Shown here piece after piece: positions 1 through 64,000 of a stretch of DNA of 64,000 nt (the stretch's first letter is position 1; each line of letters starts with the position of its first letter). Both the position numbers and the translations under genes were made by a program. The notes beneath the pieces were generated by a model. The model was given only the letters and a program-made list of their open reading frames with translations. It made no database searches and had not been told where the DNA came from. This DNA is from an uncultured Verrucomicrobiota bacterium (lineage in GTDB: Bacteria > Verrucomicrobiota > Verrucomicrobiia > Limisphaerales > UBA9464), in the NCBI GenBank assembly GCA_903922605.1, contig CAIXUG010000056.1, forward strand, positions 62,001 through 126,000, read 5' to 3'.

Positions 1-1561
1 TGCGCAGGATGGCGCGGGCGATGGCGATGCGCTGCCGCTGGCCGCCGGAAAGGGTGACGCCTTTTTCGCCGACGACGAAGTCATAGCCTTCCTGGTTTTC
101 CAGGATGAACTCGTGGGCGTGCGCCTGCCGGGCCGCCTGTTCGATCTCGGCCGCCGTGGCACCCGCGCGCCCATAGCCGATGTTCTGCCGGATGCTCTCG
201 TTGAAGAGCACCACCTCCTGCGAGACGACCGCGACCTGCGAGCGCAGATCATGCTGTGCGACCTCCCGCAGATCGACTCCGCCAATGCGGACGGAGCCCT
301 TCGCCGGATCCATGAACCGCAGGAGCAGGTTGGTGACCGTCGTCTTGCCGGAACCGCTCTGGCCCACCAACGCGACGACCTGGCCGGCCTTGATCGTGAG
401 GTTGAACTCCGTGAGCGCCGCCTTCTCGCCGTAGCTGAAGCTCACGTGGTCAAACACGATGTCTGCGCCTGCTGCTTTCAGCGGTTTCGGTGTGGCGGGG
501 TCCGCGACCGTGGGCCGGGTGTTCAGCAGCGCGAAAATGCGGTCACCGGCCGACCGGGCGCGCTGCAGGTCGCCCTGGAGGCGGGAAAGCAGCTTGATCG
601 GCTGGTACAGCAGGAAGAGCGACCCGACAAAGGAGATGAAGTCGCCGGCCTTCATGGGCGCCTTCGTTTCGCGGGCGATGATCAGGAACACAATCGCCAC
701 GCCGATGGCCCCGAAGGTTTCGATGATGGGGCCGGGCAGTTCGGCCGCCCGGATCGCGCGCATCCAGAAACCGAAATAGCGGCCGGCGACCCGGCGGAAC
801 CGCGATCCCACCTCCGCCTCCATGTTGTAGGCCTTGACCACGCGGTTGGCCGTGAAGGCTTCCTGCATGACGTTCGAGAGCTGCGCCATCTCGTCGCTGA
901 TGCCCTCGGCGCTCCGCCGGATTTTCCGGCTGTAAATGGTCATCGGCACGATGCAGAGCGGCAGCACCGTCATGGAAATGAGGGTGAGCCGGGGCTGCTG
1001 GCTGACGAGGAAGATGACCAGCGAGATGATCTCGATGGGCTTGGTGATGATGATTCCCAGCGAGGTGCTGAGCACCATGCTCATTTGGAGGGTGTCGTTG
1101 GAGATGCGCGACACCAGCTCGCCGGTGCTGGAGCGGTTGAAGAAGTCGAACGACAGCGTGTGGAGGTGGTCGAACAGGCGCGTCCGCAGGTCATTGATGG
1201 CCCGGATGGCCGCCCAGTTGAGCAGGTAGGCGTTGAGGTAGTTGGCCGCGCCGCGCACCAGCATCACCAGCGGGATGAGCGTGATGGCGAGCGCCACCAG
1301 GCCGGGATCAGGCCGGTGCTCCGCGTGGGGCATCAGCGAATCCAACCAGGCCATCAAAGGCTGGAGAAAGCCCGGCAGCCGGACGCCCATGCCGGAAACC
1401 GGCGCCGCCTCGGACGGGAAGAGCAGGTTGAAGCACAGCCGGACCGTCATCATCAGCGCCGGGCTCATCAGGCCCGCAACCACGCCAAAAAACACTCCGA
1501 GGATGAGCCGCCGGCGGTACGGGGCCCCCAGTCGGAGCAGGCGCAAGAGGAAGTCCGTCAT
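1..1561 (-). CDS. MsbA-like lipid/polysaccharide ABC exporter, fused permease-ATPase (3' end outside window)
   Basis: About 520 codons are visible on the minus strand from an ATG at 1561; the 3' end lies beyond position 1. The N-terminal half is a six-helix ABC exporter membrane domain containing DLRTRLFDHLHTLSFDFF, typical of the type IV exporter fold. The C-terminal half is an ATPase with Walker A GQSGSGKTT near residue 400 and the signature LSGGQRQRIAIARAIL at the very edge; Walker B is off the window. Half-transporters of this type dimerise and flip lipid A-core or other lipid-linked glycans across the inner membrane. It is the last visible gene of a leftward operon of glycosyltransferases and a deacetylase, 85 bp after the deacetylase stop, so an envelope-glycolipid substrate is likely. 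The exact substrate is inferred from context only. Confidence 0.9.
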   Translation of the reverse strand, partial: MTDFLLRLLRLGAPYRRRLILGVFFGVVAGLMSPALMMTVRLCFNLLFPSEAAPVSGMGVRLPGFLQPLMAWLDSLMPHAEHRPDPGLVALAITLIPLVMLVRGAANYLNAYLLNWAAIRAINDLRTRLFDHLHTLSFDFFNRSSTGELVSRISNDTLQMSMVLSTSLGIIITKPIEIISLVIFLVSQQPRLTLISMTVLPLCIVPMTIYSRKIRRSAEGISDEMAQLSNVMQEAFTANRVVKAYNMEAEVGSRFRRVAGRYFGFWMRAIRAAELPGPIIETFGAIGVAIVFLIIARETKAPMKAGDFISFVGSLFLLYQPIKLLSRLQGDLQRARSAGDRIFALLNTRPTVADPATPKPLKAAGADIVFDHVSFSYGEKAALTEFNLTIKAGQVVALVGQSGSGKTTVTNLLLRFMDPAKGSVRIGGVDLREVAQHDLRSQVAVVSQEVVLFNESIRQNIGYGRAGATAAEIEQAARQAHAHEFILENQEGYDFVVGEKGVTLSGGQRQRIAIARAILR

Positions 1562-1646
1562 GTGTGCGCTACGATTCCACGCGGGCAAAGCAACCCGCCA
1601 GCCCAATTCGTCGGCGACGTATTGGACACGCTCTGTCGGGTTCCGT

Positions 1647-2408
1647 TCAGCGGGCGAACTGGCGCCGCACCATTGCCCAGAGGTTTTTCCAGTTCCGCGA
1701 GGCATAGCGCACCGTGAAGCGTTTCAGGGCCAGGCGGTCGGTGCCGGGTTCGTTTATCCCCGCTTGCGTGATCACCGCAGTCTCGTAGCCGGCCCCGGCG
1801 ACGAGTTCGCGCACGGCCGGATTCCAGTCGCCGTAGGGGTAGCAGAAGTGCAGCACCGGCACGCCGAAGATGTCTTCCAGCTTTTTCCGACTCGCGGTGA
1901 TTTCCTCCCGGGCCTGGTCCAGCGGAATCTGCGTGAGCTGCGGGTGGGTGCAGGTATGGGCACCGATGTCGTGACCGGCCTGCATCCACTCGCGCACCTG
2001 GGCCGGGTTCATCAGCCGCTCGCTGACTTCGCCTTCGCGCTGCTCCCACTCGTTGGTTTTCCCGAGCAGATCGGCCACGAGATACTGGATGGCGGTGAAC
2101 CTGTGTTCCCGCATCAGGGGGATTCCGTATCGCAGGACGTTCTCAAACCCGTCGTCAAACGTGAGCACCACCCGCTTCTGCGGGTTGCCGAGCTGTCCAC
2201 CCACATCCGTTACCGGAGCCGGGCGGAATCCCGCTGCCGTCCATTCCTGCAATTGGCGGCGAAACATGCTTTCGCTTGCGTAGAGCCCTTTGAGCCGCAC
2301 GCCGCGTGGTCGCGGCCCCAGCTTGTGATACATCAGAACGGGCACGCCTGCGGCAAACCAGCTTTCGAAGCCGTGCAGGGAGCTGTAGGCGCCGGGTGAT
2401 CCGTTCAT
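1647..2408 (-). CDS. Polysaccharide deacetylase (NodB/CE4 family)
   Basis: 253 residues from an ATG at 2408. Its start overlaps the stop of the upstream glycosyltransferase by four bases (ATGA), which implies translational coupling. The CE4 motifs are visible: TFDDGFEN (residues 83-90) with the metal-binding Asp pair, HTCTH (151-155) with the two metal-binding His, and PYGDWN (191-196). No signal peptide is evident, so it probably acts in the cytoplasm or at the inner membrane on a lipid-linked sugar intermediate. Family members remove N- or O-acetyl groups from sugars. Its place between a GT4 enzyme and an MsbA-like exporter suggests tailoring of an LPS-core or other surface glycan. The open frame extends upstream to 2765 but that part overlaps the neighbouring gene and looks non-coding. 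Confidence 0.88.
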   Translation of the reverse strand: MNGSPGAYSSLHGFESWFAAGVPVLMYHKLGPRPRGVRLKGLYASESMFRRQLQEWTAAGFRPAPVTDVGGQLGNPQKRVVLTFDDGFENVLRYGIPLMREHRFTAIQYLVADLLGKTNEWEQREGEVSERLMNPAQVREWMQAGHDIGAHTCTHPQLTQIPLDQAREEITASRKKLEDIFGVPVLHFCYPYGDWNPAVRELVAGAGYETAVITQAGINEPGTDRLALKRFTVRYASRNWKNLWAMVRRQFAR

Positions 2409-3580
2409 CGCCCCGGTCCTCCGGCCAGCAGTTCTCGGTAGGCGTCCGCGGTGCGTTCGGCCAGACGGCGAAGTGAAAAGGCCGCGTCCAGCTTGGCATG
2501 AAAGCCTTCGCGCGCGACCAATGGGAGGGGCGGGCGGCTGGCCTCCTGCACCATGGCTTCCGCCAGGATGCCGACGTCCTCCGGTACCACCAACTGGCCG
2601 AGAGCCGCCGCGCTGAAGGCTTCCGGGATGCCATCCAGCGCGGAGGCGATCACCGGCCGGCCGCAGGCGTGGGCTTCCAGCACCACACCGGGAAACGCCT
2701 CGGTGCCAATCTGGGGATGCACCAGGCAGTCGATCGCGTTCATCGCGGCCGGCATGTCGGCGCAATGCCCGGTGAGCTGGGCGATGCCGGCAAGGCCGAG
2801 CTGGCGGATGTCCGCGCGAAGGGTGGCCTCGAGATCGCCCTGGCCAATGACCAGAAAACGGGTGTTGGGCAGGCGTTTGCTGGCCAGCGCGGCGGCCCGG
2901 AGGAATTCCCGGTGCCCCTTGCCGCGCGGAGCATAAAAGGCGCCCACAATCGCAAAGGCAAACTCGCCGCCAGTCAACCCCCAGGACTTTCGTAACGCCG
3001 CGACGGCCTCGTCATCGCGCGGCCGGAACCGCGCCGTGTCGATGCCGCCATGGATCACGCGCAGCTTGGAAAAATCTCCGTGCATCGGCGGTCGCCAATG
3101 GCGCTCCGCCTCGGGCGACGCGGGGTCATGGTCGCCTTCGCGCACCACGTGGGCGACGAACTCCGAAACGCAGATCATGCGGTCGATCTGCCCCAGCAGG
3201 AACCGCTTGCTGAACCCCGAACTGGGGCTTTTGGCCAGATGCCGGGTGAGCACGATCTTGGGCCGGCGACCACTGAAGCGGGCCGCGAAGACGGTGGACC
3301 AAAGGTCGCGTCCATGGTGTCCGTGGACGATATCATGACCGCCCTGGCGGATGACTTTCGCCGCCGCAAAGATGAGCCGGAGCTTCGCCGGGCCTTCCCG
3401 GTTGATGACATGGAGCGGCACGCCCGAGTCGCGCACGATGCCGCCGAAGTGCCGGTAATCCGGCCCGGCGATTTCCGCGCCGATTCCCAACTGTCGCAAC
3501 CCTTGCACGAGGCGCACGCATTGATCATCCGTGCCGCCCGTGGCGAGGACGGAATTGAGATGGAGGACGACCGGGCTCAT
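2405..3580 (-). CDS. Glycosyltransferase family 4 (GT-B fold)
   Basis: 391 residues from the ATG at 3580, giving an N-terminus MSPVVLHLNSVLATGGTDDQ that matches the usual start of GT4 enzymes. An in-frame start at 3649 would add 23 residues of unlikely sequence. The N-terminal Rossmann half has the glycine-rich acceptor loop and VHGHHGRD. The C-terminal half has the donor-binding EX7E motif in EAFPGVVLEAHACGRPVIAS. Such enzymes are retaining, membrane-associated transferases that use nucleotide sugars to extend LPS core, O-antigen or capsule. The gene is second in a leftward operon and overlaps the deacetylase start by four bases. Donor and acceptor cannot be told from sequence. Confidence 0.9.
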   Translation of the reverse strand: MSPVVLHLNSVLATGGTDDQCVRLVQGLRQLGIGAEIAGPDYRHFGGIVRDSGVPLHVINREGPAKLRLIFAAAKVIRQGGHDIVHGHHGRDLWSTVFAARFSGRRPKIVLTRHLAKSPSSGFSKRFLLGQIDRMICVSEFVAHVVREGDHDPASPEAERHWRPPMHGDFSKLRVIHGGIDTARFRPRDDEAVAALRKSWGLTGGEFAFAIVGAFYAPRGKGHREFLRAAALASKRLPNTRFLVIGQGDLEATLRADIRQLGLAGIAQLTGHCADMPAAMNAIDCLVHPQIGTEAFPGVVLEAHACGRPVIASALDGIPEAFSAAALGQLVVPEDVGILAEAMVQEASRPPLPLVAREGFHAKLDAAFSLRRLAERTADAYRELLAGGPGR

Positions 3581-3692
3581 GCCGTGGGCCGGACGATGCG
3601 GATGTTTTGCATGGGATACAGGATGCCACGCCTGGCCCCGGCACTCCATAGCCGAAGGCGATTTTGCGAAGGAGCGGGCGGACCGAACCAGC

Positions 3693-4466
3693 TCACTTAT
3701 CCTTCAGGCAGGCTTCGCGCAGCTTGGCATATTTCAGGAAGGAGAGCAGAGCCGTCATCCAGGCGATGACAAATCCCTGCCATCCGTCGAGGAAGCCGAG
3801 GCGGAGCACGTAGCCGCGGAAAAAGCGCCAGGGCGGACGGACCACCAGATCGGTCAACGGGGCCTTGCGCCCGGCCTTCCGGGAGAGGCGGACAAAGATG
3901 TCGCTGTAAAATTGGATTTTCGTGAGGTGATGCCGCAGGTCTTCATAGCTGTAGTGCTGTATGTCGCCCTTGAGCCGGCCAACCGTGCCTTCGACCAGCA
4001 CATAATTGTGCGGGTCTTCGCCATGCCAGCCCCCCTGGCCGTGCCGCCACAGCCGGGTTTTGCGGTCCGGATACCAATCGCCATGGCGGATCCAACGTCC
4101 GGCATAGAAAGTCATTCGCGGCATCGAAAAACCGGCGTGACGCGGGGAGCCCGCCTCAGCCGCGAGTGCTGCCTGGATCTCCTGCTTCAGGGCGGGGGTG
4201 ATTACCTCGTCCGCATCCAGCCCCAGTATCCAGGGCTGGGTCCCCTTGGCGGCCGCCGAGTTGGCCTGGGCGATGTGCCCCCGCCATGGCTCTCGGAAGA
4301 CGCGGGCGCCATATTGCCGGCAGATTTCCTCCGTGCCGTCCGCAACCTCCTCATTGAGAACGACGTTCAGCTCGGCCGCCCATCCGCTCACACTCGCCAG
4401 GGCACGGGAGATGCGGTGGGCTTCGGCACCGGAAATCATGCAGACGGAAACGGGCACGGACGTCAT
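3693..4466 (-). CDS. GT2 glycosyltransferase, WaaE/KdtX-like (LPS core)
   Basis: 257 residues from the ATG at 4466 (MTSVPVSVCMISG), the usual short N-terminus of this family; the in-frame extension to 4604 has no family resemblance. The GT-A fold shows the DXD-type metal site in LGLDADEVI. Further on, WHGEDPHNYV and a KGDIQHYSYED segment resemble those of LPS core beta-1,4-glucosyltransferases of the WaaE/KdtX type, and the C-terminus carries hydrophobic segments that would sit on the inner membrane. It is the first gene of the leftward glycan operon, 112 bp before the GT4 gene, and faces another glycosyltransferase across a 149 bp divergent gap. The family call is firm; the exact linkage is not. 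Confidence 0.85.
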   Translation of the reverse strand: MTSVPVSVCMISGAEAHRISRALASVSGWAAELNVVLNEEVADGTEEICRQYGARVFREPWRGHIAQANSAAAKGTQPWILGLDADEVITPALKQEIQAALAAEAGSPRHAGFSMPRMTFYAGRWIRHGDWYPDRKTRLWRHGQGGWHGEDPHNYVLVEGTVGRLKGDIQHYSYEDLRHHLTKIQFYSDIFVRLSRKAGRKAPLTDLVVRPPWRFFRGYVLRLGFLDGWQGFVIAWMTALLSFLKYAKLREACLKDK

Positions 4467-4538
4467 GGTGGATAGGCTGCCGCACCGGCGGCCGAAACGG
4501 AAGCCTACGGCCGGCACCTGCGGAATGGCACCACCGGG

Positions 4539-4595
4539 TTGACAGGCCGAAAAGCGTTCCCGCACGCTGGGACGGATGACCGTCCCGCCATTTTT
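4539..4595 (+). promoter_or_regulatory. Leader of the rightward glycosyltransferase: TTGACA box and attenuator-like hairpin
   Basis: A perfect TTGACA lies at 4539-4544, but no convincing -10 box follows at 17 bp. Downstream, GGGACGG-ATGA-CCGTCCC (4569-4586) forms a 7 bp GC stem with a four-base loop, followed four bases later by a run of five T (4591-4595). This has the form of an intrinsic terminator, placed 20 bp before the start codon of the gene at 4616. No gene on this strand ends just upstream, so it could attenuate that gene. Function is inference from sequence shape only. Confidence 0.35.
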
Positions 4596-4615
4596 GCCGT
4601 CCACAGTTGCCGCGC

Positions 4616-5659
4616 ATGAATTCTGATTCGGCGGCGCAACTGACCTTGGTCGTGCCTACCTATCGGCGGGCGCGGTTTCTGGACCGCCTGCTCGACTTTG
4701 CCCAGGCCGTGCAATGCCCCTTTCCCATCACGGTTGCGGATTCGAGCGACGGCCCTGACGCCACGCGCAATGCCATGCGTGTCGCGGCCTGCCGGCCGCC
4801 GCTGCGAGTGGAGCTCCAGTCCCACACCTGCGGGCTGATGGAGAAGATGGCCCGCTGTGTCGAGAGTGTCACCACCCCCTACTGTGGCCTGTGGGCGGAC
4901 GATGATCTGCAACTGCCGGAAGGTCTGTGCGCTTGTCTGGAATTTCTGGAGGGGAATCCGGACTATGCCTCCTGCATGGGGCGGCTGGTGGCGGTGCGCC
5001 GCCATGCGACCGACACCGAGGCGTATCTGGAAACCTATCCCTCGCGCGAGGAACCGGCGGCGGCGGACCGGATTCTGCGCTGGTCGGAAAACTTCTATTC
5101 GAGCTTTTACGCCGTTTACCGTACGGCCGCGTTGCAGCAGATGCTCCGTACCAGCGCGAAGGCGTCCTGTTACGAGCGCTGCCGCATCATTCCCGAAGTG
5201 CTGATGGGCCAGATGGCGCTGTTGCTGGGGCGGCAGCGGATGCTGGCGATCCCCTCCATCGTCTACCAGATGCACGACGCCAATGACAGCCGGGTGACGC
5301 CCTGCATCAGCAATGACGCCGCCTTTCCGGAAGATTACCGGCGCTACCGGCAGGAGACTGCGCCGATTTTGGCGGCGGCGGCCGGCATTTCGGAGGCGGA
5401 GGCGGACCGGCTGATCGATCGCAGTTTCCGGCATATCCAGTACTGGACCGGCGGGCGCTGGTGGGTCTTTAAAAAGCTTTGGAAAAATCTCCGCCGTCCC
5501 TACCGAAAGGCATATCTGCGGTGGGACGCAAAGCGCGCGGTGCCCCGGATCACGCGCGTGATCAAGGAGCGCGTTCCTTCCACCGATGACCGCCTGAAAT
5601 CCGGCAGCGTGGCGATCGCGCTGGCGGCCGTGGCCCGCCATCCGAACGGCAAGCCGTAG
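4616..5659 (+). CDS. Glycosyltransferase, GT2-like
   Basis: 347 residues from the ATG at 4616; an in-frame TTG at 4607 is the alternative. The N-terminus TLVVPTYRRARFLDRLLDFA is the nucleotide-binding start of a GT-A fold, and WADDDLQLP supplies a DDD metal site near residue 98. The rest resembles a family of glycosyltransferases of unknown specificity seen in surface-polysaccharide clusters. It is transcribed away from the leftward operon and is followed after 220 bp by nucleotide-sugar dehydrogenase and epimerase genes, so a role in the same glycan is likely. Donor and acceptor are unknown. Confidence 0.78.
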   Translation: MNSDSAAQLTLVVPTYRRARFLDRLLDFAQAVQCPFPITVADSSDGPDATRNAMRVAACRPPLRVELQSHTCGLMEKMARCVESVTTPYCGLWADDDLQLPEGLCACLEFLEGNPDYASCMGRLVAVRRHATDTEAYLETYPSREEPAAADRILRWSENFYSSFYAVYRTAALQQMLRTSAKASCYERCRIIPEVLMGQMALLLGRQRMLAIPSIVYQMHDANDSRVTPCISNDAAFPEDYRRYRQETAPILAAAAGISEAEADRLIDRSFRHIQYWTGGRWWVFKKLWKNLRRPYRKAYLRWDAKRAVPRITRVIKERVPSTDDRLKSGSVAIALAAVARHPNGKP

Positions 5660-5663
5660 AGGA

Positions 5664-5820
5664 AACGGCGAACAGCGAATGGCGAACTGCGTGCGCCGGA
5701 TGCCCAAGGAGGCTGCGCGCTTTCTCTATGCCTCGGATAGGTGTTGGCCGTGGCTCCGATGTCTGGGCGAAGGTGAGGATCCGAAGGGGACACGCTGTTC
5801 GCCGTTCGCTGTTCGTCGTT
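5664..5820. repeat. R3-type inverted pair of word-like repeats
   Basis: The 220 bp gap between the glycosyltransferase and the UDP-sugar dehydrogenase holds two 27-base segments in opposite orientation, 5664-5690 and 5794-5820, that match at about 24 of 27 positions. Both are built from near-repeats of the word GCGAAC/GCGAAT (plus strand, first arm) or GTTCGC (second arm). About 100 bp separate the arms. Similar word-like repeats occur at other intergenic sites in this window. No coding capacity is apparent. Confidence 0.7.
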
Positions 5821-5879
5821 ACTGCGACGCGCTACGGGCTCGCCCGCCGGCTTTTGCTCGGGCAGGCTGGCCTCGCCTC

Positions 5880-7193
5880 ATGAGTTCCGAATCCAACCCG
5901 CCGGGTGAGACGATTGGCATCGTCGGCCTCGGCTATGTGGGCCTGCCGCTCGCGCTTCTGTTCGCGAGCCGCGGCAGCCGTGTCCTTGGCTTCGACATCG
6001 ACGCGGCGAAGGTGGCGAAACTTTCAGCGGGCGAGAGCTACATCCTGCACATCGGTGCCGCGCGCATCGCGGCGGCGCGCAAGGACGATGTCTTCGCGGC
6101 CACCACGGATTTCCAGCGAGTAGCGGAGTGCGCTGCCGTCATCATCTGCGTGCCCACTCCGCTCAAGGGCCGGCGTGAGCCGGACCTCTCGTACGTGCTG
6201 AAGACCGGAGAGGCGATCGCGCCGCAGCTCCGGCGGGGCATGCTGGTGGTGCTCGAATCCACCACCTATCCGGGCACGACGGACACCGAGTTGCGCGAGG
6301 TGCTGGAGCGCGGCTCGGGACTGAAGGCCGGGACCGACTTCCATCTCGCCTTCTCGCCGGAGCGGGAAGATCCGGGCAATCCGGCCAGCCAGGTGGCGGA
6401 GATCCCGAAGGTCATCGGCGGCTTTACTCCGGCCTGCCGTGACCGGGCGCTGGCAGTGTATGGGCGGGTCATCCGCAAGCTCGTGCCCGTGAGCAACTGC
6501 CGCGTGGCCGAGGCGGTGAAGCTTACCGAGAACATTTTCCGCGCGGTCAATATCGCCATGGTGAACGAGCTGAAGATGGTTTACGACGCGATGGGCATCG
6601 ACGTCTGGGAGGTGATCGAGGCGGCGAAGACGAAGCCGTTCGGTTTCATGCCGTTCTATCCCGGGCCGGGTTGGGGTGGCCACTGCATTCCCATCGACCC
6701 CTTTTATCTGACTTGGAAGGCGCGCAGCTACGGCCAGGACACGCGCTTCATCGAGCTGGCCGGAGAGATCAACACGGCGATGCCTCGCTACGTGCTGGCG
6801 CGGCTGGAAAAGGCGCTGGCCACTCAAGGGCGGGCCTTGTCGGGGGCGCGGGTGCTGCTGCTGGGCATCGCCTACAAGGCCAATGTGGATGATGACCGGG
6901 AGAGTCCCGGCTACGTGCTTTGGGGGCTGCTGGAGCAGGCCGGGGCCGAGGTCGGGTATCACGATCCCAATGTCCCGGTCATCCGGCCGTCGCGGGAGCA
7001 CTCGCGCTACGCCGGGCGCCGCAGTCTCGGGCTCACGGCGGAGGCCCTCGCCGGCTTTGACGCCGTGCTGGTCGCCACCAAACATGACGGGGTGGATTAC
7101 CCGCTCGTCGCCGCCGCCGCCCGGCTCATCGTGGACACCCGCAACACCTTTGCGGGAGTGCCGGTGGACCCCGCGAAATACTTCAAGGCATGA
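5880..7193 (+). CDS. UDP-N-acetyl-D-glucosamine/UDP-sugar 6-dehydrogenase (WbpA/WecC type)
   Basis: 437 residues from the ATG at 5880. The Rossmann motif GIVGLGYVGLPLA opens the protein. The catalytic cysteine is Cys269 in GPGWGGHCIPIDPFYL, and the C-terminal UDP-binding domain includes GIAYKANVDDDRESP. These enzymes oxidise C6 of a UDP-hexose or UDP-HexNAc to the uronate using two NAD+. The PGWGGHCIPIDP form and the partner epimerase favour the UDP-GlcNAc/UDP-GalNAc class over UDP-glucose, but this is an inference. The stop overlaps the epimerase start by four bases (ATGA), so the two are translated together, presumably to make a uronic-acid donor for the adjacent glycosyltransferases. Confidence 0.92.
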   Translation: MSSESNPPGETIGIVGLGYVGLPLALLFASRGSRVLGFDIDAAKVAKLSAGESYILHIGAARIAAARKDDVFAATTDFQRVAECAAVIICVPTPLKGRREPDLSYVLKTGEAIAPQLRRGMLVVLESTTYPGTTDTELREVLERGSGLKAGTDFHLAFSPEREDPGNPASQVAEIPKVIGGFTPACRDRALAVYGRVIRKLVPVSNCRVAEAVKLTENIFRAVNIAMVNELKMVYDAMGIDVWEVIEAAKTKPFGFMPFYPGPGWGGHCIPIDPFYLTWKARSYGQDTRFIELAGEINTAMPRYVLARLEKALATQGRALSGARVLLLGIAYKANVDDDRESPGYVLWGLLEQAGAEVGYHDPNVPVIRPSREHSRYAGRRSLGLTAEALAGFDAVLVATKHDGVDYPLVAAAARLIVDTRNTFAGVPVDPAKYFKA

Positions 7194-8131
7194 AGGCTCT
7201 CGTCACCGGCGGTGCCGGATTCATTGGTTCCCATCTCGCGGAGGCGCTCGCGCGCCGAGGTGTCGATGTGACCGTGCTCGACAATCTCAGCGGTGGCCGC
7301 GAGGCGAACCTCGCCTGGCGTCTGGCCGGCGCGCCGGTCGAACTGGTAAAGGGCTCGGTCACCGATGGGCCATTGCTGGCGCGACTCCTGCCCGGCTGCG
7401 ACTGGGTCTTCCACCAGGCGGCGATGCCGAGTGTGCCGCGGTCGGTGCTGGAGCCGGTCCTCAGCAACAGCCAGAACCTCGACGCCACGCTGCAACTGCT
7501 CGTCGCGTCGCGGGATGCCGGGGTGAAGCGCTTCGTCTTTGCCTCCTCGTCGGCCATCTACGGCGACAGCGAAGTGTCACCCAAGCACGAGGGCCTGCCG
7601 CCCAATCCGCTCTCGCCCTACGGACTGCAAAAATACGCGGCGGAACGGTACGGCCAGCTCTTCCACCAGCTCTACGGCCTGCCCACCGTGGCACTGCGCT
7701 ACTTCAATGTCTTCGGTCCGAGGCAGGCCTTTGATTCGCCCTACTCGGGCGTCATCGCGCGCTTTTGCACCGCGTTTCTCCGGGGCGAACCGCCCGTGAT
7801 TTTCGGCGATGGCACACAGTCGCGCGACTTCACCTACGTGGACAACGTGGTCGCGGCGAACCTCGCTGCCGTCGAAGTCCCGGAATCACAGGTGGCGGGA
7901 CAGGTGTTCAACGTCGCCGGCGGCAACAGCATCACGCTGCTCGACCTGGTGCAGAGCCTCTCCGCCATCAGCGGCCGGGCATTGTCCCCCGTCCTGCATC
8001 CGGCACGAGCCGGGGATGTGAAGCATTCCCGCGCCGACATTTCCGAGGCGCAACGCGCTTTGGCTTACACCCCGTCGGTGGACTGGAGCGAAGGGTTGCG
8101 GCGCACCTACGAGTGGTACCGGGGCCAGTAG
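7190..8131 (+). CDS. NAD-dependent UDP-sugar 4-epimerase (WbpP/GalE-like extended SDR)
   Basis: 313 residues. The NAD-binding motif TGGAGFIGSH starts at residue 6; the catalytic triad is SSSAIYG and YGLQK (YXXXK), and LRYFNVFGPRQ is the substrate-loop signature of UDP-hexose epimerases. The N-terminus overlaps the upstream dehydrogenase by four bases. The dehydrogenase/epimerase pair is the classical arrangement for UDP-GalNAcA or UDP-GlcA/GalA supply to LPS and capsule pathways. It could equally be a 4-epimerase or a uronate epimerase. The gene is followed by a GC-rich array of hairpins (R1) that may serve as a transcript end. Confidence 0.9.
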   Translation: MKALVTGGAGFIGSHLAEALARRGVDVTVLDNLSGGREANLAWRLAGAPVELVKGSVTDGPLLARLLPGCDWVFHQAAMPSVPRSVLEPVLSNSQNLDATLQLLVASRDAGVKRFVFASSSAIYGDSEVSPKHEGLPPNPLSPYGLQKYAAERYGQLFHQLYGLPTVALRYFNVFGPRQAFDSPYSGVIARFCTAFLRGEPPVIFGDGTQSRDFTYVDNVVAANLAAVEVPESQVAGQVFNVAGGNSITLLDLVQSLSAISGRALSPVLHPARAGDVKHSRADISEAQRALAYTPSVDWSEGLRRTYEWYRGQ

Positions 8132-8247
8132 GTCGGGCCGCTGGCCCGACACTGTACGACGGGCTGCCAGCCCGGCGGATGCTGCTCTGGCTTTTCGGCG
8201 GGCTAGCAGCCCGCTGTACCTGCCGGGCTGGCAGCCCGGCCTACTAC
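8128..8247. repeat. R1 hairpin array C (four GC-rich palindromes)
   Basis: Four consecutive palindromes follow the epimerase stop: 8132-8150 (8 bp stem GTCGGGCC, loop GCT), 8161-8173 (GGGCT, loop GCC), 8198-8214 (GCGGGCT, loop AGC) and 8222-8240 (GCCGGGCT, loop GGC). The array begins GTAG and ends CTACTAC. The linker TGTACC (8215-8220) between the last two units is the same as in the array at 35.0 kb. Stem sequences differ from the other arrays, but the three-base loop, stem length and linkers are kept. Confidence 0.85.
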
Positions 8248-8259
8248 CGTACCGGAACA

Positions 8260-8366
8260 AAGGATGAATGATGAAGTATGAATTATGAAGGGAGGATGCG
8301 AAGGCACGCGACCGGCGCGCAGATCCCTTTCCCCGTTTCATAATCCATAATTCCTACTTCATCCTT
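8260..8366. repeat. R3-type inverted pair (GATGAA/TTATGAA words)
   Basis: Segments 8260-8289 and 8337-8366 are inverted repeats of 30 bases matching at about 25 positions. They are AT-rich (AAGGATGAATGATGAAG at the left end) in a GC-rich background and are separated by 47 bp. The right arm reaches the stop codon of the leftward RDD gene, so an RNA from that gene would carry both arms in its 3' end. Composition and word structure resemble the R3 repeats elsewhere in the window. Confidence 0.7.
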
Positions 8367-10134
8367 ACACCAACGGTTGCATCTTCTCGACGCGCACCAC
8401 GACCGTGCCGGCCAGCTTGTCGTGCCAGGTCTGCCGTTCCGGGTCCCAGGCGCACCAGAAGTAGCCGAGTCCCGCGACGATGAAGCTGAACAGCGCGCCC
8501 ACTCCGCGCACCAGGGCGCAGGCGTAATCGATCTTCCGGCCGTCGAGGCGGACCACCTTGAGGCCGAGCACAAGCCCGCCCAGCGTGGTGCCCTTCCAAA
8601 CATAGAAGCCGGCGAAATAGGCGAGGAACAGGAGCCCGTGGAACAGGGACCAGTCCGGCAGCCAGCCCAGAAACGGCCCGTGCACCACAAACAGGAGCAG
8701 GACCCAGTCCAGCAGTGTGGCGCTGAGACGGCGACCAAACCCTGCGCGGGGCAGGGTGAGCGCTTCGGGCACGCCGGGGACGGAGGACGTGACCGGGGGA
8801 ATGTATGGCGCATGGCTGGTGCCGGCGACGGGCGCAGCCGAATCACTGGGGGTGGACATGGTCGGAATCACGGGTTCGGCCGATGGGATCGGTGCGGTGG
8901 AGATGGTAGGTGCGGTTGAGGCGGTCGGCGTGACGTGCGTAACTGGCGCCGACGCAACCGCGAGTGCGACGGGGGCCATGGCTGCGGCGCTGGCGGCGGG
9001 AGCGGGACGACTGGCGGGGACGGCGGCAGCGGGGGCGCGCTCCTTCCGAAAGGAGCCGAAGAGCGTCAGCAGTGCCGCCCCTGATCCCCACATTGTCAGC
9101 ACCGCCCAGGCGAGCAGGCCGATGAAGGGGATGACATAGAACAGCGTCACCAGCACGAGGCCGACGGCGAAGGCGGCAAATGGCGCGGTGCCCCCCTTGA
9201 ACTGCCGCAACAGGGCGCCGCCGAGGTGGCAGAGCAGGGCGGCCTTGCCGAAGAGCACCGCCAGCACGAAGGCGGCGAAGAGGAACGGAACCACGATCAG
9301 GCCCACGCCGGTCACAACCAGGATCAGCGTGATAAAGAGAAGCAACGGCAGCGCGAGCAGGCCCATCAGGAACGAGGTCACGGCGCGTTCATCGAGTACC
9401 TGGACCGTGGCGGCCACGGGCCGGGGAAAAAGCGCGAGCAGCACCAGGTAGCCGAGCGCAAAAATGCCCGCCATCACCCACGTCCAGCCCACCGAGAAGG
9501 CCAAAGGACGTGCCTTCAGCACGAGCTGGTGGAACGAGTGCTCCACCCAGTCCGGCAGTTGCAGTCCGTCCGGGCCCATGAGTTGGGAGAAATTCGGAAT
9601 GGCAACGGGAACCTTGTCCCCTTGCACCTTGGCCCCGGGCAGGGTGGTGATGCCGCCCACGATGCCGACGGCGTCGCCGCCGACGAGTGAGTTCGTGCCC
9701 AGGACGATGCCGCCGAGGATGCCCACGGCGTCGCCGCCCACATGGGCACCGGTGCCGAGTATCAGGCCCGTGCCGATATCCACCGCGTTGCCGTGAACGT
9801 GGCCGTTGATCCGGAGCTTGCCGTTGACCACCACCACGTCCTCCTCGACTTCTCCGTCAATGATCGCCGAACCCTGCGTCACCACCACGCGGCTGACCTT
9901 CTCCCCTTTTTGCACATGCACGTTCTGGCCAACGACCTTGATCTCGCTGGAAGTCTCAGGGGCGGTGGTAGCGTCAGGCGGATTCTGATCGCCGTCCGCC
10001 GAAGACTTGTTGGTCGTGGTCGCTTCGGTCGGCGACTGAGGGGCCGGCGGCGTCTCCTGGCCAAACACGGTGGCCACGGAGAGCAGCAGCCCCAGCAGGG
10101 CGGCGAGCGGATGAAATGGGCGGAAGAGCTTCAT
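8365..10134 (-). CDS. Secreted/membrane protein: bactofilin-like repeat region, TM segments, RDD domain
   Basis: 589 residues from the ATG at 10134. An N-terminal signal peptide (LAALLGLLLSVATVFG) is followed by a Thr/Ala-rich stretch, then a polymer-forming-like beta region with regular hydrophobic strands and the near-repeated VGGDAVGILGG and VGGDAVGIVGG. Four or more hydrophobic helices follow (residues about 220-390), then an Ala/Pro/Thr/Ser-rich linker of about 90 residues, and finally a C-terminal RDD-type domain (RRLSATLLDWVLLLFVVHG, then GTTLGGLVLGLKVV). The combination of a bactofilin-like segment and RDD in one chain is uncommon. It lies 26 bp downstream of the anti-sigma-like gene on the same strand, so it may be part of that regulon. 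Function unknown. Confidence 0.72.
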   Translation of the reverse strand: MKLFRPFHPLAALLGLLLSVATVFGQETPPAPQSPTEATTTNKSSADGDQNPPDATTAPETSSEIKVVGQNVHVQKGEKVSRVVVTQGSAIIDGEVEEDVVVVNGKLRINGHVHGNAVDIGTGLILGTGAHVGGDAVGILGGIVLGTNSLVGGDAVGIVGGITTLPGAKVQGDKVPVAIPNFSQLMGPDGLQLPDWVEHSFHQLVLKARPLAFSVGWTWVMAGIFALGYLVLLALFPRPVAATVQVLDERAVTSFLMGLLALPLLLFITLILVVTGVGLIVVPFLFAAFVLAVLFGKAALLCHLGGALLRQFKGGTAPFAAFAVGLVLVTLFYVIPFIGLLAWAVLTMWGSGAALLTLFGSFRKERAPAAAVPASRPAPAASAAAMAPVALAVASAPVTHVTPTASTAPTISTAPIPSAEPVIPTMSTPSDSAAPVAGTSHAPYIPPVTSSVPGVPEALTLPRAGFGRRLSATLLDWVLLLFVVHGPFLGWLPDWSLFHGLLFLAYFAGFYVWKGTTLGGLVLGLKVVRLDGRKIDYACALVRGVGALFSFIVAGLGYFWCAWDPERQTWHDKLAGTVVVRVEKMQPLV

Positions 10135-10160
10135 AAGTGGCGAAATTCGATCTGCGTCGA

Positions 10161-10637
10161 TCAGCGGTTGCCGGCGGAGAGCCGCCAGCAGGCGGTGCCC
10201 AGGCCGAGGCAGGAGCAGTAGAGGAAGGCGAGGACTCCCAGGCCGGCGGCGATGACCCAGCCCTTCACGTTGCCCAGTACGAGCACGAGCGCGTTGCCGA
10301 GCGTGCTCAGCACGCCCATAGCCACAGATACCGGTCGGACACCCTCTGACTGGGCCAGCGTCTGCTTTGCGTTGGCCAGGTTGAGGGCATCTGCATGGGG
10401 CAGGAGGAACCAGCCGATCGCGCCAATGATTCCCGCAAACAGCACGAAGGAAAGCAGTTGCATGTGGCGCGGCCAGTTCAGCCACGGCCGGCGATACCAT
10501 GGCAGTACGGGCTGCTTCGCCAGCGCGGCCAGCACGCGCGAAGCGAGCGTGGCCGGGGCGCGGCGGGCAGGGAGCTGCTTCAGCGCCTGGCCGGCCCAGG
10601 CGGCGAGCTTTTCTTCGTTGTGGCGGTCGTCGTTCAT
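10161..10637 (-). CDS. Anti-sigma-factor-like membrane protein
   Basis: 158 residues from the ATG at 10637. A charged, soluble N-terminus (MNDDRHNEEKLAAWAGQALK) is followed by two hydrophobic segments (LLSFVLFAGIIGAIGWFLL near residue 65 and VIAAGLGVLAFLYC near 130). It starts 13 bp after the stop of the ECF sigma gene in the same transcript direction, the classic placement for an anti-sigma factor. No zinc-binding HXXXCXXC motif of the ZAS class is seen, so the assignment rests on position and topology. It would sequester the sigma factor at the inner membrane. Moderately sure. Confidence 0.6.
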   Translation of the reverse strand: MNDDRHNEEKLAAWAGQALKQLPARRAPATLASRVLAALAKQPVLPWYRRPWLNWPRHMQLLSFVLFAGIIGAIGWFLLPHADALNLANAKQTLAQSEGVRPVSVAMGVLSTLGNALVLVLGNVKGWVIAAGLGVLAFLYCSCLGLGTACWRLSAGNR

Positions 10638-10650
10638 GGCTTCTTCCAAG

Positions 10651-11196
10651 TTAAACACCCACGGAGTCCCGGTCAGGTTGCAATTTTTTTCGCAGCGCCT
10701 CACGGGCGCGGAAAATGTCGGTCTTGACCTTGCCCAGCGACACGCCGAGCTGTTTCGCGATGTCCGCATAATCCATGTCCTCGAAGTGATAGAGCACCAG
10801 GGCCACGCGCTGGTCCTTGGGCAGTTTTGGGATGGTTTCCTCCAGCAGTTCGCGCTGATCGGCGGTGAGCAGGGTCTGGTCGAGCGTCTCCGGGGCCGCG
10901 AAATCGAGTTCGCGGGCCTCGCCCTCGTCATCTTCCCGGGCCAGGTCACTGAACATCTTCCAGCGGGCGCGGTAGCGCTGGAGGTGGTTGAGGCAGAGGT
11001 TGCGGGCGACGGTTTTCAGCCAGCCGCCGGCGGTGTTGCTGCCTGCGAGGCTGTCCCAATGGTTCCAGGCACGCACGAACACCTCCTGCGCCACGTCCTC
11101 CGCCTCGGTGTCATTGCCGAGGAGGCGGATGGCGGTGGAGAAAACCATGTCCTGGTAGGCCAGGACGAAGCTCTCGAATTGGGCCGGGTCGCTCAT
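10651..11196 (-). CDS. ECF RNA polymerase sigma factor
   Basis: 181 residues from the ATG at 11196. Region 2 is plain (YQDMVFSTAIRLLGNDTEAEDVAQEVFVRAW) and region 4 contains the helix-turn-helix MDYADIAKQLGVSLGKVKTDIFRAREALRKKL. Regions 3 and the sigma-1.1 domain are absent, as in group IV sigma factors. The alternative upstream start at 11325 would add 43 residues that do not look like a sigma factor. It is co-transcribed with the anti-sigma-like gene and probably the RDD/bactofilin-like gene, and is divergent from the isoprenoid synthase gene. The signal it answers is unknown; an envelope-stress role would fit the regulon. Confidence 0.92.
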   Translation of the reverse strand: MSDPAQFESFVLAYQDMVFSTAIRLLGNDTEAEDVAQEVFVRAWNHWDSLAGSNTAGGWLKTVARNLCLNHLQRYRARWKMFSDLAREDDEGEARELDFAAPETLDQTLLTADQRELLEETIPKLPKDQRVALVLYHFEDMDYADIAKQLGVSLGKVKTDIFRAREALRKKLQPDRDSVGV

Positions 11197-11277
11197 CAGA
11201 TTCACCCCTGCCGGGCGAAGCGTGCCGGAAGCACACGGCGGCGGGCCGGATAGTTTCAGCCAAGTTGGCCCGCGCTT

Positions 11278-11311
11278 CCTGCTCGTAATCCTGCTCTTAA
11301 TCCTAATCGTT
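11278..11311. repeat. R3-type word repeat in a divergent promoter region
   Basis: The stretch CTCGTAATCCTGCTCTTAATCC (in two overlapping words, 11280-11310) consists of degenerate copies of CTTAATCC/CGTAATCC and lies between the divergent ECF sigma and isoprenoid-synthase genes. It stands out by its AT content. No promoter boxes could be placed with confidence in this 180 bp gap. Confidence 0.5.
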
Positions 11312-11378
11312 TGCGCCGACGACACTATTTAACCGTTTGCGCCCGCTCCAGAACCGGAATCCCGACCAGGCCGCTGCC

Positions 11379-12521
11379 GTGACGCCCGAACTCCAGAAAC
11401 TCCTCCGCGACACCTCGCGCTCGTTTTACCTGACGCTGCAGGTGCTGCCCCGGGCCGTGCGGCCGCAGATCGGCCTGGCCTATCTGCTGGCGCGCGCGAC
11501 CGACACCATCGCCGACACGGAGCTTATTCCGGTGGCAGAGCGTCTTACTGCGCTCGACGCGTTGCGCGCCCGCATTCTCGGCACGCGCACGGAGCATCTG
11601 GATTTCAGCCGGCTTGCCGCCGCGCAACTGGGCAAGGCCTCCGTGGCGGAGCGCCGGTTGCTGAGCCGGGTCGAGGACGCGGTGCGGCTGCTCACTCGGC
11701 TCTCCAGCGAGGATCTCGCCCGCATTCGCGCCGTGCTCACGACCATCACGGGCGGGCAGGAACTCGACTTGCATCGTTTTGGCCAGGGCCAGTCAGCGGT
11801 CTCACTGCCACCACCTCCACCGCCGTTCTTCATCCCCCCCTCGCCGGGTGAGGCTGGTATCCCACCCGTCATTGCCGGCGAGCCCATCGCCCCGCCGGCT
11901 CCGTCCATTTTTGCCCCGCCGGTTCGGGCTGAGCACATCACTGCGCTCGCCACGGATGCGGAACTCGACGACTACACCTACCGCGTCGCCGGCTGCGTGG
12001 GCGAATTCTGGACGCAGCTCACCCGCGCCCATCTGTTTCCCAAGGCTCCGCTGGATGAGGCTCAATTCCTGGCCGATGGCATTCGCTTCGGAAAGGGCCT
12101 GCAGCTCGTGAACATCATCCGGGACCTGCCGAAAGACCTTCGGGCGGGTCGGTGCTATGTGCCGGCCAACCGCCTGGCCATGCATGGACTCACGCCGGAC
12201 GACCTGTTGGTGTCGGCCAATGCGCTGCGCTTCCGGCCACTTTACGCCGAACTGCTCGACCGCGCCCAGGCGCACCTCGAAGCCGGCTGGCGCTACACGA
12301 ACACGATCCCACGAAACCAGCTCCGCCTGCGGCTGGCGTGCGCGTGGCCGGTGCTCATCGGCGTGAAGACCATTGCGAAGCTCTGCAATGCCAACGTGTT
12401 GGATGCGTGCCGTCGGGTGAAGGTTCCGCGCCGGCAGGTGCAGCTGATGATGGCTGGCTCCGTGCTGCGACTGCCATTTCGGGACGCGTGGCAAAGGCAG
12501 TTTGCCGCTGGCAGCAGCTAA
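11379..12521 (+). CDS. Squalene/phytoene synthase family protein (trans-isoprenyl head-to-head synthase) with proline-rich insertion
   Basis: 380 residues from a GTG at 11379 (MTPELQKLLRDTSRSFYLTL); a TTG at 11337 is an alternative. The two Asp-rich motifs are present: DTIAD early and RDLPKDLRAGRCYVP late, the latter matching the NXXRDXXXD region of squalene and phytoene synthases. Family members join two C15 or C20 isoprenyl diphosphates. The chain is about 45 residues longer than relatives because of a Pro-rich stretch (residues about 140-186: SLPPPPPPFFIPPS and onward) between GGQELDLHRFG and the ELDDYTYRVAG helix. The reading frame is intact through it. The neighbour downstream is an SDR-like protein 14 bp away, likely co-transcribed. 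A role in hopanoid or carotenoid synthesis is an inference. Confidence 0.85.
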   Translation: MTPELQKLLRDTSRSFYLTLQVLPRAVRPQIGLAYLLARATDTIADTELIPVAERLTALDALRARILGTRTEHLDFSRLAAAQLGKASVAERRLLSRVEDAVRLLTRLSSEDLARIRAVLTTITGGQELDLHRFGQGQSAVSLPPPPPPFFIPPSPGEAGIPPVIAGEPIAPPAPSIFAPPVRAEHITALATDAELDDYTYRVAGCVGEFWTQLTRAHLFPKAPLDEAQFLADGIRFGKGLQLVNIIRDLPKDLRAGRCYVPANRLAMHGLTPDDLLVSANALRFRPLYAELLDRAQAHLEAGWRYTNTIPRNQLRLRLACAWPVLIGVKTIAKLCNANVLDACRRVKVPRRQVQLMMAGSVLRLPFRDAWQRQFAAGSS

Positions 12522-12535
12522 CCGGGCGTGACGGC

Positions 12536-13426
12536 ATGAAAGTCCTCGTTACCGGCGGTTCCGGCTTTGTGGGCCGCGAGATTGTCCGGCAACTGCTGGC
12601 CGCCGGGCACACGCCGCGAGTGCTGGCGCGGGGAACCCGCCGCAGCGAGGCAGGTATTGAAATAGTGCGCGGATCGGTGCTGGAACCGGAAACCCTGACC
12701 GCAGCGGTTGCCGGCTGTGACACCGTCATCCATCTGGTCGGCATCATCAGCGAGATCGGCCCGCAGAGCTACGAACGGGTCCATACCGAGGGCACCCGCA
12801 ACGCGCTCGCTGCCGCGATGGCCGCCGGCGTTTCGAGATGGATCCAAATGAGCGCGCTGGGCACGCGGCCCGATGCTACGGCCCGTTACCACCGGTCGAA
12901 ATGGGCCGCCGAAGAAGCCGTGCGCGCCAACGGGCTGGCGTGGACCATCTTTCGGCCCAGCCTCATCTACGGACCAGGGGATGGTTTCGTGAATCTGTTC
13001 GCCCGCATGAGCCGGTGGTCGCCCGTGCTGCCGGTCATGGGGGCCGGTCAGTGCCTGCTGCAGCCTGTCGCCGTCGAAGATGTGGCCCGCTGCTTTGTGG
13101 CCGCGCTCGCACAGCCTTCCAGTGTGGGACGCACCTATGATCTTTGCGGTCGCGAACGCCTTTCCTTTAATGCCGTTCTCGATGAAATTCTGGCGGCCAC
13201 CGGACGGCGACGTCCGAAGCTGCACCTGCCTATGCCCATTGCCCGCCTGCAAGCGCGTCTGCTCGAATGGGTTTTCCCCACGCTGTTGCGTCAGGCCCCG
13301 CCGCTGAATCGGGACCAGCTCCTCATGCTGGCCGAGGACAATGTGGGCGATCCGGAACCGGCGGCCCGTGACTTCGGTTTCGAGCCGGTGAGCTTCCGCG
13401 CCGGCATCCGCGCCTTTTTGCGCTGA
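12536..13426 (+). CDS. NDUFA9-like atypical SDR (NAD(P)-binding epimerase family)
   Basis: 296 residues from the ATG at 12536. The Rossmann motif TGGSGFVGREI begins at residue 6. The usual YXXXK is replaced by YHRSKWAAEE, which keeps Tyr and Lys in YXXXK spacing. RPSLIYGPGDGFVN and a C-terminal domain typical of the complex I NDUFA9 subunit-like family follow. Bacterial members are soluble NADPH-binding proteins of uncertain role, sometimes linked to isoprenoid or quinone metabolism. It follows the isoprenoid synthase by 14 bp on the same strand, which fits a shared pathway. No substrate can be named. Confidence 0.82.
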   Translation: MKVLVTGGSGFVGREIVRQLLAAGHTPRVLARGTRRSEAGIEIVRGSVLEPETLTAAVAGCDTVIHLVGIISEIGPQSYERVHTEGTRNALAAAMAAGVSRWIQMSALGTRPDATARYHRSKWAAEEAVRANGLAWTIFRPSLIYGPGDGFVNLFARMSRWSPVLPVMGAGQCLLQPVAVEDVARCFVAALAQPSSVGRTYDLCGRERLSFNAVLDEILAATGRRRPKLHLPMPIARLQARLLEWVFPTLLRQAPPLNRDQLLMLAEDNVGDPEPAARDFGFEPVSFRAGIRAFLR

Positions 13427-13466
13427 CTGAGCTAAAGCTGCGCCGCGATCTGCCGCTGCCATAGTG

Positions 13467-13483
13467 GGAAAGCGCAACTTTCC
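13467..13483. repeat. Solitary R1-like hairpin
   Basis: A 17-base palindrome GGAAAG-CGCAA-CTTTCC sits in the gap after the SDR gene, preceded by ATAGTG. It has the length of one R1 unit and would be 7-3-7 apart from a C/A mismatch. It may be a degraded single unit of the R1 family. Confidence 0.45.
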
Positions 13484-13633
13484 AGTCGCGAGGTCCCTCG
13501 GGATGAACATCCGGCCGGCCCGTGAGTCTAAGCCATTATGAAGCGGCAGCAGCCCAAACGGCCCTGCGCAACATCCGCAGGGACCAAAAGTCTCGGACAG
13601 TCGATGTCCGACCCCATCGGCGAGGATCTCGGC

Positions 13634-13846
13634 ATGAAAAACGAAATGCCGCTGACCGAACCCGCCGCTCCCCATCGCGAAATCCGTCCCGCGCAGCTCG
13701 ACTTCACCCTCCCGGCTTCGGCGCCGATCCGCCGCACCTTCCGCCGGCAGCGGCCCTGCTCGAATGAGCGTGCCGCGTGGTGGTTTGCCCAGATGCGCCG
13801 GGTGGTGGAAGAGGGCCGCGACGTGGAAGTGACTGGTGTGTGGTGA
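13634..13846 (+). CDS. Small hypothetical protein
   Basis: 70 residues from the ATG at 13634, chosen because GAGGA lies about 10 bases upstream. In-frame ATGs at 13604 and 13538 would lengthen it to 80 or 102 residues. The sequence is polar, with an Arg-rich middle (IRRTFRRQRP) and a C-terminal part NERAAWWFAQMRRVVEEGRD that looks like an amphipathic helix. No family recognised. It stands alone between two repeat-bearing gaps. Coding status is supported by the ribosome-binding site and composition only. Confidence 0.45.
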   Translation: MKNEMPLTEPAAPHREIRPAQLDFTLPASAPIRRTFRRQRPCSNERAAWWFAQMRRVVEEGRDVEVTGVW

Positions 13847-13887
13847 ACTGATTGCGAAGCGCGTGATTTGGACCGAGGCAGTGGCGG

Positions 13888-14048
13888 CGCGATAGCGTCT
13901 TGGAGTGCGGTAGTCCTCTACCGCTTTGGTCAGGGCAAACGTTCAGTGGCAGTCATGCTTCAGCCTACCGTTCCTCCATCCGGCATTCGAAAGCGGCAGA
14001 GGACTGCCGCACTCCAAGACCTCGCGGACTTCGGGTCGGGGCTTGAGC
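13888..14048. repeat. R2 nested palindromic element, copy 1
   Basis: A 161 bp element with arms 13899-13927 and 13990-14018. The arms are inverted repeats of 29 bases with two differences, and each arm is itself a palindrome: GCGGTAG-TCCT-CTACCGC in the left arm and GCGGCAG-AGGA-CTGCCGC in the right. The two differences between arms are the compensatory T/C and A/G pair that keeps both hairpins intact. The outer right end CTCGCGGACTTCG...GGCTTGAGC is shared with the copy at 61.8 kb. The element fills the gap before eboE; no coding capacity is seen. Confidence 0.88.
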
Positions 14049-14118
14049 TGCCGCCCAACCATCCTTAGCGGCAGAATTTTCATTCGAGCCCGCGTCCCGG
14101 CGCTTCTAGCATGGGCGG

Positions 14119-15294
14119 GTGAAACTCACTCATGGGCTGCACCTCGCATACTGCACGAACGTTCATCGTGGCGGCGACTGGGCGGAGACGCTGGCGAGTC
14201 TGGAACAGCACACTCTGGCGGTGCGTCGCCGGGTGGCACCGGGGCGTCCCTATGCCATCGGGCTGCGGCTGAGTGACACCGCTTCACGCGAGCTGAGCGA
14301 GCCGGCGAAACTGCGGATGTTCCAGCAATGGCTCGCCCGCAATGATTGCTACGTCTTCACCATCAACGGGTTTCCTTACGGGAATTTCCACGGCACCCGG
14401 GTGAAGGAGCAGGTCTCGCAGCCGGATTGGACGACCCCCGAGCGGCTGGCTTATACGAACCGCCTGTTTGACCTGTTGGCGGAGCTGGTGCCCGCCGGAG
14501 TGGAGGCCTCCGTGAGCACCGTGCCCGTGAGCTTCAAGGCCTTCCGGCTGGGTGAGCGCGGCCTGCGGACCGCCCGCGCAAACCTATGGCGCTGTGTGGA
14601 TCACATGGAGCAGCTGACCCGGCGCACGGGGAAGAAATTCCACCTCGGACTGGAACCGGAACCGTTCGGAACCGTTGAGAATACTACCGAGTTCCTGACG
14701 CTGTTTCGGCAGCTGGAGGACGACCGTCCCGGCGACCTGCGCCTGCGGGAACACCTCGGCATCAACTACGACACCTGCCATTTTGCCCTGCAATACGAGT
14801 CGCCCGCCGAGGCGCTGGGGCATCTCCGCAAGCACGGTGTAAAAATCAGCAAGCTGCATCTGAGCAACGCATTGCGGGTGCATCCGACCCCCGAAGTGCG
14901 CGAATCACTCAAGGCGTTTGTGGATGACGTCTATTTCCACCAGGTCATCGAGCGCGGCTCGGATGGCGAGATCATCCGGTATGCCGATCTGGATGAGGCG
15001 CTGGTCAGCCCGCCGAGCGACGGACCGCAGCTGGACCGCGAGTGGCGCATCCACTTCCACATCCCGCTGCACGCGCCCGAGACGGCGAAGTTTGGCACCA
15101 CCGCCGGCCACCTGCGAGGCGTGCTGGACGAGGTGAAGCGGAATCCCGCCCTCTGCACGCATCTGGAGATGGAGACCTACACCTGGGAAGTGCTGCCCCG
15201 CGAGCTGAAGCAGCCCACCGTCGTGGACATGCTGGCGAGCGAATACGCGTGGACGCTCAGTGAGCTGGAGCAACGGGGTATCAGGCCGGTGTGA
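14119..15294 (+). CDS. eboE: EboE-like metabolite traffic protein (TIM-barrel)
   Basis: 391 residues from a GTG at 14119. The start MKLTHGLHLAYCTNVHRGGDW matches EboE proteins, which begin with a similar CTN-H segment. Other conserved-looking parts are HLGLEPEPFG, GINYDTCHFALQYE and KLHLSNALRV, consistent with a sugar-isomerase-like TIM barrel carrying metal-binding Glu, Asp and His. In cyanobacteria, algae and some endosymbionts eboE belongs to a six-gene ebo cluster needed for movement of certain metabolites to the periplasm; here eboA-D and eboF are not visible. Two nucleotide-sugar genes follow on the same strand. Family call is good; biochemical role is not established. Confidence 0.85.
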   Translation: MKLTHGLHLAYCTNVHRGGDWAETLASLEQHTLAVRRRVAPGRPYAIGLRLSDTASRELSEPAKLRMFQQWLARNDCYVFTINGFPYGNFHGTRVKEQVSQPDWTTPERLAYTNRLFDLLAELVPAGVEASVSTVPVSFKAFRLGERGLRTARANLWRCVDHMEQLTRRTGKKFHLGLEPEPFGTVENTTEFLTLFRQLEDDRPGDLRLREHLGINYDTCHFALQYESPAEALGHLRKHGVKISKLHLSNALRVHPTPEVRESLKAFVDDVYFHQVIERGSDGEIIRYADLDEALVSPPSDGPQLDREWRIHFHIPLHAPETAKFGTTAGHLRGVLDEVKRNPALCTHLEMETYTWEVLPRELKQPTVVDMLASEYAWTLSELEQRGIRPV

Positions 15295-15314
15295 GGGCTG
15301 GGAGCACGGCTCTC

Positions 15315-15448
15315 GTAGAGCAGGTTTGAAACCTGCTGTATCGCCGATTTGTAATCGGCACCGCGTGGACAGCTTGGTCGGGTTTGGGTAAGCACGGCGC
15401 GTTGCAGGTTGAAAACCTGCGATACGGCAGAGTGCAACTCTGCGCTAC
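15315..15448. repeat. R1 hairpin array A
   Basis: Four 17-base hairpins: 15320-15336 (GCAGGTTTGAAACCTGC), 15343-15359 (GCCGATTTGTAATCGGC), 15404-15420 (GCAGGTTGAAAACCTGC) and 15427-15443 (GCAGAGTGCAACTCTGC). The first two are joined by TGTATC and the last two by GATAC, which is its reverse complement; the array opens with GTAGA and closes with GCTAC. A 44-base spacer separates the pairs. The whole is therefore an inverted repeat of hairpins. Stems vary but stay perfectly paired. It fills the gap between eboE and the nucleotidyltransferase. Confidence 0.92.
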
Positions 15449-15538
15449 TACTCCGATGCCTCGCCCGCCGCCGGCCTGAGCCGCGCAACTCTGGCCTGAC
15501 AAGCGGCCCCGCTTCCTGCGAGGGTGGGCCCGCCCTTT

Positions 15539-16375
15539 ATGAACCTGAAGAAAGCCGTCATCACCGCCGCCGGGAAAAACCAGCGCACCCTGCCGCTGCA
15601 ATCGCTGGTGGATCGTGACGGTTCCACCAAGACGGCACTCGCCATCATCTTGGAGGAGGCCCTGGCCGCCGGGATCGAGGAGATCGGCCTGGTGATCCAT
15701 CCCGGCGATCAGGCCGCCTTCGCCGTTGCCGCTGGCAGCCATGCCTCGCGGCTCACTTTTCTCGAACAGTCCGAACCGCTCGGCTACGGCCATGCGGTGG
15801 GCTGCGCCCGGGCGTTCACCGGCAGTTCGCCTTTTCTGCTGCTGGTGGGTGATCATCTTTATGTCAGCACCGAGGCCCGGGGCTGCGCTCGCCAGCTCGT
15901 GGAAACGGCAAATGCCGAAAACGCCGCCGTCTCTGCCGTCCAGGCCACGCACGAGAGCAAGTTGCCCTATTACGGCGCGATTGGCGGACGACGCGTCGCC
16001 GGTCGCGAACGCCTCTACGAGATCACCGACGTGCTGGAAAAACCCACGCCCACCACGGCGGAGCAGCACCTGATCATTCCGGGTCTGCGCGCGGGCCACT
16101 ACCTTTGTTTCTTCGGCATGCACGTGCTCACCCCGGTGGTGATGGAGGTGCTGGCCGAGCTGCTCGCCGCGAGCGGCGGTAAGAGTGTCCATCTCTCCAC
16201 CGCGCTGGCGAAGCTGGCGAAGAAGGAGCGTTACCTCGCTGCCGAACTGGGCGGACGTCGCTACGACATCGGCGCGAAATACGGCCTGCTAACCGCGCAG
16301 CTCGCGCTCGGGCTGGCGGGCAAGGACCGGGACGAAGTCCTCACCGGCATCGTCGAGCTGCTGGCCCACCGCTAA
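15539..16375 (+). CDS. Sugar-phosphate nucleotidyltransferase, GalU-like
   Basis: 278 residues from the ATG at 15539, with GAGGGTGG about 11 bases upstream. The N-terminus [20 protein letters not shown] is the nucleotide-binding loop of UTP-glucose-1-phosphate uridylyltransferase-like enzymes, in a variant form ([10 protein letters not shown] rather than AAGLGTRFLP). VGDHLY supplies the DXD-like metal site and VLEKPTP is the usual sugar-binding segment. The reaction would be NTP plus sugar-1-phosphate to NDP-sugar plus pyrophosphate. It starts 28 bp before the large kinase/pyrophosphorylase gene, so both are likely in one transcript with eboE. The sugar is not known. Confidence 0.82.
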
Positions 16376-16403
16376 CCGCGATCCGTCCTGTGATGCCCCG
16401 GCC

Positions 16404-19400
16404 ATGAACCTGATTTCCATCATCACCTCGGCGGACGACGCCACGCGCAACCAGTCGCTCGACGCCTTCGCGCGCCAGGCCAGTGTCGCGCAACTGCTGG
16501 AGGCCCGCACCCGGCTCGATACTTTCCGCCGTTCCGCCGAGAACCTGTACGAACGCGTCCGGGCGCTCTTTTTCCTCGCGAACATCCACCGCTACCACCT
16601 GCCGGCGAAGCTGCTCGCGGCGGCTTCGGCCACCAGTGGGGAGAGCGACGGAGCGGCCCCGGTGCTGATTCCCTTCCACGGCTTCGAGCAGTTGTTGGGA
16701 CGCCGTTTCGAGGAGGCGATCGACACCTTTCTGGCCGACCAGCAGGAGCATGGTCCGAGCGACGGGCTCAGCTCCGCGCTGGCGGCGGCTTACCACCGGC
16801 TCGCCTTTCAGACACTCGCCGACCAGGTCCGGCGGAGCGTCCGCACGGTGCGCGGCAACCAGTGGATGTTCCGCATGGGACATCCCGCCGACCAGCCGCT
16901 CCGCATCCGGCCCGAGCTGTTGCAGCGCAGCGCCGACGGCACATTCCCGATCCTGCGCGAGCAGACGCCCGTGCGCATGGACCTCACGCATTCGGCGTGG
17001 TCCGACATCTTCTTCCTCGGCATGGATTTCCCCGAGGGCGCGAAAGTCATCAACATCTCTGTCGATCTCGGGGTGCACGGGCGCGACGCCGCGCCGCGTC
17101 CGCCGGTCAGCGCGTGGCTGCGGGTGATCGACGAACCGGTGCTGCGCCTCACCTCGGTCGATCTCGGCGCGACGGCGGACATCAGCGCACTCAGCGACGT
17201 CTTTGATTTTGCGAAGGATTATCTCGGTCTGCTGAAGGCGGCGGTCATCGCCTCGGGCATCATCCCGCCGGGGATCGAGGGCTCAGGACATTCGCTCGCG
17301 GAACTGCTGGCCAATATTGTCGGCCCGGGACGCGGCCTGGAGATCGTCTCCAGCGTGAACGACATCCCCAAGGGCTCGCGGCTCGCGGTGAGCACGAACC
17401 TGCTGGGCTCGCTCATCAGCGTGTGCATGCGCGCCACCGGGCAGACCAGCGGTGGAATCGGTCAGCCGGGCGAGACATTGCCGGGGCTCATCGGAGCGCT
17501 TTCGGAGCCCGATCGCCGGCTTGTCCTCGCGCGCGCGCTGCTCGGTGAATGGCTGGGTGGCTCGGGCGGCGGTTGGCAGGATTCCGGCGGAGTCTGGCCC
17601 GGCATCAAGCTCATCACGGGCGTGCCGTCGGCGGAGGGCGATCCCGAGTTTGGCATCTCGCGCGGGCGTCTCATGCCGGTGCATCACGTTTTCAGCCGTG
17701 AGGAAATTCCGGAGTCCGCCCGCCAGGCGTTGATGGATTCGCTCGTTGTCGTCCACGGCGGCATGGCCCAGAACGTCGGGCCGATTCTGGAGATGGTGAC
17801 CGAGAAATACCTGCTGCGTTCCGAGGCCGAATGGCTGGGCCGTCAGGATGCCCTCAGCGTGCTCGACGAGGTCATTTCCGCGCTCAAGCGCAGCGACATC
17901 CGGGCGCTCGGTGCGGCCACCACGCGCAACTTCCGCCAGCCCATTCAGGCGATCATCCCGTGGGCCTCGACCTATTTCACCGAGCAGCTCATCGCCAAGT
18001 GCGAGCGCGAATTCGGCGGCGATTTCTGGGGCTTCTGGATGCTCGGCGGGATGTCCGGCGGCGGCATGGGTTTTATTTTTGCGCCGCACCGCAAACTGGA
18101 GGCGCAGGACCGCCTCCGGGAGATCATGCTGGAAACGAAGCACGAGCTGAGCGCCTCCTTGCCCTTCGCGATGGACCCGGTGGTCTTCGACTACGCCATC
18201 AACGAACATGGCACCTATGCGGACCTGCTCAGCGGCGATGACGCGCTCATGCCGGCCGGATATTACGCGCTCACGCTGCCCCGGCTTATTCGCACGAACC
18301 GCGCGGAGCTGCCGGCAACCCGGCGCACGGAGCTGGACAAGTTCGGTGCCGCCGCGCGCACGCGTCCCGAGCTGCGCGGCATGGTGCAGACGCTCTTCGA
18401 CGTGCTGCTGCCGCGCGGCAAGTCGGGCAAAGCCGATGGCGCAACCCTGCAGGAACTGCTGGAGCAGAACGGCTTCGACCGCACCCAGCACGAGCAGATC
18501 CGCACCGACCTGAAGGAAGGCCGCATCGGCCTCGCGCAAAACCGGCTGCGCGCCGACACGCAGATCGAGGATGTGAAGGCGGGTGACGTGACGGATTTCA
18601 CATTGCCCGCCATCCGTACCCAAGTGACGCGCCAGGGCGAGGCCGCCCTGCGCAATGGCGAGTTGGCCATCGTGACGCTGGCGGCCGGGGCGGGTTCCCG
18701 TTGGACCGGCGGCGCGGGCACCTGCAAGGCCCTGCACCCGTACGCCAAGCTCGGCGGCCACCATCGCACCTTCATCGAGACGCACCTGGCCAAGTCTCGC
18801 CAGGCCAGCCGGGTGTTTGGAGCGACCATCCCGCATATTTTTACCACGAGCTACCTGACGCAGGGGCCGACCGCCGAGTTCCTCGCCCGGATGGGAAATT
18901 ACGGGTACGAAGGACCGCTGCACCTTTCACCGGGCAAGAGTGTCGGCCTGCGGATGATTCCGACGGTGCGCGACCTGCGCTTCCAGTGGGAGGAAATGCC
19001 CCAGCAGGTGCTCGACGTGCAGCAGCAGAAGGTCCGCGAGAGCCTGCGGGCGGCCCTCATGAACTGGGCCCACGCCGCCGGGGAAACGGGCGACTACACC
19101 GACAACATCCCGCTCCAGTGCCTGCATCCGGTCGGCCATTTTTACGAGCTGCCCAATCTGCTCCGCAACGGCGTGCTCGCACAGCTGCTTGCAGAACGTC
19201 CGCAACTCCGCTGGCTGTTGCTGCATAACATCGACACCCTCGGGGCCGGCGCCGATGCCGAACTGCTCGGCCAGCATATCCTAAGCGGTGCCTGCCTGAC
19301 CTTCGAGATGATCACTCGTCGCTTGGAAGACCGGGGTGGTGGCCTGGCCCGGGTGAATGGCCGTCCACGTCTGGTCGAGGGTCTCGCCATGCCGCGCGAG

Positions 19401-19814
19401 GAGGATGAGTTCCGGCTGAGCTACTACAACTCGATGACGACCTGGATCGACCTCGACCAACTGCTGGCCGCGATGGGCCTGACCCGCGACGACGTGCGAC
19501 TGGCCGGCGCCTCATCCGCTGCCGACCATCAGGAAAAGATCACCGCCGCCATTCGTGCTTTGGCCGCGAAGCTGCCCACCTACATCACCGTGAAGGACGT
19601 GAAGAAGCGGTGGGGGCATGGTCAGGAAGACGTCTTCCCGGTGGCGCAGTTCGAGAAGCTGTGGGGCGACCTGACCGCCCTGCCGGAGATCAACACGCAG
19701 TTTGTGGTGGTGCCCCGGTTGCGCGGCCAGCAGCTCAAGGACCAGGCCCAGCTCGACGGCTGGCTGCGCGACGGTTCAGCGGCGTATGTCGAAGGATTGT
19801 GCGAATGGGAGTGA
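16404..19814 (+). CDS. Bifunctional GHMP-type sugar kinase / UDP-sugar pyrophosphorylase fusion
   Basis: 1136 residues. Residues about 185-690 resemble fucokinase-type GHMP kinases: RMDLTHSAWSDIFF near 191 corresponds to the substrate-binding RIDXXGGWSDTPP segment, DIPKGSRLAVSTN near 320 to the phosphate-binding loop (normally PXGSGLGTSS, here degenerate), and GGMSGGGMGF near 548 to the C-terminal glycine-rich motif. From about residue 750, LAAGAGSRWTGGAGTCKAL starts a UDPGP-type pyrophosphorylase, with HNIDTLGAGADAELLG as its metal/uridine region. The order is kinase then pyrophosphorylase, the reverse of the Bacteroides/plant FKP enzyme. The expected job is salvage of a free sugar to sugar-1-phosphate and then NDP-sugar. 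The first 185 residues are unassigned. Substrate unknown. Confidence 0.78.
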   Translation: MNLISIITSADDATRNQSLDAFARQASVAQLLEARTRLDTFRRSAENLYERVRALFFLANIHRYHLPAKLLAAASATSGESDGAAPVLIPFHGFEQLLGRRFEEAIDTFLADQQEHGPSDGLSSALAAAYHRLAFQTLADQVRRSVRTVRGNQWMFRMGHPADQPLRIRPELLQRSADGTFPILREQTPVRMDLTHSAWSDIFFLGMDFPEGAKVINISVDLGVHGRDAAPRPPVSAWLRVIDEPVLRLTSVDLGATADISALSDVFDFAKDYLGLLKAAVIASGIIPPGIEGSGHSLAELLANIVGPGRGLEIVSSVNDIPKGSRLAVSTNLLGSLISVCMRATGQTSGGIGQPGETLPGLIGALSEPDRRLVLARALLGEWLGGSGGGWQDSGGVWPGIKLITGVPSAEGDPEFGISRGRLMPVHHVFSREEIPESARQALMDSLVVVHGGMAQNVGPILEMVTEKYLLRSEAEWLGRQDALSVLDEVISALKRSDIRALGAATTRNFRQPIQAIIPWASTYFTEQLIAKCEREFGGDFWGFWMLGGMSGGGMGFIFAPHRKLEAQDRLREIMLETKHELSASLPFAMDPVVFDYAINEHGTYADLLSGDDALMPAGYYALTLPRLIRTNRAELPATRRTELDKFGAAARTRPELRGMVQTLFDVLLPRGKSGKADGATLQELLEQNGFDRTQHEQIRTDLKEGRIGLAQNRLRADTQIEDVKAGDVTDFTLPAIRTQVTRQGEAALRNGELAIVTLAAGAGSRWTGGAGTCKALHPYAKLGGHHRTFIETHLAKSRQASRVFGATIPHIFTTSYLTQGPTAEFLARMGNYGYEGPLHLSPGKSVGLRMIPTVRDLRFQWEEMPQQVLDVQQQKVRESLRAALMNWAHAAGETGDYTDNIPLQCLHPVGHFYELPNLLRNGVLAQLLAERPQLRWLLLHNIDTLGAGADAELLGQHILSGACLTFEMITRRLEDRGGGLARVNGRPRLVEGLAMPREEDEFRLSYYNSMTTWIDLDQLLAAMGLTRDDVRLAGASSAADHQEKITAAIRALAAKLPTYITVKDVKKRWGHGQEDVFPVAQFEKLWGDLTALPEINTQFVVVPRLRGQQLKDQAQLDGWLRDGSAAYVEGLCEWE

Positions 19815-19882
19815 GGGGGTGGGCAGCGTGCCTGGTCAAAACCAAGTGTCACCTCGTTGGAATTGCGAATCAGAGTTAACTG

Positions 19883-20158
19883 CTAGTTCTTCACCGTTTT
19901 CCAGTCACCGCGCCGTACGCAAAACTCAAATTCTGCCTGCCGCATGGCCTTCTCTTCCGTTTCGTGGTGGGTATCGGTGAGTTCGTTGCCAGTCTCGTCA
20001 AGATACAGCAGGTAGTAGCCGGGATCAGCGCCGATCTGTGCGATCTGGAGCTGCGTTATCGACCTAATCTTTTTGCCATCCTGCCAATGGGTGGTTTTGC
20101 CGGTCGGTTTGTGGTGATCGGCAAGGACGACATTCCACAATATTCGTTGGTTACTCAT
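19883..20158 (-). CDS. Hypothetical protein
   Basis: 91 residues from the ATG at 20158, preferred over an ATG at 20164 because AAGGA lies eight bases upstream of it. The sequence (MSNQRILWNVVLADHHKP, later IGADPGYYLLYLDETGNELTDTHHETEEKAM) reads as a compact alpha/beta protein with no signal peptide or membrane segment. No family recognised. It is transcribed against its neighbours, is flanked by gaps without repeats and is somewhat less GC-rich than the neighbouring genes, so it may be an acquired gene. The following 256 bp (20159-20414) show nothing identifiable. Confidence 0.65.
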   Translation of the reverse strand: MSNQRILWNVVLADHHKPTGKTTHWQDGKKIRSITQLQIAQIGADPGYYLLYLDETGNELTDTHHETEEKAMRQAEFEFCVRRGDWKTVKN

Positions 20159-20414
20159 GGGCATGATCCTTGAACAATACTGGCTCTTGCGTTTTCGACG
20201 ACCTGTCCGCCCTTTACGTCATATGCTCCGAAGTTATCCTGCAAGTCAGCGATGGTTCTGGCAATGCGGAGCAGAGAGCAGGCGGACTACGAGTAAGATC
20301 AGGATGGGACCCCGGGCCATCCCGAGTTGACAGGAACTTGGGCCGGCCATACTTCCTGCGCCCGGTCGGACCGCACCTACCGCCCGCCTTGGAAACCGTT
20401 ATCTGCCCTTCACT

Positions 20415-21545
20415 GTGAATTTTTCTCGCCCCCTGCGTTTGATCCTTGGCTGTTTCGCCGTGCTCACGGGAACGGGGGGCGGGCGGCTGCTGGCAGGGGA
20501 TCCGTTTGTGCCGAAGGTGGCCATCTTTGTGGACAACCATGCTGGCAAGGAGCTGGAGGACAAGGTGGACGTGATGACCGACCTGCTCACCACCCGGGTG
20601 ACGGGCAAAGGCTTCGCGGTCATCGCACGGTCAAACGTGTTGGAGGTGATCAACCGTATCGGTGGCGGCAAGGAAATGGAGAAGCAGCTCAGCAGCCAGA
20701 CTTCCGCCAAGGCGCTCGCCCGAAACCTGGGCGCGGACCTGATCCTCAAGGCCAGTCTGGCCAGCCTCGGAGTCGAGCCGAAGACGTTTATCAGCGACAC
20801 CGACGAAACCTACGCCTTGCGCGTCAGCTACCTGCTGCTGGATTTGTACGGGAATGGCTCCTTGGCAGGTGACACGGTCAAGATCCTGAAGCCCATCCAC
20901 GCCACTCCCGGCAAGCCGGCCGTCATCGGGGAGTTCATCAACGGCCTGCTCGGCGAAGCCGGAGATCGGATCGCGCACATCTTGCCGCCGATGCGTTCCG
21001 TGCCCCCGGCTGACTCCGCCAAGACCACGCTGGCGGAGGTGCTGATCTCCTGTTGGGAACGCGGCGGGGCGACTGTGCCCGACTTTCGCCTTCTGCCCGA
21101 TGGGCGGGTCGTGCGGCACAGCACCAATTCGTTTGGCCTGCAGGTAATGGATGTGAAAGTCGAAGTGAACGGGCAGGTGCTTGGTTTTGCGCCGGGAAAG
21201 TTCAAGACGCCGCGCGCGATTGAAAAGTCCCGCCTCAGTCGGGAGGGTTTCCAACCGTCGGAAGGCACGATGAGCGTCTTGTCCGGAGACCGGCTCGAGG
21301 TGCTGCTGCAGATGGACGAGGCGCGCGCCAGCCGGCTGACGAACAGCATGAAGTTCCTGGCCGGCTTGGAATCCGGCAAAAAACTGACACCTGCCCAGTT
21401 GACCGCCCTTGAAGGCTTTCAGGAGGTGCTGCATCAGAACGGCCTCAAGGTGGAGTCCAAAGACGATGCCCGGACCGACCCGAAGACGGAGGGCGTGCCG
21501 CTCTTTGATGAAGCCGCAATCGGCCAGTTGAAGCGGCTGCCCTGA
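20415..21545 (+). CDS. Secreted protein with a CsgG/LpoB-like N-terminal domain
   Basis: 376 residues from a GTG at 20415. A signal peptide (LRLILGCFAVLTGTGGGRLLAG) is followed by VAIFVDNHAGKELEDKVDVMTDLLTTRVTGKGFAVIARSNVLEVI and later NLGADLILKASLASLG. This pattern of a strand, a helix, a G-F-V-I-R strand and a GADLI strand is that of the CsgG/LpoB/FlgO-like periplasmic fold. The C-terminal 200 residues are unassigned. It is probably periplasmic or outer-membrane associated. The family relation is judged by eye and would need a profile search (CsgG, LpoB, FlgO models) to confirm. Confidence 0.55.
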   Translation: MNFSRPLRLILGCFAVLTGTGGGRLLAGDPFVPKVAIFVDNHAGKELEDKVDVMTDLLTTRVTGKGFAVIARSNVLEVINRIGGGKEMEKQLSSQTSAKALARNLGADLILKASLASLGVEPKTFISDTDETYALRVSYLLLDLYGNGSLAGDTVKILKPIHATPGKPAVIGEFINGLLGEAGDRIAHILPPMRSVPPADSAKTTLAEVLISCWERGGATVPDFRLLPDGRVVRHSTNSFGLQVMDVKVEVNGQVLGFAPGKFKTPRAIEKSRLSREGFQPSEGTMSVLSGDRLEVLLQMDEARASRLTNSMKFLAGLESGKKLTPAQLTALEGFQEVLHQNGLKVESKDDARTDPKTEGVPLFDEAAIGQLKRLP

Positions 21546-21681
21546 AGAGGGTCCCACGGTCATCCTCACCGGCATCCGGAACGGCCTGGAGATGTGGGGT
21601 TGAGAAAGCGATTGCCAAGGCCGGCATGCGTTCCGGAGCGGACTGGTTTTCCTGTCTGATCCGCACCGACGCAGCTTCGTT

Positions 21682-22068
21682 TCAGTAGCGGGCCGTGACC
21701 GGTTTTTCTTCGCCCGTCCGCTGGGGCACTGCATGGCCCGGATGGGCCGTCTTGGTCGCGCCCGGTCGGCGGGGCCGACGGGATTTGCTGAGGTGCCGGT
21801 TCACGTCCGGCAGGAGCAACAGGATGATCAGGGGCGGCAGCAGGCCAAACACGGCGGTCAGCAGGATGGCGCTGCTGTGCCCCTTCGATTTCGCCAGGCA
21901 AGAGCAGCCAAAGGCGTAGACGAGGAACAGAACCATCCCCGCCAGCAGCAGCCAGGCGGAGTCCACCTCCCGGCGCTCCAGCGGCTCGCGCACCAGAAAC
22001 AGCGCAACCATTCCGGCGAGCGAGGCGGAGATTAAAACCGCCGCCTTGTTGCGTTCTTCAACAATCAC
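21682..22068 (-). CDS. Hypothetical inner-membrane protein (three TM segments)
   Basis: 128 residues from a GTG at 22068. Three hydrophobic segments (AAVLISASLAGMVALFLV, WLLLAGMVLFLVYAFGC and ILLTAVFGLLPPLIILLLL) precede a basic, Pro/Arg-rich tail (RRPRRPGATKTAHPGH), so the C-terminus should face the cytoplasm or contact nucleic acid or lipid head groups. It is divergent from kdsB across 92 bp. No family recognised. Confidence 0.6.
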   Translation of the reverse strand: MIVEERNKAAVLISASLAGMVALFLVREPLERREVDSAWLLLAGMVLFLVYAFGCSCLAKSKGHSSAILLTAVFGLLPPLIILLLLPDVNRHLSKSRRPRRPGATKTAHPGHAVPQRTGEEKPVTARY

Positions 22069-22160
22069 GCCGCTCCTGACGTGTCCCGAAGGGCTTTTGT
22101 TACAGCCCGGCGGCAGAAACCTGCTTTTTTTGTGCGGAAGCCCGTCGCAGAGTCGGGGCC

Positions 22161-22904
22161 GTGAATCTCATCGGTGTCATTCCCGCCCGCTTTGCCTCGA
22201 CCCGGTTTCCCGGCAAGCCGCTGCATCTCATTGCCGGCAAACCACTCATCCAGCATGTCGTGGAACGTTGCCGGCTCGCCCGTTCGTTGATGGATGTGAT
22301 CGTGGCGACGGATGATACGCGCATCGCCGAAGTGGCGGCGAAGTTTTGCCGGGTGGAAATGACCCGGGACGACCACCCCAGCGGCACCGACCGGATCGCG
22401 GAGGTTGCGTCACGGGTTTCGGCCGAGGGCTATGTGAACATCCAGGGGGACGAGCCGCTGATGGACCCGGCCGTGATCGATGCCGTGGCCGCCGGCCTGG
22501 CCGGCAGTGAAATGTCCACGGCAGCCACGCCGATCCGTGACCTGGCCGAGTATGACAATCCCAACGTGGTGAAGGCCGTGGTGGCGGCGAACGGTCGCGC
22601 CCTCTATTTCTCGCGGCGCACGATCCCCTACCTGCGCGATCTGGCCGCCAGGCCCGCCGCCGAACAGCTTGCTGCCTTTCCCTTCCTCAAACACTTGGGC
22701 ATCTATGGTTACGGTCGGGAAACGCTGCTGCGGTTGGTGACTTTCCCGGTTTCGCCGCTGGAGGCCGCCGAAAAGCTGGAACAGCTCCGGGCCTTGGAAA
22801 ATGGGATCACCATCATGGTGGCCCGGGTCAACCACGACAGCGTGGGGGTGGATGTGCCGGCGGATGTGGCCCGGGTGGAGGCGCTGTTGAATTTTCGGGG
22901 CTGA
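22161..22904 (+). CDS. kdsB: 3-deoxy-manno-octulosonate cytidylyltransferase
   Basis: 247 residues from a GTG at 22161. The signature PARFASTRFPGKPL begins at residue 8, and VNIQGDEPLMDP contains the metal-binding Asp. FPFLKHLGIYGYGRETL and SPLEAAEKLEQLRALENG are the usual C-terminal segments. The enzyme activates Kdo as CMP-Kdo for transfer to lipid A, so the organism makes Kdo-containing LPS. Length is normal for KdsB. It lies near the glycan genes of this window but is separated from them by 14 kb. The downstream leftward gene ends 8 bp away. Confidence 0.96.
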   Translation: MNLIGVIPARFASTRFPGKPLHLIAGKPLIQHVVERCRLARSLMDVIVATDDTRIAEVAAKFCRVEMTRDDHPSGTDRIAEVASRVSAEGYVNIQGDEPLMDPAVIDAVAAGLAGSEMSTAATPIRDLAEYDNPNVVKAVVAANGRALYFSRRTIPYLRDLAARPAAEQLAAFPFLKHLGIYGYGRETLLRLVTFPVSPLEAAEKLEQLRALENGITIMVARVNHDSVGVDVPADVARVEALLNFRG

Positions 22905-22912
22905 GCGGCCGA

Positions 22913-24046
22913 TCAGTCCGGGGCGACCACCCGTACAAAATTGTCGATCGGAGGCCCATTCTCCAAATCCACCACCACATTGGTGCCTTTGGGAACCTGG
23001 ACGCTCCACTGCCGCCAATGCTGGAGATCGGCCGAGGTTTCCACGTTGTAGAGCCGCCCGGGCACGGCCTCGAACAACAGCCCGAGCCGATTGGTCGGAC
23101 CGGCGGAGTAGGGCCAGGTGACCGGAATGAGCGCGAGTCTGACCCGGGGCCCCGGCACCGGATCATAGCGCGGAGCGCGGTGGATGCCCCACGCGTATTG
23201 CGCGTAGTTGAAACCGTGCGGATCACTCACCGCCAACACAAAGCGGTCTCCGGCCTGGCCGACAAAGCGGATTTCGGAATAGTGCCTGTCCACCGGACCG
23301 GAGTCACCCACCAGAGAGAGCCCTTCGAGCCTCTCACCGCGAAAGAGTGCCGCTGTAATCAGGTAGCCACCGGCCTCCACCTCATAGGCACCGGTCTCCG
23401 GAGTCACAAACTCGAACCAGACGGAGGCAGTTTGGTTGACCGTCGGCTCATTGGCCTCCCGCGTGGCTCCGGCAGTGCGGAAGTTGGCACCCCCTGAGCC
23501 GTTGGTCAGCGTGACGAGCTGGCGATGGGCGAAGTCGTCGTTGGTGCTGGCGATGAAGAACGCACCCTGGCCCCCGAAGCTTTGGGCATTGGTAACGCCA
23601 GTGACATCCATGCGCAGGTGATACGTCACCCCCTGGTGGGCGTGAAATGAGGCGATGGCGATGTTGCCGGGGGAGGCTACAACGGACGACGATTCCAGCC
23701 GGAGGGCATCCAGCCGGTCGCCGGTAAAGACTGCCGCGTGAGGTCGGCCCTTTCCTCCGAAGCCGACATCGAAATTGCAGCCGGCATCGACCGGCGAGGT
23801 CCAGATGAACCAGGCGCTGTGCTCCGCCGGCATACCATCGTCTTCGGGTTCGCCCGGTTCGGAGGTGGCGGTGCTCAAAGTCTGCAAAAAACGGTAGCTG
23901 GAATAGAAATCAAGCCCGGAATCAGGACCGTAAACATACTTCGATGGCAGCTCCGCCGCCTGGGCGAAGTCATCATTGACCGGCGCGGCTCCGCGCGTCG
24001 GTCCGGCGGCGAGGAACAGCAGCAGGCAGAAGTGAAGGGTTTTCAC
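22913..24046 (-). CDS. Secreted protein with two tandem beta domains
   Basis: 377 residues from a GTG at 24046 that gives a clean signal peptide ([22 protein letters not shown]); an in-frame TTG at 24100 is less likely. Two related domains follow: one opening [12 protein letters not shown] with TSEPGEP and SAWFIWTSP, and one opening [11 protein letters not shown] with TREANEP and [11 protein letters not shown]. This NDDF...A/TREANEP...SVWF arrangement recurs in secreted verrucomicrobial proteins and resembles pre-peptidase C-terminal-like domains. The C-terminus [15 protein letters not shown] is the short end domain also frequent there. No catalytic residues are evident; a binding or structural cell-surface role is an inference. 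The gene is divergent from pyrG. Confidence 0.65.
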
Positions 24047-24169
24047 AGGGAATCGCAAATCTGGGAAGCGCCGTGGAAGAGCAACGCGAATGCCAGTCAA
24101 AAGAGGGCGTCACCGACCCGTCACTTTCTTCTCGCCCCCTGCCGGGCACCCAAGGAAGCATGCAAGTCC

Positions 24170-25795
<1,626 letters not shown>

Positions 25796-25848
25796 GCCCG
25801 GGCCGGGGATTCCCGTAACCGTGCCGGCTGGCGAGCGTCATCGTCAGT

Positions 25849-26592
25849 ATGCGTCCACCGGCCGGTTTCCCCGGAAGATCAGCATTTACGCTCATCGAGC
25901 TGCTCGTGGTTATCGCCATCATCGCGATCCTCGCGGGCATGCTGCTGCCCTCCTTGAGCGCGGCCAAAGGCGCGGCCAACAAGATCTCCTGCGTGAATGG
26001 CCTGCGGCAGCTCGGGCTGGCCTCCCGGATGTATGTGGACGAATTCCAGGGCAATTTCCCGCCGCGCACCAGCGCCTCACGCTGGCCCACGCTGCTCCTG
26101 CCGTATTACCGGGAACTGAAGATGCTCCATTGCCCGACCGACGTCGCCAAGCCAACGAACCTGGTCCAGAAGACCCTCGACACCAACAAGTACCCCGCCG
26201 AGGTGGCACCCCGCAGCTACATCGCCAACGGCTGGAACGACTACTTCCGCACCAAGGTTCCCGATGGCCGGTGGCTGAACTTCCGCAGCAACGGCAGCGA
26301 CCTCCTCGTGATGAACGAGAGCCAGGTCCAGCAGACCTCCGAGACCGTGCTGCTGGGGGAGAAGGACAAGAGTTCGGGCCACTTCTTCATGGATTTCGAC
26401 ACGTATGACGACCTGCTGCAGCTCGACCAGAACCGGCATTCCACCTCGGTGAAGAAAGGGCGGGGCGGCGGCTCGAACTACGCGATGACCGACGGCAGCG
26501 TGCAGTTCCTCAAGTTCGGCAAATCGCTTTCCCCCGTGAACCTGTGGGCGGTGACGCCCGCCGCCCGAAACCTGCCGATGGCCCTGCAATGA
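25849..26592 (+). CDS. Prepilin-type N-terminal cleavage/methylation protein (type II secretion/pilin-like)
   Basis: 247 residues from the ATG at 25849. After a basic leader ([12 protein letters not shown]) comes [20 protein letters not shown], a textbook type IV pilin N-terminal helix with the conserved Glu at position 5 of the mature protein. The rest has the H-X9-DG ending ([18 protein letters not shown]) characteristic of the very large xenologue family of such proteins in Verrucomicrobiota, Planctomycetes and Lentisphaerae. These are cleaved by prepilin peptidase and assembled or displayed at the envelope; individual functions are unknown. It precedes a membrane-anchored Gly/Arg-rich protein on the same strand by 25 bp. 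Confidence 0.92.
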
Positions 26593-26617
26593 AACCGTCT
26601 GCGATCTGCCTACGTCT

Positions 26618-27295
26618 ATGAACAAACGCATCTGGCTCCTGATCACCATCACGGTCGTGCTGGCGGGCGCTTACGTGGTGTTCTTCACCGACTGGCTGAA
26701 CCCGACGCCCATCACGATCCTCACCGAGCTGCGCATGCCTTCCCGTTTTGGCCGGGGAGGGCCGGGGGGCCAGGGCAGTCAGCGGGGCAATTTCCGGAAC
26801 GGCGGTGACAACAACGCCCGGCCCGAAGGACGCACCCGCAATGGCCAGAACCGGCGCAACGGCCAGGGTGGTCAGGGTGGTAACCGCCCCGAGCGGGCGG
26901 ACGCGGGCGGCGGCGCAGAGGCAGGCGGGCGTCCCCGTCGGCAGGGCGGCGGCAATGCTGGTGAAGCCTCCGACAAACCGACCGTCTATACGGTGAGTTT
27001 TGCCTTCGACGACAGCTATCCGCTGACCTCGGTCAAGGTGGTGGAGGCGGCCAAGTCGGGACATCCCCACGTCGTCTGGAGCCTGGTCAATGACGGCGAG
27101 CCGCGCGGCACCAAGGCGCTGGTGTACGGGATGGCGGTGCGGGGCATGAAGTTCGCCCCGAATTACAACCGCATCGAACCTTTGGAAGCGGGCGTCGAAT
27201 ACGAGCTGCAGGTGGCGGCCGGCCGGCACAAGGGCAAGGTGACCTTCCACACCAAGGAACTGCCACCACCCGAGGAGCCGGCCCCAGAGAACTGA
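26618..27295 (+). CDS. Membrane-anchored Gly/Arg/Asn-rich protein with C-terminal beta domain
   Basis: 225 residues. A single N-terminal hydrophobic segment (IWLLITITVVLAGAYVVFF) is followed by about 80 residues rich in Gly, Arg, Asn and Gln (residues about 42-120). The C-terminal 100 residues read as a beta sandwich ending in a short Pro/Glu-rich tail (PPPEEPAPEN). The low-complexity linker looks like a flexible spacer exposed outside the cytoplasm. It is adjacent to the pilin-like gene, 25 bp apart, which suggests joint transcription. No family recognised. Confidence 0.6.
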   Translation: MNKRIWLLITITVVLAGAYVVFFTDWLNPTPITILTELRMPSRFGRGGPGGQGSQRGNFRNGGDNNARPEGRTRNGQNRRNGQGGQGGNRPERADAGGGAEAGGRPRRQGGGNAGEASDKPTVYTVSFAFDDSYPLTSVKVVEAAKSGHPHVVWSLVNDGEPRGTKALVYGMAVRGMKFAPNYNRIEPLEAGVEYELQVAAGRHKGKVTFHTKELPPPEEPAPEN

Positions 27296-27314
27296 CTGTC
27301 CCAGACGTCAGCGT

Positions 27315-27347
27315 AAAAAAACACGCCGCACCTGATGGTGCGGCGTG
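27315..27347 (-). terminator. Intrinsic terminator of the Ala/Lys-rich lipoprotein gene
   Basis: A perfect 11 bp stem CACGCCGCACC / GGTGCGGCGTG with a TGAT loop (27322-27347) is flanked on the low-coordinate side by a run of seven A (27315-27321), which reads as U7 on the minus strand. It ends the leftward transcript of the gene at 27371 and, as a strong hairpin between convergent genes, may also affect the rightward one. Confidence 0.85.
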
Positions 27348-27370
27348 GCGGGAAATTCGCTCCCTGGGAT

Positions 27371-27589
27371 TTACTTCTTCACGGCATCTTCGGCCTTTTT
27401 GGCCGCATCCTTGGCGGCATCGGCGGTCTTCTGGGCGGCATCCTTCGCGGCGTCAGCGGTGCTGTCAGCCGCCTTCTTGATGTCATCGCCCGCCTTCTCC
27501 ATCGGGCTCTTTTCCTTGCAGCCCGCAGCAACGACGCCGAGGGAAAGGATGACGGCGAGGGTGGCGGAGAGTTTGATCAGTGTTTTCAT
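27371..27589 (-). CDS. Small Ala/Lys-rich lipoprotein
   Basis: 72 residues from the ATG at 27589. The signal peptide ends in a lipobox (VVAAGC), so the mature protein begins Cys-Lys-Glu-Lys. The mature part is a run of near-heptads built on AADSTADAAKDAAQKTADAAK, an amphipathic alpha helix reminiscent of apolipoprotein- or LEA-like repeats. It is likely anchored in the outer or inner membrane and could bind peptidoglycan or lipid, as Lpp-type proteins do; this is inference from composition. It is followed by a strong terminator. An upstream in-frame start at 27616 is unnecessary. Confidence 0.75.
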   Translation of the reverse strand: MKTLIKLSATLAVILSLGVVAAGCKEKSPMEKAGDDIKKAADSTADAAKDAAQKTADAAKDAAKKAEDAVKK

Positions 27590-27670
27590 AGTCAGTGTCT
27601 TTTCGTGCAATCGCACCTTCCACCGATACGCCTGTTGATGAATGTAAACAAGTAGGGGTTTCCCGACCGC

Positions 27671-28903
27671 TCAGCTCATCGGCCCGTTGCCCCGGACATC
27701 CAGGCAGACCACGTCGCCCTTGGCGTTGCGGACATACACCTTGCCGTTCGCCAGCACCGGGGCGGTCCAGCACTTGCCGCCGGTGACCTGCGCGCGGGCC
27801 AGCTCCTTGTAGCCGTCCGGCTTCGCCTCGACGATGACCAGCTCACCTTTGCCGGTGAGCCAGAGCAGGCGGCCATCGGCGCTGGCCGACACCGTACCCG
27901 TCTCCGCCTCGGGCGAAGTCCACAGCACCTTGCCGGTTTCGAGGTCGAGGCACTTCAGCTTGGAATCCTTGTCCCCGCCCTGGCCATCCACGCCGAAAAG
28001 CTTGCCCCCGAGGGTGACCGACGTCTGGAAGTGGCTGCGGATCTCCTTGTTGAACCAGAGCTGTTTCACGTGATTTCCAGCGAAACTGATCACCCCGCCG
28101 CCTTTGTCATAGCCCGAGGACAGGAACATGAGGTTGCCGCTCACCACCGGATCGGCGGAGTTCACGTCATAGCTGGTCTCCCATGGATGTTGCCAGAGCA
28201 CCGTGCCCGTCTTGGGATCGACGGCGACGACGGCCTTGGCCGCAAAGATCGCGAGTGCCGGTTTGTCCCCGCTGGTGATCGGCACCGGAGTGCCGTAGCC
28301 GGCGGCGGCCTTCCCGGAGAACCACACCTTTTCCCCGGTGTCCTTGTTCAGCGCCAGGCCGTGGCTGCCCACATTGAGGATGACCAGGTCGCCATCCACA
28401 TGGGCGGAGCCGGCAAAACCCCAGTCGGGCTGTTCCGCCCCGAACTTGTCGTGGACATTGAGTTCCCAGACGACCTTGCCGGTGGCCGCTTCGAGGCAGA
28501 AAACATGGCCCTGCTTGGAAATCGTATAGACCCGGTCGCCAACCACCGTGGGGGTCGCGCTCGGACCGCCCTCATAATATTTCGGGTCCAGCTCCTCGGC
28601 GTAACTGTACTTCCAGATCTCTGCCCCGGTGTTGGCATCGAGGGCGAAAACGGTGTCCTGCTTCGCGGCGTTACCGAGCGTGAACAGCTTGCCTCCGGAG
28701 ACTGCAAGGGAGGAGAAGCCGGTGCCGACATTCTTTTTCCAGAGCCGTTTCGGCGAACCGTCGGGCCAGGCGCCCAGCCAGTTCTTCTCGGTGGCGATGC
28801 CGTTGAAGTTGGCGCCACGGTAGCGCGGGTAATCATCGGCGCGGGTGGTGCCGGCATACGCCAGCGTCGCCAGAAGCAGGGCGGTCAGGGTGCGGTTGTG
28901 CAT
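27671..28903 (-). CDS. Secreted PQQ-like beta-propeller protein (BamB-like repeats)
   Basis: 410 residues from an ATG at 28903. The signal peptide (LTALLLATLAYAGTTRA) is followed by DDYPRYRGANFNGIATE, the usual opening of PQQ-like propeller proteins in Verrucomicrobiota and Planctomycetes. Repeats with the pattern AL-D-X-TG--W (for example FALDANTGAEIWKYSY, CLEAATGKVVWELN, AVDPKTGTVLWQHP, CLDLETGKVLWTSP) mark at least five blades. The fold is certain; enzyme activity is not implied, since BamB-type propellers lack PQQ. It lies in the opposite direction to its right neighbour across a repeat-bearing gap. Confidence 0.88.
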   Translation of the reverse strand: MHNRTLTALLLATLAYAGTTRADDYPRYRGANFNGIATEKNWLGAWPDGSPKRLWKKNVGTGFSSLAVSGGKLFTLGNAAKQDTVFALDANTGAEIWKYSYAEELDPKYYEGGPSATPTVVGDRVYTISKQGHVFCLEAATGKVVWELNVHDKFGAEQPDWGFAGSAHVDGDLVILNVGSHGLALNKDTGEKVWFSGKAAAGYGTPVPITSGDKPALAIFAAKAVVAVDPKTGTVLWQHPWETSYDVNSADPVVSGNLMFLSSGYDKGGGVISFAGNHVKQLWFNKEIRSHFQTSVTLGGKLFGVDGQGGDKDSKLKCLDLETGKVLWTSPEAETGTVSASADGRLLWLTGKGELVIVEAKPDGYKELARAQVTGGKCWTAPVLANGKVYVRNAKGDVVCLDVRGNGPMS

Positions 28904-28977
28904 GCGTCCGCCAAGCTAGACGGGAGCCATGGGGTGTCAACGAACCGACGCAGTCCGCATCTTTCGTTTCTGATCCG

Positions 28978-29010
28978 CTCGCAAATCGAAATTCGTCATT
29001 CGTAATTTTT
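28978..29010. repeat. R3 word repeat (ATTCGTCATTCG type)
   Basis: The stretch CGCAAATCGAAATTCGTC followed by ATTCGTAATTTTT (28979-29010) consists of near-copies of the words ATTCGT and AATTCG and contains the palindromic core CGAAATTCG. The closest match in the window is at 55.6 kb, where ATTCGTCATTCGAAATTCG occurs. It lies in the 131 bp gap before the carboxylesterase gene. Confidence 0.6.
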
Positions 29011-29034
29011 CCCCGGGGCTTTCAACCTCGGATC

Positions 29035-29658
29035 ATGTTGACGACCGAACTGATTCCCGCCGAACAGACCGCTAGCCGGCGGCTGTTCATGGTGCTGCAT
29101 GGGTTGGGCGACTCGATGAACGGCTGGCGCTGGCTGCCGGATGAACTCCGGCTGCCCTGGCTGAACTACCTGCTCGTGAACGCGCCGGATGATTATTATG
29201 GGGGCTACTCGTGGTATGATCTCTACGGCGATTCCGGACCGGGCATCCGTCGCAGCCGGGAGCTGCTCTTCCAACTCCTTGAGGCCCAGCGAGCGGCCGG
29301 CTTTGCCAGCGAACAGACGGCGCTGCTGGGCTTTTCGCAGGGCTGTCTGATGACCTTCGACGTGGGTTTCCGCTATCCGCACCGGCTGGCGGCGCTGGTC
29401 GGCATCAGCGGCTACATCTGGGAGCCGGAGGAATTGCTGCGGGAACTGTCGCCGGAAGCCCGACGGCAGCATGCGCTCTTCACCCACGGCACCCGTGACC
29501 CGCTCATCCCGATCGCCCCCGTTCGTGAACAGGCGGAACAACTTAGGGTCGCTGGAATTGACCTGACGTGGCGGGAGTTCGACAAGGTCCACACGGTGGC
29601 GGGCGAGCCGGAACTGGCGGTTATCCGTGATTTTTTGACCAAGGCTTTCACAAGGTAA
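29035..29658 (+). CDS. Phospholipase/carboxylesterase (alpha/beta hydrolase)
   Basis: 207 residues. The family pattern is plain: FMVLHGLGDSMNGW (oxyanion-hole region), the nucleophile in GFSQG (Ser101), THGTRDPLIPI with Asp155, and DKVHTVAG with His186 as the rest of the triad. No signal peptide, so cytoplasmic. Members hydrolyse short-chain esters or lysophospholipids; the substrate is unknown. The gene is followed by the IPT-repeat gene on the same strand, with a promoter-like sequence between. Confidence 0.88.
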   Translation: MLTTELIPAEQTASRRLFMVLHGLGDSMNGWRWLPDELRLPWLNYLLVNAPDDYYGGYSWYDLYGDSGPGIRRSRELLFQLLEAQRAAGFASEQTALLGFSQGCLMTFDVGFRYPHRLAALVGISGYIWEPEELLRELSPEARRQHALFTHGTRDPLIPIAPVREQAEQLRVAGIDLTWREFDKVHTVAGEPELAVIRDFLTKAFTR

Positions 29659-29661
29659 ATT

Positions 29662-29690
29662 TTGACAATCCGGCCCCATTCGAGTCCATT
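29662..29690 (+). promoter_or_regulatory. Candidate sigma-70-type promoter of the IPT-repeat gene
   Basis: A perfect -35 TTGACA (29662-29667) and, after 17 bp, TCCATT (29685-29690), which matches TATAAT at three of six positions. The start codon at 29721 lies 31 bp further on and has AGGAG seven bases upstream. Inferred by eye; there is no experimental support. Confidence 0.4.
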
Positions 29691-29720
29691 GCCGCCGCAA
29701 ACCGTTTACAGGAGCAAACC

Positions 29721-31862
29721 ATGGTCCGCCGTCTTCTCATTTCCCTGTCGCTGATGCTGTCGCTGGTCGTCCCGGCGATGGCCGCTTTTCCCACCGTCAC
29801 CGATTTCGCCCCCAAAAAGGGCCCGCCGGGCACCACGGTACAGATCGTGGGCTTCAATTTTGCCGGGCTGACCGAGGTGGATTTCTTCAACGGTGCCAGC
29901 GGGGCCCAGGCCACCATCGTCGGGTTCGACGGCAGTTCGTCGATTTTTGTGTTGGTGCCCCCGGACGCGCAGAACGGGCCCATCACGGTGGTTACGCAGT
30001 TTGGTTCCGGCTCCAGCAGGGACTTTTTTCAGCCCGCGCCGGTGATCCGGGATTTCTACACCCAGCTTAATCCGTCCACGTTCGAGCCGGTTACGCCGGT
30101 GAGGGGTACGGCGGGGCAGACGCTGACCATCCGTGGCCTTAACTTCAACGACTCCACCGTCAAGTCGTCGGTGTTCGTCGGCGGCGTGCAGATCGCCAAT
30201 CCGTCGATCGTCGCTGACAACCAGATCACACTCACCCTGCCGCAGGGCGCGCAGACCGGCCAGGTCATCGTGACGAACAGCGCAGGCGCGGCGACCAATG
30301 ACTCCGTGTTTTCCGGTGGCTACATCTATTTCAATCCGTTGGTCACGCAGTTCACCTCCTCGGCGGCGACGGGCGCGACCATCGACATCTTTGGCCAGAG
30401 CCTGCTGGGGGTCACCGACGTGCGGTTTGGCTCGGTGGCGGCGCAGTTCACCGTGGTCTCGGGCACCAACATCCAGGCCGTGGTTCCCGCGACCGCGGTG
30501 GATGGCACGCTGACGGTCACCTCGCCTGGCGGCAGCTTCATCACCTCCAGCAATTTCCTGGTCGGGCCCAGCATCGTCAGCTTTTCGCCGGTGGGCGGCC
30601 CCGTCGGCACGGTGGTGACGATCACGGGCACCGGCCTGAGCAACACGAAGACGGTGCTGTTTGGCGGTGTGCCGGCCACCACCGGAACGAATATCAATGC
30701 CACCACCGTCACGGCGGTGGTGCCGAACAACACCTTCACCGCCCCGCTGACGGTCATCACGGGCAACGGGACCAATGTCAGCGCCACGCCGTTCTATCTG
30801 CCGCCGCGAGTGGATGGCTTCGATCCGGCCTCGGGGCTGGTCGGCACGGTGGTGACGCTGAACGGTGTGAATTTCACCGGCACCACCAAGGTGGAACTGG
30901 CCGGGCAGAGCATCGCCGGGTTTATGGTGACCGGTACCAACAAGATCACCCTCACGGTGCCCGATGGCGCGGTTTCGGGGGTTTTCCGGGTGACCAATCC
31001 CGGTGGCGCGGATGAAAGCGCCGTCGGTTTCGCCGTGGTTGCACCCACACCGTCGATCAGCGGCTTCACACCCACTGGCGGACCGGTGGGCAGCCAGGTG
31101 ACAATTTCCGGCCTCAATCTGGCCAATGCCACCAAGGTGGAATTCAACGGCCTGAACGCGTCCTTCACCGTAAATGGGGCAAGCCTGGTGGCCACCGTGC
31201 CTGCCGGGGCCACCACGGGCCCCATCCAGGTGACCAACCCGGCCGGGCAGGGAACGAGTGGAAGCAACTTCACCGTCGCCAGCAACGCCGACCTGAAGGT
31301 TACGCTCACCCCGTCGCTCAATCCGGCGATCGCCTACGGTCTGCTGGGTTACAGCATGCAGGTGAACAATCGCGGGCCGCTGGCGGTGTCGGATGCACAA
31401 CTGGTGCTCACGCTGCCGTCGGGGGTGACCTTCGACTCGGTGGCCGGCTCGCAGAACTTCGAAGTGCTGGGTTCCAAGGTCAGTTTCCCCATCGGAAACA
31501 TGGCGTTGAACGGCAACTTCAATGTCACGGTGCTGGTCCGGGTGGGCGCACCGACCACGCTGACGGCCTCCGCCCAGGTCAGCAGCAGCACGCAGGACGA
31601 CGTCCCGGCCAACAATACCGCCACGGCGGTGGTGTCGGCGCAATTGCCCGCCCTTTCCCTCGACCGGTTGGATGTCGGCAGCATCTTTTTGCAATGGCCG
31701 TCTCCGGCGACCAATTTCGTGCTGGAAAGCACCCTGCAACTGCAGGTGTCCCCGACCTGGCAGACGGTAACGAATTCGCCGGACGATGACGGGGTGACCC
31801 GTCAGCTCATCCTGCCGGCCAGCAATCCCGCGACCTTCTTCCGCCTGCGCCTGAACCAGTGA
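29721..31862 (+). CDS. Secreted IPT/TIG-repeat protein with DUF11-like and C-terminal domains
   Basis: 713 residues. A signal peptide (LLISLSLMLSLVVPAMA) is followed by six IPT/TIG Ig-like domains, each opening with P-X-(V/I)-X-X-F and a G-P-X-G-T-X-V-T-I-X-G-X-N/G-F/L strand (e.g. PSIVSFSPVGGPVGTVVTIT). Around residue 525 a DUF11-like domain begins (ADLKVTLTPSLNPAIAYG). The last 65 residues (FLQWPSPATNFVLEST...TFFRLRLN) are the end domain common in verrucomicrobial secreted proteins. No enzyme domain is present, so a cell-surface or matrix structural/adhesive role is likely. The start has a strong AGGAG site. A bidirectional terminator follows the stop. Confidence 0.88.
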   Translation: MVRRLLISLSLMLSLVVPAMAAFPTVTDFAPKKGPPGTTVQIVGFNFAGLTEVDFFNGASGAQATIVGFDGSSSIFVLVPPDAQNGPITVVTQFGSGSSRDFFQPAPVIRDFYTQLNPSTFEPVTPVRGTAGQTLTIRGLNFNDSTVKSSVFVGGVQIANPSIVADNQITLTLPQGAQTGQVIVTNSAGAATNDSVFSGGYIYFNPLVTQFTSSAATGATIDIFGQSLLGVTDVRFGSVAAQFTVVSGTNIQAVVPATAVDGTLTVTSPGGSFITSSNFLVGPSIVSFSPVGGPVGTVVTITGTGLSNTKTVLFGGVPATTGTNINATTVTAVVPNNTFTAPLTVITGNGTNVSATPFYLPPRVDGFDPASGLVGTVVTLNGVNFTGTTKVELAGQSIAGFMVTGTNKITLTVPDGAVSGVFRVTNPGGADESAVGFAVVAPTPSISGFTPTGGPVGSQVTISGLNLANATKVEFNGLNASFTVNGASLVATVPAGATTGPIQVTNPAGQGTSGSNFTVASNADLKVTLTPSLNPAIAYGLLGYSMQVNNRGPLAVSDAQLVLTLPSGVTFDSVAGSQNFEVLGSKVSFPIGNMALNGNFNVTVLVRVGAPTTLTASAQVSSSTQDDVPANNTATAVVSAQLPALSLDRLDVGSIFLQWPSPATNFVLESTLQLQVSPTWQTVTNSPDDDGVTRQLILPASNPATFFRLRLNQ

Positions 31863-31907
31863 AAGCAGCCCGGCAAACACTTTGCCGGACAGGCGGTTAA
31901 GAATACG

Positions 31908-31940
31908 AAAAAGGGCGAGCCGGTCAGGCTCGCCCTTTTT
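31908..31940. terminator. Bidirectional intrinsic terminator
   Basis: AAAAAGGGCGAGCC (31908-31921), loop GGTCA, GGCTCGCCCTTTTT (31927-31940): a 14 bp stem whose ends are A5 and T5. It lies between the convergent IPT-repeat gene (stop 31862) and the lipoprotein gene (stop 31962), so it can end both transcripts. Confidence 0.92.
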
Positions 31941-31961
31941 GCGGCTACCATGCGAAGGGGT

Positions 31962-32675
31962 TCAGGAGCCGAGCTTCTTCTTGGCCTCTTCGGGCACCTC
32001 GACCTTGGTGGTGCCCACGTCTTTCAGCTCATAAACGGTGGTCCGGGTAAAGTCCCGGTCCTCCCCGTTGAAGTTGACGGTGCTGGAAACCCGGAGCGAC
32101 ACCTTGGAGAGCTGCCCATCCTTGAGCCAGAATTTCACGGAAGCCTTGGCGTTTTTCGCCTCGGGAATCTGACCGCCGGGACGACGGAACAGGTTGGCGA
32201 TTTCCTTCGCTCCTTCGTCGGTAAGATCGCTGCTGATCGCGCCGTCCACCAACTTCAGTTCCTTGGCGTTGTCGGCGAGCTTGCCCGCCTCGCTGGCCGG
32301 CAGGCGTGTGCGCAACAGCATGCCCCGGAAGCGTCCGCCACCGCCACCGCCACCCGCCTGGGCGGCGGCCTGGACTTCCTCGGCGGTCTGCCAGCCGTCA
32401 TCCCCCTTCAGCACGCCCTTTTCACCCTTGAGCACGGCGGTGGTGACGTTGCCATCCCGTTCGGTGGTCACGACGGCGTAGCCCCCTTTTTCCGCCTTGC
32501 CCATGACGGGGGCGGGCGTGAACTGGCCGCCTTCGATCTCGGTTGTGGCGGTCCAGGAATAGTTGGCCGCATCGGCCAGCTTCTGGGCCGCGGCTTTGAC
32601 GTCATCCTTGGGGTCGGCCAGACAGGCGACGAGCGCGAGGGCGGAGGCCAGGGAGGTGATGAGTGTGCGTTTCAT
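31962..32675 (-). CDS. Putative lipoprotein, function unknown
   Basis: 237 residues. The N-terminus MKRTLITSLASALALVAC carries an LVAC lipobox, so it may be lipidated at Cys18; the alternative is a plain signal peptide. The mature region is a beta-rich protein with alternating patterns (YSWTATTEIEGGQF, KASVKFWLKDGQLSKVSLRVSSTVNF) similar in style to LolA/LppX-fold lipid carriers, with a Gly-rich loop (GGGGGGGRFRG). The LolA-like idea is by eye only. It shares a bidirectional terminator with the IPT-repeat gene. Confidence 0.65.
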   Translation of the reverse strand: MKRTLITSLASALALVACLADPKDDVKAAAQKLADAANYSWTATTEIEGGQFTPAPVMGKAEKGGYAVVTTERDGNVTTAVLKGEKGVLKGDDGWQTAEEVQAAAQAGGGGGGGRFRGMLLRTRLPASEAGKLADNAKELKLVDGAISSDLTDEGAKEIANLFRRPGGQIPEAKNAKASVKFWLKDGQLSKVSLRVSSTVNFNGEDRDFTRTTVYELKDVGTTKVEVPEEAKKKLGS

Positions 32676-32800
32676 GAGGGGAGTGGTATGTGGAGTGTTA
32701 GAACCGTGAATTCACCGAAGAAGACCCGATTGGGTCCGACCGGTTACGGGGGTTTTTGAGGCAGGATGAGCAAGACCCCTCCTAAGGCCGTCTGCGCGGG

Positions 32801-33202
32801 TCAGCCGATCCGGAAACTGATCTTCTGCACCATCGCCTTGCCGACCGCGAGCTGCAGGCGTTCGAGGATTTCATGACGGCGGTAGCGGACGATCTCCGAG
32901 AGCCAGGTGTTGCTGTCCACGTTTACGAACAGCGTACCCCGGGCCAGGCCCGCCGGCTGGGCATGGGCGGTGATGACCGGGTCGATCGTCCGCTTCCAAA
33001 CGGTCTGAATCTGCGATTCCGCCACCCGCTGCTCCAGCTGAAGCCGGGCCAGCACCTGGGGCATCACGTCGCCGGCCGGCCGGGCGCAGGAGGTGGCCGC
33101 CACCTCCAGGGGGCGGAGATCCACGCGCCGCCACTCCGCCAGCGCCCGCGTGCGGGCCCGTTCGGCCTGGCGGGCAAGGGCGGCGGGTGTGGGCGGTCTC
33201 AC
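32801..33202 (-). CDS. DUF721/DciA-like protein
   Basis: 133 residues from a GTG at 33202; other in-frame starts upstream to 33.38 kb are possible and no start has a clear ribosome-binding site. The DUF721 pattern is VWKRTIDPVITAHAQPAGLARGTLFVNVDSNTWLSEI, that is a W-X-X-X-V segment, then a strand of the form G-X-L-X-V-X-V-D-S-X-X-W, then LNEL/ILERL helices. In DciA this domain contacts the replicative helicase DnaB and helps load it; a nucleic-acid-binding role is general for the family. The 5' region is antisense-close to the neighbouring gene at 33392. Confidence 0.75.
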   Translation of the reverse strand: MRPPTPAALARQAERARTRALAEWRRVDLRPLEVAATSCARPAGDVMPQVLARLQLEQRVAESQIQTVWKRTIDPVITAHAQPAGLARGTLFVNVDSNTWLSEIVRYRRHEILERLQLAVGKAMVQKISFRIG

Positions 33203-33391
33203 GGCTGAAGGCTGGGCGGAGCGGTATGGCGGGTCAAGCGGCGGTAGATTCCGACGAAGGGCCGGTTTGTCTGAAACTAGGCAACGCACTTGCTTACGGC
33301 GCGTCGCATGACGCTGTTCAATCCTGACTTCCGCCGGTTCCGGAACTTTTTGTTTCCCCGGCCAATCACCGTTTGGCATGGTCGCGACATC

Positions 33392-34351
33392 ATGCGTGCG
33401 GTCCGTCATCTCACTGCCTTGCTGTCGTTCGCCCTGGTCCTGCTGGTGGCGCGGGGGGCCGAGTTCCACCTTATCACGGGTGATGTGTACAAGGGCGAGC
33501 TCTCCGCCGCCGACAAGGATGGCCTCGTCGTCCTCCTCGAAAGCGGCGATTTCTCCCCCCGGATTGACTGGGCCAAGCTGTCCGATGAAACGCTCAAAGA
33601 CCTCGTGGACAACCCGCGCGCCAAGAGGTTCGTGGAGCCGTTCATTGAGCCCCCGTCCGAGACGATCGCTATCCAGCAGGCCAAGGAAATCCCGGTGAAA
33701 CAGCCCGCGCGGCTCGATCTGCCGGACACGAAGAAAGGGGTGGTTTCCGCGCTGATGACCCCCAACGGGATGATCCTGTTGCTCATCCTTTTCTTCGCGA
33801 ACATCTACGGAGCCTTCGAGGTGGCCCGCTTCAAATGGCGTCCGGTGGCGCTGGTCTGTGGGCTGTCGGCGGTTCTGCCCATCGTCGGGCCGCTCATCTT
33901 CCTGGTGCTCCCCCGCAATCAGCCTGTGGTCGAGGAAAACGCGACTTTGACCGCTGCGGCGCAGACCCAGCTCGGAGTGCCGCCTCCGCCGGCTGCGGCT
34001 GCCGGCATGTCGGGTGGCGGTGCGGCGGCGGCGTTGGGCCTCTCCAAGGGCGGAGCCGGTGGCGCTGCCCCGGCGGGCGATGGCGTTCCCCGTCTCTTCA
34101 AGCGGGGCGAGACCACGTTCAACCGCCGTTTCTTCGAGACCCAGTTTCCGACCTTTTTCCGGGTGGTGACCACCGAGGCGGACCGGGATCTGGTGATCGA
34201 GATTTCCGCCGGCAAGAAGAGCGTCATCGCCGCCCGCATCAGCCGGATCACGACCAACGAGATCAATTTCAAGACCGCCAACAACCAGGAGATTGCCGTC
34301 GTCTTCGGCGACATCACCGAGGTGAAACTGCGCCACCGGGACGCCGTCTGA
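33392..34351 (+). CDS. Membrane protein with signal peptide and Ala/Gly-rich linker, function unknown
   Basis: 319 residues from the ATG at 33392, which gives a signal peptide (VRHLTALLSFALVLLVARGAEF); upstream in-frame starts at 33290 and 33308 add residues that would precede it. The soluble N-terminal part includes the strand EFHLITGDVYKGELSAADKDGLVV, reminiscent of a PilZ- or SH3-like domain that describes a threshold between structure and sequence. Two TM segments follow (MILLLILFFANIYGAF, VALVCGLSAVLPIVGPLIFLVL). A Pro/Ala/Gly-rich linker then leads to a C-terminal beta domain (ETTFNRRFFETQFPTFFRVV). Start of adk-like gene is 19 bp after the stop. No family recognised. Confidence 0.6.
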   Translation: MRAVRHLTALLSFALVLLVARGAEFHLITGDVYKGELSAADKDGLVVLLESGDFSPRIDWAKLSDETLKDLVDNPRAKRFVEPFIEPPSETIAIQQAKEIPVKQPARLDLPDTKKGVVSALMTPNGMILLLILFFANIYGAFEVARFKWRPVALVCGLSAVLPIVGPLIFLVLPRNQPVVEENATLTAAAQTQLGVPPPPAAAAGMSGGGAAAALGLSKGGAGGAAPAGDGVPRLFKRGETTFNRRFFETQFPTFFRVVTTEADRDLVIEISAGKKSVIAARISRITTNEINFKTANNQEIAVVFGDITEVKLRHRDAV

Positions 34352-34370
34352 CGGTTCGTTTCCGCAGCCC

Positions 34371-35003
34371 ATGAAATACCGCGCCATTCTGCTGTTCGGT
34401 GCTCCGGGAGCCGGCAAGGGCACCCAGGGCAAGATCCTCGGGCAGATTCCCAATTTCATTCATTTCTCCTGCGGCGATGCCTTCCGCAACCTCCGGGTGG
34501 ATTCGCCGCTCGGACGCGTCTTCATCGAATACGCCAGCAAGGGCCAGCTCGTGCCGGATGAGCCGACCATCGAGCTCTGGCACAATTCCATCCAGGGCTT
34601 CATTGCCACGGGCCGCTTCAATCCCGAGGCGGATACGCTCCTGCTGGATGGCATCCCGCGGAATCCCAGCCAGGTCCGCCTCATGCGGGAGATGATCGAC
34701 GTGAAGGCGATCTTCAACCTGTACTGCTCCTCGCAGGACAAGCTCATCACCCGCCTCCAGCGCCGCGCGCTGCGGGAAAACCGGCTCGATGACGCCAACG
34801 TGGACACCATCCGTGCCCGGCTTGAGACCTATAAGCGCGAGACCCGGGCGGTGCTGGAATGCTACGAAGAGGGCATCATCCACCAGATCGACTCGACGCA
34901 GGAACCCCTGCACGTGCTGCTAGATGTGCTCAAGACGGTCGCCCGCCTGCCCAAGCCCGCCGTGAGCGATGGCTCCACGGTGTTCATGACCAAGCCGGCC
35001 TGA
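34371..35003 (+). CDS. Adenylate-kinase-like nucleoside monophosphate kinase
   Basis: 210 residues from the ATG at 34371. Walker A is GAPGAGKGTQ (residues 10-19), and the NMP-binding part includes HFSCGDAFRNLR. The typical DGFPR appears as DGIPRNPSQV, and the RRALRENRLDDANVDTIRARLETY region is a short LID without zinc ligands. AMP plus ATP to two ADP is the family reaction. The DGIPR change and the absence of a full LID fit the short form of adenylate kinase or a related NMP kinase. A second, canonical adk may exist elsewhere in the genome. Followed by an R1 hairpin array. Confidence 0.82.
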   Translation: MKYRAILLFGAPGAGKGTQGKILGQIPNFIHFSCGDAFRNLRVDSPLGRVFIEYASKGQLVPDEPTIELWHNSIQGFIATGRFNPEADTLLLDGIPRNPSQVRLMREMIDVKAIFNLYCSSQDKLITRLQRRALRENRLDDANVDTIRARLETYKRETRAVLECYEEGIIHQIDSTQEPLHVLLDVLKTVARLPKPAVSDGSTVFMTKPA

Positions 35004-35005
35004 AG

Positions 35006-35139
35006 GCAGTGCAGAGTTGCACTCTGCTGTACCGCAGGTTTGCAACCTACGAGGGCAGGGAATTTTCTAGGCGCCCCGGAAACGAGACGCCCAGCCGACT
35101 GCAAGTCGGCGATACAGCAGATTACAAATCTGCGCTACG
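35006..35139. repeat. R1 hairpin array B
   Basis: Four 17-base units: 35011-35027 (GCAGAGT-TGC-ACTCTGC), 35034-35050 (GCAGGTT-TGC-AACCTAC, one mismatch), 35094-35110 (GCCGACT-GCA-AGTCGGC) and 35117-35133 (GCAGATT-ACA-AATCTGC). The first pair is joined by TGTACC, the second by GATACA, and the end is GCGCTAC, as in array A. A 43-base spacer separates the pairs, close to the 44 of array A but unrelated in sequence. It lies between the adk-like gene and fmt. Confidence 0.92.
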
Positions 35140-35230
35140 TCCGGCGGGCTTCAGTGGCTGAGGAGCGGCGTTCACCCGGGCGACTTCTGCTCGCCAAGCC
35201 TTCGCGGGACCGCTTCCCTGCTGCGCACTG

Positions 35231-36163
35231 ATGCTTCGCCTTGTTTTCATGGGCACGCCCGATCTGGCGCGCACCGTCCTCGCCGCGCTGGCAGAGAATG
35301 CTGGCTGCCAGCTCGTCGCGGTCGTCGCGCAGCCGGACAAGCCGACCGGCCGTGGCCTCCAGCTCACGCCTCCGCCCGTGAAAGTCGAGGCGTTGGCGCG
35401 CGGACTGCCCGTGCTCCAGCCGCTGAAGGCCCGCGATCCGGAATTCCTCGCCCAGCTCCGTGCGCTCGCTCCCGATCTGATCGTGGTCGCGGCCTACGGG
35501 CAGATCCTGCCCCAGGCATTGCTCGACATTCCGCGCCACGGTTGCCTGAACGTCCACACCTCGATCCTTCCGCGCTGGCGCGGTGCGGCCCCGATCCAGT
35601 GGGCCATTGCCGAAGGGGACGCCGAAACGGGCGTCACCATCATGCGCATGGAGGCTGGCCTCGACACTGGGCCGATCCTTTCGCTCGTGCGGACCGACAT
35701 CACAGCGGCGGATACCGGGCAGACCCTGCACGACCGGCTCGCCGGACTGGGCGCGAAGCTGCTGTGCGAAACCATCCCGGGCTATATGGCCGGCGAGATT
35801 CTTCCGCAGCCGCAGCCGGCGGAGGGCGTCACCTACGCGCGCAAAATCACCCGCGACGATGGCCGGCTCGACTGGACACGCCCCGCAGTCACGCTGTGGA
35901 ACCGTCTGCGCGCTTTCACGCCGTGGCCGGGGGCGTTTTGCCTGATGGCGGCGGAGCCCAAGCCCAAGCTGCTCAAAGTTCACGCCGCGCAGCCCGTCGC
36001 CGGCAGCGGCGAACCGGGCACCGTGCTGGTGGCCGACAAGACCGGCCTGGTTGTCGCCTGCGGCGAAGGCGCGCTGCGCCTTACGGAAGTGCAGCCCGAA
36101 GCGGGCCGCCGGCTCACGGCCGAACAGTTTGTCGCCGGTCACCGGGTGACGCGGCTCTTCTGA
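35231..36163 (+). CDS. fmt: Methionyl-tRNA formyltransferase
   Basis: 310 residues from the ATG at 35231. The N-terminus LRLVFMGTPDLARTVLAAL is standard. The catalytic region LNVHTSILPRWRGAAPIQ holds the Asn and His and is followed by MRMEAGLDTG with the Asp of the catalytic trio. The C-terminal OB-like domain (GTVLVADKTGLVVACGEGALRLTEVQPE) completes the family pattern. It formylates initiator Met-tRNA using 10-formyl-tetrahydrofolate. Length is normal. No def (peptide deformylase) gene is seen adjacent. Confidence 0.95.
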   Translation: MLRLVFMGTPDLARTVLAALAENAGCQLVAVVAQPDKPTGRGLQLTPPPVKVEALARGLPVLQPLKARDPEFLAQLRALAPDLIVVAAYGQILPQALLDIPRHGCLNVHTSILPRWRGAAPIQWAIAEGDAETGVTIMRMEAGLDTGPILSLVRTDITAADTGQTLHDRLAGLGAKLLCETIPGYMAGEILPQPQPAEGVTYARKITRDDGRLDWTRPAVTLWNRLRAFTPWPGAFCLMAAEPKPKLLKVHAAQPVAGSGEPGTVLVADKTGLVVACGEGALRLTEVQPEAGRRLTAEQFVAGHRVTRLF

Positions 36164-36171
36164 ATTCCCGG

Positions 36172-36190
36172 GCCGGGAATAACTCCCGGC
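36172..36190. other. Intergenic hairpin after fmt
   Basis: GCCGGGA (36172-36178), loop ATAAC, TCCCGGC (36184-36190): a perfect 7 bp stem just after the fmt stop. No T run follows, so it is not a standard intrinsic terminator; it may shield the transcript end or be a stray R1-like unit. Confidence 0.45.
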
Positions 36191-36225
36191 TGGATGTTTG
36201 CGCCAATCCGCTATAGCTCACGGCC

Positions 36226-37176
36226 ATGAAACTTCCGCTCGTGCTGGCCGCGGTGGCGTTGCTGCCGGTGACCTTCCACGCGCAGGCACTGGCGCAGATC
36301 CAGCTCGACGACGCGCTCAAGCTCGGTGAGCAGTGGGTGCGCGCCAACGTGGACCCAAAGGTCCTGGAATCACTTCCGCAGCTCGATGAGAAGCAGGCGG
36401 TGCAACTGCTCCTCCAGTTCCAGCAGCAGTTTCAGGGCGAATATGTCCTCGATGTCGTGCGGTTGAAGCAGGTGGCCAACCTGGCACTGCCGTTCATCGA
36501 GCGGGATGAGGCGCTAAAACCGTACGCTCCGTGGTTGCGCTCGCGCATGGACTACTTCGAGGTCGCCAGCCAGCTCAGTCTCGTGGTGCCGCCACCGCCC
36601 AAGCCCGCGCCCCCCAAGCCGGGAGTCGCCCCAGCTCCGACACCAGCCCCCGTGCGTGCCAATCCCACGCCCCAGCAGCAGCGGCAGGTGTGGGCCAACG
36701 TGGTGGCCACCGAACCGTGGCCGGCCTCGGCGAACCAGTACGTCCCGCAGCTCAAGCCGATCTTCCTTTCGGAGCAGGTGCCGGCGGAACTCGTGTGGGT
36801 GGCGGAGGTGGAATCCTCTTTCGATCCGAAAGCCAAAAGCCCAGCGGGAGCCGTGGGACTTTACCAGCTCATGCCCGACACCGCGAAGCGGGAGGGGCTG
36901 TCGCTGGCACCCCGTGACCAACGGCTGGATCCGGCGCAGAGCGCGCGGGCCTCGGCCCGCTACCTCCACACGTTGCACGGCGAGTTCAAGGACTGGCCGC
37001 TCACGCTCGCGGCCTACAACGTCGGCGAAGGCCGCGTGCGGACGCTGATGACGAAATACAAGGCGAAGAGCTTCGACGGCATCGCCCCGCACCTGCCGGC
37101 GGAAACTCAGATGTACGTGCCGAAGATCGGCGCCGTCATCCAGCGCCGCGAAGGCAAGTCGCTGGCGAAGCTGTAG
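36226..37176 (+). CDS. Secreted lytic transglycosylase (SLT family)
   Basis: 316 residues from the ATG at 36226. A signal peptide (LPLVLAAVALLPVTFHAQALA) precedes an alpha-helical region and a Pro-rich linker (PPPPKPAPPKPGVAPAPTP). The C-terminal lysozyme-like domain has the catalytic Glu in VAEVESSFDPKAKSPAGAVGLYQLMP and the conserved AAYNVGEGRV. These enzymes cleave the glycan strand of peptidoglycan to form 1,6-anhydro-MurNAc, in the periplasm. The length and order (helical N-domain, linker, SLT) suggest a role in envelope remodelling. It is followed by R2 copy 3. Confidence 0.92.
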   Translation: MKLPLVLAAVALLPVTFHAQALAQIQLDDALKLGEQWVRANVDPKVLESLPQLDEKQAVQLLLQFQQQFQGEYVLDVVRLKQVANLALPFIERDEALKPYAPWLRSRMDYFEVASQLSLVVPPPPKPAPPKPGVAPAPTPAPVRANPTPQQQRQVWANVVATEPWPASANQYVPQLKPIFLSEQVPAELVWVAEVESSFDPKAKSPAGAVGLYQLMPDTAKREGLSLAPRDQRLDPAQSARASARYLHTLHGEFKDWPLTLAAYNVGEGRVRTLMTKYKAKSFDGIAPHLPAETQMYVPKIGAVIQRREGKSLAKL

Positions 37177-37197
37177 GGCGGGACAGCCATTTCGCCG

Positions 37198-37360
37198 GCG
37201 AAGTCGCGAAGCGTCATGGAGTGCGGTGGCTTGACAACGCTTTCGGACGTGAGAAATGCGCGCGAATTACGGTCAGGGCTGTGCGCTCAATCGCGTGCCT
37301 CCGAAAGCGGCGTCTCCGCTCTGCTCCGCCGCACGCACTCCACGACGCTTCGCGACTTTG
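37198..37360. repeat. R2 nested palindromic element, copy 3 (divergent)
   Basis: Outer arms 37201-37225 and 37334-37358 are inverted repeats of 25 bases with one mismatch (left arm begins AAGTCGCGAAGCGTCATGGA). Inside them the GGAGTGCGG and CGCTTTCGG / CCGAAAGCGG segments match copies 1 and 2 at 13.9 and 61.8 kb, while the core differs. It is the oldest-looking or most diverged of the three copies. It lies after the lytic transglycosylase gene. Confidence 0.72.
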
Positions 37361-37406
37361 GTCACGACTGCCCGGACTGTGCCCGATAGGACAAGGCTGG
37401 AAGGAG

Positions 37407-37439
37407 AGTGAGTGCCGGTAAAACCGGGGCGCTCTCACT
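37407..37439 (-). terminator. Imperfect hairpin over the stop of the propeller/phosphoesterase gene
   Basis: On the minus strand AGTGAGAGC...GCACTCACT encloses an inner CCGGTTTTACCGG; one mismatch is present in the outer stem. It covers the stop codon. No U run follows, so a termination role is doubtful; it may be a 3' stabilising structure. Confidence 0.35.
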
Positions 37440-40140
37440 TGTCATCATCGTCGTCCGTGTCCTTCGTGATCGCCCATTCGGGATAGGCTTCCTGCGTGCC
37501 TTTCGTGGCGTGCCAGAGGATGCGGTTGAGCACGTCCTCGGGGGCCTTGTCCGCCTCGCGGAAATTCAGCTTGGCCGACTGCTCGGCGTCGTGGCGCAGC
37601 ACGGGATCGTTGATCGCGTGCGGGGTGGGATTGAGCTGGTCGAGCGCCACGTTGTTCGCCACGGCGTTGAAGGGCGTGAGGTTGGCCTGCTCCGTGAAGC
37701 AGTCCGCCATCGGCGTCGCGCTGGCGTCGAACTGGTTCATCGGGGGCAGGCCGAGGATCTGCTCGATCGTGCGGATGAGGCTGGTGGTGTTGTACTGCGT
37801 GTTCACGACCACGCCGCGTTTCGTGTAGGGGCTGATGCAGTAGGCCGTGGTGCGGTAGCCGCTCACGTGGTCCCAGCCGGCCTGAGGGTCATCCTCAATG
37901 GTGAAAATGGCCGTCTCCGGCCAGAACTTGCTGTGCGAGATCGCCTCGACGATGCGGCCAAAGGCGAGGTCGTTGTCCGCAACGTGCGAGGCGGGCGTCG
38001 GTGAATCTTTGCTGGTGCCGCTGGTGTGGTCATTCGGCAGGCAGATGAAGATCAGGTGGGGCAATTCGCCCTTGGCCTCGTACTCCTTCAGCTCGCGGAG
38101 GACAAAGTCGGCGCGATACTGGTCGGGCACCTCCATCGCCCAGCCGACGTAATCCGTGGGCAGGTACGGCTTGAGCGAGGCGACCATCGGGTAGCTGGCG
38201 AAGACCACGTCATTCGTCTCTCCCTTCCAGGCGCGGTAGCAGTCCATGTATTTCGGACTGCCCTTGCGCTTGGAGTCGCTCCATTTCACCGCCGGGGCGG
38301 CAAACTCGCCATAGTCGCGCAGCGTCTTGCCGTGCGCGAGCGCGTTGTCCCACAGGAAGCCGCTCGGCGCGTACGCGACGGCGTCGTCCTCATCCTCCCC
38401 CATGCCGTCGGGATAGCTGCGCGGAAAACCGGCGAAGGATTTCTCCATGTAATCGGTCGAAAACGCCGTCGTGCTCCACTGGTGTCCCTCGGAACTGAGG
38501 ATGCCGGAGCAATACGTGTTATCGAGCAGCACGAATTCGCGGGAGAGCCGGTGCTGGTTGGGCGTGATGTCCGCGCCGAAGATGCAAAGCGAAGCGTCGC
38601 CGTTGCCCTCCTTCATGTCGCCCAGCACCTGGTCGTAGGTGCGGTTCTCCTTGATGATGTACACCACGTGCTTGAACACGCTCGGCTCGCCAATGCGCTC
38701 GGGCACGGGCCTGGCCGGCTGGTTCGGACGCGGCGGCAGCTTGCTCGCGATGATCGCTTCGCGCCGGAGGTTCCGCATCACGGTCTCGGAGAGCTTGGGC
38801 AGGTCGCGCTTCTTCGGCAGCGGCACGAGCGACACGGAGCCGGAATACTGATGCGAGTTGAAGCCGGTCTTGCCGTCGCTGCCCTTTTTCTTCAGCGCGG
38901 GGTGCCCTTTGATGTTGGCGACCGCCAGGGTGTCGCGTGCGGCGTCAAAGGCGAGTGCGCCGGGGAACCAGCCGACCGGGATCAGCCCTTTCAGCTTGGA
39001 TTCACGGTCGCCGGGATCAAAGCCGACGATGGCGATGGCATTCTGGGTGCCATTCGCGACGTAGAGCGTCTTGCCCTTCTTGTCGAAGGCGAGCGCGTTG
39101 GGGGATGCGCCAAAGAGATCGCTGGGCTTGGCCTTTACCCACACGGTTTCGACGACCTTGTCGGTGCGCGTGTCGATGACGCTGAGATTGTCGGCGGCGG
39201 CGTTGGCGCAGACCACGTAGCGGCGGTCGGGTGACACCGCGAGCGCGCTGGCGTGCAGGCCGGTGAGGATCTCGGTAACCATCGGCTTGGGCTTGGAGCC
39301 GGGCGCATCGGCCAGCAGGTCCACGACGCTTACTGAGCCTTCGCTGGCGATGTGCCGCACCGGGTCCACGCGCACGGTGGTGCCGCGTCCGGCGGGACCA
39401 GTCAGGTCGCCCGGTCCCGGCCGCCGGCCACCCCAGTTCGAGACGTAGGCCTTGGTGCCCACGAGCACGACATCATACGGCAGCGCCCCCACGTCGAAGA
39501 CCCGCAGCACCTTGCCATTGGCCGAATCCAGTTCGAGCAGGGTGTTCGACAGGTTGCCGCACACATACAGATTCCCGCCGTCGGGCGAGAGCGTGAGGCC
39601 GGCGGGGATCTCATTCTTGCGCCGGGGCGCATTCGCCGGCGGCAAGGGGAAGGAATGCGACGGTGTGACGGTACCATCCGCCGCGACGGCGAACACCTTG
39701 ATCGAGCCGTTGACGTTGCTCAGAAAGATGCGGCGGCCATCGGGCGAGAAAACCAGGCCGGTGAAGCTGAGCTGCCCATCCTTGTCAGGCTTCAGGATGT
39801 TGGGGGAAACCTGGTCGGCCTGGGGCTCGCCCTGGGCCTCGTTCGGCAGGGCGACGCGTTGGCGTACTGCGCCCGTCACGGGATCGAGCACCACCAGTTC
39901 GCTGGTCTTGCCCGAGACGATCAGCAGGCGGCCGTCGGGCGACAGGGCGATGCCCTGCGGGCGCAGGCCCGGCAAATCCACCTGCCGGCCCAGCGGGGTC
40001 ACGACCTGGTTCACTGGCAGCACGATGCGGTTGGTGCCCGAGCGGCCTACCGGCTCTGTGGTTGATCCGGGGATGGGCGTGGCGGCGTCGAGCTGGGCAA
40101 ACACCAGGGCGGCCAGGGCGAGGGGCAGATTCAATTTCAT
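37435..40140 (-). CDS. YncE-like propeller / phosphoesterase fusion (secreted)
   Basis: 901 residues from the ATG at 40140, giving a signal peptide (LNLPLALAALVFAQLDA). Residues about 50-480 form a YncE-type seven-bladed propeller (GIALSPDGRLLIVSG, LVFSPDGRRIFLSN, LTLSPDGGNLYVCG, LAVSPDRRYVVCAN, and so on). Residues about 505-880 are a phosphoesterase of the phospholipase C/acid phosphatase type, with FKHVVYIIKENRTYDQVLGDM and EGHQWSTTAF. It is a known fusion (YncE/alkaline-phosphatase superfamily) of uncertain substrate, likely acting on phospho- or phosphono-esters outside the cytoplasm. An inverted repeat (37407-37439) overlaps its stop. Confidence 0.88.
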   Translation of the reverse strand: MKLNLPLALAALVFAQLDAATPIPGSTTEPVGRSGTNRIVLPVNQVVTPLGRQVDLPGLRPQGIALSPDGRLLIVSGKTSELVVLDPVTGAVRQRVALPNEAQGEPQADQVSPNILKPDKDGQLSFTGLVFSPDGRRIFLSNVNGSIKVFAVAADGTVTPSHSFPLPPANAPRRKNEIPAGLTLSPDGGNLYVCGNLSNTLLELDSANGKVLRVFDVGALPYDVVLVGTKAYVSNWGGRRPGPGDLTGPAGRGTTVRVDPVRHIASEGSVSVVDLLADAPGSKPKPMVTEILTGLHASALAVSPDRRYVVCANAAADNLSVIDTRTDKVVETVWVKAKPSDLFGASPNALAFDKKGKTLYVANGTQNAIAIVGFDPGDRESKLKGLIPVGWFPGALAFDAARDTLAVANIKGHPALKKKGSDGKTGFNSHQYSGSVSLVPLPKKRDLPKLSETVMRNLRREAIIASKLPPRPNQPARPVPERIGEPSVFKHVVYIIKENRTYDQVLGDMKEGNGDASLCIFGADITPNQHRLSREFVLLDNTYCSGILSSEGHQWSTTAFSTDYMEKSFAGFPRSYPDGMGEDEDDAVAYAPSGFLWDNALAHGKTLRDYGEFAAPAVKWSDSKRKGSPKYMDCYRAWKGETNDVVFASYPMVASLKPYLPTDYVGWAMEVPDQYRADFVLRELKEYEAKGELPHLIFICLPNDHTSGTSKDSPTPASHVADNDLAFGRIVEAISHSKFWPETAIFTIEDDPQAGWDHVSGYRTTAYCISPYTKRGVVVNTQYNTTSLIRTIEQILGLPPMNQFDASATPMADCFTEQANLTPFNAVANNVALDQLNPTPHAINDPVLRHDAEQSAKLNFREADKAPEDVLNRILWHATKGTQEAYPEWAITKDTDDDDDK

Positions 40141-40250
40141 GCGAACGGGAAACAATGGACCGATCCCACGGACGGACCGCAAGGTCCGGCGTGTGACGTA
40201 ATCGCGAACTGTTTCGCACGCACCCGGTTAAAACAATGCCCCGGATTAGG

Positions 40251-40290
40251 GCATGGAAGTTCGAATGCCAAATTTCGAAGTTCGAATGAG
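40251..40290. repeat. R3 word repeat (TTCGAA/TTTCGAA)
   Basis: The stretch GGAAGTTCGAATGCCAAATT followed by TCGAAGTTCGAATGAGCG holds three copies of the palindromic word TTCGAA within 35 bases. It lies in the gap between the propeller/phosphoesterase gene and the LOG gene, close to both starts, and resembles the R3 sequences at 29.0 and 55.6 kb. Confidence 0.6.
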
Positions 40291-40344
40291 CGCGTCCCGC
40301 CACAAACTGTTCCGCTGCGAAACAAAATCCTTCACGCTCGGGCC

Positions 40345-40926
40345 GTGAAACGAGTCTGTGTGTTTTGCGGTTCCAGTTCCGGCAGCGATCCCGCCTTTTC
40401 CGCCGCCACCCGGGAATTTGGCCGCCTGCTGGCCCGCGAGGGGCTTGGGTTGGTCTATGGCGGAGCCCGGGTGGGGCTGATGGGCATGGTCGCGGATGCG
40501 GTGCTCGCGGGAGGGGGCGAAGTCATCGGCGTGCTGCCGCGGGCGTTGCAGGAGCGGGAACTGGCGCACACCGGCCTGTCGCAGCTCCACGTCGTCGGTT
40601 CCATGCACGAGCGCAAGCAGCTCATGGCCGACCTGTCGGATGCGTTCGTGGCGCTGCCGGGCGGCTTCGGGACACTGGATGAGTTCTGCGAAATTCTGAC
40701 ATGGGCGCAGCTCGGCATCCACACCAAGCCTTGCGGCCTGCTCAATATGAACGGCTACTACGACGGGTTTCTGACGCAGGTCGATGCGGCGGTGCAGGGC
40801 GGCCTCACGAGATCGGAGCACCGCGACCTGATCCTCGTCGCCACCGATCCCGCCGACCTGCTCACGCGGATGCGCGCCTACCGCTCGGTCCTCACGCCGA
40901 AGTGGATGGATTCGCTGGTCCGGTGA
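40345..40926 (+). CDS. LOG-family protein (TIGR00730; cytokinin-type nucleoside 5'-monophosphate phosphoribohydrolase)
   Basis: 193 residues from a GTG at 40345. The start KRVCVFCGSSSGSDP and the signature PGGFGTLDEFCEILTWAQLG are those of the LOG family, which cleaves AMP or N6-modified AMP to base and ribose 5-phosphate. LVYGGARVGLMGMVADA is the Rossmann phosphate-binding segment. Size is normal. In bacteria the physiological substrate is often unclear. It stands alone between genes in the opposite direction. Confidence 0.9.
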   Translation: MKRVCVFCGSSSGSDPAFSAATREFGRLLAREGLGLVYGGARVGLMGMVADAVLAGGGEVIGVLPRALQERELAHTGLSQLHVVGSMHERKQLMADLSDAFVALPGGFGTLDEFCEILTWAQLGIHTKPCGLLNMNGYYDGFLTQVDAAVQGGLTRSEHRDLILVATDPADLLTRMRAYRSVLTPKWMDSLVR

Positions 40927-40939
40927 CCGTGCGGCAACG

Positions 40940-41680
40940 TCACGCCGACAGTACCTCGACCAGATAGCGCAGTTCCGTGTCCACGTCTTCGGTGGCGGGA
41001 ATGGTTTGGGCCACCTCGTGACGGATCAGTTCGCGAAAGCGTTTCCGCAGACGATGGATCGCCACCTTCACGGCCCCTTCGCTCAGTCCCAGTGCACGGG
41101 CTGCCTCGCTCTGGGACAGCGCGGCCGCGTCACCGACGAGCCACGGCTTGAGCACGACGAAGTGGGTCGCCTTATTTTCCGCTGTGAGTTCGCCGGTTAG
41201 CGCGGCGAGCGCCCGGTCCATGAGGGCGAGCGCCCATTGCCGGTCAAAAAAAGTATCGGGCCGATCCGCCGCCGCGTCGACGATCTGCAAGCCCGCTCCG
41301 CTCTCGGTATCATGCCCGTGCCCCACCGGATGAAACGGTTCCGGAGTGACACCACCGCCGCGTTTGGCCGCCCGCTCCCGGTCACGCAGGTCGCTCAAGA
41401 AATGTCTCGCCGCGCCCAGCAGGAACGAGCGGAAGCGCCCGCGTTCCGGGGTCGCCCCGGCCACACCATCCCGGGCCAGCAGCCGGGCGAAGAATTCCTG
41501 CGTCAGTTCGCGGCCCATATCCTCATCGCGTCCCCCGTGGCGGAAGAAACGGAACACCGGCTGGTAATACGCCGCGCACAGTTCGCCCAGCGCGGCCTTC
41601 GCGGCCGGTGTCTCCCCGCGTGCCGCGAGCACGAGCGTCCAGCGCGTCGGGGCGAAGGCAGATGGCGCGGCGGTGGGCAT
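40940..41680 (-). CDS. ECF-like sigma factor paired with a Ser/Thr kinase
   Basis: 246 residues from an ATG at 41680; a GTG at 41686 would add two. The N-terminus has APTRWTLVLAARG typical of ECF factors found beside kinase genes in Verrucomicrobiota and Planctomycetes, then region 2 (DEDMGRELTQEFFARLLARDGV), and region 4 with the helix-turn-helix SQSEAARALGLSEGAVKVAIHRLRKRFRELIR. It is 20 bp after the stop of the large kinase gene on the same strand. Known family behaviour suggests that the kinase phosphorylates the sigma factor to control its activity, in place of an anti-sigma factor; this is inferred here. Confidence 0.88.
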   Translation of the reverse strand: MPTAAPSAFAPTRWTLVLAARGETPAAKAALGELCAAYYQPVFRFFRHGGRDEDMGRELTQEFFARLLARDGVAGATPERGRFRSFLLGAARHFLSDLRDRERAAKRGGGVTPEPFHPVGHGHDTESGAGLQIVDAAADRPDTFFDRQWALALMDRALAALTGELTAENKATHFVVLKPWLVGDAAALSQSEAARALGLSEGAVKVAIHRLRKRFRELIRHEVAQTIPATEDVDTELRYLVEVLSA

Positions 41681-41700
41681 TCTCACTTGGGCTCGATGAT

Positions 41701-44700
41701 CTAGAGAATCCGTTGGGGAACTTTAACGCGGTCTCCATCGCGCAGTTCCAGATCCTGTTCGCGATGGTTATCGTTGACCACTCGGTGGACATCGACCACC
41801 ACGGATGTACCGTCGGCCCGTTGCACCGTGACTTTTCTCAGGTCGGCGAACTGGCTTGGGTGAAGGTCCAACACGGCTTCACTGAGCCAGGTCGGGTGTC
41901 CGGCCAGCAGTTCGATCTTTCCGTTAACATCCCCGAAAAAACGGACCACCCCGGAATATTCCACGGGTGCCTTGGCCGGTTCCGGAGACGCCGCCCGTTG
42001 CGGGGAATCGCCCTTGGCTGGGCCCGCTTCCGTTGAAAGGAGGGGTTGTCCTGGCAGCCAGGAAAATTTGCCATCTTGCCCCAGGAGGGGCTTGGTCTTC
42101 CCGTTTTCGGCAGGGGGGACTGCCGCAGCCGGTGGGTTGGCCTTCTCCACCGCACGTCGCTCGTCCTCCGCCTGTTTCAGGAGCAGTTCGGCAGAGTCCA
42201 CTTCCGCTTGGGAAACTTGGCCGGCTGAAAGCTCGAGACGCTTTATTTTCAGCATTCCCTGACGATATTCCACGTGGACCTGTGCCGCCCACAGCGGTTG
42301 GTGAAGCAGTTCCGCCTCCGACACGTTCAAATCTCGGCTGGCCAGAATGAATTGGGCGGGCGAAGTCCGGCCGGTCCTGATCTTTGCCTCCTCGTCCAAA
42401 TAGTGATTCCATGCCGGAAGCCACTTCAGTTCCGCCAGATTGGTGGTATCGCGGCCAATCGTTTCCGTGAACGCGGACCGGACTTTCATCTGCTCCAACC
42501 GCGCCTGCTCCACGTCAGCGTGGGTGGCACTGCCGACCGCTTCCAGCTTGCGAGCACTGGAAAACAGGATTGCCGCCCGCTTCAGCCGGACAATGGCCGC
42601 GAGTCGGGGATCGCCCCTGAGCTTGCCCTCCGCCTCGGCGACGGCCACCTCCGCGTCCAGGACCTCCGTACCCTGTGGCGCGACCATTCCGACTTCTGCC
42701 TGTTTCTTCAGCTCGGCGAGCCGGTTCTGCGCGAATTGAAGTTCCTGGACGGTAATCTCGGCATCGCCTTTGGAGAAAGTCGCTGCAGCCGTATCGGGCG
42801 ACGCCAATTTTTGGACGGAGGCCTGCGTGGCCGGCGTCTGGCCTCGGATTTCGAGGGTGACCTGTTCCGTGCCAAAGAAAGCGAGCCAGACTGGTGTATT
42901 AAACTTGAGCGGCAGATCACCAGCCACGAATTCGTTCGCCTTCGCGAGGATCTGGTCGGGGTTTCCCTGGTGGTTGATGAAGAAGATTCCGCCTTCGGTC
43001 TCGTCGCCGCCCTGGACCGTCAGCCGCACATCGTCGCCTTGGCGCTCGAAAAGCACAGCCACCGTCGTGGAGTAGTCGCCCCCGCCGGACCGCTTGAGGG
43101 GAACAACTTTGCTGTGGCGGTCGGACGCAAGCAGGACTTCCGCGGGCGCGGTCGAGCGCAATTCCCAGCGCAGGCGCACCTGCGAGTCGGTGGCGGTGCG
43201 TTCCATGCGGATAAGCTGGACCGACCGGTTGGTGGCGGCGTTGGAAGCTTCCACTGGCGGCTTCGGCAACGACTGTCGGAAAACCGCGAGCGACGGTATT
43301 ATCATTCCCGCGACCAGCAGGAGGATCGGCGTCACAACCACGAGCAGCACGGTCCAGAAGAAACGTTGCGGCCAAGGATTCCACGCCGCGCGTGGCTGCG
43401 CCTGCGCGGCCTTGGGGCGTGTCCGCAGGAAGCCGACCACCAGAAACGCCCCGGCGGCCATGGGGATGATTCCTGCCAGCAATCTTCCGGCCCCACCCAG
43501 GCCCGGACCCAACAGCAGTGGACCCACCAGTGCCGCAATCACCGCCGCTACCGGCAGCAGGATCAGCCCGAGCACCAGCCAGAAGAGCCGGTGGGGCCAA
43601 GGGTTGGGCGGCGGATTGAGGATCGGATCATGGTGCATTCCAGGTGCCGTGCGACGGATGCGGTGCCACTGCACCCAACCGGCGATCACGGATGGAATCA
43701 CACCGGCGGCAATCGAGAAGGCCATGATTGCGATGGGAAATTGCGGGCCTTGGAACAACGCGAAAATCCAGTGCGCGGCCTCATCATGCCGGCGGGCGTC
43801 CCAGACGAGCTGGCCGATGGCCAATCCGCCGGCGGCAAACTTGCCGATCGCGAGCCCGCCACCGGCACACAACCCGAGGGCACCGCCGCCCAATGCGAGC
43901 AGCAGGCCGATGCTCAGGCCGCCCACACTCACCAGCCCCAGCGCCAGGCCGGCGAAGGCGAAAAATCCCAGGGCCAGCCCGCCAAACGCGATTCCGCCAA
44001 TGGCCACCCCACCAAAGGCGAACAGGCCGCGCGCGTAACCGCCGATGGCGATAACCCCCACGGCTTTCTGTCCCATGGCGATGATGCCGCGTGCCACCCG
44101 GACCTGGCCGGTGGCGGGGTCGCGCCCGTAGGCGACGTGGACGAGCGGGCGTCCGAACAGCGTGCGCGGGGATTTGTATTCGTAATTCGCCGACCACGAT
44201 GCGGCGGCCGAACGCGCGGCCTCTTGGGCGTCGTGGGCGGCCTGGATTGCCGAGGCCGCCGGATCGGCGGCCGGGGCCTGAGGATTTGCGGCCACCGTCT
44301 CCACCTGCGTCTTCATCTCGCCGGCGCTCTGCTGGCGCAGTTCGCGCTCCTTGGCTAGTGCCCGCATCACGATCTCGTCCACCCGCGCGTCGAGCGGGGT
44401 CTTGGCGGAGGGCGCGGCGAAACGCCCGAGCGGCAGCTCGCCGGTGAGCAGTTCGTAAAACACCACACCGAGCGAGTAGATGTCGGCGCGATGATCGACT
44501 TCGGAGGGTTTCTCGATCTGCTCGGGCGCCATGTAGTGCGGTGTGCCGAGCCGCGCACCGCTCTGGGTCAGCGTGAGGCCTGTTTGGGGATCGCTGGGAT
44601 CACCCACCAGCTTGGCGATGCCGAAGTCGGCGATCTTCACGCGCCCCTGGCCGTCGAGCAGGATGTTCTCGGGCTTGATGTCGCGGTGCAGTACGCCCTG

Positions 44701-45234
44701 GTCGTGCGCGTATTGAAGCGCGGAGCAGATGTCGGGCACGATCGCGAGCGCCTGGGCCGGCGAGAAGCGGCCCGCCTGCATCGCCTGCCGCAGGTTCACG
44801 CCGTCCACAAACTCCATCAGCAGGTAGCAGAAGCCGCCCGATTCGCCGAAGTCGAAGACGGAGACGATGTGCGGGTGCGTGAGCCGGGCGAGGAAGCGCG
44901 CCTCGCGGTGGAAGCGTTCGGCGAAGGCGGGATCGGCCCCGTGGGACTGGGGCAGGAGCTTCAGCGCGACCACCCGGTCGAGCTTGGGCTGGCGGGCCTT
45001 GTACACCACGCCCATGCCGCCGATCCCGATGAGTTCCAGGATCTCGAACTGCGGAAAGGCTGCCGCCACGGCCTCCATCGGTGGTGGCGTGAGCCGGCTG
45101 CCGGATTTCGCCCCGGTCTCGGTCGGGGTCGCCGCGCGGGCGAGCACGCAGCGGGGGCAGAGACCCTGCGGCGCGTCGGGCGGGACGGTGCCGCCGCACT
45201 GGGGGCAGCGGTTTGGGACAGATTCAGAGTTCAT
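41701..45234 (-). CDS. Transmembrane Ser/Thr protein kinase with zinc ribbon, Gly-rich repeat region, coiled coil and SLBB-like C-terminus
   Basis: 1177 residues. A zinc ribbon (CPQCG at 10-14, CPRC at 26-29) opens the protein. The kinase domain has GIGGMG (70-75), VALK (Lys92), HRDIKPEN (183-190) and DFG (203-205). Residues about 390-500 form a run of short repeats such as GGVAIGGIAFGGLALG. Several TM segments follow near 510-660. A coiled-coil segment of about 200 residues (around 840-1050) resembles periplasmic TolC/HlyD-type heptads. The C-terminus (FFGDVNGKIELLAGHPTWLS to DLELRDGDRVKVPQRIL) has the pattern of an SLBB domain. The combination suggests sensing of a ligand or glycan outside and signalling inside, with the adjacent sigma factor as a likely target. 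Key catalytic residues are intact. Confidence 0.85.
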   Translation of the reverse strand: MNSESVPNRCPQCGGTVPPDAPQGLCPRCVLARAATPTETGAKSGSRLTPPPMEAVAAAFPQFEILELIGIGGMGVVYKARQPKLDRVVALKLLPQSHGADPAFAERFHREARFLARLTHPHIVSVFDFGESGGFCYLLMEFVDGVNLRQAMQAGRFSPAQALAIVPDICSALQYAHDQGVLHRDIKPENILLDGQGRVKIADFGIAKLVGDPSDPQTGLTLTQSGARLGTPHYMAPEQIEKPSEVDHRADIYSLGVVFYELLTGELPLGRFAAPSAKTPLDARVDEIVMRALAKERELRQQSAGEMKTQVETVAANPQAPAADPAASAIQAAHDAQEAARSAAASWSANYEYKSPRTLFGRPLVHVAYGRDPATGQVRVARGIIAMGQKAVGVIAIGGYARGLFAFGGVAIGGIAFGGLALGFFAFAGLALGLVSVGGLSIGLLLALGGGALGLCAGGGLAIGKFAAGGLAIGQLVWDARRHDEAAHWIFALFQGPQFPIAIMAFSIAAGVIPSVIAGWVQWHRIRRTAPGMHHDPILNPPPNPWPHRLFWLVLGLILLPVAAVIAALVGPLLLGPGLGGAGRLLAGIIPMAAGAFLVVGFLRTRPKAAQAQPRAAWNPWPQRFFWTVLLVVVTPILLLVAGMIIPSLAVFRQSLPKPPVEASNAATNRSVQLIRMERTATDSQVRLRWELRSTAPAEVLLASDRHSKVVPLKRSGGGDYSTTVAVLFERQGDDVRLTVQGGDETEGGIFFINHQGNPDQILAKANEFVAGDLPLKFNTPVWLAFFGTEQVTLEIRGQTPATQASVQKLASPDTAAATFSKGDAEITVQELQFAQNRLAELKKQAEVGMVAPQGTEVLDAEVAVAEAEGKLRGDPRLAAIVRLKRAAILFSSARKLEAVGSATHADVEQARLEQMKVRSAFTETIGRDTTNLAELKWLPAWNHYLDEEAKIRTGRTSPAQFILASRDLNVSEAELLHQPLWAAQVHVEYRQGMLKIKRLELSAGQVSQAEVDSAELLLKQAEDERRAVEKANPPAAAVPPAENGKTKPLLGQDGKFSWLPGQPLLSTEAGPAKGDSPQRAASPEPAKAPVEYSGVVRFFGDVNGKIELLAGHPTWLSEAVLDLHPSQFADLRKVTVQRADGTSVVVDVHRVVNDNHREQDLELRDGDRVKVPQRIL

Positions 45235-45375
45235 ACACCCGCTTCCTGAGGGGAACTGGTCGCGAGGTTACAGGGAAAGTGCGATGGCGTCGTCTTTCAT
45301 GATGCTGGCTCCCCATCTTACATGTACTTGAGGCGTGGCGTTGCGTTTGCGGCCCATTTCATCCAACCTGACTGC

Positions 45376-45606
45376 ATGACATTCAAGCGCATCACCTGTG
45401 ATCCCCGGCGGATGAACGGCCAGCCGTGCGTCCGCCAGCTTCGCCTGACGGTGCGCCGCGTGGTGGAAGCCGTCGCCCTATATCCCGACCGTCGGGATTT
45501 GGAGCGCGAGTTTCCCGAGCTGGAGGCGGAAGACATCCGCGAGTCGCTCGCCTACGCGGCAGCCAATCTGGATGACAAGGTGTTCGAACTGGCTGCGACC
45601 GGATGA
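45376..45606 (+). CDS. DUF433 antitoxin-like protein
   Basis: 76 residues from the ATG at 45376. The sequence MTFKRITCDPRRMNGQPCVRQLRLTVRRVVEAVAL then YPDRRDLEREFPELEAEDIRESLAYAA is a standard DUF433 domain, a winged-helix-type fold that, in VapB-like antitoxins, is usually encoded just before a DUF5615 PIN-like toxin. The usual toxin is not intact here: a start overlaps this stop by four bases but the frame closes after 29 residues. The protein may therefore be an orphan antitoxin or a repressor. Confidence 0.85.
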   Translation: MTFKRITCDPRRMNGQPCVRQLRLTVRRVVEAVALYPDRRDLEREFPELEAEDIRESLAYAAANLDDKVFELAATG

Positions 45607-45692
45607 AACTGCTGCTGGAGCAGCAACTTCGGCTTTGCTTCCGGGTGCAGAATTGGAAGTCTCAGCGCACACGACTCCTGATATGCACCTGA
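45603..45692 (+). pseudogene. Remnant of a DUF5615 PIN-like toxin start
   Basis: An ATG at 45603 overlaps the antitoxin stop (ATGA). The frame encodes 29 residues beginning MKLLLEQQLRLCF and ends with TGA at 45690-45692. DUF5615 toxins usually begin MKLL(L/F)D(E/Q)(N/H)LSP. The first eight or so residues resemble that start and the overlap is the normal arrangement for the pair, but the rest of a toxin (about 100 residues) is missing. The next gene begins with an ATG at 45683, inside this frame. Confidence 0.5.
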
Positions 45693-46810
45693 AACTTCGT
45701 TTCCATCTCGCCCTGGCCGTTTTCGCAGCGCTTTCGGCTGCTCCCGCCGCCTTCTCCCATGATGTGGTCGGTGGCCATCCCGATGAGGCCGTGACGGCCG
45801 CGCCGCTGCCCATGGTGGTTGAGAAAAAGGGGCCGGTTCGCGCCCCCAAGGCTATGACGCTCGCCCCGGGCATGCCGATCAGCGGCTCGGGTTTCTGGAA
45901 ATTCGTCCCCGCCCGCGATCTCACGCCGGTGCCGGCCGCCGCCATGCCCAAGCTCAAGGGCGCACACGGGACCATCATCGTGGACAAGGAGCGCGACCAG
46001 GTTTTCTGGGGCCTCGAAGGCGTGGGCTGGATCGGCTTCAGCAACCACCTGACCGCGTCGTGGATCGTGAACGGCGATCCGGCCTTCGCGCACGGCAATC
46101 TGCACGGAGCCGACATCCTGCCGCGCAAAGGGCAGCTCCCGCTCGTGGTGGTGGCTGACAATAACGACGGCGAGGTCTATCTGACCGACACCTCCTTTCA
46201 GCACGCCGAGACGCTGAAGATTCCCGACCTCGATCCCTACGCCGACAAGAAGGGCTTCGCGCCGACCGACGCGGCCTTCGTCAGCAAGGACGAGATCTGG
46301 GTGACGGATGGCTACGGCAAGGCCTACTTCATGCCGGCCAGCACGGGGCCGTTCCACTACACCGGCAAGTTCTACGGCGGCAAAAAAATATCCAACACCC
46401 CGCACGGCATCACCTACGATCCGCGCGATCATAATCTGATCATCTCCGCCCGCCCCGAGGGGCAGCTCAAGCGCTGGGATCGTGAGCATTCGTATTTCAC
46501 CGACATCGCCGGCCTGCCGCCGGGCAGCACGGTGTGCGATGTGGACCTGTGGGGTGACTACGCCCTCGCGCCCTGTCTTGACGGCACCAAGGGCACGCCC
46601 GGCCCCATCTACATCATCAACCTGAAGACCAAGTCCATCGTCGCCACGATCAAGCCCAAGGAAGACCTGCGCTATGCGGACGCCCAGCACATCCACGACG
46701 CCGCGTGGTACGTCACCGGCAAGGGCTCGAAGCAGGAGGTCTATATCCTCTTTACGAACTGGAACCCCGGCGGCGTCGGCGCGCTCAAGCTGGTGAACGT
46801 CGCGGACTGA
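45683..46810 (+). CDS. Secreted beta-propeller protein (NHL/SMP-30-like)
   Basis: 375 residues from the ATG at 45683. A signal peptide (LRFHLALAVFAALSAAPAAFS) is followed by repeats of a beta-propeller type: GTIIVDKERDQVFWGLEG, LVVVADNNDGEVYLTDTS, EIWVTDGYGKAYFM, NTPHGITYDPRDHNLIIS. Conserved Asp and Asn residues in PHGITYD and VTDGYG resemble the metal sites of SMP-30 or NHL-type propellers. The enzyme activity, if any, is not known. It starts inside the remnant of the toxin frame, 77 bases after the antitoxin stop. Confidence 0.72.
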   Translation: MHLKLRFHLALAVFAALSAAPAAFSHDVVGGHPDEAVTAAPLPMVVEKKGPVRAPKAMTLAPGMPISGSGFWKFVPARDLTPVPAAAMPKLKGAHGTIIVDKERDQVFWGLEGVGWIGFSNHLTASWIVNGDPAFAHGNLHGADILPRKGQLPLVVVADNNDGEVYLTDTSFQHAETLKIPDLDPYADKKGFAPTDAAFVSKDEIWVTDGYGKAYFMPASTGPFHYTGKFYGGKKISNTPHGITYDPRDHNLIISARPEGQLKRWDREHSYFTDIAGLPPGSTVCDVDLWGDYALAPCLDGTKGTPGPIYIINLKTKSIVATIKPKEDLRYADAQHIHDAAWYVTGKGSKQEVYILFTNWNPGGVGALKLVNVAD

Positions 46811-46815
46811 GCGGA

Positions 46816-46843
46816 GCGCCGGTCTCCGACCCGGCGCGGCTAC
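46816..46843. repeat. Single R1-like hairpin with flanking GGCTACA
   Basis: GCGCCGGTC (46816-46824), loop TCC, GACCCGGCGC (46828-46837): nine base pairs with a one-base bulge, followed by GGCTACA. It resembles one half-unit of the R1 arrays, which end in GCTAC, and lies just after the propeller gene stop. Confidence 0.5.
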
Positions 46844-46941
46844 ACCGATCCGGGTGCAGCCGGAATCAGTGGAGCGGATGATCCAACCGAAGTTGTCCTT
46901 CGGTATGCGTTGAAGTGCTTCGCTTCTAGGTTGGATCGCGC

Positions 46942-47034
46942 CCGTTTTGAATTGGAAAAACAGGGAGGCAGGAAGAGATCGGCCATTCCGGTTTCCTGTT
47001 TTCCTGTTTTCCAAATTACCTCCCTTCCCGGCTT
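46942..47034. repeat. R3-type inverted word repeat upstream of the helicase
   Basis: Left part TTGGAAAAACAGGGAGGCAG (from 46951) and right part TTTCCTGTTTTCCTGTTTTC (from about 46989) are inverted relatives built from GGAAAAACAG / CTGTTTTCC words, with GGAGG on one side and ACCTCCC on the other. The composition differs from the surrounding GC-rich DNA. It lies in the 264 bp gap before the helicase GTG start; no promoter was placed. Confidence 0.6.
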
Positions 47035-47074
47035 TCCAGTCGCGCCTCAAACCGTTAGTCACTGCGGCTCACGC

Positions 47075-49747
47075 GTGACGCTCTACGACCAACTCCTCAA
47101 GGCCGGCTCGACCTCCAACGACGCCCTGCTCGGCGGCTTTCTGGATTACGTCACCGCCAAGGGACTCGAACTCTACCCGGCGCAGGAGGAGGCTATCCTG
47201 GAGCTGTTCGACGGGAAGAACGTCATCCTCAACACGCCAACCGGCTCGGGCAAATCGCTTGTCGCGTCGGCCCTGCATTTCCAATCGCTCGCGAAGGGAC
47301 GCCGCTCCTTCTACACCTGCCCGATCAAGGCACTCGTGAACGAGAAGTGGCTTGCCTTCTGCCGCGAGTTCGGGCCGGAAAATGTCGGCCTGAGCACCGG
47401 CGACGCCACGGTCAACCACGACGCCCCGATCGTGTGCTGCACGGCGGAAATTCTCGCCAACATCGCCCTACGCGACGGCGAACACGCCTTGGTTCACGAC
47501 GTGGTGATGGACGAGTTCCACTACTACTCCGACCGCGAGCGCGGCGTGGCGTGGCAGGTGCCGCTGCTCACGCTGCCGCAGACGCGCTTCCTGCTGATGT
47601 CGGCCACGCTGGGCGAGACGGCCTTCTTCGAGTCGGAGATGACGCGGGTGAACCGCCGCCCGAGTGTCACAATCAAGGGCACGACCCGGCCGGTGCCGCT
47701 GGAGTTCTCCTACGCCGAAACACCGCTCGCGACGACGCTGGAAAAACTCATCACCGACGGCAAGGGACCGGTCTATGTCGTCCATTTCACGCAGGCCGAG
47801 GCGGCGGAAAGCGCACAGGATTTCACCAGCATCAACGTCGCCTCGCGCGAGGAAAAGGCGGCCATCGCGAGCGCGATCGAGGGCTTCAAGTTCGGCAGCC
47901 CCTACGGCCCCGAGCTGAAGAAGTGGCTGCGGCACGGCATCGGACTGCATCACGCGGGGCTGCTGCCCAAGTACCGCATCCTCGTCGAGCAGCTCGCGCA
48001 GCGCGGCCTGCTGCGGGTCATCTGCGGCACCGACACGCTGGGCGTGGGCATCAATCTGCCGATCCGCACCGTGCTCTTCACCCGGCTGTGCAAATACGGC
48101 GGCGAAAAGGTCGCGATCCTCAGCGCGCGCGATTTCCACCAGATCGCCGGCCGCGCGGGACGCAAGGGCCATGACAATGTCGGCTGGGTGGTCGCGCAGG
48201 CCCCCGAGCACGTGATCGAGAATCTCAAGCTGGAGGAAAAGGCGAAGAGCAGCGGCAAGAAGATCGTGAAGCGCCAGGCGCCGGAGAAGAACTTCGTGAA
48301 CTGGGACGCGAAGACCTTCGAACGGCTCCAGACCGCCGCGCCGGAGGCACTCACGTCGCGCTTCCAGGTCACGCACGCGATGCTGCTCAACGTGCTCGGC
48401 CGCCCCGGTGACGGCTGCGCCGCCATGCGCGAGCTGATTCGCACCTGCCACGATTCCGCGAAGCAGAAGAAGGCGCACGCGAAACGCGCCTGGCAGCTTT
48501 TTCGCTCGCTGCTGGACCGTCAGATCATCGAGTTCATCCCGCCCACACCCGAGGGGGCGAAACTCCGCGTCAACGTCACGTTGCCCGAAGATTTCTCGCT
48601 GAACCAGGTGCTGTCGCTGTTCCTGCTCGATTCGATCCCCGCCCTCAATGCCGAGGCGCCCGACTACGCGCTCGACCTCATCTCCCTGATTGAGGGCATT
48701 CTCGAAAGCCCCGAGGTCATCCTGCGCGCACAGCTGAGCCGGCTGAAGGGCCAGAAGATCGCCGAGCTGAAGGCGCAGGGCATGGAGTACGATCAGCGCA
48801 TGGAAGAGCTGGAGAAGCAGGAACCGCCCAAGCCCAAGCCGGAGTTCTTCTACCCGCTCTTCAACGCGTGGTCGGACCGGCATCCGTGGGTGGGCACCGA
48901 GAATCTCCGGCTGAAATCCGTCGCGCGCGAGATGTTCGAAGAGTTCCGCTCCTTCGCCGACTACATCAAGATTTACGAGCTGCAACGAGCCGAGGGCGTG
49001 CTGCTGCGCCACCTGAACAGCGTGTACAAGGTGCTCTCCCAGACCGTGCCCGAGGGGGCCAAGACGGACGCCGTCCGCGACATGGAAGTGTATCTCGCGA
49101 CGATGCTGCGACAGGTCGATTCCAGCCTGCTCGACGAGTGGGAGAAGATGCGCGATCCGAACTACCGGCCGCCCTCCACCGACGCGCCGGAGGTGCGCCC
49201 GCCCGGCGCCGAGGAAGCCGCCCAGGACATCACGCGCGACGTAAAGCCCTTCACCGCGGCGATCCGCACGAAGGTCTTCACCTTCCTGCGCGCCGTGGCG
49301 AACGAGGAGTTTGAGGCGGCGCTCGCGGTCGTGACGTTGACCGAAGAGGAGGGCGGCAAAGTGAGCCAGTCAGCCAGTGAGCCAGTGGGTCAAAGTGGAG
49401 AAGTGCCGCCTACGCCTCCCGCTGATCCTGCCGCCGATGACCTCGTAAATCGTAAATCAAAAATCGTAAATCCAGCCGATCTTCGCGCCGCCTTCGACTC
49501 CTACTACGCCTCCGGCCACCGCTACCTCTGCCTCGATCCGGCCGCCCGAAATCTTCGTCACACCTACGTCATTCCGTCCGAAGACAAGAAAACCTGGCGC
49601 GTGCAGCAAGTGCTCGTGGACCCGGAGGAGCACAACGACTGGCTGGTCGAATTCGACGTGGACCTCGCCGAATCCCGCGCGAAGAAGGAACCGGTGCTGC
49701 GGTTGCGGAGAGTGGGGGCCGTGGGTTCGATCACGGCTGCACCATGA
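47075..49747 (+). CDS. Ski2-like DEAD/DEAH-box helicase with DUF3516
   Basis: 890 residues from a GTG at 47075; the in-frame region to 46910 is repeat DNA. Motifs [22 protein letters not shown] and [13 protein letters not shown] are present, and [17 protein letters not shown] is the Ski2/Mtr4-family segment. The C-terminal half matches the DUF3516 type seen in bacterial homologues. Family members unwind RNA or DNA with 3' to 5' polarity. A run [14 protein letters not shown] at residues about 789-802 is encoded by an R3-like repeat (AAATCGTAAATC) and sits in a variable acidic linker, preceded by an [13 protein letters not shown] stretch. The stop overlaps the following lipoprotein start by four bases. 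Confidence 0.88.
49439..49475. repeat. R3 word repeat inside the helicase gene
   Basis: CTCGTAAATCGTAAATCAAA followed by AATCGTAAATCC (49441-49473) is three near-copies of CGTAAATC. The repeat keeps the helicase reading frame and encodes [11 protein letters not shown]. It has the composition of the intergenic R3 repeats and lies in a part of the protein that looks non-conserved. Confidence 0.65.
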
Positions 49748-52101
49748 ACCGGTTTCCGATCGCCAGCCTGCTGCTCGTGGTCCTCACATTGGCGGCTGGC
49801 TGCCGGTCGCAAATGGGAACGTCCGGCGACCTTTCGTGGCCGACCTTCCTGGTCACCCATGACGACACGGTCATCACGCAGTCGTGCTGGGTGAAGATTC
49901 CGGCAGGCACGGTGATCGCCGACACCAACGGTGACGGTATCATACACATCAGGGCGGACAATGTGAGCGTGCGGTTCGTGCCCGGCTCCGAGCTGCGCGG
50001 TGCGCCGGCCGGCACCCCCTGGGACCAACTGACCGGCATGGGCATCCGCGTGGACGGCCATCGCGGCGTGACGATCGAGGGGGCGGCAGTTCACGGCTTC
50101 AAATGCGGCCTGGTGGCCACGCATGCCGACGGGCTGGTCGTCTCGGGCGGCGATTATTCCGACAACTACCGGCAGCATCTGAAATCCACCCCGACCGCCG
50201 AGGACGGCGCGGACTGGCTCTTCCCGCACCACAACGACGAGACCAAGTGGCGCGACGAATACGGCGGCGCGGTGTGCGTGGAGTTGTCATCGAACATCAC
50301 GGTGCGCGACGTCCGCGTGCGGCGCGGGCAGAACGGCATCGTGCTCGACCGTGTGAACGGCTCGGCGATCTACGACAACGACTGCTCGTTCCTCTCCGGC
50401 TGGGGGCTGGCGCTGTGGCGCAGCAGCACTAACAGGGTCAGCCGGAACGCCTTCGACTTCTGCGTGCGCGGCCACGTCGAGGACGTTTACAACCGGGGGC
50501 AGGATTCCGCCGGGATCCTCTGCTTCGAGCAGTGCAACGACAACGTCTTCGCGGAGAACTCCGTGACCCACGGCGGCGACTGCTTCTTCGGCTTCGCGGG
50601 CCACGAGGCCATCGGCGAGACCTGGATGGACCAAGAGCGCGAACGCCTGCGCAAGGCCACCGGCAAGGAGGAGGTGGACGACCTCATCCATCCGCCCGCC
50701 GAACTCGTCCGCACGCTGAGTGCGCTGGGCTGCAACCGGAATCTGCTCATCGGAAACGACTTCTCGTACTCCCCCGCGCATGGCATCGAGATGACCTTCT
50801 CGGAGGGCAACCGCTTCGTGCGGAACCGGCTCGTCGAGAATGCGATCTGCGGCGTCTGGGGCGGCTACTCGTCGGGCACGCTCATCGCGGAGAACGAGTT
50901 TACGGGCAATGGCGGCATGGCCTACGGGCTGGAGCGCGGCGCGATCAACATGGAGCACGCCGCCGACAACCTGGTCGTCAGCAACCGCTTCGTGAACAAC
51001 AAGGCGGCGGTGCATCTCTGGTGGAACGAAAGCGCGCTGATGAAATTCCCCGGCGTCGCAGGCACCGAGCGCGGCGTGACCGGCAACGTGATTTCGGGCA
51101 ACTGGTTTGAGATCAACCGGGACGTGCCGTTCGCGAACTTGCGGCGTGAGGAAAAGTTGGTGGTTCTGCAGCTTCGCAGTCCTCCCGGCGGTCATGTGAC
51201 GAACAATGTTTACACCGCGAACGAGGTCCGGCTGTCGCACCCGCAGGCGGTGGAATTCGCCGTCGAGTCGGGCTGCGAACCGGTGACCGCTGGCGCCACG
51301 CCGCAGTATGCGTGGCTGCCCTATGAGGCGCTGGGCCGCCGGCATCCGGTCGGCGCTCGGGCCTTCTTGCGCGGACGCAGCCAGATCCTCATGGATGAGT
51401 GGGGCCCGTGGGATCATGCGAGCCAGATGGTGCGTCCGGTGAAGGCTGCGCCCAATGAACACGCGTTCGAGCTGTTCGGCGTGAAGCCGCCGGTCACCGT
51501 GCGGGTGCTCGCGGGCGCGGTGACGCCGGTCGTGGAGGCCGGCGATCCCACCCGGCTGCGGCTGCAGAGCCGGGCGGGCGTGACCGGCTATCGCGTCCGC
51601 CTCAATGCCGAGCTGTTCACCCGCGAACTCGCCGGCACCATCATCGCCACCGAGTGGAAGCTGAAGGTGTTCCCCTGGACCGCCCCCACCGATCCGCGCA
51701 CGAATCTCCTAGCTTGGCGGCAACTGGCGGACGGCCCCGAAGCCTTCGCCGCCACCGCCCCCGTGCTCGACTTCCCCTACGGCGGAGGCGGCCCGCGCAC
51801 GATGAAACTCTCCGACGAGATCACCGCGCGCGGCCCGGGCAACGACCACTTCGGCATGATTGCCCGCACGCGCCTTGCGCTGCCGGCTGGCCGCTGGCGT
51901 CTCACCACCCTGAGCGACGACGGCGTCCGCGTGCTGGTGGATGGCCGCCCGATCATCGAGAACTGGGCCTGGCACGGCCCGACCACCGACGAGGCCGTCT
52001 TCACCCAGCCCCAATCCGGCGACGTGGACCTCGTCGTGGAGCACTTCGAGATCGACGGGTTTGCGACGCTGCGGGTGGATATTATGGCAGATAAGCCGTA
52101 G
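49744..52101 (+). CDS. Right-handed parallel beta-helix lipoprotein with a PA14-like C-terminus
   Basis: 785 residues. The N-terminus ends in a lipobox (LAAGC at 17-21). Residues about 60-500 have the repeated pattern of a parallel beta helix (e.g. [77 protein letters not shown]). The C-terminal region ([21 protein letters not shown]...[26 protein letters not shown]) has the pattern of a PA14-like carbohydrate-binding domain. Likely a surface protein that binds or cleaves polysaccharide; no catalytic residues are obvious. The start overlaps the helicase stop by four bases (ATGA). Confidence 0.72.
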
Positions 52102-52104
52102 CAG

Positions 52105-53223
52105 TCACTTCGGCCACTCGCTCACGCGCTCCCAATACTTTCTCAACCACTTCATGTGGTCCTTGGGGCTCGGCATTGAGTTGGCCAAAGCCAGTGATCC
52201 GAGTGATTTGTCCGGCCAGAGGTGCAGGCGGTCGCTGATGCCGATTTCCTTGGCAAGACGTTCGACCGTCTGTAGCGCAGACACAGCATATTTCTGCCAA
52301 CTCTGACGGGACTCGAAGACCTCCGTCCGCAACTTGATGCCGAGGGAACTGGCTTGGGTCTCAATACGTGCCACGTTCTCCGCACGAATATTGATGGGCT
52401 CGTGGAAGACGGTCTTGGGCCTCAGTTCGGCAATGGCTTTGAGCGTGGCCCGCAGGTCGGTCTCGTCACATTCGGGATAGGTCGGAGCGACGGCCACGTA
52501 GACATGCAGGCCAGCGTCGCGGGCGGCCTGGAGCGTGGTGAGGCGCTGCGAGGGTGCCGGGGCTTTCGGTTCGTAAATCTTGGCAAGGTCGTTCCGCAAT
52601 GTCGGCAGGCTCATGCCGAACAGCAGGCGCGGGCCGAAGCTGCGGAAGAGTTCAAAATCCGCCCGGGCCAACGGGCTGCGCGTAAGAATACGGACATTGA
52701 GAGTGGAGTGGTCGCGGATCAGCTCTAAGGAACGACGGACCAGATAGCGGGCTTGGCGGCTTAGCTCACGTTGCTTTTCCGGGTTCGGATGATGGATGAC
52801 CTGGTAAGGGTCGGTCGTGCTGCAATACATCACTGCCCGGTTTCCGTCGGGCTTCAATCGGTCGCGCGGCGTGTTCTCAGCGGAACGGAGCGACGCCAGA
52901 AACTTGTCCTCATCGAAAGGCCGCAGCAGCACGTAGTCGCCCCATTCGGCGTCCGGATCTTTAACGCCGTATTCGGCCAGCTTCGGGGCCTGCTTGATGG
53001 TCGCCGCGCTCGGCACGTAGCAGAACCGGCATGCATGCGAGCAGCCGACCGCAATGTTGAAGGCCCAATCGGAGAGGCTTTTGTAGACGAAATTGTTGGG
53101 AGCGATGACTGCGGGCGAGGACCAGATGCCGACGCGGTCTTCGAGGGGCGGACGCACTGTACGCCACCGCTTCAAATGCACGCTTTCGACGGTCACTTTC
53201 GCTGTGTCTAAGAAAGTCGTCAT
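52105..53223 (-). CDS. Radical SAM protein, SPL-like, in the three-Cys-motif (TcmP) system
   Basis: 372 residues from an ATG at 53223. The Fe-S motif is CSHACRFC (Cys61, Cys65, Cys68), a CXXXCXXC. The body reads as a partial TIM barrel with VMYCSTTDPYQVIHH and LNVRILTRSPLARADFELF, as in spore-photoproduct-lyase-like radical SAM proteins. It is the standard partner of TcmP: the gene overlaps the tcmP stop by four bases (ATGA). Members of this pair are found in sparse, mobile distribution; the reaction is not established. The gene ends 4 bp after the beta-helix gene stop on the other strand. Confidence 0.85.
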   Translation of the reverse strand: MTTFLDTAKVTVESVHLKRWRTVRPPLEDRVGIWSSPAVIAPNNFVYKSLSDWAFNIAVGCSHACRFCYVPSAATIKQAPKLAEYGVKDPDAEWGDYVLLRPFDEDKFLASLRSAENTPRDRLKPDGNRAVMYCSTTDPYQVIHHPNPEKQRELSRQARYLVRRSLELIRDHSTLNVRILTRSPLARADFELFRSFGPRLLFGMSLPTLRNDLAKIYEPKAPAPSQRLTTLQAARDAGLHVYVAVAPTYPECDETDLRATLKAIAELRPKTVFHEPINIRAENVARIETQASSLGIKLRTEVFESRQSWQKYAVSALQTVERLAKEIGISDRLHLWPDKSLGSLALANSMPSPKDHMKWLRKYWERVSEWPK

Positions 53224-54131
53224 GGTTTCAGTATATTCTCAGCGATCCTGACTGCAATTTTGCCACCGTTACCTGGGTTTCCAGCAGCAAAGTACAACAG
53301 ATAGAGGGGGCAGTTCGAGCTGTTGAGCAATGGCAAAGGATTTTTTGCGACATGCGGAAAAACGGTCTTCAGACGCTTTAGAAAATATCGGCTGATGGCG
53401 TCGAAGTTTGCGACTTTGCGTGTCTCGATGACCGGTAAGTCGCTAAGCAATTCGTATTGCTCAGTTTGTTTGTAGAACTCATCAAACCAGTCCGTCGCTC
53501 CGAATGTCGCATCGAGTCGGGTCCGCCATGAGTTCGGAATAACTCCATTGCGTGTGAGGAGTCGGTTCGCACCTGTTCCAAGAGGAAAGAGCAACCAGAG
53601 ATCAATCGCGCCAGTCTTGGCGATGGCAGTGATTGTTTTCCAAGTGACCTGCATCCCGAAAGGGTCGAGAAAAAGTACCGCACGCCGGTTGTTCCAATTC
53701 CGTTTCAGACATAGCTCGTCGAGATAGCTAGTCGCCTCTGTATTCTTGAACTCCAGCTTGCCTTTGAGGTTCGGAAACTTATCGCCCAATTGGATCAATT
53801 CCCTATACCGAGCTGGACTACGCTCAATGAAGATATATTGGTCAAATTGCGGTTCAACCTTCAATGCTACCTGAGCGGAGCCTTCGAGAAACTGCCGTGA
53901 TTCCTCAGAATGCAATCCTTCAAAGAACGGCGCGAACTCGTCATCGATTTCTTTTGGAGTATTATAGCCTGTTCCGGCGAATGCGTCGATGTACGCAAAG
54001 CGAAAACCGCGCCCCTGTTTCCGCAATGCATTCATGATTGTCGCATAAGCGACCAGATACTTTCGGACGCGTTCAAGTTTCTCAGAAGTCCAATCTCCCC
54101 CGAATTGCTGCTTAGTTCCTTCTTTTGGCAT
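53220..54131 (-). CDS. tcmP: Three-Cys-motif partner protein TcmP
   Basis: 303 residues from an ATG at 54131; a GTG at 54137 would add two. The N-terminus (MPKEGTKQQFGGDWTSEKLERVRKYL) is that of TcmP. IDAFAGTGYN (48-57) looks like the SAM-binding glycine loop of methyltransferases, FIERSP resembles the acidic residue after strand 2, and LDPFGMQV (155-162) resembles the catalytic DPPY/DPFG motif. The gene is clearly richer in A and T than its neighbours, which suggests acquisition. Paired with a radical SAM gene downstream by a four-base overlap. Methyltransferase activity is an inference; no activity is known to me for this family. Confidence 0.85.
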   Translation of the reverse strand: MPKEGTKQQFGGDWTSEKLERVRKYLVAYATIMNALRKQGRGFRFAYIDAFAGTGYNTPKEIDDEFAPFFEGLHSEESRQFLEGSAQVALKVEPQFDQYIFIERSPARYRELIQLGDKFPNLKGKLEFKNTEATSYLDELCLKRNWNNRRAVLFLDPFGMQVTWKTITAIAKTGAIDLWLLFPLGTGANRLLTRNGVIPNSWRTRLDATFGATDWFDEFYKQTEQYELLSDLPVIETRKVANFDAISRYFLKRLKTVFPHVAKNPLPLLNSSNCPLYLLYFAAGNPGNGGKIAVRIAENILKP

Positions 54132-54184
54132 GAGCACTAATAATACGAAAGTTGGTTGGAAAAGGATAGTCTTGGCGTATGTGT

Positions 54185-55543
54185 CTACTCCTTCAGCAGC
54201 TTCTTGATCGCCCCCATCAGCACCGGTTCGGCTTCGGGGCCGACGTTGGAGGAGCGGGGTTCGGTCTCGTAGCCGCCTTCGGTGTAGGCGCGGGCGGTGC
54301 CGATGTACCAGGGGCCGTAATCACCATAGGCGGCCATCGCCACGAAGCGGTCGGGACGCTCGGCCTTCGCGGCGAGCTGGTATTCCACGAAGAGTTCGCC
54401 GGGCAGGTGCAGCAGCCGGGCGCGGCCGAGCGTCAGGCAGGTGACGTCGAGCTTGCGGCCTGCCTGGCAGAGGCGCAGCCACGCTAGCCGGGAGGCGCCG
54501 CTCTGCGTGATGAACGAGCCGGCCCGGCCCCGCATCTCGGCCTCCACCTGGGCGACGTCGATGCGCTTCGACGGCGGGATCACGACGGATTCAATGCGCC
54601 AGGCCACGTCGGCGGCGGTGATCGGTTCGCGCTTGGTATTGTCCCAGGCGCGCTTCATGCCGTCGGCGAGGCGCTGGGCGAGCACGAGGCGGTTGGTGGG
54701 CGAGCCGTCGTTGTACTTGCCCGCGCCGATGTTGCCGCCCGCACCGTTGAAGTGGACGTGCAGCGCCTCGGGCACCGCAAGCTGGCGCAGGAAGCGCGCG
54801 AGGCCGGGGAAGTCAGGATTCGGGATGCCGGTGCGGTAGTAGCTCTGAGGGTGTGTGGCGTAGTAGCTGAGCACGGCGACGGGATGATTCGTGTTCCAGA
54901 AGCTCACGAGGGAAACCTCGGGATCGATCGTGCCCTCCGGTTCCGCGCGCAGGGCCGCGTCGGGCGTCGCGGTGTAGCGCACGGCGCGCACCTTGCCATC
55001 GGGGCCGAAGATGCGGCGGTTCGACGCGACCTGATACACCGGTGCGACCCCGAGGCCGAGGTGCGTCACCGGTTCCGCGTGCGCCAGCGATTCGTGCACT
55101 GCGGCAGCGAGGCGACGCAGGGCTTCACGCTGGAAGGTACCCTCGAAATTCAGCGGATCGATGCCGGCGTCCTTCAGGATCTTCTCCGCACCGAAATCGC
55201 AGTCCGGAGCGTCGTGCTGGTGCAGCGTGTGGACGGTGACGCGGGCGGGCACGGTGTCGGCCGCGGTGGCGAGTGCGGCCCGAAATAGATCGTGGCTCTC
55301 GTTGGCAATGCCGATCCAGTCCACCGCGCACAGCACGATGGGCTGGCCGGCGCCGAGCAGCACGATGCCCCGGGCGCGCAGGCCGAGGTCCCAGGTGTTG
55401 GTGACCGTGTCGTACGCCATGCGGCTGCCGACGGGCGGGGTGACGTCGACGTCAAAGGTGGCCACGCGCAGTGCATCCGCCTGGGCGATACCGACGACGA
55501 GGAGGAACGCGGTGAAGGCGAGAGCGACGTGGCGGCGAAGCAT
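54185..55543 (-). CDS. Neutral/alkaline ceramidase-like hydrolase (secreted)
   Basis: 452 residues from an ATG at 55543. A signal peptide ([19 protein letters not shown]) precedes [19 protein letters not shown], the start of the neutral ceramidase N-terminal domain. [13 protein letters not shown] and [12 protein letters not shown] carry His residues in positions similar to the zinc ligands of the family, and [15 protein letters not shown] is a further family-like segment. Such proteins hydrolyse N-acyl bonds of sphingolipids; in bacteria many have unknown substrates. The chain lacks the C-terminal domain found in full ceramidases. Likely periplasmic. It begins just left of an R3 repeat. Confidence 0.85.
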
Positions 55544-55583
55544 GGCGCGAGATTAGTAAGGTGGCCCGGGAGTGACGAGAGGG

Positions 55584-55674
55584 CAGATCGGTTTTCGGTT
55601 TTCGGTTTTCAGCCGTCGAAAACCCAACGCTCGGAGGCGAACATTCGTCATTCGAAATTCGCCACTCGAAATAG
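55584..55674. repeat. R3 word repeat cluster
   Basis: In the 143 bp between the ceramidase-like and permease genes, two kinds of word repeats are found: CGGTTTTCGGTTTTCGGTTT (three copies of GGTTTTC, with an inverted GAAAACC at 55619-55625), and ACATTCGTCATTCGAAATTC followed by GCCACTCGAAATAGG. The second closely matches the repeats at 29.0 and 40.3 kb. Nothing else was seen in this gap. Confidence 0.65.
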
Positions 55675-55686
55675 GACCCGCCCCGA

Positions 55687-57294
55687 TTACTGCCGTTCCC
55701 GGACATGCCGGGGCGTCATGGCCCGATAGGCGAGCGGGTCGCGCGCGCCGTTGATCACGTGACGGATGGGAAGCCGGAGCTTGCCGCGCGCGTAGCTGAA
55801 CACCGCGCCCGCAATGAGCAGGGACGGCACACAGAAGAACACCTGCGGCAGCAGGACCGTGAAGGCCACCGTCTTGGCGAACGCCCAGCCCGGCCGCGCC
55901 TGGGTAAGGGACAGCCACATGCCGAACCACCAGATCGCCGTTAGCTCCAACGGCAGCGACACCAGCCAGAAGAGCCAGCTGACCCACGCCTGAAACAGCG
56001 GCTCCCAGCCGGGGCCGAGAGGAGCGGCTTTCGCCCCCACCAGGAGCTGGATGAATGGTCCGAGCGCCAGGATCAGCGCGAGTGTGACCAGCGGCGGCAG
56101 GAAGTTCTGCCGCAGGGCGATCCATTGGCCACGGTAGATCTCCGCATCCGTGAGCGGTGTGGTAAGCAGGGAATCCAGCGCGCTGTTGCGCCGGCAGGTG
56201 GCGAAGAAGTCGCACGCCTGCCAGGCGAAAAGCGTCTTCACGAAGAGGAGCAGGCCGGTCAGTGCCGCCGGCATCAGTTTGGGCTTGGTGAGAAAGGAGA
56301 TCGGCAGCAGGGGCTCATTCCCAGTCAGCATGTTGATGCCGACCAGCAGGCAGGCGAGTCCCACCAAGATCCAAACCCAGAGGCGGACCTGGGTGTCCGA
56401 CGAGAGCAGGGCGGCGATGGGGTGGTCGTCGAGCAGCTCCATTCGCAGCGAAATGACCCGGCGCACGATGCTGACGGATTTACCGTCGGCCCCGATGCTG
56501 ACCTGCACCGCCGCCTTGGTCGGCCGGGCGACGGCGGTATCCTGCCAGCGTCGTCGCACCGTCCAACTGGCGGCGATCAGGAAAAGCCAGGCCAGCAGGT
56601 GCGCCAGCCAGAAGGCGGACCAATACCGGCCCGAATCGGCCCGATACGGCAGGTCCTTGGCCCCGCTGAAGGAAACCCACGGGCTCACGCCCAGCCACCA
56701 GCGGAGGGCTTCGGTCGAGGGACGGGTCAGGAGCAGTCGGTGCAGCAGCCCGAGGCCAAACGTGATCACGACGAGCCAGATCAGCGTCCTGATGAGGGTT
56801 TCGATTTGCACGCGACGACGGGCGGAGACCGCCAGCCCGACCGCGAGCGACAGGAAGAGGGTGTTCAGCAGCACCAGCACGCACCGCCAAAATTCGCCGC
56901 CGGTCACCCCGCCGAGAATCCAGGCCAAGGCCGCGACCGGCAGGCCGGCGAGCAGGGCCATCAGGGCGTTGAGACCAACGATTGTCAGCTTGCCCGTGAT
57001 GATGTCAAAGCCGCCCAGATCGGTGAGGAAGAGCAGTCCCAGCGTGCCGTTGCGTTTCTCCTCGCTGATGGTGTCCGCCGCCAGCAGCACGCCGGCGAAG
57101 AGCGCGTAGAGAAAGCCGCCCTGGACCAGGTAGGTGAACATCAGATCGCCCGAGGTGCGTGCGTTGCCGCCAAAGGCCAGCAGGGCAAACCCCAGCAACG
57201 CCGCCCCGATGGCGGTGGTGAGCCGTACGAGGAAGGTCGTTTTCCGGCGGGAAGCGACCAGCAGTTCACGCCGGGCGATGGGCAGGAAGGTCAT
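55687..57294 (-). CDS. ABC-2-type permease (two-domain, orphan in the window)
   Basis: 535 residues from the ATG at 57294 (MTFLPIARRELLVASRRKTTF), which opens with the typical cytoplasmic amphipathic helix of ABC-2 permeases. ADTISEEKRNGTLGLLFLTDL is the family segment before the second set of helices. The protein has two clusters of six or so hydrophobic segments, that is a duplicated permease, separated by a cytoplasmic region (RRVISLRMELLDDHPIAAL). A linked ATPase gene is not visible on either side. The substrate is unknown. It is divergent from the coiled-coil gene across 142 bp. Confidence 0.78.
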   Translation of the reverse strand: MTFLPIARRELLVASRRKTTFLVRLTTAIGAALLGFALLAFGGNARTSGDLMFTYLVQGGFLYALFAGVLLAADTISEEKRNGTLGLLFLTDLGGFDIITGKLTIVGLNALMALLAGLPVAALAWILGGVTGGEFWRCVLVLLNTLFLSLAVGLAVSARRRVQIETLIRTLIWLVVITFGLGLLHRLLLTRPSTEALRWWLGVSPWVSFSGAKDLPYRADSGRYWSAFWLAHLLAWLFLIAASWTVRRRWQDTAVARPTKAAVQVSIGADGKSVSIVRRVISLRMELLDDHPIAALLSSDTQVRLWVWILVGLACLLVGINMLTGNEPLLPISFLTKPKLMPAALTGLLLFVKTLFAWQACDFFATCRRNSALDSLLTTPLTDAEIYRGQWIALRQNFLPPLVTLALILALGPFIQLLVGAKAAPLGPGWEPLFQAWVSWLFWLVSLPLELTAIWWFGMWLSLTQARPGWAFAKTVAFTVLLPQVFFCVPSLLIAGAVFSYARGKLRLPIRHVINGARDPLAYRAMTPRHVRERQ

Positions 57295-57436
57295 GGCGTT
57301 GCGGGCGGAGGTTGGGGTGCGGGCGGTGGTGGCGGCAACGGTGGAGTTTTGTGCGCGCCCGCGCACTTCTCACTTCGCACCCGCCGGTTTCCGTGTGTAC
57401 CTTCAGGCTGTTGGCGCAGTAGCCCCGATTCCTTCC

Positions 57437-59563
57437 ATGAGCACGCTCGTTGCCCAGCATCCTTGGCTGACCCTTTCCGCCGTTTTCCTGCTTGGCTACA
57501 CGGTCAAATACCTCCTCGACCTCTTCTTTCTCCGCCAGCGCCTTTTCGATGCCGAGGCCGCCGTGGAGCGCCGGGGCAAGGACCTGGATTCCGAGCGTTA
57601 CGCCCATGGCCGTACCCAGGCGGAACTAAAGGGCAAACTCGCCGAACTCGACATTGCCCAGAAGGCGCGTTCCCTCACGGAATCGCTGCTGGCCGTCCTG
57701 AAGGCCAAGCACGCGGATGCCGAAGCGGCGCTCGCGGCGGCGGGCGAGCAGGCCAGTGGGTTGACCCAGGAGCTGACGGCCACCCGCACCAGCCTTGAAG
57801 CCGCCCAGGGCGAAATTCGCCGGCAGATGGAAGCGGTGGCGGAGGTCTCTGGTCAGCTGACCGCGAGCGAAGCCAGCCTGGCCGCCGTCAAGGAGAGCGC
57901 CAATGCCCTCGCCACGGAACTGGCGAACACGCAGGCCACGCTGGAAGGCTCCCTGAACACGGTCGGGAAGCAGGCCGACTCTCTGGCCGATCTCTCGGGC
58001 CGGCTGGCCATCAGTGAAGCCGCCTTGGCGGCCGCCCAGGAAAAAGCCGGAGCCTTGTCGTCCGAGCTGACCGCCACGCAGGCAAAACTCGACGGGGCCG
58101 AAAGCGAAGCCCGTCAGCATGCGGCGTTGGCCGAGGATCTGGCGCTACGCCTGGCCACCCAGGAAGCCGAGCTAGCCACCGCCAATTCTGCATTGGGCGA
58201 ACTGCGGGCGAACCTGGCGCGCGTGGCCGCCGAGAACGAGGCCGCCGGCCAGCGCATCCCGCTGCTGGAGCACGATCTCGACCAGCAATTGGCCAAGGCC
58301 AATGCGCTCGGAGCCGATCTGCAGGTTGCCCTGCGGGGTCAGGCCGACGCCCAGTCTTCGGCGGGCGAAGCCCAGTCGGCGCTGTCTTCCACCCAGTCGG
58401 CACTCACGGCGGCGCGCAAGGCGAAGACCGAATTTGAAGCGGCGCTTTCCCGGCGCGAGGCCGAAGCCGCCGCCGCCGCCCAGCTCGCCGAGGAGACAGC
58501 GGCCGCCCTGGCCAAATCCCAGCAGGAGGCTGCCGCCCTGCGCGCCCGGATCGAAAAACTGGAACTCGCCCTCACGGACGCGAAATCCGACACCGAGCCG
58601 CTGGGGCAGAAGCTCCGCGCCCGGCAGGATGACGTGAAACTGCTCACGACCCAGTTGGGCGAGGCCACCGAGGAGCTGGCGGCGCTCAGGGCCAAGCACG
58701 CCCAGACCGAGGCCAACCTGCTGGCCGCCACCGAAACCCGCGCCGCGCTGGAGGCGGAAGCCCGGGCGCAGGATGGGCAGGTGGCCACGGAGCGCGCGCA
58801 GCTTGCCACCCAGCAGGAACGGGTGGCCGAACTGGAAGCCGAGCTGAAGGCCGTTTCCGAGGCACATGCGGCCCTGCAGGAGGAACTAGCCAATCGTCCG
58901 GCCACTTCCGCTGTCGCGCCGGTCCTCGCCCCGGCTCCCGCCGGCGATGCCGGGCTGCTTGCGGAACTGGAGGCGATGACCCGTGAGCGCAACGAATTTG
59001 CCGCCGAACTGGCCACGCTGCGGGCGGCCACACCGACTCCCGCCAAGCGCTCCCGGAAATCCGCGCCATCGCCGGCACCGGTGGAACCGGAGACTCCTGC
59101 CGATCCGGAGGAATACAGCGCCGCGTGCCCGCAGCATCTGGCCGAGGTCACCGGCATCGGACCGGAGCACGAGCCGAAGCTGTTTGCTGCCGGTGTGGGC
59201 AGCTATTGGGAGCTGTCGCAGCTCAACGACAGCACCCTCGCCAGCGTGCTGGAACTGAATGAGCTGGAGCGGTCGGTCGTGGATTTCGACGGCATCCGGC
59301 ACGATGCCGCCCGGCTGGCTCGCGAGACCAAGTCCGTGGGACGCAAGTGGAGCGGGGCCGAGCCGGATGACCTCAAGGCCATCGAGGGCATCACCCCGGG
59401 TTTTCAGCGGCGGCTTTACGACGCAGGCCTGTGCACCTTCGCCGCCCTGGCGGGCGCGTCAGCGGAGACTTTGGCCGAGCTTTGCCCCGGCAATTCCCAG
59501 CGCCCGCCGGATCACGACGGCTGGATTGCGCAGGCCAGGGCGCGCACGGAGGCGGAGGGCTGA
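57437..59563 (+). CDS. Membrane-anchored long coiled-coil protein with two C-terminal helix-hairpin-helix domains
   Basis: 708 residues from the ATG at 57437. One TM segment (HPWLTLSAVFLLGYTVKYLL) is followed by about 530 residues of Ala/Glu/Lys-rich coiled coil with internal repeats of about 42 residues near 100-220 (e.g. ASEASLAAVKESANALATEL, ISEAALAAAQEKAGALSSEL). A Pro/Lys-rich linker leads to two helix-hairpin-helix-like units: LAEVTGIGPEHEPKLFAAGV and LKAIEGITPGFQRRLYDAGL. These resemble the DNA-binding HhH domains of the DUF4332 type. A membrane-tethered rod with nucleic-acid-binding tips could link envelope and chromosome; this is inference. It is followed after 52 bp by a membrane-anchored Ig-like protein. 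Confidence 0.75.
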   Translation: MSTLVAQHPWLTLSAVFLLGYTVKYLLDLFFLRQRLFDAEAAVERRGKDLDSERYAHGRTQAELKGKLAELDIAQKARSLTESLLAVLKAKHADAEAALAAAGEQASGLTQELTATRTSLEAAQGEIRRQMEAVAEVSGQLTASEASLAAVKESANALATELANTQATLEGSLNTVGKQADSLADLSGRLAISEAALAAAQEKAGALSSELTATQAKLDGAESEARQHAALAEDLALRLATQEAELATANSALGELRANLARVAAENEAAGQRIPLLEHDLDQQLAKANALGADLQVALRGQADAQSSAGEAQSALSSTQSALTAARKAKTEFEAALSRREAEAAAAAQLAEETAAALAKSQQEAAALRARIEKLELALTDAKSDTEPLGQKLRARQDDVKLLTTQLGEATEELAALRAKHAQTEANLLAATETRAALEAEARAQDGQVATERAQLATQQERVAELEAELKAVSEAHAALQEELANRPATSAVAPVLAPAPAGDAGLLAELEAMTRERNEFAAELATLRAATPTPAKRSRKSAPSPAPVEPETPADPEEYSAACPQHLAEVTGIGPEHEPKLFAAGVGSYWELSQLNDSTLASVLELNELERSVVDFDGIRHDAARLARETKSVGRKWSGAEPDDLKAIEGITPGFQRRLYDAGLCTFAALAGASAETLAELCPGNSQRPPDHDGWIAQARARTEAEG

Positions 59564-59615
59564 GCCATGGCCGCACTGCCTTTCAACCGGCGGCGGAAAC
59601 GGATCGGAGGCTGAT

Positions 59616-60131
59616 ATGAGCGACTCCCCATTCGATCCCACGGGTCCTGCGGCTCCGCCTCCCTGGCGGCCACGCTATTGGATCGCCGGCTATGACCGGT
59701 GGTCACTGATCGCGCCGGGGCTGTGCGTGCTGCTCTTTGCGCTGGTGCTCGTGCTCCCCAAGCCGCCGGCGCCCGTTTACCGGCCCGCTCCGCTGCGTCC
59801 GCTGGCGGCCACGACGATCCTTACGCCGTTGCCGGGTTCCTTGTTCCGCGTCGGGCAGGTCGGGGATCTGGCGGGCACGGCCGAGCCGGGCAGCCTCGTG
59901 CGGCTCTACTACGGCACCAACGCGATCGGGCAGACGCTGGTCGCGACGAACGGCACGTACCGTTTCCAGATTTCCAGCTTCCCGGCGGGCCAGCACACGC
60001 TCCGCGCTGCGGCCATAGTCGGCGCGCGCAGCCAGTGGTCCACCGAGGTGACCTTCACCGTGCAGGCCGCGCCGAAGACGGCCGCCCTGCCGACCAAGAA
60101 ACCGGGCCCGGCCAAGAAGAAAGCGAAGTGA
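59616..60131 (+). CDS. Membrane-anchored Ig-like domain protein
   Basis: 171 residues from the ATG at 59616, with CGGAGG seven bases upstream. A short polar N-terminus (MSDSPFDPTGPAAPPPWRPR) is followed by one TM segment (WSLIAPGLCVLLFALVLVL) and a Big-type Ig fold (TEAGSLVRLYYGTNAIGQTLV-like: GTAEPGSLVRLYYGTNAIGQ then VATNGTYRFQISSFPAGQHTLRA). It ends in a Lys-rich tail (TKKPGPAKKKAK). The Ig domain should lie outside the cytoplasm. It is probably co-transcribed with the coiled-coil gene upstream. The role is unknown. Confidence 0.65.
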   Translation: MSDSPFDPTGPAAPPPWRPRYWIAGYDRWSLIAPGLCVLLFALVLVLPKPPAPVYRPAPLRPLAATTILTPLPGSLFRVGQVGDLAGTAEPGSLVRLYYGTNAIGQTLVATNGTYRFQISSFPAGQHTLRAAAIVGARSQWSTEVTFTVQAAPKTAALPTKKPGPAKKKAK

Positions 60132-60191
60132 ACAGTCCCCGCTTCGGGAGCCTGAGCTTGTCTGGCTCGGTGTGCTGAAGCCCGAGCCATA

Positions 60192-60689
60192 ATGAAGCGG
60201 AGGACATTGATCACTGTGGGCGTCCTTTTCGTGCTGGTTGGCCTGGCGGCAGGCTGGCACCGGCACACCACGCGCCCGCAGGAAATCACCGTCCACTTCG
60301 AGGGTTTCACCAACTCCTCCGATCAGGGCTGGACCGCCGTCTTTCGCCTGACGAACGGTACGCCGAATACGGTGTTCTATGCTCCCAGCCTGCGGCGGGA
60401 ATCCGGGGCTTTGCTGCGCGGGAACCGGTCGTTATCCGTCACCAAAATTCTGGCCCCGCACATCGGCCAGACTTGGATTCACCCTGTGCCCGATACTAAT
60501 TCGGTTTTCCGGCTTCAAGCCGAGTGCTGGGAACAGACTTCGCCCTGGGTTTACCAGGTGAATGACCTTATCAGGTGGTTCAATGAAAAGTGTCCACGAT
60601 TCCGTGTTCCTTTGCGGCACCGTCATGAGTACGTCTTGACCTGCCCGACGGAAAAACGCTGGGAGGAACGGAAGCTTGAACGGCCGTGA
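60192..60689 (+). CDS. Membrane-anchored protein, paralogue 1 of 3
   Basis: 165 residues from the ATG at 60192. One N-terminal TM segment (LITVGVLFVLVGLAAGW) leads to a soluble domain. The pattern V-X-F-X-G-(F/Y)...GW-X-AVFR-X-TN (here HFEGFTNSSDQGWTAVFRLTN) is shared with the two genes that follow. The C-terminal half includes a hydrophobic run (CWEQTSPWVYQVNDLIRWF). No known family recognised. Its stop overlaps the next start (GTGA). Confidence 0.65.
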   Translation: MKRRTLITVGVLFVLVGLAAGWHRHTTRPQEITVHFEGFTNSSDQGWTAVFRLTNGTPNTVFYAPSLRRESGALLRGNRSLSVTKILAPHIGQTWIHPVPDTNSVFRLQAECWEQTSPWVYQVNDLIRWFNEKCPRFRVPLRHRHEYVLTCPTEKRWEERKLERP

Positions 60690-61147
60690 AAAAGAGGATT
60701 TTGATAGTTGCGGGAGGTGCTCTGCTGCTGGTCTGCCTGGCTGTGGGCGCCTACCGATTGGCCTCGCATTCGCAGGGCACCACGGTCCGCTTCGTGGGCT
60801 ACGTGGACGACGGCCATCACGGCTGGCTGGCGGTGTTTCGTGCCACCAACAGCGCCCCGAGTGAGGTTACATGCGAGCCATGGTTCCAGCAGGGATCGAA
60901 CTCTCCGCCACTGATGCGGAGCGGCCCCGAATTTCTGAAGCCCCGCACTGGTGCAAACTGGATTTATCCCGTGGCTGACACCAACTTGGCCTGCCGATTG
61001 CAGATCCGATGCTACGAAATGCCGCCACCGCTGGTCGATCGTTGGAACCACTTGGTCGCCGAGGCCTTTCCTTCGATTGCGAAATCTCACTGGCTGATGA
61101 TTCCCGGTCGTAGATTTGCTGTGACCTGTGCTGCCGAGGCACCTTGA
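60686..61147 (+). CDS. Membrane-anchored protein, paralogue 2 of 3
   Basis: 153 residues from a GTG at 60686, overlapping the previous stop by four bases. One TM segment (LIVAGGALLLVCLAVGAY) is followed by the same domain: RFVGYVDDGHHGWLAVFRATN, then DTNLACRLQIRCYEMPPPLVD. Identity to paralogue 3 is higher in the TM region (VAGGALLLVCLA versus VAGGVLLLVCLA), which suggests the second and third are the more recent duplicates. No family recognised. Confidence 0.65.
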   Translation: MKKRILIVAGGALLLVCLAVGAYRLASHSQGTTVRFVGYVDDGHHGWLAVFRATNSAPSEVTCEPWFQQGSNSPPLMRSGPEFLKPRTGANWIYPVADTNLACRLQIRCYEMPPPLVDRWNHLVAEAFPSIAKSHWLMIPGRRFAVTCAAEAP

Positions 61148-61192
61148 GCGCAACGGTGGGCAACCGCAGATGTTCAAGAACCCGGTCACGTG

Positions 61193-61684
61193 ATGAAGAA
61201 TTGGATCTCGATGGTGGCGGGCGGTGTCTTGCTGCTGGTTTGTCTCGCCACCGCCGGATACTGGTTCGCTGTGCCTTCACGGCGCGTTGAGGTCCGCTTC
61301 GTAGGCTTCGAAGCTGGCCGAGCCCAAGGTTGGAAAGCGGTTTTCCAAGCAACCAATGCCACCTCGGCCACCGTCTTTTGCCGGCCCAGCCTTCAACTGG
61401 GAACCAACCATTTTACGATCCCAACAGGCAGCCTCAAAATTCTTGGCCCGCTCGACATCATCGGAGGCTATCTCGATCCCGGTACCGGACAGAAATGGGC
61501 CATCCCCATATCGGATACCAATTCGATCGATCAGTTGGAGGTCACCTGCTTTGGGATGCAACCATCCCTCGTTCGATGGTTGAGTGGATGGCTGCCCCTT
61601 GACATTCGGATGCTGTTTCCGCGCGGTGCTGATTATACCGTGATCTGTCCAGTGGAGCCGCCTCGAGTCCGAATATCACGTTAG
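61193..61684 (+). CDS. Membrane-anchored protein, paralogue 3 of 3
   Basis: 163 residues from the ATG at 61193; a GTG at 61190 would add one residue. The TM segment (SMVAGGVLLLVCLATAGYWF) is followed by RFVGFEAGRAQGWKAVFQATN and DTNSIDQLEVTCFGMQPSLV, aligning with the two genes upstream. It is separated from paralogue 2 by 45 bp. The three share one orientation and are likely co-transcribed. Function is unknown. Confidence 0.65.
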   Translation: MKNWISMVAGGVLLLVCLATAGYWFAVPSRRVEVRFVGFEAGRAQGWKAVFQATNATSATVFCRPSLQLGTNHFTIPTGSLKILGPLDIIGGYLDPGTGQKWAIPISDTNSIDQLEVTCFGMQPSLVRWLSGWLPLDIRMLFPRGADYTVICPVEPPRVRISR

Positions 61685-61766
61685 GAGGGGCATGTCTCTG
61701 CCTACTCACCTTGCTCACACGCTGATATATTGCGAAGCGGACGCGTTGGACGAGGGTATTGATGGT

Positions 61767-61928
61767 CGCGGTAGCGTCGTGGACTGCGGCAGTCCTCTGC
61801 CGCTTTCGACGGCCGGATGGACTGACGATGGGCTGAAGCATGACTACCTCTGAAAGCTTGCCTCGACCAAAGCGGTAGAGGACTACGCGCAGTCCAAGAC
61901 CTCGCGGACTTCGTAGCGGGGCTTGAGC
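61767..61928. repeat. R2 nested palindromic element, copy 2 (core inverted relative to copy 1)
   Basis: Outer left (CGCGGTAGCGTCGTGGACTG) and right (CTCGCGGACTTCG...GGCTTGAGC) ends have the same orientation as copy 1 at 13.9 kb. The core between them is, however, the reverse complement: the arm TAGTCCTCTACCGCTTTGGTC of copy 1's left side appears on copy 2's right side as GACCAAAGCGGTAGAGGACTA, and GCAGTCCTCTGCCGCTTTCG of copy 2's left side is the reverse complement of copy 1's right arm. The loop (GGGCTGAAGCATGACT) is likewise inverted. Confidence 0.88.
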
Positions 61929-61990
61929 AGCAGCCGCAAGCCACGATGAAAAGATGCGCCCGCCGGAATCGTATTGACCGCATCCTTCGT

Positions 61991-62034
61991 CCCGCCTCGC
62001 ACAACCTCCATCGGCACTTCGGGTTCGCGTCGAG
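61991..62034. pseudogene. Duplicated fragment of the dinG 3' end
   Basis: 61991-62034 matches 62166-62210 (the dinG stop region and last codons) at about 41 of 45 positions, allowing a one-base gap, in the same orientation. In the copy the reading frame would be shifted by the gap. The remnant lies 132 bp beyond the present stop and is best explained as a short local duplication. Confidence 0.7.
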
Positions 62035-62171
62035 AGACTGTGCTTTCAAGCGCGGGTCTTTGATCCTCAGCAACCTCCGAACGGTCGGTCGCTTGCCTTT
62101 GATCAGTCACATTCGGACTGGTGGAGTTGCTGCGGCTCACAGAGCCGCCTGAAGGGCTCCGGCCGCCCGCC

Positions 62172-64000
62172 TCACACGACCTCCATCGGGCACTTCGGGA
62201 TCGCGTCGAGGAACTGCTGGCCGTAGCGCTTCGTGAGCACGCGGTTGTCGAGCACCACGACGATGCCCTTGTCGGTCTGCGTGCGGATGAGCCGGCCCAC
62301 GCCCTGGCGGAACTTCAGCACCGCCTCGGGCAGGCTGAAGTCGAAGAACGCGTTCCCGCCCGCCGCCTCGATGCGCTCCAGCCGAGCCTCGGTGAGCGGA
62401 TGATCAGGCACGGCAAAGGGCAGCCGCGTGATGATGACATTGCTCAGGGCCTCGCCCGGCACATCCACGCCCTGCCAGAAGCTGTCCGTGCCGAAGAGCA
62501 CGCTGTCCACGTTCTCCTTGAACTTCTCCAGCATCGTCGAGCGGGGCGTGCCGGTGCCCTGCACGTAGCACTCGATGTCGAGCCGCATGAAAAAGCGCTC
62601 CATGCGCCCGGCAACCGACTGCATGAGCTTGGTATTGGTGAAGAGCACAAACGCCTTGCCGTGAGTGGCCTTCACGAAGCGTTCGATGTGGGTAACCAGG
62701 GCTTCCTCATAACCGGCGTCGCGCGGGTCCGGCATCTTGCCGGCCACGAACAGGCGCATCTGGGACTCGTAATCGAAGGGCGAGCCGACCTGAAGCTTGG
62801 TGGCGGATTCGCCGCCGACCCGCTTTGCAATGTAGTCGAGCGGGTTCTTGAGATTGCTCCGCGCCGATTGCGGCCGCGTCGCCGGCTTGCCGCCGGATTC
62901 CGCGTTCCCCGCCCCGCGCTCCGCGCTGGAGATGGCCATTGTCGCACTGGTCATCACGATGCTCGTCGCCGAGCCAAAGAGCCGGGCGCGGAGGAAATCG
63001 GCGACATCCACCGGGGCGGCGTTGAGCGTGAGATTGCGCTGGGTGCGACCGGAGCGCTCGACCCAATAGACATGCTCCTCGGCATCCTGCTTGAGGAAGG
63101 TCTGCACCGCGTGGCGCAGGTCGGCGATGCGGCGGTTGCACTCCATCAGCTCCTCGCCGGTGTCCTTGTCCTCGGTGGACTGGATCAGCTCGTGGACCTG
63201 TTCGCGCAGCCGTTGCAGGGCCAGCGTGAGGTTGTCCTCGACGAGGTCGGGCCGCCGGATGCGCAGCTCCTTCCAGACGCGCGGGGCGAAGCTCGCGTTG
63301 CGGGCCGCCTCGGCATCGGGCTCGCCCTCGGCGGACTTGCCGGCATTCTGGACGATGCTTTCGCAGGCCTCCTCGATCTTGGCAAAGAAGTCGTCGCCCT
63401 GCTTCAGCACGTCGGCGACGGCCTTGACCGAGGTGCCCTGGCGCAGGGTCGCGAGCAGGCCCTTCTCGGTGCGGGGGTTCCACAGCTTCTGCAGCGAGTA
63501 GCGCAGCTGGCCGCTGCTCACGCTCACGCCGATATGCCGCGCCGCGACCTGCTCCACTGTGTGGGCCTCGTCGAAGATGATGAAGTCGTTCTTGAAGAGC
63601 ACGCCGCCCTCCTGCTCCTCGTCCACGCCGTTGAGCAGCGTGAAGAACAGCGTGTGGTTCAGCACCAGCACATCCGCTCCCAGGATGCGCTGGCGCGCGC
63701 GCTGGAAGAAACAGGTGCTGCCGCTCTTGGCGAAGTCGCTGGTGTGGCCGCATTTCTTCGGCGTGCAAAGCCCGCGCTCGGAGCAGACGTGTTCCCACAC
63801 CTTGGGGTCCGGCTCCTCGGTGAAGTCGCTCAGCGAGCCGTCCCGCGTCTCCTTGCTCCACTCGTAGATGCGGTGCAGCTCGGCGACTTCGGGCGAGGTG
63901 AAAAGCGAGTCGGCCTGCGACATGGCCTTCTGAAGCCGGCGCGTGCAGAGGTAGTTCGAGCGGCCCTTGAGCATCGCGTAGCTGAAGTCCGCGCCGAGCA
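62172..64000 (-). CDS. dinG: DinG/Rad3-type ATP-dependent helicase (5' end outside window)
   Basis: About 609 codons are visible, ending at 62172; the gene continues past 64000, as the frame stays open upstream of the ATG at 63974 (GADFSYA precedes MLKGRSNYLC). A cysteine cluster (Cys near CSERGLC, CTPKKC, STCFFQR) marks the [4Fe-4S] domain of XPD/DinG-type helicases. DEAH (FIIFDEAHTVEQVA), SATM and the C-terminal QGVGRLIRTQTDKGIVVVLDNR are present. An unusual stretch SSAERGAGNAESGGKPATRPQ, encoded by word-like GC-rich repeats, follows SATMAI. DinG helicases unwind 5' to 3' and remove R-loops and D-loops. Motif I is outside the window. Confidence 0.88.
   Translation of the reverse strand, partial: LGADFSYAMLKGRSNYLCTRRLQKAMSQADSLFTSPEVAELHRIYEWSKETRDGSLSDFTEEPDPKVWEHVCSERGLCTPKKCGHTSDFAKSGSTCFFQRARQRILGADVLVLNHTLFFTLLNGVDEEQEGGVLFKNDFIIFDEAHTVEQVAARHIGVSVSSGQLRYSLQKLWNPRTEKGLLATLRQGTSVKAVADVLKQGDDFFAKIEEACESIVQNAGKSAEGEPDAEAARNASFAPRVWKELRIRRPDLVEDNLTLALQRLREQVHELIQSTEDKDTGEELMECNRRIADLRHAVQTFLKQDAEEHVYWVERSGRTQRNLTLNAAPVDVADFLRARLFGSATSIVMTSATMAISSAERGAGNAESGGKPATRPQSARSNLKNPLDYIAKRVGGESATKLQVGSPFDYESQMRLFVAGKMPDPRDAGYEEALVTHIERFVKATHGKAFVLFTNTKLMQSVAGRMERFFMRLDIECYVQGTGTPRSTMLEKFKENVDSVLFGTDSFWQGVDVPGEALSNVIITRLPFAVPDHPLTEARLERIEAAGGNAFFDFSLPEAVLKFRQGVGRLIRTQTDKGIVVVLDNRVLTKRYGQQFLDAIPKCPMEVV

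Follow-up and report, generated by a model that had tools for sequence, protein, structure and literature searches.

In a stretch of 64,000 nucleotides (hereafter, the window) of the genome of a Verrucomicrobiota bacterium, related to genomes entered as Limisphaerales or as Verrucomicrobia subdivision 3, two overlapping genes raise the question of what a methyltransferase-like protein, TcmP, and a radical SAM protein do together. A preliminary description of the window had suggested that they are a sparsely distributed nucleic-acid modification or defence module of unknown chemistry. Our own proposal, to which we give a little less than even weight, is that the pair is a mobile, modular, two-step nucleic-acid modification system.

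Location and base composition of the pair

The gene tcmP occupies positions 53220-54137 of the minus strand and encodes, from a GTG start, a methyltransferase-like protein of 305 amino acids (TIGR04474, PDC-M41A); an in-frame ATG at 54131, two codons after the GTG on the same strand, is an alternative start. The radical SAM gene (52105-53223, minus strand) lies downstream of it in the direction of transcription, and encodes a protein of 372 amino acids that resembles spore photoproduct lyase (SPL) and contains the cluster motif GCSHACRFCY. The four-base overlap noticed earlier is the sequence ATGA at 53220-53223 (minus strand), common to both genes, which holds the stop of tcmP and the start of the radical SAM gene and through which the two are likely to be translationally coupled. 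The G+C content of tcmP (0.489) is about 4.4 standard deviations below that of the long open reading frames of the window (0.646, standard deviation 0.036, n = 41), which makes it the AT-rich outlier that had been described, and that of the radical SAM gene is mildly low (0.601). Low G+C content is typical of TcmP: in 118 of 121 pairs, tcmP has a lower value than its flanks.

In the closest relative found (G004), the flanks of the pair are 90–93% identical at the DNA level, and the alignment ends at 49705 and restarts at 54185 with 29 bases of G004 between these points, so that about 4.5 kb is missing. The missing stretch (49706-54184, unstranded) comprises the tcmP/radical SAM pair and the gene of a 785-amino-acid NosD/beta-helix/PA14 protein (Pfam; 49744-52101, plus strand), which is convergent with the pair. 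No target-site duplication was seen at the empty site of G004, and the difference may be due either to an insertion in the present genome or to a deletion in G004. Of 39 family genomes, 13 have relatives of the NosD/beta-helix/PA14 gene. Some of these are genus members that lack a TIGR04474 match (a search of seven genus members gave no such match), and the gene is probably no part of the system. It is a variable gene that adjoins the pair: no match was found in G004 or G002, and in other genus members it is 66–83% identical. Further neighbours in the window encode, according to Pfam, a DUF3516 helicase, an ABC-2 membrane protein and an HHH protein; no known defence gene was recognised by Pfam among the neighbours of the pair, and no tRNA or Rfam feature lies within the window. 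The window also encodes, at 41701-45234, a protein of 1177 amino acids with a Ser/Thr protein kinase domain.

TcmP and its active site

The name given to TcmP was borne out. The protein scores 182.6 bits against TIGR04474, for which the curated cut-off is 53, and matches PDC-M41A, the PADLOC model of the A component of PDC-M41, at 4.1e-111. Its predicted model (pLDDT 90.6) is nearest to RlmJ (Z 16.3, 202 residues, 3.3 Å) and then to Trm1, which matches the whole of TcmP (Z 15.3), the best other structure having a Z of 14.0; Foldseek concurs on the fold (E 5e-8). A 54-row TcmP profile detected in the PDB only RlmJ chains at an E value of 0.005 or better (RlmJ, 5e-4), with no match to Trm1, and hhalign aligned TcmP with E. 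coli RlmJ at 1e-6 over 138 columns. RlmJ, the 23S rRNA m6A2030 methyltransferase, is the best relative by both sequence and fold, but TcmP, unlike RlmJ, has no Pfam family match up to an E value of 1, that of RlmJ included.

Both motifs quoted in the preliminary description, the glycine loop IDAFAGTGYN and DPFG, are present in the TcmP of the window. Few residues are invariant among TcmP relatives, and they belong mostly to the SAM loop and the catalytic sites: K20, G55, G57, D158 and P159 are retained in all 54 rows. The invariance of G55 and G57 argues that the SAM pocket has been maintained, in favour of the modification idea. The activity of RlmJ requires K18 and D164 (PMC3814359). TcmP K20 and D158 are likely to be their counterparts, the motif X lysine and the motif IV aspartate both being kept; the pairing of D158 with D164 comes from hhalign, and that of K20 with K18 only from the fold match and the position at the start of the first helix. 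However, motif IV is DPPY in RlmJ and DP[FY]G in TcmP (DPFG in the window), so that N6-adenine chemistry cannot be assumed for TcmP. DPFG or DPYG is found in 67 of 115 TcmPs and DPxG in 83, and the remainder include DQxG. Motif IV divides the TcmP family in this way, with DPxG in PDC-M41-like members and DQxG in many others, and the split may reflect different bases or an altered reaction.

The nearest folds bring RNA into consideration as the substrate. RlmJ and Trm1 (the tRNA G26 N2 methyltransferase) act on rRNA and tRNA, respectively, and the DPFG of TcmP presumably resembles the Trm1 motif. In wybutosine synthesis, Trm5 and the radical SAM enzyme TYW1 both act, and on this model the pair would hypermodify tRNA or rRNA, either shielding the RNA from phage or host nucleases or altering translation during infection. 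We regard this as unlikely, because TcmPs that are about 20% identical beside near-constant partners (see below) would hardly be expected if tRNA or rRNA were modified at one fixed position, and because the genes found near the pairs are DNA-acting defence genes. To our knowledge, neither RlmJ nor Trm1 has a radical SAM partner.

The radical SAM partner

The partner protein exceeds the PF04055 cut-off (34.2 bits, compared with 29.5) and carries CX3CX2C, which places it in the superfamily after which it had been named. Its NCBIfam matches are weak ones to the PA0069 and Rv2578c radical SAM families and include no SPL model up to an E value of 1, and no PADLOC model matches it. The SPL-like character that had been ascribed to it appears in the predicted model (pLDDT 83.4), which is closest to SPL (Z 19.1 over 266 residues; next, 16.1); the CX3CX2C motifs are aligned, and the tyrosine that follows aligns with Y98 of SPL. 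However, the similarity of the sequences is remote (E 2e-4 to 2e-6, about 15% identity), the tyrosine immediately before the third cysteine of SPL is a phenylalanine here, and the present protein, unlike SPL, is encoded in an operon with a methyltransferase. A candidate for the equivalent of the catalytic Cys140 of SPL is C134, which is invariant in a 20-row alignment and not in all rows of another; the region is unaligned in the profile match. The RlmJ/Trm1-like fold of TcmP, its invariant SAM loop and two likely catalytic residues, and the SPL-like model of its partner together support the earlier view of a nucleic-acid-modifying pair.

Many radical SAM enzymes modify proteins, and the remoteness of the SPL match would also suit a radical SAM protein that modifies TcmP itself or a metabolite rather than nucleic acid, with TcmP being regulatory or an ordinary methyltransferase. 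This seems very improbable to us: the scarcity of invariant residues makes a conserved modification site on TcmP unlikely beyond the active site, and the switching of TcmP between two partner families (see below) argues for a shared small target.

Some radical SAM genes of this family contain an insert or appear to be broken. Those of L019 and L022 have an in-frame insert of about 75 bases, which encodes ...TLSSS.EERAG.RSR..., a similar peptide occurs in L024, and there is a 43-base match elsewhere in L014 (L014:16271-16313); the insert is perhaps a dispersed repeat that enters reading frames. At L024:6892-8630, what appears to be a broken radical SAM copy is fused with an HNH-like open reading frame and accompanied by a second partial copy, without TcmP.

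Pairing and distribution

The sparse distribution that had been suggested was confirmed. In the phylum, 29 of 387 genomes contain a TcmP that exceeds the cut-off, and a search of 288 genomes with the radical SAM alignment gave nine matches at E ≤ 1e-20, of which only that of the window itself is strong. Pairs are also present in cyanobacteria (a Nostoc plasmid) and haloarchaea.

TcmP almost never occurs without a radical-SAM-like partner. Among 78 TcmP loci in viral contigs, 76 have a partner within 1.5 kb (DUF5131 in 70, a radical SAM protein in six), and the other two TcmPs extend to the end of the available sequence. One cellular TcmP (L271) stands without an adjoining partner, with a weak radical SAM match at a distance of 6.5 kb. 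The window's radical SAM gene has 12 relatives in genome contigs, nine of them with an adjoining TcmP; radical SAM relatives with no recognised adjoining TcmP are found at L020, L023, L024, L026, L029, L111 and L112. The viral DUF5131 loci include TcmP in 34 of 80 cases, and the 46 with no adjacent TcmP indicate that DUF5131 has other uses. The surroundings of these lone DUF5131 genes at first suggested an association with other DNA methyltransferases, which were found among 11 of 145 near neighbours and five of 144 farther ones (145 of 169 and 144 of 161 available neighbours, the latter being controls from the same regions); the difference is not significant (p 0.20), and the association was dropped as support.

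The three cluster cysteines are spaced differently in the two partner families. All 95 rows of DUF5131 have CX6CX2C followed by a tyrosine, whereas the radical SAM partners have CX3CX2C in 15 of 20 and CX3CX3C in five of 20, the latter viral. The two profiles align weakly (hhalign probability 15%), yet they do so across the cluster motif and the next strands. Two further loci of the radical SAM family may be mentioned: ORF301 of the archaeal two-tailed virus ATV (L029:4932-5837) is a relative without a recognised TcmP, and a Haloarcula plasmid (L031:4497-7020) carries two divergent radical SAM genes of the family and one TcmP near a tyrosine recombinase.

Replacement of TcmP and exchange of partners

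TcmP has been repeatedly replaced beside a conserved partner. In ten window-type pairs from Verrucomicrobiota (45 comparisons), the median identity of the radical SAM proteins is 76.8% (70.8–92.9), compared with 20.7% (11.3–82.6) for the TcmPs; at L019 and L022 the radical SAM proteins are 92.9% identical and the TcmPs 25.5%, the L019 TcmP being frameshift-split and partial and represented by its first part. Eight DUF5131 pairs (28 comparisons) gave medians of 71.0% for DUF5131 and 20.9% for TcmP. When loci are compared, DNA homology breaks off close to where the radical SAM gene starts, except in cases in which the two TcmPs belong to a single type; it also breaks off at or just past the end of the radical SAM gene. 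At L015:6738-6799, 34–62 bases of a radical SAM 3' end remain just upstream of TcmP, which suggests that a second cassette was inserted and the first deleted.

TcmP lineages have also exchanged one partner family for the other at least 10–13 times. In a tree of 115 TcmPs (of 135, after removal of near-copies), built by a quick method that gave long-branch warnings, the partner label requires 13 changes, 10 of which are forced by starred branches, compared with a mean of 18.7 for shuffled labels; the radical SAM label in this tree pools the 15 CX3CX2C and the five viral CX3CX3C partners. The TcmP of L015, whose partner is a radical SAM protein, is 64% identical over 371 residues to that of L001, whose partner is DUF5131, and the TcmPs of L021 and L008 are 66% identical. 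Such repeated swaps suggest that both partner families fulfil one function.

A fast-changing TcmP beside a steadier partner could also arise if the two were a lesion-maker and its antidote. TcmP, as the effector, would then damage the nucleic acid of phage or host by modifying it, and the SPL-like enzyme would reverse the modification for the host; TcmP, and not the reverser, would diversify under phage pressure, and phages would carry the reverser alone as a counter-defence. SPL, the closest fold of the radical SAM protein, does reverse a covalent DNA lesion, and both the near-constant presence of a partner beside TcmP and the frequency of viral DUF5131 without TcmP agree with this arrangement. 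On the other side, convergent order, which is the commonest among DUF5131 pairs (56 of 102), is unusual for toxin-antitoxin pairs, and no radical SAM enzyme known to us demethylates a base. We judge this explanation to be improbable on the whole, although it gains something from P. aeruginosa, in which PDC-M30 was predicted in 32 of 100 strains and 68.8% of these were phage-resistant, a correlation only (PMC10855318).

Neighbouring genes and defence

The suggestion of a defence module finds support in the family at large, but not in the pair of the window, which adjoins no recognisable defence gene. A survey of the neighbours of tcmP pairs found defence and mobile genes nearby, which speaks for the suggestion. 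A PF02384 methyltransferase gene lies within 10 kb of TcmP in seven of 37 genomes, compared with 0.63 expected (p about 4e-6); the test covered 37 of 44 TcmP-positive genomes, seven with partial or weak matches being omitted, and a PF02384 gene 10.8 kb from the TcmP of G098 fell outside the limit and was uncounted. No match to PF02384 or PF01420 was found in the window's own genome. The Nostoc pair, which is of the radical SAM type, is near the BREX genes pglZ, brxL and brxA, and the annotated neighbours at other pairs include two Abi genes, a DEAD helicase, CHAT, and DUF262 or type ISP restriction-modification genes. In S. meliloti, the TcmP SMa2243 stands beside hna in a table of putative transcriptional units (PMC12445080). 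Type I restriction-modification genes are likewise found beside pairs. Two radical SAM-type loci have Dnd-like genes (L018) and a type IIG-like enzyme (L022), as called in a PADLOC tally of 77 neighbours with the loci assigned by motifs.

A larger PADLOC tally compared 129 of the 142 neighbours of 19 loci (13 over 900 amino acids were dropped) with 129 of 223 control genes; the 20th locus, L269, gave no neighbours, its TcmP having been missed by the gene caller. Type I methylase models matched four to five test members, and the controls gave one Ssp locus and kinases. An HsdM-like gene in the control region L297 was not drawn into this sample, and we therefore rely on the whole-genome distance test rather than on the tally.

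A proposed mechanism

In the two-step system that we propose, TcmP would be an active SAM methyltransferase of the RlmJ/Trm1 type that picks a particular site in either DNA or RNA and targets a base there at its exocyclic amine. One constant radical reaction on the TcmP-treated base would then follow, carried out by the SPL-like partner, both enzymes working in sequence on one substrate. TcmP would set the target, and would be replaced again and again like the specificity genes of restriction systems, and the resulting mark may protect the DNA or RNA of the carrier or cooperate with a neighbouring restriction or BREX-like system. With a second step that does not vary from one system to another, the radical enzyme would be conserved, and one copy could serve two TcmPs. 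A single partner gene with two TcmPs is indeed found at four loci (three Rhizobiaceae plasmids and G194), an arrangement that fits a lesion and its antidote as well as the two-step proposal. Among the observations against the latter are the mixed substrates of the nearest solved relatives, those of TcmP acting on RNA and that of the radical enzyme on DNA, and the position of the window pair outside any defence island.

A wider and somewhat less probable extension of this proposal is that the pairs make modular marks of a new class, epigenetic or immune, in which one radical-SAM chemistry, provided by either the SPL-like or the DUF5131 family in the same role, would be combined with an open-ended set of interchangeable, target-selecting methyltransferases and would yield a hypermodified base not seen so far, both in bacteria and archaea and in the viruses of these. 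Viral contigs, plasmids and the vicinity of defence genes commonly contain TcmP/DUF5131 pairs, and the proposal provides these pairs with a testable chemistry, consisting of a base-amine methyltransferase and an SPL-like radical enzyme with named candidate residues. If true, it would enlarge the set of known nucleic-acid modifications and give SPL-like enzymes a role not known before.

Comparison with known systems

PDC-M41 and PDC-M30, phage-defence candidates in PADLOC-DB v2, consist of TcmP and DUF5131, and the PDC-M41B model matches two DUF5131 proteins at no worse than 1e-101. PADLOC candidates arose by 'guilt by embedding' (PMC10855318). The module is less unfamiliar than the preliminary description held, since the family had already been listed as a candidate. 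In the literature searched, we found no published function for TcmP or DUF5131, and we know of no activity for any member of either family.

Like the pair in the window, PDC-M41 and PDC-M30 are two adjacent genes in mobile contexts, and their radical-SAM-like partner has three cluster cysteines and then a tyrosine. In contrast, their B gene encodes DUF5131 (CX6CX2C), whereas the TcmP of the window adjoins no such B component, its partner being a canonical CX3CX2C radical SAM protein. The pair is also analogous to type I restriction-modification systems, without being a member of them, in combining a catalytic component that stays constant with a target-selecting one that can be exchanged; however, it has no nuclease, translocase or target-recognition subunit, and the part exchanged is the methyltransferase itself. 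Compared with the listed candidates, what is new here is the second partner family, missed by PADLOC, together with the switches of partner, the turnover of TcmP next to a partner that is conserved, which makes the methyltransferase the exchangeable part, and the RlmJ-type active site.
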